NCBI GenBank assembly: GCA_003599795.1
Contig: QZJQ01000011.1
Span: forward strand, 1 to 49,030
Length of the DNA stretch: 49,030 nucleotides
Reading direction: 5' to 3'
Source of the DNA: Nitrospiraceae bacterium
Lineage (GTDB): Bacteria > Nitrospirota > Thermodesulfovibrionia > Thermodesulfovibrionales > UBA1546
Shown here: positions 1-49,030 of the stretch, piece by piece
Position numbering within the stretch: the stretch's first letter is position 1
Layout of the letters: each line of letters opens with the position of its first letter
Translations under genes and position numbers: made by a program
Notes under the pieces: generated by a model
Told to the model about the DNA's origin: nothing
The model's input: the letters and a program-made list of their open reading frames with translations, nothing else
Database searches by the model: none

Positions 1-59
1 TATATGAAGTCAGAACTGTTATTGGAGGCGGCATGATGGATGGTGGTTTCCACCTTAAA

Positions 60-851
60 TCAGCCCCAAATCTGTCCAAACGATGGGGTCCACCTCTTTC
101 TTTCATAATAGAGCTTTTCATATATCTTTGTGACTTTCCCGTCTCCGTTTGCTCTTGATGCTATTGCTTCTATGCCTTTTGCATCTCCCGCAAGCCAGGA
201 CTGAAGAAGCTTGTCTGTTTCCTGTTTAATTTTTTTTAAATCTTTCAGCGTATGGAGCAAAAACAACTCCTGCTCACTATCAGGAAATCCTGACAGGAGA
301 TTAATCTGATAATCAATGCTTTCAAGTTCCACTATCTTTTTCTTTCCCGCAGCCTTTTTAAGGAAATGGGTGTCTATTCCGTATTGAGGATTAAAGCCCA
401 GCTTCATAAGTTCCATGGATGTTAATGTCAGCGATAAAAACCATGGTTTTTGTTTGCTTATCAGCTCAATGGGCATGCCGAGCAGGGCTGTCTCTTTTTT
501 AAGAAGTTCGTATGTTTCTTTTGAGATGTGGCTTTCCAGTGTTTCATTCCCCTGATAGATGGCGCTTGCCAGTAATTTCTGCAAATCCAGTTTGGCTGCA
601 TCATTGATATTTGCCTCTACAGCAAGAACATTTGATTTTTCAAAGGCATCTTCTATTTTATTATTTAAAGGATAAACCTCTTTTTTCATAAAGTGCACAG
701 AGCCCAGCACATAAACCGTTGATGTCTGTGACCGGACTTTCCACATGAAAGTCTTTTGGCTTTGCGCAGCAGCATCAACAACATAAAAAAATGAATTAAG
801 CAGAAGCAGGATTAAAAATACAGGTAAAAATCTTATCGTTACTTTTTTCAT
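60..851 (-). CDS. TraB/GumN family protein, exported
   Basis: Signal peptide; 'MWKVRSQTSTVYVLGSVHFMKKEVYPL' and 'VEANI' resemble TraB/GumN motifs. Confidence 0.8.
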   Translation of the reverse strand: MKKVTIRFLPVFLILLLLNSFFYVVDAAAQSQKTFMWKVRSQTSTVYVLGSVHFMKKEVYPLNNKIEDAFEKSNVLAVEANINDAAKLDLQKLLASAIYQGNETLESHISKETYELLKKETALLGMPIELISKQKPWFLSLTLTSMELMKLGFNPQYGIDTHFLKKAAGKKKIVELESIDYQINLLSGFPDSEQELFLLHTLKDLKKIKQETDKLLQSWLAGDAKGIEAIASRANGDGKVTKIYEKLYYERKRWTPSFGQIWG

Positions 852-971
852 TCAGGCGCTCCCTTGTTCAGTTTTTATAATTATAGCACGGCACCCGGCT
901 AAAGATTGACGGCAGACATTCTGCATGATATTCTTTATATCAAGCGACAGACGGAAAGAAAGGAGACTGCT

Positions 972-2147
972 ATGCCTTATGATTTTGTTCTGCCTGATTT
1001 GGGCGAAGGTATCACAGAAGGCGAGATACGGAGATGGCTTGTCAAAGAAGGCGATACTGTTGAAGAGCATCAGACTGTTCTTGAGATAGAGACAGACAAG
1101 GCAGTGGTGGAAGTCCCTTCACCGAAAAAAGGGAGAGTGCTTAAGATACATAAAGAAATTGCCGATATTGCAAAAGTGGGCGAGGTTTTGATGACTATAG
1201 CGAATGCCGGTGAGGCAGTTGAAGAAAAGCCAAAAGCAGAAGAAAGGCCGAAATCAGTTTCCGTTGTCGGAGTATTGCCTGAGGATGAAGAAGAAGTCCT
1301 TGCGACTCCTGCTGTAAGGGCCTTGGCTAAAGAGCTTGGCGTTAAACTTGAATCAATAAAAGGCTCTGGCCCGGGCGGAAGCATTACGAAAGATGATATC
1401 ACTGAAGTATCTGAAAAAGGCAAGAAGGCCGAAGACCAGTACGGCGCGATTGAGAGGCTGGCGATAAAAGGGTTGAGAAGGACCATAGCAAAGAATCTTA
1501 TTACATCACAAAAGACAACTGCATTTGTAACAGGCATGGACGAGGCGGACATCACTGAGTTATGGAATTTGCGCGAGAGAGAGAAAAAAAACATACAGAC
1601 AAAAGGAATTCATCTTACCTTTCTGCCATTTTTCATTAAAGCCATCCATCACGCGCTTGCAGAGCATCCTTTGCTCAATGCATCTGTTGATGAACAAAGG
1701 GAAGAGATAATAATCAAAAAATACTACAACATCGGCGTTGCCGTTGATACGCCTGACGGCTTGATGGTTCCAGTGATAAAAAATGCTGACAAAAAGACCA
1801 TTCTTGAACTCGCCTCAGAGATTCAGGGGTTAAGCGTTAAAGCGCGAGAGAGAAAGATAATGCTTGAAGAGATAAAGGGGAGCACTTTTACAATCACAAA
1901 TTACGGGCATTTCGGCGGATGGTTTGCGACTCCGATAATCAATTATCCTGATGTTGCGATTCTCGGCACAGGAAAGATTTCCGAGAAGCCGTGGGTCAAG
2001 GACGGGCAAATCGTTATCAGAAAAATTCTGCCGTTATCGCTGACCTTTGACCACAGGGTAACCGACGGCGTCGACTCGGCAAAATTTTTATCAAAAATTA
2101 TTCAATACCTTGAAGACCCGGCGCTGTTGTTTATAGAGAGTGCATAA
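972..2147 (+). CDS. 2-oxo acid dehydrogenase E2 (dihydrolipoamide acyltransferase)
   Basis: Lipoyl motif 'EIETDKAVVEVPSP', E3-binding region 'ATPAVRALAKELGV', catalytic 'LTFDHRVTDG'. Start moved from 906 to ATG 972, which follows AGGAG. Confidence 0.9.
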   Translation: MPYDFVLPDLGEGITEGEIRRWLVKEGDTVEEHQTVLEIETDKAVVEVPSPKKGRVLKIHKEIADIAKVGEVLMTIANAGEAVEEKPKAEERPKSVSVVGVLPEDEEEVLATPAVRALAKELGVKLESIKGSGPGGSITKDDITEVSEKGKKAEDQYGAIERLAIKGLRRTIAKNLITSQKTTAFVTGMDEADITELWNLREREKKNIQTKGIHLTFLPFFIKAIHHALAEHPLLNASVDEQREEIIIKKYYNIGVAVDTPDGLMVPVIKNADKKTILELASEIQGLSVKARERKIMLEEIKGSTFTITNYGHFGGWFATPIINYPDVAILGTGKISEKPWVKDGQIVIRKILPLSLTFDHRVTDGVDSAKFLSKIIQYLEDPALLFIESA

Positions 2148-2194
2148 TTATGGATGTTCAACCTCAAAAGCCCCTTTTGAATAGATAGTCTTTT

Positions 2195-2716
2195 TTATTC
2201 ATTATTAACATCATCCTTCGCTGCCCTTTTAATCTCGACTCTGCTATCTTTTCCCGAAATTAATATTTGATTAATTTTTTTGAAAGAATTGCCTGGTGGA
2301 CAGGATAACTCCAGATATTTTTCTTGAACAATATTCCGAGGCCCTTCTTTTATAGCAACGGAGCATGTTATGTCGGCGCCACATTCTCCCATAGCATTGT
2401 TATTATAAAGATATGGCTCTATATGTATTATGAAATTTTTTGTTTTTAATTTACAATTGTATTTAATCATTTTTATCTTATCCAGATAAGAATCGCTTTT
2501 GTACGTTACGAAGTCGTATAAATTGTAGGTTTTTATGATGGCTTTGTTTGTTACCTTATCATAAGGAATCGGCGCATCATAAACGATAATTAAAAGATCC
2601 GCAGATGAATCACAAATTATTTTAACTTCGGTGGTCATATCTGCAAATGGTGATGATGCAGATATGACCAATATTAATAATGCAAGCGCTGTAGATCTAT
2701 GCAGACATTTTTTCAT
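2195..2716 (-). CDS. hypothetical exported protein
   Basis: 173 aa ORF with signal peptide, no family recognised. Confidence 0.5.
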   Translation of the reverse strand: MKKCLHRSTALALLILVISASSPFADMTTEVKIICDSSADLLIIVYDAPIPYDKVTNKAIIKTYNLYDFVTYKSDSYLDKIKMIKYNCKLKTKNFIIHIEPYLYNNNAMGECGADITCSVAIKEGPRNIVQEKYLELSCPPGNSFKKINQILISGKDSRVEIKRAAKDDVNNE

Positions 2717-2831
2717 TAAAGCACCCTTATGTCAAACATTGTTTTTTATACTGCATGTATTTTTTGTGGTGATTTTAGAAAAAACTATGGGTTTCGTCAA
2801 GAGGAAAGATATATGCAGATCGATATTATTT

Positions 2832-3206
2832 CTACGCATATCTTTTGAACCACTTTACCGCATCCTCAAGAGAGGCTTTGCCCGTTGCCATGTTGATTGT
2901 AAAGTCCTCAAGTTCTTTCTGCGATGTTTCAAGATTGTAGCCGTTTATACGAAGGAAGAGTCCGGCAGATGAAATCGCTGTCCGCTTGTTCCCGTCAATA
3001 AACGGATGATTCTTGACAAGCGACTCCATAAAGGCTGCCGCCTTCTGAAAAATGTCTGGATAGAGTTCTTCTCCCCCGAAGGTTGCCATTGGCCTTGATA
3101 CCGCAGACTGAAGAAGCCCCACATCCCTTATTCCGTGAGAGCCTCCTGTCTCATCAATCAATCTGCTGTGTATGAAAAGCACCTGCTCGGCTGTAAGGTA
3201 TTTCAC
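2832..3206 (-). CDS. doc: Doc/Fic family death-on-curing toxin
   Basis: 'HPFIDGNKRTA' Fic/Doc core motif; 4-nt overlap with upstream AbrB-type ORF. Confidence 0.87.
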   Translation of the reverse strand: MKYLTAEQVLFIHSRLIDETGGSHGIRDVGLLQSAVSRPMATFGGEELYPDIFQKAAAFMESLVKNHPFIDGNKRTAISSAGLFLRINGYNLETSQKELEDFTINMATGKASLEDAVKWFKRYA

Positions 3207-3451
3207 TTTTTTGCAAGCGCCTTCAGCGCCGGGCGGTATTTTTCAATGAATTCGTTCACCTGCAAAACGAATTCCCTGTCTACCCCCTTTGGATATTTCT
3301 TCTTTTTTACAGGCTCAAGGATAATCCTTTGCCCGGATTTATCCATCGTGATGTCCAACTCAGCGCCCGCAGAGAGCTTCAGCTTTTCAATCATCTCGCG
3401 CGGGATTGATACTCCCTGACTGTTTCCTATAGAGCATAATTTTCTGTGCAT
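3203..3451 (-). CDS. AbrB/MazE-type (SpoVT-AbrB fold) antitoxin
   Basis: 'IGNSQGVSIPREMIEKLKLSAGAELDITMD' swapped-hairpin motif; coupled to Doc. Confidence 0.85.
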   Translation of the reverse strand: MHRKLCSIGNSQGVSIPREMIEKLKLSAGAELDITMDKSGQRIILEPVKKKKYPKGVDREFVLQVNEFIEKYRPALKALAKK

Positions 3452-3466
3452 ATTATCTCCTCCAAT

Positions 3467-3485
3467 GTTATAACATAATTATAAC
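3467..3485. promoter_or_regulatory. candidate operator of the AbrB-Doc operon
   Basis: GTTATAA-CATAA-TTATAAC, perfect 7-bp inverted repeat just upstream of the antitoxin start. Confidence 0.45.
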
Positions 3486-3564
3486 AGAAAAGAAGCCGGT
3501 TTGTTTATCAGTTTATATTGATTCGGGTTTTGCATGCCTGGCTTGTTATAGTATAATCAAACCT

Positions 3565-4911
3565 ATGAATAACAATGTAAGCCTTGACTCTCTTTTTAAA
3601 CCCAAATCCATTGCCTTAATCGGCGCGGCGCATACTGAAGAAAAGCTCGGCGGCGTGATTCTAAAAAACCTCCTTAAGTTCAAAGGCGCTGTTTATCCTG
3701 TAAATCCGAAATACAGCGAGCTTATGGGCTTGAAGTCCTATCCTTCTGCCCGTGATATTCCGGAACCTGTGGACCTGGCAATAATCATGAGGCCAGCTGC
3801 TGAAGTCCCGGAAATACTCAGGGAGCTTGCAGGCAAGGCAAAAAGCGTGATAATTGCCAGTTCCGGATTTGCGGAGATAGGTGAGAATAAAATTCAGAAT
3901 GAAGTTATGAAAATTGGCAAGGAGATAGGCGTAAGAATCCTCGGCCCGAACTGCATGGGCATATATAATCCATCTCACAGACTGGATACATTTTTCCTTC
4001 CTGATGAGAGGCTGAAACGGCCTAAGAAAGGGAATGTGGCTGTTGTATCGCAGAGCGGCGCAATCTTAAGCTGTCTGCTCGGAGCGCTTGAGACCTCAAA
4101 CACAGGCGTATCAAAGGCAATAGGATACGGCAATGCAATAGATATCAATGAGGCGGATATATATGAATACCTTGCTAAAGATAAAAATACCGGCGTCGTG
4201 ATTTCATACATTGAATCACTGAGTGATGGAAGGAAGTTTATTGAAAAGGCAAAAATTTTGTCAGAGAAAAAACCATTGCTCATCCTTAAGGCAGGCAAAG
4301 GTGTAAGCGGCCAGGCAGCGGCATTCTCGCATACAGGAAGGCTTGCAGGAAGATATGAGGTCTTCCATTCAATTCTCAGACAGTTTGGGATAAGAGAGGT
4401 GGATGATTTTGATGTGCTTATTGATGCGACAAAAGCTCTTGCATTCCAGATGCCGTCAAAAGGCAACCGCGTTCTTATTATTACGAACGGCGGAGGCTCA
4501 GGAGTTTTGGCTGCTGATGAATGTATGAGGCAGGGGCTTGAAGTTGCAAAGCTGCACGTAGATAAAACTGAAAAACTCAAAAAGACATTTCCGCACTTTT
4601 ATGGAATCAACAACCCCATTGACCTCACAGCACAGGTGAAAGATGAAGATTATGTTACGGCATTAAATGAATTAAAGGACGACTACGATGGATTTTTGGT
4701 TATTGCCCTGTCAAATGTCCTTGGGATTACTGAGAGGCTTCCTGAAATGATGAAAGCTTGCAGGGCTGATATAAACAAACCCATTGTTTTCCATATCGCA
4801 CAAAGCGGCATATCAAAGAAACTGACCGCGCTTCTTGAAAAGGCAAAAATCCCTGTCTATCCCTCGCCTGAAAAAGCAGTCAGGGCGTTGACGGCGCTTT
4901 TAAGTGGTTAA
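3565..4911 (+). CDS. ADP-forming acyl/acetyl-CoA synthetase alpha subunit (CoA-binding)
   Basis: 'KSIALIGAAHTEEKLGGVILKNL', 'GPNCMGIYNP', 'VAVVSQSGAI', 'AAFSHTGRLAG'. Confidence 0.87.
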   Translation: MNNNVSLDSLFKPKSIALIGAAHTEEKLGGVILKNLLKFKGAVYPVNPKYSELMGLKSYPSARDIPEPVDLAIIMRPAAEVPEILRELAGKAKSVIIASSGFAEIGENKIQNEVMKIGKEIGVRILGPNCMGIYNPSHRLDTFFLPDERLKRPKKGNVAVVSQSGAILSCLLGALETSNTGVSKAIGYGNAIDINEADIYEYLAKDKNTGVVISYIESLSDGRKFIEKAKILSEKKPLLILKAGKGVSGQAAAFSHTGRLAGRYEVFHSILRQFGIREVDDFDVLIDATKALAFQMPSKGNRVLIITNGGGSGVLAADECMRQGLEVAKLHVDKTEKLKKTFPHFYGINNPIDLTAQVKDEDYVTALNELKDDYDGFLVIALSNVLGITERLPEMMKACRADINKPIVFHIAQSGISKKLTALLEKAKIPVYPSPEKAVRALTALLSG

Positions 4912-5259
4912 TTTCTTTTTTCTTATGTAAATCCACGCATTGAATCCGCATAAAAGAATCGTGAGTATGAGGATTAAGTAGGAAGGAATTGCCATGTAAA
5001 TCAGTTTTTCAAGGTAATGGATAATGAATGAGCCGCTGTATGTTAAGGCCGGGTTGTGTTTTGCCCTCAGCCAGAACTCAAGATGGGTGAGCGGACAGTA
5101 CCAGCCAAACAACTGGATAACAAACGCAAATGCAAGCCCTGAGATATGGATGATTTTCATAAGCCTGTTTTTTCTGCCAAAGAAGGCGCCGAAGATAAGA
5201 AACACTATCCAGAGGAAGTGGGAAAATACAACAATGTCTGCCAGAATCTTGTAAGTCAT
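4900..5259 (-). CDS. DUF2784-like membrane protein
   Basis: 'FSHFLWIVFLIFGAF' and 'CPLTHLEFWLRAK' resemble DUF2784. Confidence 0.7.
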   Translation of the reverse strand: MTYKILADIVVFSHFLWIVFLIFGAFFGRKNRLMKIIHISGLAFAFVIQLFGWYCPLTHLEFWLRAKHNPALTYSGSFIIHYLEKLIYMAIPSYLILILTILLCGFNAWIYIRKKKLTT

Positions 5260-5317
5260 TTTAAGTTTATGCTGCTAATGCTCAATGTTATCTGCGCGCT
5301 AATCATTCAGCCTGCTG

Positions 5318-5596
5318 TCAGGCAGTGTTTGCCCTGATTCTGCAATCATCCATAACCTCTTTGGGGATCATTCTTAAAGCGAGGGACACAAGTGCAGGGA
5401 TAATTATGGCATCATCAAGATGTCCTATCACAGGCAAAAAGTCGGGGATAATATCAAATGGCAAAAGAGCATAGCCGACTGCAAGGCCGAGGAGAAATTT
5501 TGCCGCTTTCGGAGTGCGGCTGTCTTTTACAGCAAGGCGGTATACCTTAAGCTCTTGTTTTAAATCCTTGCCGAGGGCTTTCAGCTTAGCAAACAT
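5318..5596 (-). CDS. YkvA family (DUF1232) protein
   Basis: 'LLPFDIIPDFLPVIGHLDDAIIIPALVSLALRMIP'. Confidence 0.88.
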   Translation of the reverse strand: MFAKLKALGKDLKQELKVYRLAVKDSRTPKAAKFLLGLAVGYALLPFDIIPDFLPVIGHLDDAIIIPALVSLALRMIPKEVMDDCRIRANTA

Positions 5597-5607
5597 AATT
5601 TAATGTA

Positions 5608-7335
5608 TCAGCTTCCCTTGTCTTCTTTTCTGGCATCTGCATGTGAATATGGAATATGTGAGGCTACCTCCTCAAATGTTGCAATGCCGTCTTTCACCTT
5701 TGATATTGCGTCCTCAAAAAGAGTCAGCATGCCGTCCTCTCTTGCCGCATCCCAGAGCTCGTCTGCAGTGCCGCGCCTGGCAATCAGCCTTCTGAGTTTT
5801 GTATTCATATGCAAAAATTCATATACCCCGATGCGACCCTTGTACCCTGTATTCATGCATTTTTTACAGCCTGTTCCTTTGTAAAATTTCTCTATCTGCG
5901 GGAGTTTCCATTTTGTCAGGTCTGCGGGAGGAGCTGTTTCTACTTTACAGTCAGGGCATAGCCTCCTTATCAGCCGCTGGGCAAGAATACCTGATACGGA
6001 TGAACTTATAAGATATGGATCTAAGCCTATATCCAGCAGCCTTGTTACAGTTGCGACAGTGTCATTGGTGTGGAGTGTGCTTAATACGAGATGGCCTGTA
6101 AGCGCGGCGCGCACTACAATCTTGGCTGTTTCAATATCCCTGATTTCGCCTACCATAATGATGTCAGGGTCCTGCCTTAAGGTGGAACGCAGCACATTGG
6201 GAAAAGAAAGCCCGATGGGTTCGTTTACCCCTACCTGTGTTATGCCTGCGAGCCGGTATTCTATCGGCTCTTCTATAGTTACAATATGCGATTCCTCTTC
6301 GTTCAGCTGCCGGAGGACAGCATAGAGTGTCGTAGTCTTTCCGCTTCCTGTAGGGCCTGTAACAAGCAGCATGCCTTGCGGCTGGCTGAATACGTCTATC
6401 AAAGGCTTAAGTATCTGTTCCGGAATGCCAAGCTTGCCGAGGGGAATAAGCCCTGTTGCCGAATCCAGAAGCCTTATTACAATATTCTCACCGTAAAAGG
6501 AGGGCATTGTAGATACCCTGAGATCAATATCCCTGTTTTCAAACCGCAGTTTGCTTCTGCCGTCCTGAGGAAGCCTTCTGTTAGTGATGTCTAAATTTGA
6601 AATAATTTTTACTCTTGAGACAACCGAGTCATGTATGTGTTTGGGATATCTAACTATAGTTTTGAGGGAGCCGTCCAGCCTGTATCTGACCTGAACATGC
6701 TTTTCTCCGGGTTCTATATGGATATCGCTTGTGCCTGTTGTTGCTGCATTGGCAAACAGCATCGTTACAAGCTTGACTATGGGAGGCTCCTCGCTGAGTT
6801 TGTACATTGAATGTATGTTTATTTCCTCATCCTTTTCCTTAGCCTCCTCTTTTACAATCTCCACCCCTTCGTGTGTAGGGATTTCTTTAAGGACATCCCA
6901 TATTTTTTCCGTGGAGCCGTAATAAGTCTCTATAGCGTTGATTATGCTTGTTTCCGTGGATACGGCAACAGCAATATTTAATCCTGTATTGAATGTAATC
7001 TCGTCTATAGTCTCCCAGTCAAGGGGGTCAGCCACGGCAAGCAGCAGTTTTTTGTCTTTTAATTCAAGAGGCATGACTATTTTCTTTTCAGCCGTGCCTT
7101 TCGGTACTATTGAAAGCAGCTCTTCTGTTATGTTGTACTTGCCGCAGTCAACAAGAGGGAACGAAAACTCTTTGGAAAGCGCCTCTCCGACCTGAAGCTC
7201 ATTTGCATAGCCTAATTCTATAAGCAGTTTCCCCAGCCGTTTATTTTTGTTTTTCTGGATTTTAAGGGCATTTTCAAGCTGTTCGGATGTAATTAAGCCT
7301 GCTTCAAGAAGCAATTCGCCAATCTTGTTCTTCAT
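5608..7335 (-). CDS. GspE/PilB-type secretion/pilus assembly ATPase
   Basis: Walker A 'VTGPTGSGKTTTLY', 'GEIRDIETA', zinc CxxC motifs, N-terminal MshEN-like domain. Confidence 0.92.
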   Translation of the reverse strand: MKNKIGELLLEAGLITSEQLENALKIQKNKNKRLGKLLIELGYANELQVGEALSKEFSFPLVDCGKYNITEELLSIVPKGTAEKKIVMPLELKDKKLLLAVADPLDWETIDEITFNTGLNIAVAVSTETSIINAIETYYGSTEKIWDVLKEIPTHEGVEIVKEEAKEKDEEINIHSMYKLSEEPPIVKLVTMLFANAATTGTSDIHIEPGEKHVQVRYRLDGSLKTIVRYPKHIHDSVVSRVKIISNLDITNRRLPQDGRSKLRFENRDIDLRVSTMPSFYGENIVIRLLDSATGLIPLGKLGIPEQILKPLIDVFSQPQGMLLVTGPTGSGKTTTLYAVLRQLNEEESHIVTIEEPIEYRLAGITQVGVNEPIGLSFPNVLRSTLRQDPDIIMVGEIRDIETAKIVVRAALTGHLVLSTLHTNDTVATVTRLLDIGLDPYLISSSVSGILAQRLIRRLCPDCKVETAPPADLTKWKLPQIEKFYKGTGCKKCMNTGYKGRIGVYEFLHMNTKLRRLIARRGTADELWDAAREDGMLTLFEDAISKVKDGIATFEEVASHIPYSHADARKEDKGS

Positions 7336-7447
7336 TAATATGCCTCCTGCCTGCTAAGAATGAGGGCGCCCCCTGCCCCTGATATGCTCATTGTACCTCA
7401 AAACCGGGCTTGCCGCTATATATGTCAAAATTATTTTTCAGGCAATC

Positions 7448-8212
7448 TTACATTATGCTTCTTTTCAGTATCCGGCTTAAAAAAATCTTGGCCCTTTCCG
7501 TCTTAGGATTGGTGAATATCTCCTCAGGCGTGCCTGTTTCAATTATGTCTCCTTTGTCAAATACAACCACCCTGTCCGCAACCTCTTTTGCAAAATCCAT
7601 CTCGTGCGTTGCTATCAATGTTGTCATCCCCTCATCCACAAGCTCTTTTATCACTGAAAGAACCTCGCCAACCATCTCAGGGTCCAGCGAGGATGTGGGC
7701 TCGTCAAAGAGCATTGCCTCAGGCTTCATGGCTAATGCACGCGCTATCGCAACCCTCTGCTGCTCTCCGCCTGAGAGTTCTTCAGGATAGCTGTTCACTT
7801 TCTTTTCAAGGTTTATTCTCTTTAACAAAGTAACCGCATCTTCAGCAGCTTTATCCCTGCCTATGCCGAGAGCTCTTTGCGGAGCCTCAATTATATTCTC
7901 CAAAACAGTCATGTGAGGAAAAAGGTTAAACTGCTGAAAAACCATACCGACTTTAAGCCTGATTCTCCTTATGGTCTCAATGCCTTTTTTATCAGGCATT
8001 AATCTGTTTATGGAATGAAGTTCAATATCGCCAACATCTATCTCTCCCTTCTGGAAATACTCAAGGCCGTTGATGCATCTCAGGAATGTGCTTTTGCCGC
8101 TTCCCGAGGGGCCTATGAAGACAACAACCTCGCCTTTCTCTATCTCAAGGTTAATGCCCTTGAAGAGGTGATGGCCGCCGTAGTATTTATGCAGATTTCT
8201 GACTTTAATCAT
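7448..8212 (-). CDS. glnQ: polar amino acid ABC transporter ATPase
   Basis: '[13 protein letters not shown]', '[15 protein letters not shown]', GlnQ-like. Confidence 0.92.
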
Positions 8213-9702
8213 TTTTTATTGCTTAATTTTTTCTCTAACCTTCTTGCAAACAATGACAAAGGATAGCTCATTGCAAAATAAAGTAATGCGACAATCAGCC
8301 CGAGTTCAAAAAACCTCAGTGTTGTCGCGGCAAGGATGCTGTATGTTTTAGTAAGCTCAACCATCGCAATTACAGATACAAGGGAAGAGTCCTTGAAAAG
8401 AGCTATGAAATCATTGGTGACCCCGGGAAGCGCAATCCTAAATGCCTGCGGAAGTATAATCCTTTTCACCGCAAGTGACTGCGTCATGCCGAGCGACAGC
8501 GCAGCCTCCATCTGGCCTTTTGGAACCGCATTAATTCCTGCCCTGTAAAGCTCTGCCTCATAAGCGGCATAATTCATTCCGAGGCCTATAAACGCTGCTG
8601 TCAAAGGACTTAACGAGATGCCGATGTTGGGAAGGCCGTAATAAATAATGTATAACTGTATGAGCAGGGGAGTCCCCCTGTATATCTCTATGTATGCTGT
8701 TGCCAGAGCGTTTAAGGGAGGCCTGCCATAAAGCCTCAGTATTGCGAGGACGAGTCCAAGAATGATTGCAAGCGCCATTGATACAACAGAGATGAGAATT
8801 GTTATTCCAGCGCCTTTCAGGAGATTCGGCAAAAAAGTATAGAGGGGAGCCTTCTTGCTCTCGTCAAGCCCGACGTAGCTTCCGGAATCCTTAATGGTTT
8901 CAAATAACTTAGCCTGAGTTTCATTCCACATATTCCATTTCTCATATATCTTTTTAAATTCGCCGGTTCGCAGTAATTTTGCAAGAATCCTATCTGTTTC
9001 CTGTTTGAATTCCTTATCATCTTTTTTTATTGCGATGCCATAAAACCCTTCGCCTACGGGAGAGCCTGCGTATTTGAGCTTAGGATTTGGTTTTGCATAA
9101 TAAGCTGCTATCGGCAGATCCAAGAGCACGGCGTCAAGCCTTCCGAGCGCTAAATCTTCGTAGGGCTCAACCTGGCCCGAATAAATTTTCACATCAACTC
9201 CGCCTATGCTCATCAAAATATCCTGCGCAACCGTGCCTGAAAGAGTGCCGGCTTTTTTCCCTTTAAGGCCGTAAATGTCTTTAATAAATGTTTCTTCTTT
9301 TCTTACAACAAGTTGCTCTGTGTAGATGTAGTAGGGGATTGAAAAAATTACTTTTGCCTCTCTCTGCGGCGTTATCTCTATGCCGTTCATTGCCATGTCA
9401 AAATCTCCGCGCTCAAGCGCAGGAATAAGGCTGTCCCATGCATTCTGCGACTGTTTTGCTTTAACGCCGAGTTCTCTCGCAATCGCCTCTGCGATGTCAA
9501 CTTCAAAGCCGATTAATCTTGAAGGGTCTTTGGGATCAGGGAACACATAAGGCGCGCCTCCTTCAGCATCCGAACCCCAGAGGAGATGCCCTCTTTTTTT
9601 GATTTTTTCAAGAGCGGTGCCGGAAGTCTGCGAGGGCACGGTCCATAGAAAAATAATTATCAACCCGAGGATAAGTGAAAGCAGTCTTAAGATAGTTTTC
9701 AT
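8209..9702 (-). CDS. amino acid ABC transporter, substrate-binding domain fused to permease
   Basis: N-terminal SBP ('[17 protein letters not shown]') followed by permease ('[20 protein letters not shown]'). Confidence 0.9.
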
Positions 9703-9726
9703 TTTAAAGGTTTAAAATGCAAAAGG

Positions 9727-11106
9727 TCAGAACTTTTTGGTGAACTTGACCAGCAGCCGGTCGTTTTCCTTCCACCTGCCGAGATGTGTTTTTTCTCCTC
9801 CGTTGAACCATTCATAAAATGTCTCTATTGACATCCCGTCTTTAAATTTACGCTCGTAAGTTATGCGGTGAGTATTGTCCTTTTTGGAAATGTTGTAGAT
9901 GGCTCCGTAAGACGCCTTATTTTTGTCGTCAATATCAACCTTTTGAAGTATGTATATGGCATTGCGGCCCAGACGCGAAGACCGCTGGTTTGCAGGGTAA
10001 TCAGGATGGTTCTGGTCTTCAAGCACCCACTCGTTTGAATACTCAGCAATGAGCTTGGCAGAGTCTATAGCGTCAATCTTCAGGAAAGTATTGAGATCAT
10101 ATTCGGTTCCGAACACATAATTGATGTAGGAATCTTCTTTTCTGTTTTCAGGAATCTGGCATACGCCTTCGCCGTGCAGTTCCCATTTTCCCTGCACTGT
10201 GGAAAATCCCGCAGCAAGAATACCGCCCTTTATATACTGTTTTTCATATTGATTGGCGCTCACGCGCTTAAGCACGGGATTGGGCAGATAGCCTTCGTAA
10301 GCGCTTACAAAAAAATCAACGCCCTCAACAGTCATCTTTTGCTTTAGCATAAAACCTGAATCAGTCAGATGATGCCGTATTCTCTTTTCCCTAATCTGGT
10401 AGTCGGTGCCGGCTTGGCCGGGAATATCCGAATCAACGAGGTCATAGTCGCCTTTGCCTGCGCTCCACCGCGCATGTTCCGGAGGATATCTTGATTTCTG
10501 AAAATAAGGCATCAGCCGAACCTCAGTGCTGTTATTACCGGTGTAATAATACGTCCATGACGCCTGCCATACCCCGAGTTTATCCGGGTCTGTGGGATGG
10601 TCTGCATCATACTTTGCAATGCGCTTTGCAGGAGAATAAAGAGTGCTTATCCCGTCTTCTATGTATTTATATCCAAATACAAGGTCTGAGGTCTCAAATT
10701 TTTTCTTTACATATAACTGCGAGAAATATGCTATCCGGCTTGGGCCGTACTGGTCTTTCTCAGAGCCGTACTGCAGGATAGCGTCAATCTTAATTTCGTA
10801 TTTCATCAGCTCCAGCCATGTATCCATTAACAACTGCGAGTAGAACTGCCTGAATTTAGTATCATCTCCTTTGCCCTGGTCCTGATGCTCGTTGTGTTTT
10901 GTGAAATTATACCCTATTGCGTTCCAGGTCCATTTCGCCTGTTTGAAGGCGGTATAAAAGGGATTTTTTTCTTCCTGTTTCACAGGTTTGTCTGCTGACA
11001 GCAAGGCGTCAAGGTCGTCAGCCTTTGGGGCTTTATCCTGCGCAAAGACAAGCGTTGAAGACAAAATAAGCATTGCGGCCGTTAAAAAGCATCTCATAAG
11101 CGGCAT
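9727..11106 (-). CDS. putative outer-membrane beta-barrel protein
   Basis: Signal peptide, alternating aromatic strands, terminal 'LLVKFTKKF'; operon with MMPL and LolA-like genes. Confidence 0.6.
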   Translation of the reverse strand: MPLMRCFLTAAMLILSSTLVFAQDKAPKADDLDALLSADKPVKQEEKNPFYTAFKQAKWTWNAIGYNFTKHNEHQDQGKGDDTKFRQFYSQLLMDTWLELMKYEIKIDAILQYGSEKDQYGPSRIAYFSQLYVKKKFETSDLVFGYKYIEDGISTLYSPAKRIAKYDADHPTDPDKLGVWQASWTYYYTGNNSTEVRLMPYFQKSRYPPEHARWSAGKGDYDLVDSDIPGQAGTDYQIREKRIRHHLTDSGFMLKQKMTVEGVDFFVSAYEGYLPNPVLKRVSANQYEKQYIKGGILAAGFSTVQGKWELHGEGVCQIPENRKEDSYINYVFGTEYDLNTFLKIDAIDSAKLIAEYSNEWVLEDQNHPDYPANQRSSRLGRNAIYILQKVDIDDKNKASYGAIYNISKKDNTHRITYERKFKDGMSIETFYEWFNGGEKTHLGRWKENDRLLVKFTKKF

Positions 11107-13829
11107 ACCATTTTATCCGTAGTTTCTATAAGGCGGTTTCCAAGAATCTTTGAGATATTGAGGAAGAGTTTTGATGTGATGAACGGGCTCAGGCGGCGCA
11201 GCCTCTCAAGTGTTTTCCAGTCAAGCGATAAAAGTTTTACATCTGTTACGGCAAACACATCAGCTGTTCTCGGCTGGCTGCTGACAAGCGCAATCTCGCC
11301 GAAGACGTCTCCGGGCTCTAATTTGGCAATGGCCTTGCGCTCGCCGTTAACAGCCTTGGATACAGACATCTCTCCGTCAACGACAAGAAACATCTTATCC
11401 CCTGCATCGCCCTCGCGTATTATCTGCTCCCCTGCCTTAGCGTCGCGCATGTGGGACATCAGAATCAGACGCCGTATCTGGAATTTACTCAGCCCCTGGA
11501 GAAGCATTGACTGCTTAATCAGACGGTCTCTAAGCGCAAGCCCGATGGCATCCCACAGAGTGATAAGCCGCACAGATGAAAGCGTAAGAGGCGTGATGAA
11601 CAATTCTGTTCCAAAAGCGACAATCATAACAAACGCGCTGAGCGCGCCGAACTGGGCTATCGGAACAAACTTTGAGAAAATCAGAGTGCCGAAACCCGCG
11701 GCTAAAGAAACGCTGGATATGAATATGGGCCTGATTTCCGCAAGCAGGGTATCTTCAAGCGCCTTTTTTTCATCGCCGTATTTTTTAAGGTTCTGGTTGT
11801 AAAGAACCATAAATACAGTGGTGTCATCAACGGCAATTCCGATTGTAACTGCGGCAACCATAACCGTGCCTGCGTTCAGGGGAATGCCCGCTATCCCCAT
11901 CAAGCCGAAGAATATGGTAACAGGAAGAAGATTGGGAATTAAGACAATAAGCCCCGCCTTCCACGACATAAAAAGAAACGCCATTATTGCGGCTATCATT
12001 AAGGCTGTTGTTGCCAGAGAGCTAATCTGCCCTGATATGAAATTCTCAGCGGCATCCGCAATTAAAACTCCTTCGCCTGTGACAAGTATGCCCGTGTATT
12101 TGCCATAGCGTCCGCTGTTTAAGTCCTTCTTGATTTTTCCGATAATATTATTTAATTCAGTAGAGGAATTTATGTTATGTCGCACCATGATATTGACTTT
12201 AGAGAAATCTCCTGAGACGAACCTCTCTATGTCATTCCTCTGGAAGAACAGCAGGTATTGTGATATCAGATTGTCAGAATCCGGAACTTTGTGGAATGCA
12301 GGGTCTCCGTTCTGCATCCCTTTGTTTACAAGGGCGATGTAGTCAGGAAGGCTCAGCACTGTATCAAAGACCTTTAGGTTTCTCAGGTATGCTTCAGCCT
12401 CCTCTATCTTTTTAAGGCTTGCTGCGGTTTTAAAATCACCGGTATCTTTTTCAAAGACAATATAAAAGATATTCTGCCCTGACAGGTTTTCATGCATCTT
12501 GTCGGCAGCCTTTACAATAGGAGAACTCTTTCTGAAATATGATATGACGTCGTTATTGACATAAATGAAGGCTGTAGCAATCAGCGAGATTATGAGGACC
12601 AAAGAGCTTGTGACTATTATTCTTCTTCTGTATTGATAACCCCAGTAAACTACTTTATGCACAATCGCATTCAGGAGTTTATTGCCCTTCGTATCTTCAT
12701 GAAACCCTCTTGCCATAATGGATTTACCGAAGAACCTCAGGTAAACAGGAGTCATGGTTATTGTCACGAAGAAATTCAGGAGAAACCCGAGACCTGAGGC
12801 AATGCCGAAATCCTGAAGGATAACTACATCAGTGAAGGCAATAGACCCGAAACCGATAACAGTGGTAAGCGCGGTTAAGAAAAATGCTATGCCGAGTTTT
12901 TTGCCTATGCCGACAAGCACCGCCTCTCTCGGAGGCTCGCCCTTTGAAGTGGCATCAAGGAATTCGGCAACCATATGGGTGTCTTCAGTTGCTCCTATGA
13001 CTATCATGATTGCGGGGACAATGGCAGTAAGAGGATTTATAGGCACGCCAAAAAGCTTCATGAATCCGAAGGTCCAGCAAATGCTTATTGCCGCATTGAC
13101 AAGAGGCACTATTGCCCCGTGATAGTTGCCCAGTGTCAGCATTATGGTTAGAAGCAATGCTAAAACTCCGATTGGCACAAGCACAAGCTGGTCGTCAACT
13201 ATATACTCTGACATGGATGTGTTCACATACGGAGCGCCTGTCTGGAATATCTCCTGAAAGTCACCCTTGTATGATGCAATAACATCTTCTATGCCTTTTT
13301 TGATTTTGCTGTCAAACTTATCGTCTTTTTTATCCCTGCTGAGATAGAGGGATATAACAGTGGATTTGCCGTCAGGAGAGATGAAATTTCTGTGAATTAC
13401 CGGATTTTCAATGGCGTCTTTTTGCTTTGAGAGAAGTTCGTTTGTATCCCCCGGTATTATGTCAAGGAGCGGAGCTGTATCAATCATGCCCTGCTGTCCT
13501 TTGATGTTATTGATTGTGAACAGGCTTTCAGCTTTTTCTACGCCTTTGAGGTTAGCCAGTTGGTCAAACATCAGGCGGAGGCGGTTGAGCTTCTTTTCAG
13601 TAAAAAGGCCTGAATCTCTTATATAAACAAAGGAAAGGACGTCAGAGCCGAATATCTTTTTGGTTTCTTCATACCGTTTTTTTTCCGGCGTGTCCCTTGC
13701 CATGAACCTGTCGCTTGAGACATCTATCTTTAACTGAAATGCCGGTATGGCAAGGGAAATAGTCAGTAAAGCGGTGATAAGGATTATAACCCACGGTTTG
13801 TCATATGAAAATCTGACAAGTCTTTCCAT
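11094..13829 (-). CDS. RND/MMPL-family transporter with C-terminal cyclic-nucleotide-binding domain
   Basis: MMPL signature regions; C-terminus 'IIREGDAGDKMFLVVDGEMSV...LEPGDVFGEIALVSSQPRTADVFA' is a CNB domain. Confidence 0.92.
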   Translation of the reverse strand: MERLVRFSYDKPWVIILITALLTISLAIPAFQLKIDVSSDRFMARDTPEKKRYEETKKIFGSDVLSFVYIRDSGLFTEKKLNRLRLMFDQLANLKGVEKAESLFTINNIKGQQGMIDTAPLLDIIPGDTNELLSKQKDAIENPVIHRNFISPDGKSTVISLYLSRDKKDDKFDSKIKKGIEDVIASYKGDFQEIFQTGAPYVNTSMSEYIVDDQLVLVPIGVLALLLTIMLTLGNYHGAIVPLVNAAISICWTFGFMKLFGVPINPLTAIVPAIMIVIGATEDTHMVAEFLDATSKGEPPREAVLVGIGKKLGIAFFLTALTTVIGFGSIAFTDVVILQDFGIASGLGFLLNFFVTITMTPVYLRFFGKSIMARGFHEDTKGNKLLNAIVHKVVYWGYQYRRRIIVTSSLVLIISLIATAFIYVNNDVISYFRKSSPIVKAADKMHENLSGQNIFYIVFEKDTGDFKTAASLKKIEEAEAYLRNLKVFDTVLSLPDYIALVNKGMQNGDPAFHKVPDSDNLISQYLLFFQRNDIERFVSGDFSKVNIMVRHNINSSTELNNIIGKIKKDLNSGRYGKYTGILVTGEGVLIADAAENFISGQISSLATTALMIAAIMAFLFMSWKAGLIVLIPNLLPVTIFFGLMGIAGIPLNAGTVMVAAVTIGIAVDDTTVFMVLYNQNLKKYGDEKKALEDTLLAEIRPIFISSVSLAAGFGTLIFSKFVPIAQFGALSAFVMIVAFGTELFITPLTLSSVRLITLWDAIGLALRDRLIKQSMLLQGLSKFQIRRLILMSHMRDAKAGEQIIREGDAGDKMFLVVDGEMSVSKAVNGERKAIAKLEPGDVFGEIALVSSQPRTADVFAVTDVKLLSLDWKTLERLRRLSPFITSKLFLNISKILGNRLIETTDKMVCRL

Positions 13830-13850
13830 GCTTCCCTTATAGTCCCCTTT

Positions 13851-14639
13851 TTATTTAAAGCTTGTCACTGCGCGCTCTGTGAATATTGAATCCTCTATAT
13901 TGCCGTCTATCTTCCGCTCCACCAGTCCCATCAAGGTCTGGTGTTTGTTCTGGTGATGTGTCATTAAGACCTTGTCTGCCCGCATAAGCTTTCCTTTTAT
14001 GGCTTTTACATTATGTGCAGTCTGGGTCTTGAGAAGTTTCATGCTGTGGTCATAGAAATCCACTTTCAGGGTAACAAAGGTGTCCGTTGTAATCCATAAA
14101 ATCCGTTTTGCGTAACCCGTGGTCTTCTTTTCTTCATCTGTTGACGGCAGGGATTCAATAACATAGCAGTCCTGATTGTCGTATTTTTCTTTCTTTAATA
14201 CAGCGTATGTATGGGCCTCAAGTTTTTCGGGCCTGAGGTCTTCATAGGAAAAATCAGTGCCCATAAAATATCCTTTTTTATTGCCGCCTGCAATTCTCTT
14301 AAGCTTTTGGCCGTATGCAGGCATGTAGAGCCACTGGTCGTCTTCCCTGTCTTTTTGTTCCCATGTAAGCAGCGCTGTGCCTCTTATGTCCGCAGGCCCC
14401 TCAAAGCGGGCGAGATATTTAAAAAGCCCTGCATTGTCTTTCTTTGCATAGCGCTTTAATTCGCGGGTTTCCTTATTACTTGAACTGTCAATCAGCACCA
14501 TCTTTATATTTTCATATTCCTGGGCGGCTTCATGCCTTTTCTTCTGCTCTTTCATGATGTCAAGGCCTGAAAGCTCCTGTGAAAAGGCAGGCGCGGCAAC
14601 ACACAGCATGTACGAAATTAAGATTATTAATTTTTTCAT
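13851..14639 (-). CDS. LolA-like outer-membrane lipoprotein-sorting protein
   Basis: 'DIRGTALLTWEQKDREDDQWLYMPAYGQKLKRIAGGNKKGYFMGTDFSYEDL' typical of the LolA-like family. Confidence 0.85.
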   Translation of the reverse strand: MKKLIILISYMLCVAAPAFSQELSGLDIMKEQKKRHEAAQEYENIKMVLIDSSSNKETRELKRYAKKDNAGLFKYLARFEGPADIRGTALLTWEQKDREDDQWLYMPAYGQKLKRIAGGNKKGYFMGTDFSYEDLRPEKLEAHTYAVLKKEKYDNQDCYVIESLPSTDEEKKTTGYAKRILWITTDTFVTLKVDFYDHSMKLLKTQTAHNVKAIKGKLMRADKVLMTHHQNKHQTLMGLVERKIDGNIEDSIFTERAVTSFK

Positions 14640-14748
14640 AATTCCTCCTCTTTAGGGTTTTATAGAGAATAGTTAACTCGGTAAAATTCTACCATAACAG
14701 TTCATTAAAAGCGAAGTCATTTTTTATGTGTTATGGTAAACTTTATCC

Positions 14749-15435
14749 ATGACAGCCGGTGATGATTCTGTTTTGAAGCACACGGTTTCCTTTTTGGAAA
14801 AGCATAAAGGGAAGAGGGTGTTTCTTGAGCACGAAGTGAAGGTGTTTTTAAGAAGCATTGGGCTTACTGTTCCTAACGGCATATTTGTAGACAAAAACGG
14901 GTATATTCCTTCTGCAACCCTTGCCTATCCGCTTGCGGCAAAAGTTTCATCCACAAAAATAACATCCAAGAGCGATGTTAATGGCATCAGGTTAGGGCTG
15001 AGGAATGACGCTGAGATGAAGAAGGCTGTCTCGGAACTGCTTAAAATTGAACATGCAGAAGGCGTGCTTGTTGAAGAGATGGCTCACGAGGGGGTTGAGG
15101 TTATCATCGGCGGCGTGACTGATAAACAGTTCGGGCCTGTTGTGATGTTCGGTCTCGGAGGCGTGTTTGTTGAACTCTTCAAAGACATTGCATTTGCCCT
15201 TGCGCCTTTAAAAGAGGAAGACGCTTTCTGGCTTATTAAGCAGGTAAAGGGATATAAACTTCTTGAAGGCTTTCGCGGAAAGCCTGCTGTTGATAAAGAC
15301 GCTCTCATAAAAACTATTCTTACAGTCTCGGAGATAATGGCATCAGGCTATGTTGAAGAGATAGATTTAAATCCCGTAGCGCTTTATCCAAAAGGCGCAA
15401 TGGTGCTGGATGCGAAGATGAAGGGGAGAGTTTAA
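14749..15435 (+). CDS. ADP-forming acyl/acetyl-CoA synthetase beta subunit (ATP-grasp)
   Basis: 'GVEVIIGGVTDKQFGPVVMFGLGGVFVELFKDIAFALAPL', 'EIDLNPVALYPKGAMVLDAKM'. Confidence 0.88.
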   Translation: MTAGDDSVLKHTVSFLEKHKGKRVFLEHEVKVFLRSIGLTVPNGIFVDKNGYIPSATLAYPLAAKVSSTKITSKSDVNGIRLGLRNDAEMKKAVSELLKIEHAEGVLVEEMAHEGVEVIIGGVTDKQFGPVVMFGLGGVFVELFKDIAFALAPLKEEDAFWLIKQVKGYKLLEGFRGKPAVDKDALIKTILTVSEIMASGYVEEIDLNPVALYPKGAMVLDAKMKGRV

Positions 15436-15493
15436 AAAGCAGCGCTGCCTTTCTGCGATGTTGTTGCTCAAGGCAAGCACTGCTTATTAATTT

Positions 15494-16102
15494 TTACTTA
15501 AGCGCTTCAAAAACCTTTCCTACCATCTTTTCAGACGGCTTGAGGGTTTTTCCGCCGGGCTTCCATGAGGCAGGACATGCCTCATCTGTATGCGCCGCAA
15601 GATGCTTGTTAGCCTGAATCTTTCTTAATAGCTCCTCTGCATTTCTTCCGACATTATAAAAATTCACCTCTGACGCAAGGAGTCTTCCTTCGGGGTTTAT
15701 AATGAATGTGCCTCGCAAAGCATGACCTGTCTCTTCGTCATAAACGCCAAACATCTTTGAGAGTTTTGCAGTGCGGTCCGCGGCCATGGGGAATTTTACT
15801 TTCTCAAGCATTTTTTCTTCTCTCTGCCATGCAAGATGAACGAATTTCGTGTCTGTGCTTACTGTGATAACCTCCGCATTTTCTTTTTTAAGGTTTTCAT
15901 ACTGATCTGCCAGATCAGCGAATTCAGTTGCTCAGACGAATGTGAAATCAGCAGGATAGAAAAAAAGTACGGTCCATTTCCCTTCTTTCTTCAGAGCCTC
16001 AAGGCTTCTTTCTCCGAAGAAATTCTCAGCAGGCTCAAAGGTCTCAATCTTAAAATCCGCCACTGCTTGCCCAACTCTCAAACCACAGCATGGTTCGCAC
16101 AT
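15494..16102 (-). CDS. AhpC-type 2-Cys peroxiredoxin, putative selenoprotein (in-frame TGA at 15932-15934)
   Basis: ATG 16100-16102 preceded by AGGAGG; reads MCEPCCGLRVGQAVADFKIETF...WTVLFFYPADFTFV-[TGA]-ATEFADLADQYENL...GTFIINPEGRLL...DEACPASWKPG. TGA occupies the peroxidatic Cys position; no other in-frame stop. Confidence 0.9.
15901..15919 (-). promoter_or_regulatory. SECIS-like hairpin downstream of the UGA codon
   Basis: RNA strand CUGAUCU-GGC-AGAUCAG: perfect 7-bp stem plus closing G-U, loop GGC; loop begins 21 nt after UGA. Confidence 0.65.
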
Positions 16103-16180
16103 AATGCACCTCCTGAAATAATCTTAATTAAATTTTAGCTGAAATTTTATTTTTGTAAAGTCAAGATAAACGGGAAGATA

Positions 16181-16266
16181 TGGTGCCGAAGGCGGGATTT
16201 GAACCCGCACGGGTTACCCCACACGCCCCTCAAACGTGCGTGTCTACCAGGTTCCACCACTTCGGC
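16181..16266 (-). tRNA. tRNA-Leu (GAG)
   Basis: GCCGAAGTGGTGGAACCTGGTAGACACGCACGTTTGAGGGGCGTG...GGTTCAAATCCCGCCTTCGGCACCA; class II arm, encoded CCA. Confidence 0.95.
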
Positions 16267-16309
16267 ATCCTGATATATTATTATAAGGACAGCGATGTTT
16301 TCAACTCCG

Positions 16310-16657
16310 CTATGCTTCAAATGCATCCTTGATGTGTTCTATTTCCTTTTCTGAGCCGGTTAAATTGATGCTTATGACGTCAAATCTGGCAGCGCAGTTT
16401 TTCTTCAGGGCCTTCATATAGAAAAGAGCGAGATTTTTAAGTTTGTGTTTTTTACGGGCATCTACGGCCTCAAACGGGTAACCGAAGGCATTGCTTGAAC
16501 GGGTTTTGACCTCAACAAATACGAGTGTCTCTCCGTCTTTTGCAATGATGTCCAGTTCGCCGATCGGAGTCTTGTAATTTCTTTCTATTATCCTGTAACC
16601 TTGGGCTTTGAGAAATTCGGCGGCGAGGTCTTCACCCTTACTGCCAAATTGTTTCAT
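16310..16657 (-). CDS. YraN/UPF0102 family protein
   Basis: '[48 protein letters not shown]'; start set at MKQFGSKG. Confidence 0.9.
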
Positions 16658-17066
16658 TAGCTTCAAGTCTCCTGATGAGTTTTGGAATGCCCTCAATGTC
16701 TTTTATATCTTTCTGGCAGAGGATTTTTATCAGTTCCCTGAATGCCGAAAACTCTTCCCAGTGCCCGTTCAGATGGCTGCACAGGGCTTTGTTCAGGCTT
16801 TCCCCTTTTTCATCCCAGTCAAGGAGTATTATCACGCGGCGAAACTTATCCGAGACCGCTTCGCAAAAGTCGTATATGCCCTGCCCGCTGTGAAGCATGA
16901 GTATCTCTCCCTGAAGCCCAAGTTCCCTGAGCGCGCTTGCGTCCCTTTTTCCTTCAACTATCACAGGGGTGTCTTTGTTGCGCTCGCACAGGGTTTCAAA
17001 TACCTCACGCAGCCTTGCCGCCCTCTCCATATTGTCTGTCATCTGGCCGTTTCTCTGTATATTCAT
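16638..17066 (-). CDS. Toprim domain protein
   Basis: 'PVIVEGKRDASALRELGLQGEILMLHSG' and 'VIILLDWDEKGE'. Confidence 0.78.
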   Translation of the reverse strand: MNIQRNGQMTDNMERAARLREVFETLCERNKDTPVIVEGKRDASALRELGLQGEILMLHSGQGIYDFCEAVSDKFRRVIILLDWDEKGESLNKALCSHLNGHWEEFSAFRELIKILCQKDIKDIEGIPKLIRRLEANETIWQ

Positions 17067-17151
17067 GATTTCACATGCCCTTTATCGATATTTTACCCTA
17101 AAAAATAATTGACAGGCAAAGCATAATTAAATTACTCTATTTATACCCCCT

Positions 17152-17736
17152 ATGAAAGAAAAAATCTTAAAAGCCTTTGAAGAAAGCGTTAAGGTCAAGG
17201 AACAGTTCATAAAAGAGAACCTTGACGCCATAATTGACGTGTCAAAAGTCATAGCCGATACCTTTAACGACGGCAAAAAACTCATCCTCTTCGGCAACGG
17301 CGGCAGTTCAACGGATGCTTCTCACATAGCCGCTGAATTTGTTAACAGGTTCAAAAAAGAAAGGCCGAGCCTTCCTGCAATCGCCCTTAATACCGACATG
17401 GCTGTTATTACTGCCATTGCAAATGATTATGATTATTCCGATGTGTTTGCGAAGCAGCTTAAGGCGCTCGGAGAAGAAGGCGATATTGTTATTGCCATAA
17501 GCACGAGCGGAGGCGCAGCCAATGTGCTTAAGGCAATGGATGTGGCAAAAAAGAAAAAAATAAAGTCCGTGGCATTTACCGGAGCCAAAGGAGAAAAATT
17601 CGCTGCAAAGGCAACATACGCATTTGTTGTGCCCTCTGATAACACCCCGAGAATTCAGGAAACCCACATAACGCTTGGCCATGTCCTCTGCCAGATGGTT
17701 GAGGAGATACTTTTTGAGGCGCCAAGAAAAAAATAA
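17152..17736 (+). CDS. gmhA: phosphoheptose isomerase (SIS domain)
   Basis: 'LFGNGGSSTDASHIAAEFVNRF', 'GDIVIAISTSGGAANVLKAM', 'ETHITLGHVLCQMVE'. Confidence 0.92.
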   Translation: MKEKILKAFEESVKVKEQFIKENLDAIIDVSKVIADTFNDGKKLILFGNGGSSTDASHIAAEFVNRFKKERPSLPAIALNTDMAVITAIANDYDYSDVFAKQLKALGEEGDIVIAISTSGGAANVLKAMDVAKKKKIKSVAFTGAKGEKFAAKATYAFVVPSDNTPRIQETHITLGHVLCQMVEEILFEAPRKK

Positions 17737-18256
17737 GCCAAAAATCATACTCGGCATTGATCCCGGGAGTATTGTCTGCGGCTACGGAATAATAAAGACA
17801 GTGAATAGTGAGCAGTTGAGGGTGAACACTAAGCTGACACTCTTAACCGACACTGTGTATATTGCATCAGGAAGAATTATGCTGCCTTCTAAACAGCTGC
17901 TGAATGTAAGGCTGAAAGAACTCTACTCCAATCTTACAGACATCATAAGAGAATATTCTCCCGATGAAGTTTCCATTGAAAAGGTTTTTTTTGCAAAGAG
18001 CATAAAGTCTGCTTTGGTCCTCGGACAGGCAAGAGGCGCGGCGCTGGTTGCAGCAGCTTCCTCAGGGCTCCCTGTTTACGAATACAGCGCGCTTGAGGTC
18101 AAAAAGGCAATCGTAGGGTACGGAAGGGCGGAAAAACATCAGATTCAGAGTATGATTGCAAAAATACTGAATCTAAAACCCGAACTGTCTGCGGACAGCG
18201 CAGACGCGCTTGCGCTTGCCTTGTGCCATATCAATACAATGAAAATCTTGAAATGA
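17675..18256 (+). CDS. ruvC: Holliday junction endodeoxyribonuclease RuvC (start uncertain)
   Basis: 'ILGIDPGSIVCGYGII', 'VSIEKVFFAKSIKSALVLGQARGAAL', 'ADALALALCH'; true start probably a downstream TTG. Confidence 0.93.
   Translation: MAMSSARWLRRYFLRRQEKNKPKIILGIDPGSIVCGYGIIKTVNSEQLRVNTKLTLLTDTVYIASGRIMLPSKQLLNVRLKELYSNLTDIIREYSPDEVSIEKVFFAKSIKSALVLGQARGAALVAAASSGLPVYEYSALEVKKAIVGYGRAEKHQIQSMIAKILNLKPELSADSADALALALCHINTMKILK
17800..17827 (+). repeat. period-7 repeat inside ruvC
   Basis: AGTGAAT-AGTGAGC-AGTTGAG-GGTGAAC. Confidence 0.65.
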
Positions 18257-18257
18257 G

Positions 18258-19646
18258 ATGCAGAAAATGAAGAACAGCAGTCCGCCTGAAAACAGGATTA
18301 CAGGCCATCTGCCTGACATAAAGATATCCGTAGAACCGGAAGATTTAATCTGTTACGGCTTTGACGCATCAGGAATTGAAAGCCGTCCCTCTGCAGTTGC
18401 CTGGCCCAAAAATACAGCGGAAGTCGTCAGGGTGATGAAGCATGCCTTTGAAAACAAGATTTCCGTCACGCCGCGAGGCGCAGGCACAGGCATGACAGGA
18501 GGCTCCATTCCATTGAACGGCGCCATTGTATTAAGCCTTGAGAAAATGAACAGGCTGATAGAGGTAGATGCGAACAATCTCAATGTTGTTGTTGAGCCCG
18601 GAATTATAAACGGCAGGCTGCAGCGCGATATTGAGCGTCTCGGCTTTTTCTATCCGCCTGATCCCGCAAGTATGAATTTCTGCACAATAGGCGGAAACGC
18701 GGCAAATAATGCCGGAGGCCCGCGGGCCCTGAAATACGGCGTCACAAAGGATTATGTGATGGAAATGGAGGCTGTATTGCCTGACGGCAGTGTGATAACA
18801 ACAGGCGTTAGAACAACAAAGGGGGTTGTGGGCTATGACCTTACACGGCTGCTCACAGGCTCGGAAGGCACTCTTGCCGTAATAACAAAAATGCGCCTCA
18901 GGATTCTTCCTTTGCCGGAAGAGGTTATCACTCTGCTTGCAATGTTTGACAGCCTTGAGGCGGCAGGTTCGGCAGTCGCAAAAATAACGGCATCAAAAAT
19001 AATACCCAGGACGCTTGAATTCATGGATGCAGGAACAATTGCTGCGGTGGAAAATTTCAAACCCGTGGGAATTCCTGGAAACGTTGAAGCGCTTCTTCTC
19101 ATTGAGCTGGACGGCCATCCGTCGGCAATAACAAAGCAGGCCGGAAAGATAGTGGGAATATGCGAAGCATTAAATGCGGATGTGAAGATGGCTGAGGATG
19201 AAGCTGCAAGGGATAAGCTCTGGGAGGCAAGGCGGTCTATATCGCCGGCGCTTTATCACTTGAATCCAACAAAGATAAATGAAGATATTGTCGTGCCGAG
19301 AGACAAGATTCCTGAAATATTAAAAACGCTGAGAAGGCTTTCGGAAAAAAGCGGCATACAGATAGTGAATTTCGGGCATGCGGGAGACGGCAATATCCAT
19401 GTGAATATCATGGCTGATAAAAAGGACGTGGAGAAATATAGGAGAGCGGAATCTCTTGTGAAAGAGATATTTGAGGCAACACTGAGCCTTGGCGGCACTA
19501 TATCAGGTGAGCACGGCATAGGGATTACCAAAGCTCCGTATCTCGGCATGGAGATAAAAAAGCATGAGCTTGAGATTATGAAGGGAATAAAAAATCTCTT
19601 TGACCCTAAGAATATCCTTAATCCCGGAAAGATTTTTAATCTGTAA
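18258..19646 (+). CDS. glcD: FAD-binding oxidase (GlcD / D-lactate dehydrogenase family)
   Basis: 'VTPRGAGTGMTGGSIPLNGAIVLSLEKMN', 'GGNAANNAGGPRALKYG', 'FGHAGDGNIHVNIM', 'GEHGIGITK'. Confidence 0.9.
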   Translation: MQKMKNSSPPENRITGHLPDIKISVEPEDLICYGFDASGIESRPSAVAWPKNTAEVVRVMKHAFENKISVTPRGAGTGMTGGSIPLNGAIVLSLEKMNRLIEVDANNLNVVVEPGIINGRLQRDIERLGFFYPPDPASMNFCTIGGNAANNAGGPRALKYGVTKDYVMEMEAVLPDGSVITTGVRTTKGVVGYDLTRLLTGSEGTLAVITKMRLRILPLPEEVITLLAMFDSLEAAGSAVAKITASKIIPRTLEFMDAGTIAAVENFKPVGIPGNVEALLLIELDGHPSAITKQAGKIVGICEALNADVKMAEDEAARDKLWEARRSISPALYHLNPTKINEDIVVPRDKIPEILKTLRRLSEKSGIQIVNFGHAGDGNIHVNIMADKKDVEKYRRAESLVKEIFEATLSLGGTISGEHGIGITKAPYLGMEIKKHELEIMKGIKNLFDPKNILNPGKIFNL

Positions 19647-19742
19647 AAAACTGCCGGCAAACAGGTTCAGGCTCGCGCATAGTAAAGATACAGGCACTTG
19701 TGTTATATTAAAAAAAGTTTATAAGCAATCAACAAACCGAAT

Positions 19743-20180
19743 ATGGCTACCTTAGGAAAAGAATTTACACCAGAAGAAAAGAAGAGCATGCCGCTGTATC
19801 CTATCGGCATAGTGGCTGAACTGGTAGGCACAACAGACCAGACCCTCCGGCTATATGAAAAACACGGGCTTATAAAACCCGCGCGGAGAAATAAGAACAG
19901 GTTTTATTCGGAAAATGATATAAAGTGGATGAAGTGTTTAAGAGAGCTTATCCACAATAAAAAAATAAGTATTGAAGGAATAAAGAAGCTTCTTGAATAT
20001 GCGCCGTGCTGGGAATTAACAGGATGCGCTGAAGAGAGAAAGAATAAGTGCTCTGCTTACATAGACAAAGCAAAACCCTGCTGGGAACTCAACAGGATGA
20101 TATGCAACAAGGAAAACGGGAAGCTGTGCGAAGACTGCATTGTATATCTTTCAAAGAAACTCAGGGCCAAAAAGAAGTAG
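19743..20180 (+). CDS. MerR-family regulator with Cys-rich C-terminus
   Basis: MerR HTH 'YPIGIVAELVGTTDQTLRLYEKHGLIKPARR'; two CWE segments 'PCWELTGC' and 'PCWELNRMIC'. Confidence 0.85.
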   Translation: MATLGKEFTPEEKKSMPLYPIGIVAELVGTTDQTLRLYEKHGLIKPARRNKNRFYSENDIKWMKCLRELIHNKKISIEGIKKLLEYAPCWELTGCAEERKNKCSAYIDKAKPCWELNRMICNKENGKLCEDCIVYLSKKLRAKKK

Positions 20181-20190
20181 CTGCCGCGGA

Positions 20191-22509
20191 TTAATCAAAG
20201 TCCGGATTAGAAATGCTCTTTCTCTCTGTTCCGGCAGGAGGTGAAACAGTGGAAAACTGTGTAGGCTGCATGCCGTCTTTAAAGTATTCTTTTAACGAAG
20301 ACGCTGTTTCTTCTCTTGACAGGAGGCCTGTTAACGGGTCTATGAGATACATTACAATTCCTTCCGGCACAGAGAAATCAGAAGATTCTGAAACATTTGA
20401 CGCAGCCTTCATGAAGTTAAGCCATATCGGCGATGCCGCCCTTGCCCCTGTTTCCTGAGAACCCAAAGGCCTCACATCGTCAAACCCCACCCATACAGAA
20501 GCAGTAATCCCTGTTGTATATCCGACAAACCATGCATCCCTGTATTCATTTGTCGTGCCTGTTTTCCCTGCAACGGGCTTGCCTAATGCCTTTATCCTCC
20601 ATCCCGTTCCCTGAGTTACAACATCCTGCATCATTGACGTTATGAGAAAGGCTGTCTGGTGGCTTATCGCCTGCATTCCTTCAGGTTCATTGCTCTCAAG
20701 TATCTTGCCTTTTGCATCAGTGATATATTTTATTGCCGTCGGGTTCATCCTTATCCCGTTGTTGGCAAATACGCTGTAGCCCGCGCATAGTTCAAGCGGG
20801 GTAACGCTCAGCGTGCCGAGGGCAATGCTTAAGTTATGCGGTATATCGCCTTCAAGCCCGATGCCTCTTGAGAATTTGATGACTTTATCAACGCCCATCG
20901 CGTCCACAAGCTTCACTGTTACCACATTTCTTGAATATGTAAGCGCCTCACGCAGCCTCGTCGGGCCGTAATGCTTGTGGTCATAGTTTTCAGGCGTCCA
21001 TTCGCCTTTTGGCCCGCCTTTATATGTGACAGGCTCGTCATTTATCATGGATGCAGGCGTAAACCCGTTATCCATTGCAGCGGCATATATTATTGGCTTG
21101 AATGCAGAGCCGGGCTGGCGTCTTGCATATATTGCGCGGTTGAATTCGCTCTTGGTGTAATCGTAGCCTCCGATAATGGTTCTTATAAATCCTGTCCTCT
21201 GCTCAATTGCTACCACTGCGCCTTCCACTTCGGGTTCCTGTTCCAGGGCAAGAAGGGCCTCCTTGCCTTTGACGCCTTTAATCTTTACCTTAATAATGTC
21301 GCCGGGCTTGAGTATCTTTGTCAGATTGAAGCCTTTGATGGCTGAAGCCTTTTTTGTTTTTGAGTCTAAAAGAGCGCTGGCCCACTGGGCGTCTGCTATT
21401 GAAAGCCTGCCGATAATTCCCCTTGTCTTAATAACAGCTTCGGTTTCGCTCACCTTAAGGACAAGCCCTGATGTTATGTCATCGCCTCCTCCGATAGCCG
21501 TGCTGTGCACATCTTTACTTTCCATTTCTTTTTTAACGTCTATATCCTTCTTATGCTCAACGGGGCCGCGCCATCCTCTTCTTTTATCAAGCTCCCTTAG
21601 CCCCTCCTGAAGAGCTTTCTGGGCGGCAGCCTGCATTGTCCTGTCAAGCGTGGTATAAACCTTCAGTCCGCCTTTATAGACTGCCTCTTCCCCGTACTTC
21701 TCCTCAAGGTATTTCCTGATATATTCAATGAAATAATTATTTGACTCCATGCCCCTTCTCAGCGTTGAGAGATGAAGAGGCTGCTTTGCCGCTTTTTCCC
21801 TTTCAGGCTTCTTAATGTATCCTTCTTCCTCCATGCGGAAAAGAACTGTCTCCTGCCGTTCTTTTGATTTTGTGAGGTTGTTATAAGGAGAATATGTGGA
21901 GGGCGCCTTTATAAGGGCGGCTATCATTGCCGCCTCGGGCAGAGTCAGTTCTCCCACTGATTTTCCGAAATATACGCGGGACGCCATCTCAACGCCGTAT
22001 GCGCCGTGGCCAAAGTATATCTTGTTCAGATAAAGCTCAAGTATCTCCTTTTTATCAAGATTCTTTTCCATCTTTATGGCGAGAGACACCTCTCTGATTT
22101 TTCTTTTAAATGTTTTCTCAGGGGTGAGGAATACAACCTTTGCAAGCTGCTGGGTTATCGTGCTGCCGCCTTCCTTAAGCCCGGCATGAAGAATATCTTT
22201 TAATACCGCCCTGCCGATTGCAATGTAATCTATGCCTTTATGATTCCAGAACCTTGAATCTTCAACGGCTATCACTGCGTCTATAAGGTGTTTCGGCATC
22301 CTGCTGAGAGGCACAAAAATGCCTTTTTCAACTTTGAGTTCTCCTATGAGCGTGTCGTCATCAGCGTATATTTTGGCGCCTGATGTTGGCTTATACTGTT
22401 TGAGCTCTGCGATAGAGGGAATTCCTTTTGCAAACGCAAAATACCCGCCGGCAGATACGCCGGTTATTACTGAAATGATGAGAAGAAAAATAACAACGCG
22501 TGCTTTCAT
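20191..22509 (-). CDS. mrcA: penicillin-binding protein 1A
   Basis: Glycosyltransferase 'AVEDSRFWNHKGID', 'GGSTITQQLAK'; transpeptidase 'RQPGSAFKPIIYAAA', 'AGKTGTTNEYRDAWF'. Confidence 0.94.
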   Translation of the reverse strand: MKARVVIFLLIISVITGVSAGGYFAFAKGIPSIAELKQYKPTSGAKIYADDDTLIGELKVEKGIFVPLSRMPKHLIDAVIAVEDSRFWNHKGIDYIAIGRAVLKDILHAGLKEGGSTITQQLAKVVFLTPEKTFKRKIREVSLAIKMEKNLDKKEILELYLNKIYFGHGAYGVEMASRVYFGKSVGELTLPEAAMIAALIKAPSTYSPYNNLTKSKERQETVLFRMEEEGYIKKPEREKAAKQPLHLSTLRRGMESNNYFIEYIRKYLEEKYGEEAVYKGGLKVYTTLDRTMQAAAQKALQEGLRELDKRRGWRGPVEHKKDIDVKKEMESKDVHSTAIGGGDDITSGLVLKVSETEAVIKTRGIIGRLSIADAQWASALLDSKTKKASAIKGFNLTKILKPGDIIKVKIKGVKGKEALLALEQEPEVEGAVVAIEQRTGFIRTIIGGYDYTKSEFNRAIYARRQPGSAFKPIIYAAAMDNGFTPASMINDEPVTYKGGPKGEWTPENYDHKHYGPTRLREALTYSRNVVTVKLVDAMGVDKVIKFSRGIGLEGDIPHNLSIALGTLSVTPLELCAGYSVFANNGIRMNPTAIKYITDAKGKILESNEPEGMQAISHQTAFLITSMMQDVVTQGTGWRIKALGKPVAGKTGTTNEYRDAWFVGYTTGITASVWVGFDDVRPLGSQETGARAASPIWLNFMKAASNVSESSDFSVPEGIVMYLIDPLTGLLSREETASSLKEYFKDGMQPTQFSTVSPPAGTERKSISNPDFD

Positions 22510-22545
22510 GATTAGATTGATTATAACCCTGATTTAAAAGCCCTG

Positions 22546-23274
22546 TCAAAAACCGGAAGGCTGGGCAATCCCTATAGCCTCTTTCAAGTCAACAGCACCG
22601 GAATAAATAGCTTTGCCTGTTATCACGCCCCAGAGATTATTAATCTCCTTCAAAGCTATTATGTCTTTGATGGAAGACACGCCGCCGGATGCAATTACCG
22701 GTATGCCGGCGTTTTCAACCATTTCTCTCATGGCAGGGATATTCGGGCCCGTAAGCATGCCGTCCCTTGATATGTCCGTGTATATTATGCCTGCGGCCCC
22801 GGACTTTTCCATTTCGCGCGCAAGGCCTTTTGCGTCAGCGCCCGTAACTTCAACCCAGCCTTTCACTGCAACCTTTCCGTTCTTGGCGTCAATGCCCGCA
22901 AGAATCCGGCCCGGATATTTATTGCAGGCGTCTTTCAGAAGGGAAGGTTTTTCTATCACCGCTGTTCCGAGGATTATTCTGTTAATGCCGAGGGTGACAA
23001 GTTCGTCTATTTTTTTTATATCCCTTATGCCTCCGCCGACTTCTACATCAATAGATACGGATTCCCGTATTTTTATTATTGCGTCAAGATTTTTCTGGCT
23101 GCCTGTGAATGCGCCGTCAAGGTCCACAACATGAAGGAGTTTGGCCCCGCATTCCTCCCATCTCCTTGCCGTTGATGCAGGGTCGTCTGAATATATTGTC
23201 ACTGCATCTTCCCTTCCCTGAAGGAGCCTGACGCATTGCCCGTTCTTTAAATCTATTGCAGGAATAACAAACAT
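22546..23274 (-). CDS. hisA: phosphoribosylformimino-5-aminoimidazole carboxamide ribotide isomerase
   Basis: 'MFVIPAIDLKNGQCVRLLQG', 'HVVDLDGAF', 'YTDISRDGMLTGPN', 'VIASGGVSS'. Confidence 0.96.
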   Translation of the reverse strand: MFVIPAIDLKNGQCVRLLQGREDAVTIYSDDPASTARRWEECGAKLLHVVDLDGAFTGSQKNLDAIIKIRESVSIDVEVGGGIRDIKKIDELVTLGINRIILGTAVIEKPSLLKDACNKYPGRILAGIDAKNGKVAVKGWVEVTGADAKGLAREMEKSGAAGIIYTDISRDGMLTGPNIPAMREMVENAGIPVIASGGVSSIKDIIALKEINNLWGVITGKAIYSGAVDLKEAIGIAQPSGF

Positions 23275-23290
23275 AGATTAATATAACATA

Positions 23291-24055
23291 ATGAAAAGGG
23301 GTCAAGGGTTCAAGGGTTCAAGGGGACAAATCCCTCTTTTTATTTTAATTATTCTAATAGGCATTTTAATCAACCTGCAAAATGCTGAATCATTCAACAT
23401 CCCCGAAAAATTTGAATATGAACTCACATGGACCGGCATCAAGGCAGGCACGGCCACTCTTGAGATAACAAGAACAGGCAATGACATAAAGATTGTCTCT
23501 ACGGCGCAGTCAGCGAATTGGGTCTCTGTTTTTTATACTGTTGACGACAGGGTAGAAACTCTCCTCACAAAAAAATCCTCGCTGATGTTTGTCGGAGAGC
23601 CTGTCAATTACAGGCTCAGGATAAAAGAAGGCAGGCACAGAAGGGATAAAGAGGTAATTTTCAACTCCGGCAATAAAGTCACATACATAGACCATATCAA
23701 TAACGAGAAACAAAATTTTGACGTGCCTTCCCTTATATTTGACCCGCTGTCCAGCTTTTATTATCTCAGGACACTGAAGCTTGTTGTCGGAGAGCCGGTT
23801 TACGTGGCCGTCTTTGACAGCAAAAAAGTCTGGAATGTTGAAGTGCAGGTTCTTAAGAAAGAAAAGGTAACGCTTCCGACCGGAACGGTGGATACAATCC
23901 TGATTAAGCCGTTAATGAAATCAGAAGGAATATTTTATAAGAAAGGCGACATCTATATCTGGCTGACAGACGATGAGAAGCGTATTCCTGTAAAGCTCCA
24001 GACAAAAGTTGCCATCGGCTCCATCAATGCCCTGTTGACAGGAGGAAGATATTGA
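23291..24055 (+). CDS. DUF3108 domain-containing protein
   Basis: 'EKFEYELTWTGIKAGTATLEI' typical DUF3108 start; N-terminus contains a period-8 repeat. Confidence 0.8.
   Translation: MKRGQGFKGSRGQIPLFILIILIGILINLQNAESFNIPEKFEYELTWTGIKAGTATLEITRTGNDIKIVSTAQSANWVSVFYTVDDRVETLLTKKSSLMFVGEPVNYRLRIKEGRHRRDKEVIFNSGNKVTYIDHINNEKQNFDVPSLIFDPLSSFYYLRTLKLVVGEPVYVAVFDSKKVWNVEVQVLKKEKVTLPTGTVDTILIKPLMKSEGIFYKKGDIYIWLTDDEKRIPVKLQTKVAIGSINALLTGGRY
23298..23329 (+). repeat. period-8 repeat, GGGTTCAA unit
   Basis: GGGGTCAA-GGGTTCAA-GGGTTCAA-GGGGACAA. Confidence 0.85.
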
Positions 24056-24789
24056 TACCTGCCTCAATTGCAATCGTAACAAAAAATGAAGAGGCAAACA
24101 TTGAGGCGGCGCTTGACAGCGTAAGGGATGCCGCTGAAATTGTTGTCATTGATTCGTTCAGCTCGGACAGGACTGTTGAAATCTGCAAAAAGTATACGGA
24201 TAAAGTAATTCAGAAAGAGTGGGAAGGATATGCAAGGCAAAAACAGGCCGCAGTGGACCTTGCCGCAGGCCCGTGGGTTTTTATACTTGACGCCGATGAG
24301 AGATTTACACCTGAATTGAAGGCAGAGATTATAAATGCAATAGAAGAAAACAGGCATGACGGTTTTAATGTGCCAAGGAAAAACTTTTTTATGAACAGAT
24401 GGATCAGGCACGGAGGGTGGAGTCCGGATTATACATTAAGGCTGTTCAGGAAAAATGCAGGCCGCGTTGAGGACAGGGAAGTGCACGAGAAGATAGTTGT
24501 CAGCGGGAGCGTATCATATCTTAAAAATCCCCTTATGCATTATACGTATAATTCTGTTTCTGATTATTTAAAGCGGGCCGACACATATTCCACGCTTGCT
24601 GCAAAGGAACTTAAAAAAACCGGAGCCGCTCCTAGCGCGCCGGACTTTCTTCTGCGTCCGATAGCTACATTCATAAAGATGTTTTTTCTCAGGTTAGGAT
24701 TTCTTGACGGCAAATACGGCCTGGTGTTAGCAGTGCTTTACAGCTATTATACTTTTTTGAAATATGCGAAGGCGTGGGAAATGAGATAG
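24052..24789 (+). CDS. family 2 glycosyltransferase (LPS core type)
   Basis: 'IVTKNEEANIEAALDSVRDAAEIVVIDSFSSDRTVEI', 'WVFILDADERFTPEL'. Confidence 0.9.
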   Translation: MIPASIAIVTKNEEANIEAALDSVRDAAEIVVIDSFSSDRTVEICKKYTDKVIQKEWEGYARQKQAAVDLAAGPWVFILDADERFTPELKAEIINAIEENRHDGFNVPRKNFFMNRWIRHGGWSPDYTLRLFRKNAGRVEDREVHEKIVVSGSVSYLKNPLMHYTYNSVSDYLKRADTYSTLAAKELKKTGAAPSAPDFLLRPIATFIKMFFLRLGFLDGKYGLVLAVLYSYYTFLKYAKAWEMR

Positions 24790-24791
24790 AG

Positions 24792-25214
24792 TTACGCAGT
24801 CCTGCCGCCTGCGACAAGAGTCAGTTCAGGAGAATTCACCTTATACGGCAGCCTCTCTCCCGAATGAGAAATAATGCCGCGCTTCATCTCAACAACAGAC
24901 GGGTTTTTGCATCCGAACTTTTCAATGAGGAACTGGGCTGCAACTTCGGGCTTAATAATATCGCCGCAGGTAAAAATATCCACAGCCGCGTAACCGTATT
25001 CCGGCCATGTGTGAATGGAAAGATGAGATTCAGCTATAACTACCATGCCGCTTATTCCAAATGGGCTGAATTCGTGGAAGGATACATCAATTATGGTTGC
25101 CTTGGCTCTTTTTGCCGCTGAGACCATTGCATTTCTTACCTTGTCGAGGCTTTTGAGAATTTCAGGATTACAATCCTTAAGCTCCACTAATAAATGTTTA
25201 CCTAAAGCATGCAA
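24792..25214 (-). CDS. speD: S-adenosylmethionine decarboxylase proenzyme
   Basis: Self-cleavage motif 'ESHLSIHTWPEYGYAAVDIFTCGD'. Confidence 0.95.
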   Translation of the reverse strand: MHALGKHLLVELKDCNPEILKSLDKVRNAMVSAAKRAKATIIDVSFHEFSPFGISGMVVIAESHLSIHTWPEYGYAAVDIFTCGDIIKPEVAAQFLIEKFGCKNPSVVEMKRGIISHSGERLPYKVNSPELTLVAGGRTA

Positions 25215-25320
25215 CCCTCTACCTCCATATCAGATTTTAATCTAAAGAGCTTCATTGCTCTCTTAAGTTAAATAAATTACAGCAACGTGAAATTTTTGTC
25301 AAGAATTTTTTGACCCTTGA

Positions 25321-26700
<1,380 letters not shown>

Positions 26701-26757
26701 TTTTAGGCAGGCTTTTGATGTGATGTGATAAAATAACCAAAAAGGATGGGAGTAAAA

Positions 26758-26982
26758 ATGCCGAAGACAATAGAAGCGATTTATGAAGATGGAGTGCTTC
26801 GTCCCCTTAATCCAATAAAAGGACTGAAGAAGCATCAAAGGATTGCTATAACTTTTGAAAAACCTTCCAAGAAAAAACATCCGCTTGAAGGGCTTTGCGG
26901 GATACTGCCTGACAGCGACGCCAAAGAGATGCTGAAGATTGTTAAAGAAGAATTTGAAAAGGTCGATATTAATGCATGGTAG
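26758..26982 (+). CDS. VapB-like antitoxin (DUF104/AF2212-like)
   Basis: 'MPKTIEAIYEDGVLRPLNPIKGLKKHQRIAITFE'; overlaps downstream PIN ORF. Confidence 0.82.
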   Translation: MPKTIEAIYEDGVLRPLNPIKGLKKHQRIAITFEKPSKKKHPLEGLCGILPDSDAKEMLKIVKEEFEKVDINAW

Positions 26983-27361
26983 AATCGCTCTTGATTCTGA
27001 TATTGCAATAAAATTCCTGAATGGCGATAAGACAATAGAATCTTTTCTTTCAAGCTATACTGAGTTCTATCTTCCGGTAATTGTAGTCGGAGAACTTATT
27101 TTTGGTGCATTGAACTCAAGGCATGTTGAGGAGAACCTTGCAAGACATAAGAAACTGATCCAGAGAGCAAATATTCTTGAGATAACGGAAGCCACAGCGA
27201 ATATATATGCAAAGAGCAGATTAGCCCTTAAAAAGAAGGGCACGCCTATTCCTGAAAATGACCTCTGGATCGCAGCCATCTGCATTGAGCATAAGATGCC
27301 TTTTATTAGCAATGATGCACATTTCAAGGGCATAGATAACCTGATGCTATTGTCAATTTAG
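26972..27361 (+). CDS. vapC: VapC-type PIN-domain toxin
   Basis: 'IALDSDIAIKFLNGD', 'VVGELIFGA', 'PENDLWIAAICIEH', 'FISNDAHF'. Confidence 0.88.
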   Translation: MHGRIALDSDIAIKFLNGDKTIESFLSSYTEFYLPVIVVGELIFGALNSRHVEENLARHKKLIQRANILEITEATANIYAKSRLALKKKGTPIPENDLWIAAICIEHKMPFISNDAHFKGIDNLMLLSI

Positions 27362-27367
27362 TCTATG

Positions 27368-27436
27368 CAAAAAGACGGAAGCGTTGTGATTCCTGAGGCG
27401 TTGAGGAAGTATATGGGAACAGATATCATAAAATAA
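27368..27436 (+). pseudogene. relic of a serS 3' end
   Basis: CAAAAAGACGGAAGCGTTGTGATT...ATAAAATAA encodes [22 protein letters not shown]; serS ends [22 protein letters not shown]; hand alignment 54/69 nt identical. Confidence 0.88.
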
Positions 27437-27782
27437 AGTCTGCTTTCTGATTTCTCTCGTCCTGCTCGCCAGACTTCAAGTTAGGCGGCAGATGCCTTGC
27501 AGCAAGGAAAAACCCAAAAGATATAACAATGGTAATGCAGGCTGTTGTAAATGCAAGTGTCTTTCCCTGCCATAGCCCTGCAAACCAATTAATAAGCTCA
27601 TTTGCAACCACATTCCACTTTCCGCCATAGAGTTCTAAATCATGCTTAAATCTCTTGGAGCCTTCAAATTCACTTATGAGAGAACTGCTTGAATCACTCT
27701 CAGATGTCAGATAAATCAAAACTGCGCTGCCCAGACCAACAAGCAGAACAATTGCGGCAATGAGGTAAAGGCACTGCTTCAC
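27426..27782 (-). CDS. hypothetical membrane protein
   Basis: Two TM-like segments; coupled to the DUF3568-like lipoprotein gene. Confidence 0.55.
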   Translation of the reverse strand: MKQCLYLIAAIVLLVGLGSAVLIYLTSESDSSSSLISEFEGSKRFKHDLELYGGKWNVVANELINWFAGLWQGKTLAFTTACITIVISFGFFLAARHLPPNLKSGEQDERNQKADFIL

Positions 27783-28180
27783 TTTCCCCCTTCCAGAATC
27801 TTTTCAACCTGCTCTATTATCTCTGTGGCTGTTGCACTGTCTTTCCAAACAACATTTTTCTTCGCATCAACGCTTATCTTCGTTGTCTTGCCAGTAATTC
27901 TTTCAATCTCTATATAAATCTTCAATCTATCGGTTGTTGCTGAAATCTCCACGCCGTTTTCTATTTTTTTCTTTCCTGCCTCTTTTATCCCCATCCTTTT
28001 CAAAGCTGCATGTACTGCGTCTCCTACCTGTTCAAATGGGAAAGTCACAGTTTTATATGCGACATTTGTAACCGTATATGCAACACCGCCGCTTGCGCCT
28101 GTTAACAGGATGCTTGCGCAGCCTGAAGATAGAAGCGCAATGCACATAAGCAGACAAAATGTAGTTGTCTTAGCCCGCAT
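27779..28180 (-). CDS. DUF3568-like lipoprotein
   Basis: Lipobox 'LLSSGCASILLTGASGGVAYTVTNVAYKT'. Confidence 0.75.
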   Translation of the reverse strand: MRAKTTTFCLLMCIALLSSGCASILLTGASGGVAYTVTNVAYKTVTFPFEQVGDAVHAALKRMGIKEAGKKKIENGVEISATTDRLKIYIEIERITGKTTKISVDAKKNVVWKDSATATEIIEQVEKILEGGK

Positions 28181-28254
28181 GGCATTTATTATCTCACATT
28201 AACCGAGAATTTCAAGTGATAATTTTAAATGGGAGCGAAGTATACGGAAAATTT

Positions 28255-28330
28255 TGGAGGCGGCGAGCGGATTTGAACCGCTGCATAAAGGTTTTGCAGA
28301 CCTCCCCCTTAGCCACTTGGGTACGCCGCC
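28255..28330 (-). tRNA. tRNA-Cys (GCA)
   Basis: GGCGGCGTACCCAAGTGGCTAAGGGGGAGGTCTGCAAAACCTTTATGCAGCGGTTCAAATCCGCTCGCCGCCTCCA. Confidence 0.95.
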
Positions 28331-28332
28331 AA

Positions 28333-28432
28333 TAAAAATAGTTAAGAGTTAAAAGTGATAAGTGAAAAGTTAAAACCCACTTCTCTTTTTCCTTTAATTC
28401 ATAACTCTACACTTTTAACTTCTAACTACAAA
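28333..28432. repeat. period-7 AT-rich repeat tract (AGTTAAA / AACTTTT arms) between tRNA genes
   Basis: AGTTAAA-AGTGATA-AGTGAAA-AGTTAAA then ACTTTTAACTTCTAACT arm. Confidence 0.75.
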
Positions 28433-28456
28433 TTTTGTTTCACAAAATTTGCATTA

Positions 28457-28531
<75 letters not shown>

Positions 28532-28540
28532 ATAAAAAGA

Positions 28541-28645
28541 GAAGTTTAAAATTATAAGTTTAAAGTTAAAAATTGGAAACGAAAAATTAAAGATTTAAAG
28601 AACTCTTAACTTTTAACTTCTAACTTTCAACTCTTAACTTAGGTT
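28541..28645. repeat. period-7 repeat tract, second copy
   Basis: AACTCTT-AACTTTT-AACTTCT-AACTTTC-AACTCTT-AACTTA preceded by an inverted AGTTTAAA-type arm. Confidence 0.8.
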
Positions 28646-28698
28646 TGCTTAATGAGTTATACTATCAAGAATAATGAAAAAAGGGTTTGTTTGTCAAT

Positions 28699-30180
28699 AT
28701 GCTGTATCCTGACCTTAAAGAGTTTAAGTCTCTATGCGGAAAGGGAAATCTTATCCCTGTCTATAGGGAAATCCTTGCTGATTTTGACACTCCTGTCTCT
28801 GCATTTTTGAAGATCGGCAAAAGCCCTTCCTTCCTGCTTGAGAGTGTTGTCGGAGGAGAGAAATGGGCCAGATATTCCTTCCTCGGAACAAATCCGTCAA
28901 AGGTTATAAAAGGCAGGGGAAAGAAGATAGAGATAAAAGAAAAAGGCAAGAAAACGGTTGTGTTTGAAGCGGACGACCCTGTGGATGTGCTTAAAAAAGA
29001 GATAGCTCTTTACAAGCCTGTTGATGTCCACGGGCTTCCGAGATTTTCAGGCGGCTTGGTCGGATATATGGGATATGACATGGTCAGATTTTTTGAGCGT
29101 GTTCCTGACAGCAAAAAACCCGGCATGGACCTGCCTGATATGTTCTTTATGCTTGCTGACACAATGCTCATATTTGACAGCCTTAAGCAGAAGATAAAAA
29201 TTGTCTCTAACGTGCATGTAGGCGGAAAAAGCCCTGCTAAGGCGTATAAAGAGGCAGTGGAGAAGATAGATGCAATAACAAAAAAGTTGAAGAGTTCAAG
29301 GGTTCGAGGGGTCAAGGGGTCAAGGGGCAAAAATATAAAACAGAAATTCACTTCAAGCTTTAAGACTAAAGAGGCTTTTGAGGAGGCTGTGCTTAAGTCA
29401 AAAGAATATATTGCGGGAGGCGATATATTTCAGATTGTGCTCTCGCAGAGATTTGAGAGAAAATCAGGTGTTGACCCGTTTGATGTTTACCGCGCGCTGC
29501 GTGTGATTAATCCCTCTCCTTACATGTATTACATTGACACGGGAGACACAGAGATTGCCGGTTCATCTCCTGAGATACTTGTCAGGGTTGAGGATAAGAA
29601 AATTGTCCTGAGGCCCATTGCCGGAACAAGGAGAAGGGGTGAAACAGAGGCAGAGGATAGGGCTCTGGAAGAGGAGCTTAAAAAAGACCCGAAGGAAATG
29701 GCAGAGCATATAATGCTCGTGGACCTCGGAAGAAATGATGTAGGCAGGGTTGCCGAAAAAGGCTCTGTTAGTGTGACAGAATTAATGAGTGTTGAAAGAT
29801 ACAGCCATGTGATGCACATGGTGTCTAATGTTGAGGGAAATCTTGAGAAAGGCCTTGATGCATTTGATGTTCTTCGGGCGTGTTTTCCGGCAGGCACTGT
29901 TACAGGCGCTCCGAAGGTCCGGGCCATGGAGATTATAGATGAACTTGAGCCTATAAAGAGAGGGCCTTATGCCGGCTCTGTGGGATATTTCAGCTATTCG
30001 GGGAATATGGATACATGCATTACGATAAGAACGCTTATAATAAAAGACGGGAAGGTTTATGTTCAGGCTGGCGCGGGGATTGTTGCGGATTCAGTGCCTG
30101 AGAGGGAATACACTGAGACTGTTAATAAGGCAATGGGGATGATGAAGGCAGTGGAGATGGCTGAGAAGGGGCTGGGTTAA
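28699..30180 (+). CDS. trpE: anthranilate synthase component I
   Basis: 'FSGGLVGYMGYDMVRFFE', 'GGDIFQIVLSQRFE', 'GTRRRGETEAEDRALEEEL', 'FPAGTVTGAPKVRAMEIIDELEP'. Confidence 0.95.
   Translation: MLYPDLKEFKSLCGKGNLIPVYREILADFDTPVSAFLKIGKSPSFLLESVVGGEKWARYSFLGTNPSKVIKGRGKKIEIKEKGKKTVVFEADDPVDVLKKEIALYKPVDVHGLPRFSGGLVGYMGYDMVRFFERVPDSKKPGMDLPDMFFMLADTMLIFDSLKQKIKIVSNVHVGGKSPAKAYKEAVEKIDAITKKLKSSRVRGVKGSRGKNIKQKFTSSFKTKEAFEEAVLKSKEYIAGGDIFQIVLSQRFERKSGVDPFDVYRALRVINPSPYMYYIDTGDTEIAGSSPEILVRVEDKKIVLRPIAGTRRRGETEAEDRALEEELKKDPKEMAEHIMLVDLGRNDVGRVAEKGSVSVTELMSVERYSHVMHMVSNVEGNLEKGLDAFDVLRACFPAGTVTGAPKVRAMEIIDELEPIKRGPYAGSVGYFSYSGNMDTCITIRTLIIKDGKVYVQAGAGIVADSVPEREYTETVNKAMGMMKAVEMAEKGLG
29293..29330 (+). 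repeat. period-8 repeat inside trpE
   Basis: GTTCAAGG-GTTCGAGG-GGTCAAGG-GGTCAAGG-GGCAA. Confidence 0.85.
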
Positions 30181-30192
30181 GGTATGCATATT

Positions 30193-30328
30193 AAAGCAGG
30201 ATATAATATCTTCGCTCATTCTCGCCCTGACAAGTCGGGACTCCGAGGTATTTTGCCTCATAGTTATTCAGCAATTTACTGTAGGAATATCGGCAAAATA
30301 AAACCGCTAAAATATCATATCCTGCTTT
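30193..30328 (+). repeat. structured interspersed element, copy 1 (between trpE and trpG)
   Basis: 12-bp inverted ends AAAGCAGGATAT/ATATCCTGCTTT; shares blocks TTCGCTCATTCTCG, CTCCGAGG, GAATATCGGCAAAA, AAACCGCT with 35848-35972. Confidence 0.85.
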
Positions 30329-30344
30329 CCCTAAGAGGAATTCT

Positions 30345-30914
30345 ATGCTTTTGATGATTGATAATTATGATTCCTTTACCTATAACCTCGTCCAGCATCT
30401 TGGAGAGCTTGGAGAGCATATAAAGGTTTTCAGGAATGACAAGGTTACGATAAAGGAGATTGAAGAATTAAAGCCGAAAAGCATTGTCATTTCTCCGGGG
30501 CCGTGCACTCCTAAAGAGGCAGGAGTTTCTGTTGATGTAATAAAATACTTTGCAGGCAGGATTCCTATTCTCGGAGTGTGTTTAGGGCATCAGGCAATCG
30601 GCGCTGCATTCGGCGGAGACATAATAAGGGCGTCGAGGCTCATGCATGGGAAAACGTCCATGATACATCACGACGGAAAAACCATATTTGAAGGGCTTCC
30701 GAATCCGTTTGAGGCAACGCGGTATCACTCGCTGATAATAAAGAAGGAAACTATGCCTTCCTGCCTTGAGATTACCGCGTGGACTGACCAGGATGAGGTG
30801 ATGGGAGTAAGGCATAAGGAATTTATTGTTGAAGGCGTGCAGTTTCATCCTGAGTCAATACTGACAAACGCCGGAAAAGACCTGCTGAGAAATTTTCTTA
30901 AACTGCACTATTAA
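30345..30914 (+). CDS. trpG: anthranilate/aminodeoxychorismate synthase glutamine amidotransferase
   Basis: '[22 protein letters not shown]', '[12 protein letters not shown]', '[12 protein letters not shown]', 'GVQFHPESI'. Confidence 0.95.
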
Positions 30915-30928
30915 TTTTCGGAGGAGAG

Positions 30929-32185
30929 ATGGATATTAAGGCTTATGTTCTGAAAAAGGCGAAGGCTGCCAAAGAAGGCGCAAGGCTGCTTGCAAAGGCG
31001 TCCTCTAAAGAAAAGAACAACTCGCTTTTGAAGATGGCTGCTGCCCTTAAAAAACGCAAAGCAGAACTTATAAGGGAAAACAAAAAAGACATTGCCTTTG
31101 CAGAGAAAAAGGGCCTCTCAAAAGCTATGATAGACAGGCTTGCCCTGAATGACAAACGCATAAATGAGATGGCTCAGGGATTGATTGAGGTTGCAGCGCT
31201 TCCGGACCCTGTGGGAGAAGTGATAAAGATGTGGCAGAGGCCCAATGGCATGGTTGTCGGGAAAATGCGCGTGCCTATCGGAGTTATCGGAATCATCTAT
31301 GAATCAAGGCCTAATGTTACGGCAGATGCGACAAGCCTCTGCTTAAAGGCAGGAAATGCAGTAATTCTGCGCGGAGGCTCAGAGGCGATAAATTCAAATA
31401 AGGCGATTGTAAAAATACTTAGAGATGCCGCAAAGACGGCAGGGCTTGATGAAAACGCAATAACCTTCATTGACATTCCTGAAAGAGAAGCAGTGATGGA
31501 GATGCTTAAACTTGAGGGGATTATTGACCTCATAATCCCGCGCGGCGGCGAGGGGCTGATAAGAACAGTCACGGCCAATTCAAGAATCCCTGTGCTTAAA
31601 CATTATAAGGGCGTGTGTCATGTGTTTGTTGACAGGAATGCTGACCTTAAAATGGCTGAGGATATATGCTTTAATGCAAAAGTCCAGAGGCCCGGCACCT
31701 GCAACGCTATGGAGACGATGCTTGTTGATAAAAAGATTGCGAAGAAATTTCTTCCTTCAATGATTAAGAGGTTTAAAGATGCAAAGGTCAGCATTAAGGG
31801 ATGTCCTGAGACAAGGAAGACAGATAAGTCCATAGCTGTCATGAAAGAAGATGATTTTTATATGGAGTATCTGGACCTCATCTTGAATGTGCGGGTTGTC
31901 AAGGACATGGATGAGGCGATGGAGCACATCGCAAAATACGGCTCTGCTCATTCTGATTCAATTGTAACAGAGAATTATGAGAAGGCAATGCGCTTCCTGC
32001 GTGAGGTTGATTCCTCCGCTGTTTTCGTTAATGCCTCAACAAGATTGAATGACGGTTATCAGTTCGGCCTCGGAGCGGAGATAGGCATATCAACGGATAA
32101 GATTCATGCAAGGGGGCCTATGGGGCTTGAAGAACTCACCTGCACTAAGTTTATAGTGCTTGGGGACGGACAACTAAGAGAATGA
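30929..32185 (+). CDS. proA: glutamate-5-semialdehyde dehydrogenase
   Basis: '[34 protein letters not shown]', '[10 protein letters not shown]', '[24 protein letters not shown]'. Confidence 0.96.
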   Translation: [418 protein letters not shown]

Positions 32186-32208
32186 ATCGGCTTAGTAATT
32201 GAAATTAC

Positions 32209-32730
32209 TTGAAACTCCTAAAGATAGATTTCAATGAAATCCAGAAGGCAATGGAAGATGTCTCAAGGGATGCATTTGACTACTTTCTTGATATTGAGAC
32301 TGGCAGTGTTGTAACAATCTCCGTTGATGCGCTTGAGAGGGTAAAGGGCAGTCTTTACAAAGGCGATGAACTGATTGATGAATCTTCTCTTGAAGCGTAT
32401 GACATGCCTGAGTGGATTGAAGATGAAGTAGAGCTTGCAATAAGAATATTCTCTGAAAAGCAAAGATATGTCAGGATTCCGGAACGCGAGTCTAAGGAAG
32501 TATATGCTCTCATGAAAAAATTCACGGAGGGGATTGATGAACTCAGACCGCATGACGAGCTCTCAGACGCTCTCAACAGCCATGACTCGTTCAGCAGGTT
32601 CAAAAAAACACTCTCCATTTTTCCTGAATATAAAAAGAAATGGTTTGCGCTTAATGCAGGTGCAATGAGAAAGACAATCACGGAGTGGCTTGCCTCAATC
32701 GGCATAAAACCGGAACAAGGCTATTACTGA
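32209..32730 (+). CDS. UPF0158 family protein
   Basis: 'DYFLDIETGSVV' and 'FKKTLSIFPEYKKKWFALNAGAM' typical of UPF0158; TTG start. Confidence 0.7.
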   Translation: MKLLKIDFNEIQKAMEDVSRDAFDYFLDIETGSVVTISVDALERVKGSLYKGDELIDESSLEAYDMPEWIEDEVELAIRIFSEKQRYVRIPERESKEVYALMKKFTEGIDELRPHDELSDALNSHDSFSRFKKTLSIFPEYKKKWFALNAGAMRKTITEWLASIGIKPEQGYY

Positions 32731-32879
32731 ACAATCTCAAGCATCCTAAAATCTGTACCCCTTTTGAGATGCTTTTCCTCAGAATCCTATAAAACTCACA
32801 GCATTATACACCGCTAATATAGAGCTTTTTGGCCTCGGACTTCTAACAGTGAAGCAGATTCAAAACAGAAATAGACAAA

Positions 32880-33686
32880 TCAGCATCTTTTTAAAACATC
32901 TGAAAGTCTTGTTGCCTCAGGGTAAATGGAACTAACAAATAGGGCAAATCCTAATGTAATAACAAGAACCAATAAAAACGGAATCCATGTAGCACGAAAA
33001 ACACTTCCTGCCCAGTCAGGGCTGTCTATCTTCTTTGAGCTTTTTATAAGGCTTGTAGCAAGTAGAAAATCAAATGCAACTTCTGCAAGAATTACAGGAG
33101 CCTGGTAGAGCAGATAAATTCCAGCTCCAAAAATGACAGCTAAAATCAATCCTAATATTATCAATATTATTCCGCCTTCATCAAAATCTGCCACGCCTGA
33201 TGCAACTTCTGTAACAGCATCACTTCCACTACTATCGGCTATACTGCCAGCTGAATTTAAGATTTCATTTGATGGCTCATAAGCAGCACCGTCTATCTGT
33301 TCAAATGTGTTGGAAGCCCCGCCTCCACCAAAATTACCACCACCGGAACTAAAGGGTTCCACATTGACAGATGATTCTCCAGTAGGAAGACTTGGGACAT
33401 CCACTACATTGCCTGTCACATCGCCTGCTGTTTCAACGATATTACTCTTGCTTGAAGCGGACACATACCAAAGCCAAATCTTTATAAATACAAAAAATGA
33501 AAGATAGGCAAAAAGCACGGCTAAAGGATACCTTATAACCATTTTTTCAACATGCAGAAACAAAAGAATTTTTGTCAACAGAAGACCTGAAAGAAAGGTT
33601 GCAATAAGAATAAGTGACATATGAAAACGGAGGAAAAAGCGCTCTTTAAAAAGTTTCCCAAATTTATTTTTCTTGAATAGATTCAC
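32880..33686 (-). CDS. hypothetical membrane protein with Gly/Ser-rich linker
   Basis: Four to five TM-like segments and 'FSSGGGNFGGGGASNTFEQ'. Confidence 0.55.
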   Translation of the reverse strand: MNLFKKNKFGKLFKERFFLRFHMSLILIATFLSGLLLTKILLFLHVEKMVIRYPLAVLFAYLSFFVFIKIWLWYVSASSKSNIVETAGDVTGNVVDVPSLPTGESSVNVEPFSSGGGNFGGGGASNTFEQIDGAAYEPSNEILNSAGSIADSSGSDAVTEVASGVADFDEGGIILIILGLILAVIFGAGIYLLYQAPVILAEVAFDFLLATSLIKSSKKIDSPDWAGSVFRATWIPFLLVLVITLGFALFVSSIYPEATRLSDVLKRC

Positions 33687-33729
33687 TGTAGTTTCATATC
33701 TAAGGTTAAATAATTTTAGAGCAGCCTTA

Positions 33730-34269
33730 TCAGGCAGTTATTCCGCCAGACACAATAAATGCCATAGCTTGCCCACTCTCGAAATTAAAAGGAGCAACCT
33801 GCTCCTTTGGCACTATTATAAGATTCCCAGCAAAATTATATGATTGTGGAAGATAAACGGCGACAGCACCGGCCAGCCCCATGTTGTCCAAATTTTCCCG
33901 CGTAACAAAACCGATAACCTTAATATTGCTTCCAGGCGAAACAGTAACAAGAACCGGCTTATTAAAACTTTTTTTCTCGCCAACAAAAGCACCTATTAGG
34001 TCTTTTATTGATGTATAAATCATTTTTACAACCGGCATGCGGCTGAATAACTTATCAACTATATTCACCAAACTTCTTGTCAAAAAATACGATGCAAAAA
34101 AGCCTACTAATGTTACAGTCAAAATTGTGATTATAAAACCAACTCCCGGTATTTTAAAGCTGAATATACTGTCAATTTTTACAAAAACAAAATATAGCAC
34201 ATAGATTGTTACAACTAACGGTACTAAAAACAAAAGACCTTCAAAAAAATATTTCAGTAACTTTTTCAT
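33730..34269 (-). CDS. DUF502 family membrane protein
   Basis: 'FFEGLLFLVPLVVTIYVLYFVFVKID' and 'GLAGAVAVYLPQSYNFAGNLIIVPKEQV'. Confidence 0.85.
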   Translation of the reverse strand: MKKLLKYFFEGLLFLVPLVVTIYVLYFVFVKIDSIFSFKIPGVGFIITILTVTLVGFFASYFLTRSLVNIVDKLFSRMPVVKMIYTSIKDLIGAFVGEKKSFNKPVLVTVSPGSNIKVIGFVTRENLDNMGLAGAVAVYLPQSYNFAGNLIIVPKEQVAPFNFESGQAMAFIVSGGITA

Positions 34270-34402
34270 GCCATGCTCCTTTCAGCATTTTTTATAGAAT
34301 CTATTTTACAAATAAATAATAACTTTAAGAAGTTCTAAAACTTAAGTTTACATATTATTTGTGTCCAACCAGTCAAATCTAAATTGTCGCTTATTACAGT
34401 CA

Positions 34403-35836
34403 TTATGTCACAGCAACGATTACATCTTTGATTACATTAAGCATCTGCTTAAGATTTTCAATGCTTATGCTTAGAGGCGGCATTATCACAATCACATTCC
34501 CGAGCGGCCTCAGCAAAACTCCGTTATCCCTTGCATGATATGCAGCTTTCCATCCAATTTTTTCTTCCCATGCGTAAGGCTCTTTTGTATTTTTATCTTT
34601 TACAAGCTCAACCCCTGCCATAAGCCCTTTGTTCCTCGCGTCTCCTACATGGGGAAGTTCCGATATTTCCTTAAGCCATCTTTCAAGCACTTCTATCTTT
34701 GGCTTGAGATTTTTCAGTGTTTCATCTTTCTCAAATATATCAAGGCAGGCAAGAGCTGCTGCGCACGCAAGCGGATTGCCTGTATAAGAATGGCCGTGAA
34801 AGAATGTTTTAAGCTCCTTGAATTCACCAAGGAACGCATTATAGATTTCATCTGTGGCGATTGTCACTGCCAGCGGCAGATAACCGCCTGTTATGCCTTT
34901 TGAAAGGCACATTATATCAGGCGTCACATCTTCATGCTCGCAGGCAAACATCTTTCCTGTTCTTCCGAACCCTGTTGCAACCTCATCCGCAATCATCAGG
35001 ACATTATATTTCGTGCATAAGTCGCGCACGCCTTTAAGATACCCCTGCGGATATACAACCATCCCTCCTGCCGCCTGAACCAACGGCTCAATAATCACTG
35101 CTGCTATTTCGTTTGAATGCTGCCTCAATATATTTTCCATCTCGCCAAGGCACGCCAAGGAGCATTCAGGACAGGTTTCCCCATGTTCGCATTTGTAACA
35201 ATATGGAGAAGGCGCGTTATACGTCTTGAATAAAAGCGGCCTGAATGTTTTATGGAAAATATCAATGCCGCCGACGCTTACAGCGCCGAGCGTGTCGCCA
35301 TGGTATGCATTTTTAAGGGAAAGGAAGCTATGTTTCCCCTCTACCCCTCTGTGAATCCAGTATTGAAACGACATCTTGAGCGCGATTTCAACAGAAGTTG
35401 AGCCGTTGTCAGAGTAGAAAACTTTACTAAGAACAACAGGGTTCGAGGTTTCAAGGGTTCGAGGTTTCAAGGGTTTTATTTTACTTGACCCCTTGACCCC
35501 TTGACCCCTTGACCCCTGAATTATGTTGATGAGTTTTTCTGCTAATTTAATCGCCGGCACATTGCTTGAGCCGAGGAGCGTTGAATGCGAAATCCTGTCT
35601 ATCTGCTCTTTGATTGCGTCATCAATCTCTTTTTTCTTGTGGCCGTGAATGTTGACCCACATTGATGATACAGCGTCCAGATACCACCTGCCGTAAACGT
35701 CTTTTATGAAACAATCCCTGCCTTCGGAAATGATAACCGGCTTTTCCTCAAGCCAGTCCTTCATCTGCGTGAATGGATGCCAGAGATATTTTTTATCTGA
35801 TTCTTCAAGACGCCTATTTTCGTCAGAGATGGTCAT
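34403..35836 (-). CDS. bioA: adenosylmethionine-8-amino-7-oxononanoate aminotransferase
   Basis: 'YLWHPFTQMKDW', 'DAVSSMWVNIHGHKKKEI', 'IADEVATGFGRTGKMFACEHEDVTPDIMCLSKGITGG'. Confidence 0.95.
   Translation of the reverse strand: MTISDENRRLEESDKKYLWHPFTQMKDWLEEKPVIISEGRDCFIKDVYGRWYLDAVSSMWVNIHGHKKKEIDDAIKEQIDRISHSTLLGSSNVPAIKLAEKLINIIQGSRGQGVKGSSKIKPLKPRTLETSNPVVLSKVFYSDNGSTSVEIALKMSFQYWIHRGVEGKHSFLSLKNAYHGDTLGAVSVGGIDIFHKTFRPLLFKTYNAPSPYCYKCEHGETCPECSLACLGEMENILRQHSNEIAAVIIEPLVQAAGGMVVYPQGYLKGVRDLCTKYNVLMIADEVATGFGRTGKMFACEHEDVTPDIMCLSKGITGGYLPLAVTIATDEIYNAFLGEFKELKTFFHGHSYTGNPLACAAALACLDIFEKDETLKNLKPKIEVLERWLKEISELPHVGDARNKGLMAGVELVKDKNTKEPYAWEEKIGWKAAYHARDNGVLLRPLGNVIVIMPPLSISIENLKQMLNVIKDVIVAVT
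35438..35520. repeat. paired, inverted period-8 repeat arrays inside bioA
   Basis: (GGTTCGAG/GTTTCAAG)x4 arm, TTTTATTTTA spacer, (CTTGACCC)x4 arm. Confidence 0.88.
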
Positions 35837-35847
35837 TTTATTAAAAC

Positions 35848-35972
35848 AGTCTGGATATAGTATTTAAGCGGTTTCTTTTGCCGATATTCATAGAGGTATT
35901 ATACAAAAATAAAGAGACAAAAGCCTCGGAGGGCTTTAGCCCGAGAATGAGCGAAAACACTATATCCAGACT
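35848..35972 (-). repeat. structured interspersed element, copy 2 (upstream of bioA)
   Basis: 13-bp perfect inverted ends AGTCTGGATATAG/CTATATCCAGACT; internal blocks shared with copy 1. Confidence 0.85.
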
Positions 35973-35988
35973 TGAACTTCTAAATATC

Positions 35989-36666
35989 TTATTTTTTCTT
36001 TGTGTCCTCTGGCAAAGCCATGTGCCTTATAATCTTGCCTTCAACAAGATAAACAACCATCTCCGCTATGTTTGTTGCATGGTCAGCAATCCTTTCTATG
36101 TACTTTGATACATACGTTATCTTCACGGCCCTGGAGACGGTCTTGGGATCCTGTATCATAAAAAATAAAAGCTCATTAAATACCTGCCAATTAAGGTTAT
36201 CAACAAGGTCATCACGCACAAGCACCTCGCGCGCCAAGGCTGAGTCCCTCTTTACAAATGCATCCAACGCATCCCTTACCATGCCCTGTGCTATTTCCGC
36301 CATGCGCGGGATATCAATATATGGTTTTAGCTGCGGCTCTTCGTTCAGCTCTAACGCTCTCTCGGATACATCAACGGCAAGATCGCCTATCCTCTCAAGG
36401 TCGGTTGTAATCTTCATGGCTGTTGTTATCAGCCTCAGGTCCCCTGCACGCGGCTGCCTCAGGGCAATCAGTCTTATGCATTCCTCATCTATCCCAACAT
36501 CAAGCGCATTTACCTGCGGGTCTTTGTCTATAACGTCCGCCCCGAGTTTTGAATTTCTTTCAACAAGTGATTTTATTGAGTCGCTTATTGCCTTTTCCAC
36601 CATTGAACCGAGTTTTAAGACCATTCCCTTTAAATCTGTCAGTTCTTTTTCAAATATAGTTGCCAT
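35989..36666 (-). CDS. phoU: phosphate transport system accessory protein PhoU
   Basis: PhoU repeats 'LRLITTAMKITTDLERIGDLAVDVSERAL', 'KYIERIADHATNIAEMVVYLVEG'. Confidence 0.95.
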   Translation of the reverse strand: MATIFEKELTDLKGMVLKLGSMVEKAISDSIKSLVERNSKLGADVIDKDPQVNALDVGIDEECIRLIALRQPRAGDLRLITTAMKITTDLERIGDLAVDVSERALELNEEPQLKPYIDIPRMAEIAQGMVRDALDAFVKRDSALAREVLVRDDLVDNLNWQVFNELLFFMIQDPKTVSRAVKITYVSKYIERIADHATNIAEMVVYLVEGKIIRHMALPEDTKKK

Positions 36667-36674
36667 ATTATCTC

Positions 36675-37442
36675 CTATCCAAACCTTCCCGTGATATATT
36701 CTTCTGTAAGCTTATTTGAAGGCGCGGTAAATATCCTGTCAGTCTTATCATACTCTACAATCTCGCCAAGATACATGAATGCCGTGTAATCGGAAACCCT
36801 CGCTGCCTGCTGCATATTATGAGTTACTATTATTATGGTCACCTCATCCTTAAGCTGTATTATAAGCTCTTCTATCTTTGAAGTTGCAGTGGGATCAAGC
36901 GCAGAGGTCGGTTCATCAAAAAGGAGAATCCTTGGATCAGTTGCAAGCGCCCTTGCTATGCATAGCCTCTGCTGCTGGCCTCCTGAAAGGTCAAACGCAA
37001 GGTGATTAAGCCTGTCCTTTACCTCATCCCAGAGCGCAGCGCCTCTCAGCGACTTTTCCACTTTTTCGTCAAGCACCGCTCTCTTGCTGACTCCTCTTAC
37101 CCTCAGCCCGTAGGCAACATTTTCATATATTGATTTTGGGAACGGGTTAGGTTTTTGAAAAACCATGCTTATCTGCATCCTTATCTCAATAGGATCTATC
37201 TCAGGAGAAATGATATTAATATTGTCAGGATAGAGTGTAATCTCGCCCTCATACCTGTTATGAGGATAGAGGTCGTGCATGCGGTTAAAACATCTAAGAA
37301 AAGTTGTCTTCCCGCAGCCTGAAGGCCCGATAAGTGCGGTTACTTTCCTGCGCTCTATCGGCAGGTTAATCTCCTTCAAGGCATGAAGACTGCCATAGTA
37401 GAAATTAAGTTTTTTTACTTCGGCCTTTAATTCTTTTACCAT
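36675..37442 (-). CDS. pstB: phosphate ABC transporter ATPase
   Basis: '[22 protein letters not shown]', '[19 protein letters not shown]'. Confidence 0.97.
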
Positions 37443-38401
37443 TTTATTTTCCTTCTGAACCTGTATCTGATATAAATTGCAAGCCCGTTCATAAGCAACG
37501 TCATTATCATTAATACTATTCCTGCTGCCGCTGCATTTAACTGAAATTCCTGCTGAGGCCTTGATACCCAGTTAAACATCTGTATCGGCATGACGGTGAA
37601 TGGGTCAAACAGCCACTTGAATGATATGAAGGGGAATTCCGAAGAAAACGGCGAGGTCGGAAGAAAGGCAATGAATGTCAAAGCACCTACTGTTATTATC
37701 GGAGCAGTCTCTCCTATTGCCCTTGAAAGCCCGATGATCACTCCCGTAAGTATCCCGCCTGTTGAATATGGAATTATGTGGGACTGTACAGTCTGCCATT
37801 TTGTTGCGCCGAGCGCATAAGATGCCTCTCTTATTGAGTTAGGGATTGCCCTTATGGCTTCCCTTGTCGCCATAATCACCATAGGAAGAATGAGAAGCGC
37901 AAGTGCAAGCCCTCCTGTAAGGATGCTTTCTCCAAATTTAAAAAAATAAACAAACAACCCCAGCGCGAGAAGTCCATAAACTATTGAAGGCACACCCGCG
38001 AGATTTGCGATATTAATCTCTATAATATCCGTAAGCCAGTTTTTCCTCGCATATTCCTCAAGGTATATTCCTGCCGCAATGCCAAGTGGTATTGAAGCAA
38101 GGGCCGTCACAAGCAATACAAGAAAGCTTCCCGCCCACGCAGAGAGAATCCCAGCTTCTTCAGGGAAGCGTGACGGAAAAGAGGAGAGGAATTTATAGCT
38201 CAACCGCGGGAACCCGTTAACAAATAAATCAGCCATAAGCGTAAAAAGCAGAACAAGCCCCACAAGAGTGGAAAGCAATCCTATTATCAGGAATACCCTA
38301 TCCCAGAACTTTATAACAGCAATGCGTTTCTTGATTTCAGTTTGTAGTTCCGACTTTGACTTCTGCATTAATACACCTCCCGTATCCTTTTCCTTAGCCA
38401 A
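37436..38401 (-). CDS. pstA: phosphate ABC transporter permease PstA (start may be 38368)
   Basis: '[20 protein letters not shown]', '[41 protein letters not shown]'. Confidence 0.95.
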
Positions 38402-39267
38402 AAACCTAAAATATTAAAACCAAGGGTCATGAAAAAAAGTGTTATGCCGGCAGCGAATATCGTTTTATACTCAACCGTGCCGTGCGGAGCGTCCCCCAGG
38501 CTTACCTGAACTATATATGCAGTCAATGTCTGGACCGGCTCCAGAGGGTTTGCCGTGAGATTGGGCATGCCCCCCGCTGCTATCGCAACCACCATCGTCT
38601 CGCCGATAGCCCTCGATATTCCGATGATAAATGCCGCAGCTATGCCTGAGAATGCCGATGGTATTACAACCTTGAATGCCGTCTGAAGTTTTGTTGCGCC
38701 CATCGCGTAAGAACCTTCCCTTATATGCATGGGCACAGCCTTCATTGCGTCTTCACTTACAGAGCTTACATAGGGGATTATCATTATTCCCATGATTATC
38801 CCCGGGCTTAATGCATTGAATCCCGAAAGGTCAGGTATGAATTTCTGGAGTATCGGTGTTAAAAAAAGAAGCGCAAAATAGCCATAAACAACTGTAGGCA
38901 CAGCCGCAAGGAGTTCCAGAATGGGCTTTATTACCTCCCTTACCCTGTGAGGCGCATACTCGCTTAGATAGACCGTCACAGTTAGTCCTAACGGCAGCGC
39001 AACTATGAGCGCTATGGATGTAGTTAAAAGCGTTCCTGAAATCAATGGCAGAATCCCGAATTTGGGGTTTGCAAAAAGAGGCGTCCACTGTGTTCCCGTG
39101 AAAAACTCTTTTATTGATACTTCCTTAAAGAAACCGAAAGATTCGTAAGCCAGAACAACTACAATGCTTATAGTGATGAATACAGACGAGAGAGCGCTTA
39201 GAAACAGAGTTGTTTCTATTGCGCCCTCTTTGATTTTTCTTGCCAGCTTTCTCTTCATCCGAGGCAT
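38368..39267 (-). CDS. pstC: phosphate ABC transporter permease PstC
   Basis: 'LAAVPTVVYGYFALLFL', 'GSYAMGATKLQTAFKVVIPSAFSGIAAAFIIGISRAIGETM'. Confidence 0.95.
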   Translation of the reverse strand: MPRMKRKLARKIKEGAIETTLFLSALSSVFITISIVVVLAYESFGFFKEVSIKEFFTGTQWTPLFANPKFGILPLISGTLLTTSIALIVALPLGLTVTVYLSEYAPHRVREVIKPILELLAAVPTVVYGYFALLFLTPILQKFIPDLSGFNALSPGIIMGIMIIPYVSSVSEDAMKAVPMHIREGSYAMGATKLQTAFKVVIPSAFSGIAAAFIIGISRAIGETMVVAIAAGGMPNLTANPLEPVQTLTAYIVQVSLGDAPHGTVEYKTIFAAGITLFFMTLGFNILGFWLRKRIREVY

Positions 39268-39295
39268 ATCCTGAAAATTATTATCTCATTTTTTT

Positions 39296-39334
39296 GTTAC
39301 AGGAATGTTACAGAGACATTACAGTTCTGTTAAA
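39296..39334 (-). promoter_or_regulatory. PHO-box-like 11-bp direct repeats upstream of pstC
   Basis: Minus strand CTGTAAT-GTCT-CTGTAAC-ATTC-CTGTAAC, the 7+4 architecture of a PhoB box. Confidence 0.8.
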
Positions 39335-39342
39335 AAGGAATG

Positions 39343-39378
39343 TGCAAAAAAGGGGGCAGGCAATTAGCCTCCCCCCAG
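39343..39378 (-). terminator. Rho-independent terminator
   Basis: Minus strand GGGGGAGGC-TAATT-GCCTGCCCCC-TTTTTT, just after the pstS 3' relic. Confidence 0.8.
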
Positions 39379-39383
39379 AGTCG

Positions 39384-39479
39384 TTATTTTCTCTTTTCTT
39401 TCAGTTTAAGCAACTCCTCTATCTTCATGCCTACTCTCTCATCGCCGCCGAACACCGTACCGTGCTTCTTCTTCACTAC
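39384..39479 (-). pseudogene. relic of a pstS 3' end
   Basis: Minus strand VVKKKHGTVFGGDERVGMKIEELLKLKEKRK* aligns to PstS C-terminus NGKKLGTGFGGKNEVGVRVDELLKRESHL*. Confidence 0.82.
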
Positions 39480-39495
39480 GCAGTACGGCCAAGGC

Positions 39496-40500
39496 TTACA
39501 GATGGCTCTCGCGCTTGAGCAGCTCGTCCACCCGGACGCCGACTTCGTTCTTGCCGCCGAAGCCCGTGCCCAGTTTCTTGCCGTTGAAGTTCTTCATCGC
39601 CTGGTCATAGTGCGCCTTGGAGAGCGGCACGTACCCGACTTGCTTGGTCAGCTTGGCAGCGTTGCTTAGGTAATAGGTCACGAACTCCTTGACCTCGGGC
39701 TTAGTCAGGGCCTTCTCAGCCACGTAGATGAAGATCGGACGCGCAAGCGGCTGGTAGGTGCCATCCATCACAGTCGCGAGTGACGGAGAAACCGCCTTGG
39801 TGGTGCCCTTGTTGACTATCGGCACCGCCTTCAGCTTGTCCTTGTTTTCCACGTAATAGGCCAAGCCGAAATAGCCGATGGCGTACTTGTCATGCGCCAC
39901 GCCCTGCACCAGCACGTTGTCGTCCTCGCTCGCGGTAAAGTCGCCGCGCGAGGCCTTTTCCTTGCCGTTGATGGCGTCGGTGAAGTAGTCGAACGTGCCC
40001 GAATCGGCGCCCGGTCCGAACATCGATAGCTTATGGTTCGGCCACTTGGGGTTAACATCGCTCCACTTCATGACCTTGCCCTGGGCCGCTGGCTCCCACA
40101 TCTTCTTGAGCTCTTCCACAGTCATGCTCCTGATCCAGTCGTTCTTGGGATTGATTACGACGGTCAGGGCATCAAATGCCACCGGCAGCTCGACATACTT
40201 GATGCCGTGTTCCTTGCATACATCCATCTCTTTTTTGAGTATAGGCCTTGATGCGTCTGATATGTCTGTTTCTCCCCTGCAGAACTTCTTGAAGCCGCCT
40301 CCTGTCCCTGAAATGCCGACAGTGACCTTCACTGCGCCTCTTTTTGCCTTCTGAAACTCCTCGGCAACAGCCTCTGTTATGGGATAGACTGTGCTTGAGC
40401 CGTCAATCTTGATAATTTTGTCATCTGCGCCTGCGACAACTACATTAACCGTTGCCATAATTATTATGGCAATCATACTCAGAACAAACTTTTTAAACAT
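39496..40500 (-). CDS. pstS: phosphate ABC transporter substrate-binding protein (compositional mosaic)
   Basis: 'IKIDGSSTVYPITEAVAEEFQK', 'GTGGGFKKFCRGETDISDASRPI', 'FGPGADSGTFDYFTDAI'. Confidence 0.95.
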   Translation of the reverse strand: MFKKFVLSMIAIIIMATVNVVVAGADDKIIKIDGSSTVYPITEAVAEEFQKAKRGAVKVTVGISGTGGGFKKFCRGETDISDASRPILKKEMDVCKEHGIKYVELPVAFDALTVVINPKNDWIRSMTVEELKKMWEPAAQGKVMKWSDVNPKWPNHKLSMFGPGADSGTFDYFTDAINGKEKASRGDFTASEDDNVLVQGVAHDKYAIGYFGLAYYVENKDKLKAVPIVNKGTTKAVSPSLATVMDGTYQPLARPIFIYVAEKALTKPEVKEFVTYYLSNAAKLTKQVGYVPLSKAHYDQAMKNFNGKKLGTGFGGKNEVGVRVDELLKRESHL

Positions 40501-40568
40501 CTTTCATCCTCCTTTTATTTTCAGAATACTCTCTTCTTGCAAATTCTTAGCTCGCTCTTTCACTGATT

Positions 40569-40718
40569 TTACTTCTTATTATCCGGCTTTTCACCTCCCT
40601 TTCCTTTGCTGCCAAATATCTTCTCTATAAGTTGAAACATAAAAAGATTAGGTCCGCTCTCTATAAGCAAAATTACAACTCCTACAGCAAGTATTAGACT
40701 TAATAAAACAATCAACAT
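40569..40718 (-). CDS. small single-TM protein (49 aa), not in the supplied ORF track
   Basis: MLIVLLSLILAVGVVILLIESGPNLFMFQLIEKIFGSKGKGGEKPDNKK*, between a PHO-box-like site and pstS; no strong Shine-Dalgarno. Confidence 0.45.
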   Translation of the reverse strand: MLIVLLSLILAVGVVILLIESGPNLFMFQLIEKIFGSKGKGGEKPDNKK

Positions 40719-40740
40719 TAATAAAGTCTAACAATATAAT

Positions 40741-40769
40741 GTTACAGCAATATTACAGAAGCATTACCT
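40741..40769 (-). promoter_or_regulatory. PHO-box-like 11-bp direct repeats upstream of the small ORF and pstS
   Basis: TTACA at 40742 and 40753, TTACC at 40764 (minus strand CTGTAAT-ATTG-CTGTAAC). Confidence 0.7.
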
Positions 40770-40804
40770 TTTAAAGAAAAACTGCCGCTGCTGGTATCTT
40801 TCAG

Positions 40805-41071
40805 CTACGCAAAAATCAGGTCTTTAAATTCCTCTTTATCAATAGTTTGCTTAAAGTAAAAAGGACACCTCTTATAGCTCTTTGTCTTACAATATTCCTC
40901 AAGCTCAAAGAGGCTTGGGAAATATGGACTGACTGCGCCCTTGCAGGACGAGACTATCCATTTTAGTAAATGCGGACACATAACTTCACCTCCTCCTAAG
41001 TATCTGACTTGTTTAATTAACTCATCGCATTCACGGATGTCGTAATCCTTTTTCACTGTAGGCATGGTCAT
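40805..41071 (-). CDS. small Cys-rich protein
   Basis: 'MCPHLLKWIVSSCKGAVSPYFPSLFELEEYCKTKSYKRCPFYFKQ'; 4-nt overlap with the upstream EAL-CBS-GGDEF gene. Confidence 0.7.
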   Translation of the reverse strand: MTMPTVKKDYDIRECDELIKQVRYLGGGEVMCPHLLKWIVSSCKGAVSPYFPSLFELEEYCKTKSYKRCPFYFKQTIDKEEFKDLIFA

Positions 41072-42885
41072 TCCATTATCCTTCTGTCTCTAACTATGGA
41101 TGAGCCCTTTTGCATCTTTGCCAGCTTTTTTATCTCTGTTGCAATAGATGCAAGGTGGGCATAGGACTCTATTTTATGCGCCGCTGTGCTTGCAATGCCT
41201 ATGGAAATTGACAGAAGTTCAAATCTCTCCTCTTCGCCTCTCCTGTTTTTAGCGCTATAAAACCCCCTTTTATAATCCTCGACGCCGTGGAATTCTATCA
41301 GATTCGTCTTAAAATTCGATATTATCTTCTCGCATATGGAAATTGAGGCCTGCGGGCCGGCAATCAATATGAAATCATCACCGCCGATATGTCCGGCAAA
41401 GCCGGAATTATATGCCATATCAGATATGGCATTCTGTATTACGGCGGCAAAGTTTTTTATAACACAATCACCTTTTTCAAATCCATAGTGGTCGTTGTAC
41501 GGCTTGAAATTGTCAAGGTCTATGTAACAAACATCAAAGTGTATATTCTTAGAAAGCCTTTTATTTATCTCCCTTTGGATTGATTCATTCCCTGGAAGCC
41601 CTGTAAGCGGGTTAGCCCCCCTTGCCAGAGTAAGGTTTCTTTCGGTTATGGCATCAAGCAGGACATTTACCGCCACCGTGCCATAATATTTACCATTTTT
41701 TGTAACACATATATCATCATAAAGGAACTCAAATTTTCTTAATTGAATCCTCTGTGCCGCATCTTCCATAATGGTATTCGCCTCAACCATCGGGGATGGC
41801 TGCTCCATGAGGTGGACTATCTTTCTATAAGCATTAAGGGCTATACCATAGCCGTATTTGCGTAAAATTTGATTTTCTAAGAACCTGTTTCTGCACAGCA
41901 CGCCCATGACTCTGTCACCTTCAACAACAGGCAAACCTCTGAGTTCAGGGTCTCTAATAAACCTGTTAAGGGCAACCATAATATCTGCTGACGGAGGAAT
42001 GGGTTCCACTTTGTTGGCAATGTCGCCAATAAAGCGCTGCTCGCCGTCTGTTATATACGAGGGTGTTTTTTTGCCGTAAGATATTGGGATTACCGCGTTG
42101 TCTCTGTTAAGCGCAGGAGAGGGCTTACCCATATAATATCCCTGAAGAAATCCTATGCCCATACCCAAGACTACTTTAAGCTCCTCTTCCCTCTCTATTC
42201 CCTCAGCTATAACATTTATGCCAATTCTGTGGCACGCTGTTGTAATGCAATCTACGAGGTTGAATTTTACAAGCGCCTTGTCTATATTGGATATAAAATA
42301 TCGGTCTATCTTTACAAAGTCCGGTTCGATAATGGATAGCATCTTTAAACCGCCATAGCCGGATCCAAAGTCATCAATGGCAATCTTGTAACCTTTGTCC
42401 CTATACCGCTCTATCGCTTTATTAAAAAGGCTATGGTTCTTAACTGCGCTTTCTTCTGTTATCTCAATGATGATTCTGTCTTTTGATAAACCAGCTTCTT
42501 CTACAAGTTCATCTATTATTCCATCTCTGTGCGCAGGATCCATCAATGTTTCCGGACATATATTAAGAAATAGATATGCGCCATCCTGGTTTATGCCAAG
42601 AGATGACGCCAGCCTAATAGCATTCTCTCTACACCGCACATCGAGGGAAGATATGGTATCGGTCATTATTGCAGTTTTAAACAAATCCCCGATGTTGGCA
42701 GTTCCTTTATCTTCCTTTATCCGGGTCAATGCCTCATAACCGTAAACTGCGCCGTCCCTTGAGGAGAATATAGTCTGAAAATAGGTTGTAAGGGAATTGC
42801 TATCAAGCAGTTCAAGCATATTATGCCTCTCAATTGCGCTCTGGGCTTCATAATATTCTTTCTTCAGCCCTACACAGGGTTGCAT
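41068..42885 (-). CDS. EAL-CBS-GGDEF cyclic-di-GMP signalling protein
   Basis: EAL-like 'YGYEALTRI', 'DDFGSGYGGL', 'DFVKIDRYFI'; CBS pair; GGDEF-like 'GHIGGDDFILI'. Confidence 0.9.
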   Translation of the reverse strand: MQPCVGLKKEYYEAQSAIERHNMLELLDSNSLTTYFQTIFSSRDGAVYGYEALTRIKEDKGTANIGDLFKTAIMTDTISSLDVRCRENAIRLASSLGINQDGAYLFLNICPETLMDPAHRDGIIDELVEEAGLSKDRIIIEITEESAVKNHSLFNKAIERYRDKGYKIAIDDFGSGYGGLKMLSIIEPDFVKIDRYFISNIDKALVKFNLVDCITTACHRIGINVIAEGIEREEELKVVLGMGIGFLQGYYMGKPSPALNRDNAVIPISYGKKTPSYITDGEQRFIGDIANKVEPIPPSADIMVALNRFIRDPELRGLPVVEGDRVMGVLCRNRFLENQILRKYGYGIALNAYRKIVHLMEQPSPMVEANTIMEDAAQRIQLRKFEFLYDDICVTKNGKYYGTVAVNVLLDAITERNLTLARGANPLTGLPGNESIQREINKRLSKNIHFDVCYIDLDNFKPYNDHYGFEKGDCVIKNFAAVIQNAISDMAYNSGFAGHIGGDDFILIAGPQASISICEKIISNFKTNLIEFHGVEDYKRGFYSAKNRRGEEERFELLSISIGIASTAAHKIESYAHLASIATEIKKLAKMQKGSSIVRDRRIME

Positions 42886-42941
42886 AGATTTTTCCCCCTA
42901 ATGATGTTCCGGAGAACCGGCTTAAACAAAGACTTGCTGCT

Positions 42942-43316
42942 CTATGGATTCAGATATAATGCCACCTTTTCCCGAAGGCCGTAGATATCACCCTTGCATA
43001 TGTATCCCTTTACCTGATGGAACCGCACCATCTCTCTGAGACTGTCCTCATCGTTCGATGAATAAAAGACAATGGGTATATCTCTTATATCAGAATGCGC
43101 GCGCATTATCTTGGAAAGTCCATCGCCTGAGAGTCCGGGCATATTGACATCGAGAAGGATAAGGTCAGGAGTGAGTGTTTTTGCCAATGCCGTTGAGCCG
43201 AATGCCTGATCATGTGTATATACATAATGCCCCTCGCTTTCGAGAATTTCCTTTACCGAGATCAGATGTTTCTTGTCGTCATCAATGACGAGTATCTTTT
43301 TGCCTGTTTTCTTCAT
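42942..43316 (-). CDS. stand-alone response regulator receiver
   Basis: 'ILVIDDDKKHLISVKEILE', 'DLILLDVNMPGLSGDGL', 'GYICKGD'. Confidence 0.92.
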   Translation of the reverse strand: MKKTGKKILVIDDDKKHLISVKEILESEGHYVYTHDQAFGSTALAKTLTPDLILLDVNMPGLSGDGLSKIMRAHSDIRDIPIVFYSSNDEDSLREMVRFHQVKGYICKGDIYGLREKVALYLNP

Positions 43317-43326
43317 CTTTTTTCTC

Positions 43327-44508
43327 CTATGCGTTTAAATTGTTATTTTTTATCGGGAGGGTCACCTCAAAGGTTGTCCCCTGTCCGAATTCGCTATTTA
43401 AGGCGATATCGCCCCCAAGCATGTCCAGAAGATTTTTTGTGATCGTCAGCCCAAGGCCGGTCCCTTCGTGACGTTTAGTCGCAGCATCTCCCACTTGGCT
43501 GAAGGCAGTAAAAAGTCTTTCCATATCCTCCTTTCTTATTCCGATCCCTGTGTCCGTAACCCGGATATTCAATTTATCGTCCGATTCGGCGACTGAGAGC
43601 ATGATTTTGCCCCTATCCGTAAATTTCGCGGCATTGCCCATGAGGTTAGTCAATATCTGTTTAATCTTAACAGGGTCTGACACGATTTGAAGGCTCTGCA
43701 TTTCCGAGTTCACTGTGACAGCCACAGGTTTAGCGCCGAGGAGCACCTTTGTGGTCTCGGCGACCTCCCTGACTATTCTCATCAGGTCAAAGTTTTCATA
43801 GATGATTTCCATCTTTCCTGCCTCGATCTTCGACAGGTCGAGTATATTGGTTATGATGGCCCTAAGGTGCGTAGCGCCGGACATTATGAGTGTCAGCCTG
43901 TCCTTCACCTGATCTATATATCCCTTTTCGCACGACATCTTCATGAGTTCGGCAAGTCCGATAATGGCATTCACGGGAGATCTGAGTTCGTGGGTGACAT
44001 TTGCGATGAACTGAGATTTTATCTTCTCGATATTTTCAAGTTCTTCTATGCGTGTCTCTGCAATCTCCTTCTGTACCATGCTGTTTGCAAGAGCATTGCT
44101 CTGCTGTATCACCATATGTTTTACAGAGATAAGCCCTTTATAGTAACCGTCATCATCCACCACTATAATCTCATCATAGATGTCCTCAGCAGGTCTGTCG
44201 AGCGCCTTGTCTATGGCTACATCAAGTCTTTCGTCTTCGTGTATTGTGAGTGGTTCTATATCAGCTATTGTTATAACCGGTTTTCTTCCATACAGTTCAA
44301 ATCCAAATCTTTTGAACAATGTGAAAAGGAGTTTTGGCCTTGTGACAAGCCCTATTGGTTCCCTGCCTTCAACAAGCGCTACCGCATCCAGATGCGCAGA
44401 GTTAAAGAAATTATCAGCTATGCGCTGAACGCTGGTATACGGCGTCGCGCATTCGCTGGATGTAATCAGTTTCCCGACCGAGGGTGATTCAGCCTGCAAT
44501 ATTTCCAT
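43327..44508 (-). CDS. histidine kinase with N-terminal CBS-like domain
   Basis: H box 'FIANVTHELRSPVNAIIGLAELM'; N box 'LMGNAAKFTDRG'; 'DTGIGI'; 'GTGLGLTITKNL'. Confidence 0.93.
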   Translation of the reverse strand: MEILQAESPSVGKLITSSECATPYTSVQRIADNFFNSAHLDAVALVEGREPIGLVTRPKLLFTLFKRFGFELYGRKPVITIADIEPLTIHEDERLDVAIDKALDRPAEDIYDEIIVVDDDGYYKGLISVKHMVIQQSNALANSMVQKEIAETRIEELENIEKIKSQFIANVTHELRSPVNAIIGLAELMKMSCEKGYIDQVKDRLTLIMSGATHLRAIITNILDLSKIEAGKMEIIYENFDLMRIVREVAETTKVLLGAKPVAVTVNSEMQSLQIVSDPVKIKQILTNLMGNAAKFTDRGKIMLSVAESDDKLNIRVTDTGIGIRKEDMERLFTAFSQVGDAATKRHEGTGLGLTITKNLLDMLGGDIALNSEFGQGTTFEVTLPIKNNNLNA

Positions 44509-44514
44509 AATATG

Positions 44515-44772
44515 CTATCTCCTCCTTAAGTTCTTTGCCAGAAAAAGCGCACAGTTGTCATAGTTTTCGTTTTCGCAGTAACTTGACCTTACCAGTTTCC
44601 CCAAACTGAGGGCCGTAATAGATGCCTTGCAAACATCAGCTTCGGTGTGACAGTAGGGGCATAGCGTCTCTACGTCCATTACCATTTGCTTGTATTGTAA
44701 AGCCGAGTCCATTACCATTTTTGCTGTTAAGCTATCCATCTCATTTGCTATTAAGCTATCCATCTCACTCAC
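44515..44772 (-). CDS. small Cys-rich protein, related to 40805-41071
   Basis: 'LCPYCHTEADVCKASITALSLGKLVRSSYCENENYDNCALFLAKNL'; SD AGGAGGTGAG. Confidence 0.7.
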   Translation of the reverse strand: MSEMDSLIANEMDSLTAKMVMDSALQYKQMVMDVETLCPYCHTEADVCKASITALSLGKLVRSSYCENENYDNCALFLAKNLRRR

Positions 44773-44804
44773 CTCCTTTTTTATTTGAGCATAACAAAGA
44801 GATG

Positions 44805-44831
44805 TTACAGGATTATTAAGGGGAGGTTAAA
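44805..44831 (-). promoter_or_regulatory. PHO-box-like 11-bp direct repeats upstream of the signalling island
   Basis: TTACA 44805, TTAAG 44816, TTAAA 44827; minus strand CTTAATA-ATC-CTGTAAC followed by TTATGCT. Confidence 0.5.
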
Positions 44832-44860
44832 TTTTAGCTTCAGGGAATATTGAGATTTGA

Positions 44861-46651
44861 TTATTGATTTATTTCTGCAGGTATTATTATGTTCACTCTT
44901 GTTCCTTTAGCTGGCGTGATCTCTATTTTCATTTCCCATCCCTGCGCCTTTACAAGATGCTTCACTATCGCAAGTCCCAACCCTGTTCCGCCGAGTTCCC
45001 TTGAGCGGGAACTGTCAACCCTGTAAAACCTTTCACCAAGGCGGGACAGATGCTTTTGCGGAATGCCTATGCCGGTATCCTCAACCGAAATCTCTATGAG
45101 ATTTCGGAGTTGAGAGTTTAGAGTTAAGAGTTCAGAATCACTTTTAACTTTTACAGTCACTCCTCCCGTTTCCGTAAACTTTATACCGTTATCCACAAGA
45201 TTAAGAAGTATCTGGGTCAAACGATTTCTGTCCGCTTTTATCTCGCAAAGATTTTCAGGCATCTCCTTTTTCAAATAAATGCCCTTTATCTCAGCCTTGT
45301 TCCGCAATGTAGTAAAGACCGTATCAATAACATCGTCAAGCCTGACTGCTGTTTTCTCTATTTTTATATCTCCGAGTTCTATTCTTGAAAGCGTAAGCAG
45401 GTCTTCAACGAGCGAATTCAGGCGTTCGCTGTGATTTTTAATTGTCTGTAAAAACCTCGAGGCGTTCTCCTTATCATCAATTGCGCCTCCGAGCAATGTC
45501 TCGGCAAACCCCTTTATTGCCGTAATGGGAGTTTTTATTTCATGGGATACATTTGCCACAAAATCCCTTCTCATGTCCTCAAGCTGCTTCAGCCTTGTAA
45601 TGTCATGAAACGACAGCATGACGCCCGACACATTCTCGCTCCCTGGCGGATAATAAAACGGCGCTGCTGTTGCCATGAGATAAAGTTCCTTTGGATATGC
45701 AATCTCCATTTCCTGCACAACAGATTCTTCCTTATCCGCAACCTTTTTCATGATATCGGTTAACCCGACATTTCTGATTACCTCCGGCAGAGGCCAACCC
45801 TCTATATCACGCTCAATCCCGAAAACTTTTTTTGCAGCAGGATTACAGATCAACACCTTGCCCCTGGCGTCTAAAAGCACAAAGCCATCAGGCATATTTT
45901 TCAAAAGCTCTTCCATCTTGTGCCTGTCCTCATTGCTCCGCTCAAGCCGCTTCTTGAGTTCATGCGCCATAGCATTTATATTTTTTGCGAGTTCTCCGAT
46001 TTCTCCCTTTTCCTTAAGAAACAGTCTTGTCTTGAAATCGCCTGCTGTGACTTCTCTTGAAAAAGCCGCAATCTCTTCAATTGATTTCGTAACCCTCCGT
46101 GCCTGCAAAAGGCCTGTCAGAATAGCCGCAAGCAGGGTGACAATTGATGCTATAGCTATGCGCATCCGCAGGGAAGCGATTGCCTTTTCCATATCGTGCA
46201 GCGGTACGGCAAGCCTTAGGAAGCCTTTATTATTTTTTTCATACAGTAAAACGGCGAAATAGAAAAAATCTTTCTTCACTGTTCTGCTGAAATGTATGGA
46301 ACTGCCGGTATTGCTAACTGCCGCTTCTTGAATCTCAGGCCTGTCAAGATGGTTTTCCATCTTCCCTGATAACTCATCAGAATCTCCGATTACTTTCCCA
46401 TCGCTCGCAATAACCGTTATCCTTGCGCCTGTCTTTTCCTTATACCGCCTGCAGAAATCATCCAGACTGTCCTTGGAATACCGTGGTATCTCGTCAGCAA
46501 TCAGAGCGGCCTGAATTCCCAGGCTTTCTTTCAGCTTTGAAATATGATTATCCTTAATAACCTGCGAGAGGTATATTTCAAGAGGGATAAAAAGCAGAGG
46601 GGCTATAATAATATATGAAAGCAGAATCCTTCTAAAGAGGACGCGTTTCAT
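44861..46651 (-). CDS. phoR: phosphate regulon sensor kinase PhoR (HAMP-PAS-HisKA-HATPase)
   Basis: 'FVANVSHEIKTPITAIKGFAETLLGGA', 'GLGLAIVKHLV'; 4-nt overlap with phoB. Confidence 0.92.
   Translation of the reverse strand: MKRVLFRRILLSYIIIAPLLFIPLEIYLSQVIKDNHISKLKESLGIQAALIADEIPRYSKDSLDDFCRRYKEKTGARITVIASDGKVIGDSDELSGKMENHLDRPEIQEAAVSNTGSSIHFSRTVKKDFFYFAVLLYEKNNKGFLRLAVPLHDMEKAIASLRMRIAIASIVTLLAAILTGLLQARRVTKSIEEIAAFSREVTAGDFKTRLFLKEKGEIGELAKNINAMAHELKKRLERSNEDRHKMEELLKNMPDGFVLLDARGKVLICNPAAKKVFGIERDIEGWPLPEVIRNVGLTDIMKKVADKEESVVQEMEIAYPKELYLMATAAPFYYPPGSENVSGVMLSFHDITRLKQLEDMRRDFVANVSHEIKTPITAIKGFAETLLGGAIDDKENASRFLQTIKNHSERLNSLVEDLLTLSRIELGDIKIEKTAVRLDDVIDTVFTTLRNKAEIKGIYLKKEMPENLCEIKADRNRLTQILLNLVDNGIKFTETGGVTVKVKSDSELLTLNSQLRNLIEISVEDTGIGIPQKHLSRLGERFYRVDSSRSRELGGTGLGLAIVKHLVKAQGWEMKIEITPAKGTRVNIIIPAEINQ
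45107..45134. repeat. period-7 repeat inside phoR
   Basis: GAGTTGA-GAGTTTA-GAGTTAA-GAGTTCA. Confidence 0.8.
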
Positions 46652-47343
46652 TGCTTGCCGTCAAAAAAATAACCGGCGCCGCGCATGGTCTTGATATAGC
46701 GGGGACTTGAAGGATTTTCCTCAATCTGCGCTCGCAGCCTTCTTATATGCACATCCACTGTTCTCGGCTCAACGAATGCCTCATCGCTCCAGACCGCATT
46801 GAGAAGTTGTTCGCGGTTAAAAACCCTGCCCTTTCTTTCAACGAGATAAAGAAGAAGCCTGAATTCCGTAGCGCTCAGTTTAATTTGGATGCCTTTGCTG
46901 GTTACGGCATACGCATCTTTGTCTATAACGAGGCCGCCTTCTTTTATTATGCGGGCTGATGCAGGCCTTTCTTCCGCCCTCCTGAGAACAGCGTTAATCC
47001 TTGCTACAAGCTCTCTGGGACTGAAGGGTTTTGTAATGTAGTCGTCTGCGCCCATCTCAAGTCCGACAACCTTGTCAACTTCTTCTCCTTTTGCGGTGAG
47101 CATTATAACAGGGAGAGAAGATGTTGCAGGATCATTTCTCAGAATTCTGCAAAGTTCAATGCCCTGAAGCCCAGGAAGCATGAGGTCAAGGATTACAATG
47201 TCATAATTGCCTTTCTTTATCTTTGCGAGGGCTGTTTCGCCATCCGGAGCCGAATCTGCAGCAAAACCTTCTTTTTTGAGATTATATGCTATAAGCTCAA
47301 CAATATCTTTTTCATCATCAACAATTAAAACTTTCTTTGCCAT
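46648..47343 (-). CDS. phoB: PhoB-type winged-helix response regulator
   Basis: 'KKVLIVDDEKDIVELIAYNLKKEGF', 'FVEPRTVDVHIRRLRAQIEENPSSPRYIKTMRGAGYFF'. Confidence 0.94.
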   Translation of the reverse strand: MAKKVLIVDDEKDIVELIAYNLKKEGFAADSAPDGETALAKIKKGNYDIVILDLMLPGLQGIELCRILRNDPATSSLPVIMLTAKGEEVDKVVGLEMGADDYITKPFSPRELVARINAVLRRAEERPASARIIKEGGLVIDKDAYAVTSKGIQIKLSATEFRLLLYLVERKGRVFNREQLLNAVWSDEAFVEPRTVDVHIRRLRAQIEENPSSPRYIKTMRGAGYFFDGKQ

Positions 47344-47384
47344 ACTGATAAAATGCTATAACCTTCCTGCATAAAAATCAACTC

Positions 47385-47819
47385 TCAGGGTTTTATTTTT
47401 CTGAAACTGTCCAGTGAAACTATCTTCCCTTTGGTCACAGCATCTTTTTTATCGTTCCGGATTTTTTGGGGCTCTGACAGAGCATCTTTAGTTTCCATCA
47501 TATCCCACCTGTCAAATTTTATCTTCGCATCGGGAGAATACACGGAGATTATGTCATCGGAATGCAAAAAACAGTTCTCCACTTTATTGTTAGAGCCGAA
47601 TCCGAGCGTTGTAACTATGCTTCCGTCTTCGGTCCACTGAAGGGTTTTATAGTTTTTGCTGTTAAATGCCAGCACAAGCCCGTTTTCTTTTTCTTCGTCA
47701 GTAAAACCCCTATTCCCTATCATAGTGCGTTCAGACTGCTTGATCACGACAAAAACCCTGCCGTAGTCATTCATCATGTCATAAAATAAATTCTGGAGAT
47801 ACTTGACTTGTTTTTTCAT
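47385..47819 (-). CDS. possible SspB-like ClpXP adaptor
   Basis: 'GLVLAFNSKNYKTLQWTEDGSIVTTLGFGSNNKVENCFLHSDDIISVYSPDAKIKFDRWD' resembles the SspB core; weak call. Confidence 0.45.
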   Translation of the reverse strand: MKKQVKYLQNLFYDMMNDYGRVFVVIKQSERTMIGNRGFTDEEKENGLVLAFNSKNYKTLQWTEDGSIVTTLGFGSNNKVENCFLHSDDIISVYSPDAKIKFDRWDMMETKDALSEPQKIRNDKKDAVTKGKIVSLDSFRKIKP

Positions 47820-47828
47820 AAATTAAAG

Positions 47829-47902
47829 TGCCCCCTGCAAGAATCGAACTTGCGACCCCAGGTTTAGGAAACCTGTGCTCTATCCTACTGAGCTAAGGGG
47901 GC
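47829..47902 (-). tRNA. tRNA-Arg (CCT), CCA not encoded
   Basis: GCCCCCTTAGCTCAGTAGGATAGAGCACAGGTTTCCTAAACCTGGGGTCGCAAGTTCGATTCTTGCAGGGGGCA. Confidence 0.95.
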
Positions 47903-48014
47903 TGTCAACAAAAGTTAAAATTTAAAAGTGAAGAGTTTAAAAGTATCAGACAAAGAAACTATATTTGTTATGATACCATTTCATAAAACAGGCAGTCCAG
48001 TTGCGCGTGAATCC

Positions 48015-49025
48015 TTATACGGCAGCCTGCCTCTTTGCCGCCCATTTTATAATATCTTCAACCATCGCCTCGATTGTTGCAGTCTCAGGCATAATCTCAA
48101 CTTTGAGCCCTGCCTTTTCAACGGCCCTTGCAGTCACAGGCCCTATAACAGCAATCGTAACATCCCTGAGAAGCTCATCCGCATCTGCTCCCATAATCTC
48201 CATGAAGTTGTCGAATGTTGACGCGCTTGTGAATGTCGCAACTGATATGCGCCCTTCCTTTAAAAAACGCTTTAACCGTTTGCCGTGCATCTCAGGCTTG
48301 ACCGCGCGGTAAGCTGCAGGGACGTCAATCTCTCCTCCTGATTCTCTCACCTTCTCAGGAAAAATCTCTCTTGCCTTCTCAGCGCGGGGAAGAAGAAGTC
48401 TCACTCCTTTCAACCCTTGAACCCTTGAACCCTCGAACCCTTGTATTATTTTGATCAGTCCCTCTGCATTAAATTCTTCCGGTATTAAGTCAACCTTAAT
48501 CCCGTATCTTTTTATTTCCGCTGCTGTCTTTGTTCCAATCGCGCATATCTTTATGCCCTTCAAATCCCTGATGTCTTTATCTTTTTCCATCAGCCTTTTA
48601 AGGAAATATTTCACGCCGTTGCCGCTCGTAAAAATAATCCAGTTATACGCCTCAATCTTATTTATCGCGCTGTCAAGCTCATCATAGTTTTCCGGAGGCG
48701 CTATCTCTATGGTCGGAAACTCAATCATCTCCGCTCCCAAATCTTCAAGAGGCTCAAATCCTCCGGCATGCTCTCTTGTCACAAGCACCCTGTGTCCGAA
48801 CATTGGTTTTTTCTCGTACCACATCAGCCTCTCTCTTAATTTCACGACTTCGCCGATAACCATAACAGCAGGCGGCTTTATATCTTTTTCCTTCACAATG
48901 TCAACAATGTCTCTCAGGGTGCCTGTTATGGTCTTCTGGTCAGGTCTTGTGCCCCACCTTATCACGGCAACAGGCGTGTCCGGGCTTCTGCCATTTTCCA
49001 TAAGTTTTTTTACGAGGACATCCAT
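48015..49025 (-). CDS. hemD: uroporphyrinogen-III synthase, C-terminal part of a probable CobA-HemD fusion (continues past the window)
   Basis: N-terminal part 'TPVAVIRWGTRPDQKTITGTLRDIVDIV' is a CobA C-terminus; then 'GHRVLVTREHAGGFEPLEDLGAEMIEFPTIEI' HemD. Confidence 0.88.
   Translation of the reverse strand: MDVLVKKLMENGRSPDTPVAVIRWGTRPDQKTITGTLRDIVDIVKEKDIKPPAVMVIGEVVKLRERLMWYEKKPMFGHRVLVTREHAGGFEPLEDLGAEMIEFPTIEIAPPENYDELDSAINKIEAYNWIIFTSGNGVKYFLKRLMEKDKDIRDLKGIKICAIGTKTAAEIKRYGIKVDLIPEEFNAEGLIKIIQGFEGSRVQGLKGVRLLLPRAEKAREIFPEKVRESGGEIDVPAAYRAVKPEMHGKRLKRFLKEGRISVATFTSASTFDNFMEIMGADADELLRDVTIAVIGPVTARAVEKAGLKVEIMPETATIEAMVEDIIKWAAKRQAAV
48408..48443 (-). repeat. period-8 repeat inside hemD
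   Basis: CTTGAACC-CTTGAACC-CTCGAACC-CTTG. Confidence 0.82.
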
Positions 49026-49030
49026 ATTTT

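Follow-up and report, generated by a model that had tools for sequence, protein, structure and literature searches.

Peroxiredoxins with selenocysteine (Sec) have already been published, a Sec-AhpC among them. PrxU of Eubacterium acidaminophilum is a Sec peroxiredoxin (Sohling et al., 2001, as cited in PMC9312934). A survey in 2006 reported 12 peroxiredoxin selenoproteins and counted no Sec-to-Cys conversion for the family (PMC1794560), and the surveyed proteins, often from anaerobes, have a T/SxxU motif (PMC1794560, PMC13188914), which is shared by the protein described here. In the Sec-AhpC of Blastococcus saxobsidens, Sec comes from a TAG (UAG) codon with a CUA tRNA-Sec (PMC5330540). Compared by description rather than by sequence, that protein and the present one are both AhpC proteins with Sec followed by a bacterial Sec insertion element (bSECIS), whereas TGA and a UCA anticodon are found here. 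A search of the literature, with most subscription papers outside it, returned none describing the present clade in Nitrospirota.

The window, which is the whole 49,030-nucleotide stretch of DNA analysed here, is from a member of the Thermodesulfovibrionales (Nitrospirota). Its mechanical ORF list has a 105-aa ORF at 15494-15811, which is the tail of a 202-codon peroxiredoxin frame (Table 1). Direct reading and translation of the minus strand confirmed the frame that had been put forward in the first-pass annotation, opening at ATG 16102 behind AGGAGG and continuing through a single TGA (15934-15932) into the listed ORF; the translation has 202 residues, and codon 57 is the sole in-frame TGA. 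Pfam matches extend across the whole of this reading (AhpC-TSA, E=2.2e-35; Redoxin, 2.8e-15; 1-cysPrx_C, 2.1e-5). Among solved structures, the best relatives are those of AhpC (E=1.9e-49), a similarity that is decisive for the predicted peroxiredoxin fold. In the alignment, the TGA is placed at the catalytic Cys of FFYPADFTFVC, as had been proposed from the sequence. The PxxxTxxC motif of peroxiredoxins is represented by P50-xxx-T54-xx-U57, within FYPADFTFV-U-ATEF, and R130 and C176 (EACPASW) correspond to the conserved Arg and the resolving Cys. The AhpC-TSA domain, the PxxxTxx(C/U) motif, the conserved Arg, and the C-terminal resolving Cys of typical 2-Cys peroxiredoxins in the broad sense are therefore all present.

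Table 1. Features of the Sec peroxiredoxin locus, in positions of the window.
Feature	Position	Strand	Remarks
Predicted Sec-containing AhpC-type peroxiredoxin	15494..16102	-	Start ATG 16102, stop TAA 15496-15494; 202 codons plus TAA, one TGA predicted to be read through (U57)
Shine-Dalgarno AGGAGG	16109..16114	-	Read directly
TGA, predicted selenocysteine 57, peroxidatic residue of PxxxTxxU	15932..15934	-	TGT/TGC in 14 Cys relatives
TGT codon, resolving cysteine C176	15575..15577	-	Motif EACPASW at 15563-15583
Predicted bSECIS hairpin	15901..15919	-	8-bp stem, 15919-15912 with 15908-15901; 3-nt loop GGC, 15911-15909
tRNA gene	16184..16266	-	Rfam RF00005; just upstream, same strand; neighbour, outside the Sec system

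Conservation of the codon was surveyed in 121 genomes of the same order, with codon counts taken from the stretches fetched. In the window's clade, 47 orthologues (the window included) have TGA at codon 57, spread over 10 families (f1-f6, f8, f11-f13). The residue is Cys in all non-TGA relatives, so that an in-frame UGA stands where homologues have a redox Cys, the pattern by which bacterial selenoproteins are recognized. The Sec peroxiredoxin gene is absent from some close relatives in the 121-genome survey, and this was counted against the favoured explanation. When the window gene is compared with close relatives, dN/dS (NG86) is 0.05-0.08 upstream of the TGA and 0.02-0.06 downstream; purifying selection is strong on the downstream part of the protein, as it is on the upstream part.

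Published rules for bSECIS elements specify a loop of 3-9 nt with a G in the first two positions, a stem of 4-16 bp, 16-37 nt from the UGA to the loop, and a minimum free energy (MFE) of -7.5 kcal/mol or below (PMC13188914). The hairpin of the window agrees with all four, its loop being 20 nt from the TGA and the MFE of the folded window RNA being -9.1 kcal/mol. By itself, this hairpin is only modestly significant, with an energy z of -0.78 and 3 % of 300 synonymous recodings folding equally well, which was also counted against the favoured explanation. In an alignment of 32 distinct Sec sequences, 97.3 % of the hairpin cells are paired and four pairs change on both sides, with double-sided changes in 24 cells as against 6.3 in shuffles. 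Control placements, in which the stem was slid, are 22-54 % paired, and the same stem in the 14 Cys relatives is 51.8 % paired. When codons are recoded synonymously, so that the protein stays fixed, the Sec forms have a mean z of -3.1 and the Cys forms one of -0.1; a scan along the gene finds the folding signal only in the stretch after the TGA. The hairpin therefore tracks the TGA and not the protein.

The metagenome-assembled genome (MAG) to which the window belongs, as contig C6, has 63 contigs with a total of 1.40 Mb and a completeness of 74.7 %. A search of this MAG for selA, selB, selC, and selD had been proposed, with the lack of selB or tRNA-Sec named as the result that would speak against Sec. 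Both are present: a tRNA-Sec (66.6 bits, gathering score 47) with anticodon TCA (UCA), and a SelB with a wing-3 domain (387.5 bits to the full-length model). SelD was likewise found (365 bits). The search was not successful for selA, which was not found in the 74.7 %-complete MAG and is a further point against the favoured explanation. Since selA scores above the cut-off in 7/7 genus mates, and in 108 of 121 searched genomes in all, incompleteness of the MAG is the likely reason. Because selB is over the cut-off in 111 of the 121 genomes of the order, it does not discriminate, and co-occurrence of the TGA with the Sec trait is not usable as evidence. The selD of the same MAG (L005; G000:C2:17300-18226, minus strand) has an in-frame TGA at its own catalytic site (CAG-U-AAKFSP) and is a second selenoprotein.

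In the first-pass annotation, the gene had been regarded not as a pseudogene but as coding for a functional selenoprotein. This is borne out, as far as sequence can indicate, by the presence of tRNA-Sec, selB, and selD, the conserved TGA, the covarying bSECIS, and the purifying selection downstream. If the gene were a pseudogene in decay, or had been sequenced wrongly, with TGT or TGC mutated to, or misread as, TGA, then the missing selA and the mere fragment in automatic ORF lists would be accounted for, but genomes that were assembled separately have the same TGA, in 47 orthologues. Neither an error in the sequence nor decay at one locus can explain a codon shared across 10 families, and both the low dN/dS after the codon and the covarying hairpin argue against this explanation as well. 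Based on the TGA conservation and the downstream selection, this explanation was rejected, and its probability is close to nil. It is highly improbable that the UGA is read as some residue other than Sec, such as Trp or Cys through near-cognate decoding, given that a full bSECIS accompanies tRNA-Sec and SelB in the MAG, that Cys occupies the position in every relative without the TGA, and that the hairpin is missing where the codon is TGT or TGC.

It is also very unlikely that the protein, as a selenoprotein, is a plain member of the known PrxU family (NF040737), of which the E. acidaminophilum protein had been given as the example. The AhpC/TSA fold, Sec at the peroxidatic site, and PxxxTxxU are shared with PrxU, and the score against the PrxU model is 187 bits. 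However, this is below the cut-off of 270, whereas a PrxU-like protein of the same order (L072), used as a control, scores 405 bits. The AhpC-like Sec clade is apart from the PrxU-like clade in both a quick tree and a careful tree (support 100/99 in the latter), and its SECIS stem sequence is different. The resolving Cys is kept in 54 of 55 AhpC-like Sec proteins, the window's included, whereas the same position in PrxU-like proteins is mostly Thr (79/102) and seldom Cys (11/102). The intact resolving motif, pointed out at the outset, is thus what separates the present clade from most PrxU-like proteins. Alignment to peroxiredoxins and PrxU, suggested earlier as a check, supports full-length AhpC/Prx homology but not a grouping with PrxU. 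Membership of PrxU was rejected on the score below the cut-off, the separate clade, and the resolving Cys. The sole exception among the 55 is a Myxococcota Sec-AhpC (L147), in which the resolving Cys is missing (DEGIPSTW).

Judged on this evidence, the locus almost certainly encodes a typical 2-Cys AhpC/Prx1-type peroxidase with selenocysteine as its predicted peroxidatic residue. With AhpC and typical 2-Cys Prx1 proteins (TIGR03137; Salmonella AhpC, 1yf1) it shares homology over the whole length, the peroxidatic and C-terminal resolving positions, and FYPADFTFV. It differs from them in having Sec in place of the peroxidatic Cys, in a score of 211 bits against the AhpC equivalog model, below the cut-off of 272, and in the N-terminal Cys pair of most members of the clade. 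In the window this pair (CCG, 16082-16090; codons 5-6) lies outside the peroxiredoxin core; it is present in about 41-43 of the 55 Sec members and in 12 of 15 Cys relatives. Two contigs (L180 and L193) have two Sec-peroxiredoxin genes each, with two TGA motif matches per locus.

In the careful tree, rooted with three PrxU sequences as outgroup, the clade is made up of the 55 Sec forms and eight Cys forms of family f2 (100/99), with the other Cys forms outside. These eight (L035, L036, L038, L042, L044, L045, L059, and L066), which have lost the hairpin, are one clade (100/95) nested in the Sec forms and adjoining an f2 Sec form (93/96); all eight genomes retain selA and selB. Read most simply, the tree would have Sec replacing Cys once and a single reversion to Cys later on, whereas the 2006 survey had zero Sec-to-Cys conversions for peroxiredoxins (PMC1794560). 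Sequences from the wider contig collection were chosen by a pattern requiring TGA, so they are the matches listed rather than a census, and the pattern is silent on how common Cys forms are beyond the order. Among the matches listed, members from other phyla nest within the diversity of the order in the careful tree, which suggests transfer of the Sec-AhpC gene to other phyla. The CTGGCAG apex of the hairpin is common to members in Rokuibacteriota, Planctomycetota, Acidobacteriota, and Myxococcota, again among the matches listed. Three contigs named Nitrospirae (L119, L149, and L192) are placed among the Sec forms of the order in the careful tree, and one titled Thermodesulfovibrio (L130) groups with f9 relatives in the quick tree. 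The identification of the order as Thermodesulfovibrionales draws on these placements. The clade probably forms a Sec-AhpC subfamily of its own, in which Sec and Cys make up the catalytic pair and scores are below the current curated cut-offs; Sec would have been gained once in it, transferred to other phyla, and afterwards exchanged for Cys in a single family, which kept the Sec machinery while its SECIS eroded.

The window gene stands alone, with the tRNA gene and a UPF0102 gene upstream and a convergent ATP-grasp gene on the other side. Elsewhere in the window (11094-13829, minus strand) is an MMPL-type transporter with a C-terminal cyclic-nucleotide-binding domain, to our knowledge an uncommon pairing. 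Within a few kb of the 47 Sec loci there are genes for desulfoferrodoxin (at least 18), Fur-family regulators (at least 16), flavodiiron protein (at least 13), and rubrerythrin (at least 11), these counts being minima since flank lengths vary between loci. Such neighbours in the relatives are the oxygen and peroxide defence of anaerobes, and they point to a peroxidase in which U57 would be oxidized and C176 of the partner subunit would be resolving. In the proposed mechanism, the stop would be recoded as Sec by SelB and Sec-tRNA(UCA) together with the hairpin that immediately follows the UGA. T54 and R130 would activate the selenolate of U57, which would become a selenenic acid in reducing its substrate, H2O2 or an organic hydroperoxide. 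By the chemistry of peroxiredoxins, a selenosulfide would next link this residue to C176 of the partner subunit, and thioredoxin or an AhpF-like system may then reduce it. A selenosulfide-forming peroxidase is the likely enzyme type by this analogy, and its role in this organism of the Thermodesulfovibrionales would be peroxide removal.

The present branch adds a well-supported member to the Sec peroxiredoxins already published. What appears as a fragment would be a complete antioxidant enzyme, found across a whole order of mostly uncultured bacteria; because the branch falls below the cut-off of the NCBI PrxU model, its genes may easily be taken for truncated ones in annotation. Together, the Sec/Cys pair and the apparent reversion from Sec to Cys within the clade would provide a matched set with which to ask what selenium buys a peroxiredoxin.

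Follow-up and report, generated by a model that had tools for sequence, protein, structure and literature searches.

REPINs are inverted doublets of REP sequences that are moved by RAYT transposases. REP and REPIN palindromes have one end tagged with GTAG or CGTC (PMC3733652), and REP copies adjoin the RAYT genes (PMC3116915). Correia elements are also transcribed, and RNase III cuts the transcripts at the element ends (PMC10969869). Inverted repeats are in addition subject to polymerase template switching, which homogenises the arms and inverts the spacer between them (PMC8604942, PMC8794818) and can thereby maintain stems (PMC8794818).

Here we describe a structured repeat with two copies in the window, the 49,030-nt stretch of DNA that was analysed. 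It represents an abundant and apparently undescribed repeat family from a widespread class of uncultured bacteria, in whose genomes it lies mostly in operon gaps. We think it probable that this is a new MITE/REPIN-like family of non-coding, non-autonomous, mobile structured repeats of ~125 bp, of which the complement strand folds as single-stranded DNA or RNA. The family is a natural test bed for distinguishing covariation that arises from selection on RNA structure from covariation that arises from template switching.

Two copies of a structured repeat in the window

Copy 1 of the repeat lies on the forward strand at 30193–30328, in the gap between trpE (28687–30180, +; TIGR00564) upstream and trpG (30345–30914, +; TIGR00566) downstream. 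Copy 2 lies on the reverse strand at 35848–35972, with phoU (35989–36666, −; TIGR02135) upstream and bioA (34403–35836, −; TIGR00508) downstream. They score 122.6 and 140.9 bits, respectively, against R1, a covariance model derived from five copies in the window's genome and one in a relative. The window contains no third copy. On the strand given, the folds of copies 1 and 2 have z-scores of −5.2 and −6.4 against dinucleotide shuffles; on the complement strand, which is the better-folding strand of copy 1, the values are −5.9 and −5.4. No shuffle folded as well as the copies (0/200). The first-pass annotation had placed both elements at these coordinates and strands and had listed sequence blocks shared in the same order, all of which we verified, with the one correction that GGATATA falls in a variable arm and is not a fixed motif.

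The repeat appears not to belong to a described family. Comparison with Rfam, proposed in the first-pass annotation, gave no family above its curated threshold on 19 sources, and the matches below threshold were chance ones. Phage, plasmid and viral collections contained no match to the repeat, and no description of it was found in the literature searched. A trp or bio riboswitch or attenuator was rejected as an identity, since the neighbours of the repeat are unrelated genes (e.g., trpG, bioA and thiC/thiE/thiG) and not those of one pathway.

Architecture of the repeat

The repeat is modelled as a ~125-bp element in which an 18-bp terminal stem (P1) closes a three-way junction with two hairpins, P2 and P3. 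The consensus leads from P1 through a two-base internal loop and a two-base-pair step to the junction that carries P2 (CTCG, a variable hairpin and CTCCGAG) and P3 (TTTTGCC/GGCAAAA with a variable loop). The parts that stay fixed across copies are YTCGCTCATTCTCG, CTCCGAGG and A-A-W-CCGCTC. In copy 1, the 5' and 3' arms of P1 occupy 30193–30211 and 30310–30328 (both +), and the conserved YTCGCTCATTCTCG block at 30211–30224 (+) contains the junction bases TCATT, which do not vary in any of the 80 aligned copies. Bases 30214–30215 pair with 30306–30307 and covary with them, from GC/GC to AC/GT, and GG/CC in genome G032. P2 (30221–30247, +) consists of CTCG, a variable stem-loop, a bulge and CGAG, and P3 (30249–30300, +) pairs TATTTTGCC with GGCAAAATA around an A+T-rich loop; both hairpins covary in the 80 copies and in 50 further ones. 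The conserved AAACCGCT junction strand at 30301–30309 (+) completes the structure, and its CC is likewise invariant in 80/80 copies.

Pairing in P1 stops sharply at the terminal pair in the 80 copies. It is present in 91% at that pair and 62% one base outward, and is at the shuffled level from two bases outward. The repeat thus has fixed ends, although the sequence of those ends varies between copies. The ends read AGRCAGGA...TCCTGYCT, and flanking positions hold at most 0.5 bit. The hairpin stems are interchangeable, with 22 different stems each for P2 and P3 among the 80 copies; at the same site in G004, the TATTTTGCC/GGCAAAATA stem of copy 1 is swapped for TATCCCGAAAGCTTTCGGGATA.

Repeat length ranges from 80 to 195 bases with a median of 127. 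Two minimal copies, L021 (G000:C17:15813-15916) and L155:1702-1781, measure 104 and 80 bases, with P3 cut to a perfect hairpin or the P2 portion lost; they can help to delimit the smallest unit of the repeat. Other copies carry additional palindromes in the P3 loop, such as ACAACCCCC...GTTGT, which is present in G015 and absent from G011 at the same site. Palindromes like ACAACCCCCTTAAT...AAGGGGG...GTTGT are inserted at one and the same position in the P3 loop across different copies (L268, L253, L286, L081, L137, L139 and L140).

Distribution and copy number

The window's own genome (1.4 Mb, Thermodesulfovibrionales) has at least eight copies of the repeat, including one with its 5' half deleted. 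The search of related genomes with a covariance model, as proposed in the first-pass annotation, gave R1 matches in 86 out of 151 genomes from the order. A phylum-wide draw of 299 genomes searched with R1 gave 47 positives in the order and five in the class outside the order, with no matches outside the class. A 14-base block has up to 107 exact matches in one related genome of 2.8 Mb, compared with 0–2 for a control consisting of the reversed pattern. Relatives retrieved through bioA are Thermodesulfovibrionales/Nitrospirae metagenome genomes.

Copies may cluster and may combine with other repeats. Three successive copies are found at L388:3330-5169 (G010:C64), in the trpE–trpG gap, between trpG and a moeB/thiF-like gene, and past that gene; four copies lie within 4 kb around thiC, thiE and thiG at L216:13963-17756 (G011:C15). 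Many copies are nested in another palindrome (CCCGGATTATTCATAAA ... TTTATGAATTA), 10–20 bases from each end (L153, L133, L205, L219 and L388:4980-5220), and the outer palindrome can be read as part of a composite or as a preferred target. G015 also has another structured repeat, longer than the first (TTTTTCGACAGTTCT ... AGAACTGTTACCGAAAAATC, between arms that contain TTTCGCTT and CGCTCAA; L258, C148:1700-3200; L252, C52:7400-8900), which fills the same operon gaps in which G011 has the ~125-bp repeat. This longer repeat may be related to the ~125-bp family.

Covariation and change at orthologous sites

The first-pass annotation had noted that the two copies maintain the same pairing with different sequence, and this holds across the wider family. 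In 80 copies the covariation score is 0.371, compared with 0.122 ± 0.005 for shuffled and 0.056–0.082 for slid alignments. Paired cells amount to 91.4% (77.5% shuffled, 36–48% slid), and 32 of 35 pairs show double changes affecting both sides. A second set of 50 further copies gives 0.407 against 0.145 ± 0.007 shuffled. Both alignments had been fitted to the model. When P1 alone was counted from anchors without it, pairing was 87.5% between a copy's own outer arms and 66.8 ± 1.1% between dealt-out arms. Four pair types occur at several positions of the terminal arms, which keep their complementarity and not their sequence.

We sought the orthologous regions of 38 sites in relatives. Where a comparison could be made, sites hold whole or partial copies, are empty, or carry other insertions; empty sites were among the things that the first-pass annotation had suggested looking for. 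The presence and absence of copies at orthologous sites argue that the family is mobile. The trpE–trpG gap holds the repeat in G000, G001, G004 and G010, the last of another genus, and is empty in G002 (bare junction TAAGGTATG) and G007. Being common to two genera, this copy must be old and not recently mobile. Copy 2, next to bioA, has an ortholog in G007 (L157), whereas G001, G005 and G006 have an empty site. A remnant 5' arm persists at several "empty" sites (G005 and G006 at the C16 site), which indicates that deletion also causes loss. Candidate direct repeats of 5–11 bases, which might be target duplications, occur at four sites (TATGC, AAAAATGA, ATGGAA and GGAGGAGRGGA); they flank the insertions along with extra non-conserved bases and do not abut the ends.

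Changes within retained copies raise the question of whether the fold is a mutational by-product, with template switching copying one arm from the other and flipping the core in the absence of any selection on structure. Several observations fit this explanation. At L286, one G.C pair is gone from both arms in G014 (GCAGATAT/ATATCTGC, compared with GCAGGATAT/ATATCCTGC in G011), and at trpE–trpG a double transversion from A-T to C-G spans the two arms in G001. At the L204 site the core of G015 and G014 runs opposite to that of G011 in the same place; at the L214_11266 site relatives carry an inverted element beside a remnant arm. These comparisons exclude L145, L293 and L257, where the arm matches were false, as well as the "inverted" mark of L157, which had not been turned to the site. 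Template switching is described as yielding just such homogenised arms and inverted spacers (PMC8604942, PMC8794818). Since the arms change together and the core flips in place, covariation alone proves no selection, and on these sequence comparisons the covariation of the family appears to be partly mutational. The first-pass annotation had read covariation as selection on structure, and that step does not stand by itself. What still speaks for selection on the fold is a strand bias, described below, together with the invariant junction. The by-product explanation predicts no A.C/G.T bias relative to element orientation, where 4:1 is observed, and it leaves unexplained the invariant unpaired junction bases (TCATT and CC) and the covarying two-base-pair step. 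We consider it rather unlikely.

The strand that probably folds

Wherever one strand has a G.U pair, its complement shows an A.C mismatch. Mismatches in P1 are strongly skewed, with 131 A.C and 36 G.T (p = 7e-14); counted per copy, 56 copies lean to A.C and nine to G.T. Given this A.C excess, the wobble-tolerant strand would be the complement of the strand described in the first-pass annotation, and this part of the evidence does point to selection on a fold, on the opposite strand. In 77 of 84 copies the complement also gives the more stable fold (mean −49.3 vs −42.7 kcal/mol). Together these sequence comparisons suggest that the complement is the fold-relevant strand. R1 was built on the strand opposite to the proposed folding strand and credits G.T, so its use leans against the A.C excess. 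The 50 copies of the second set, drawn in part from other bacterial families, behaved as predicted, with 105 A.C and 25 G.T (p = 7e-13).

Two mutational sources of the bias were rejected. A mutation bias of the host strand is ruled out by an excess in the same direction in both gene orientations, with A.C:G.T of 91:26 in ++ copies and 22:4 in -- copies of the first set; the -- copies of the second set (four copies, antisense context) give 7:6, so that support for orientation independence comes mainly from the first set. One-directional deamination is ruled out because the excess appears at A-T and at G-C consensus pairs alike and because unpaired bases show no G-to-A excess. The folding form would be single-stranded DNA or RNA, between which the G.T/A.C bias does not separate. 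More generally, A.C versus G.T bias is a simple readout that helps to separate selection from template switching and shows which strand folds.

Operon context and polarity

Gene contexts were taken from a simple longest-ORF caller, without annotation. The repeat lies at a median of 13 bases from the upstream stop codon and 31 bases from the next start. In co-oriented gaps, 51 copies are sense and 14 antisense (p = 4.5e-6, orthologous duplicates removed), and the second set shows the same polarity (26 sense, four antisense). Co-oriented gaps as such are occupied no more often than expected from the genome baseline (65:11 vs 218:55, p = 0.32). The polarity may mean that the better-folding strand is selected against in mRNA, or that insertion itself is polar.

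These contexts bear on a further explanation, that the repeat is a cis-acting mRNA element which is transcribed with its operon and folds between cistrons as a processing or stability signal, as in Correia/NEMIS and ERIC. Placement between the stop and next start of co-oriented genes, the sense bias, the retention of copy 1 at trpE–trpG in two genera and the RNase III cleavage of Correia transcript ends (PMC10969869) would all suit such a role. The favoured orientation, however, puts the poorer-folding strand, with its A.C mismatches, in the mRNA; co-oriented gaps are not enriched above baseline; and copies are freely absent at orthologous sites. We regard an mRNA element as improbable.

A conventional MITE, derived from an insertion sequence by deletion and mobilised by a DD(E/D) transposase that recognises its terminal inverted repeats, is highly improbable: fixed ends, terminal inverted repeats, a lack of coding capacity and presence/absence polymorphism agree with one, but the terminal repeats are conserved in complementarity only (four pair types at several positions), no constant target duplication was seen next to the ends, and the 400 kb scanned contained no relative of greater length, autonomous and with element halves around an ORF.

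A possible route of spread

We return to the mobile structured repeat as the preferred reading. Spread would proceed through a folded single-stranded form (DNA or RNA) of the complement strand, which an enzyme acting in trans would recognise by its shape and by the invariant junction bases. Following insertion, the element would sit between operon genes with its weaker-folding strand in the mRNA, and template switching would keep repairing its arms. A mobilising enzyme was not found: 30 Y1-transposase (Y1_Tnp) loci of the bacterial family hold no R1 match nearby, which speaks against a RAYT/IS200 association, and Y1_Tnp was not found in G001 and G009, though both have copies. A more specific version, which we offer tentatively as a possibility, is a mobile element recognised by shape, with a strand-specific three-way-junction intermediate of single-stranded DNA or RNA, an enzyme that mobilises it, interchangeable hairpin modules and arms that are free to vary as long as they pair. 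If the strand assignment is true, it points to mobilisation in which a single strand folds and no recognised transposase takes part.

Comparison with known repeats

The first-pass annotation had offered a MITE-like or REP-like mobile element or a structured RNA, and this was right as to class: the repeat is dispersed, gained and lost, and structured. The Correia/NEMIS, ERIC and RU elements (100–170 bp) resemble it in size, in their terminal inverted repeats and in being intergenic and often transcribed with operons. The ~125-bp repeat differs in that its ends are conserved as pairing only, in that no constant target duplication was seen at the compared sites, and in being confined to one class of Nitrospirota. 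MITEs share its short length, non-coding nature, terminal inverted repeats and many copies, but the ~125-bp repeat lacks terminal repeats that are conserved in sequence between copies. The small dispersed repeats (SDR) of cyanobacteria, as described by Elhai et al. in 2008, are reportedly also small structured repeats that nest in other repeats; the ~125-bp repeat is several times longer, and the likeness is drawn from description.

REPINs are alike in having many short, dispersed, non-coding intergenic copies, in the two inverted repeats around a spacer that can form a long hairpin in single-stranded DNA or mRNA, and in the occurrence of remnants and nested copies. Membership of the REP/REPIN group is rejected on two grounds, since the ~125-bp repeat has no GTAG/CGTC tag and, across the 30 Y1_Tnp loci, no RAYT neighbour. 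Unlike a REPIN, it has terminal arms that vary, a three-way junction with an invariant core, and a strand that can be identified as the one probably relevant to the fold.
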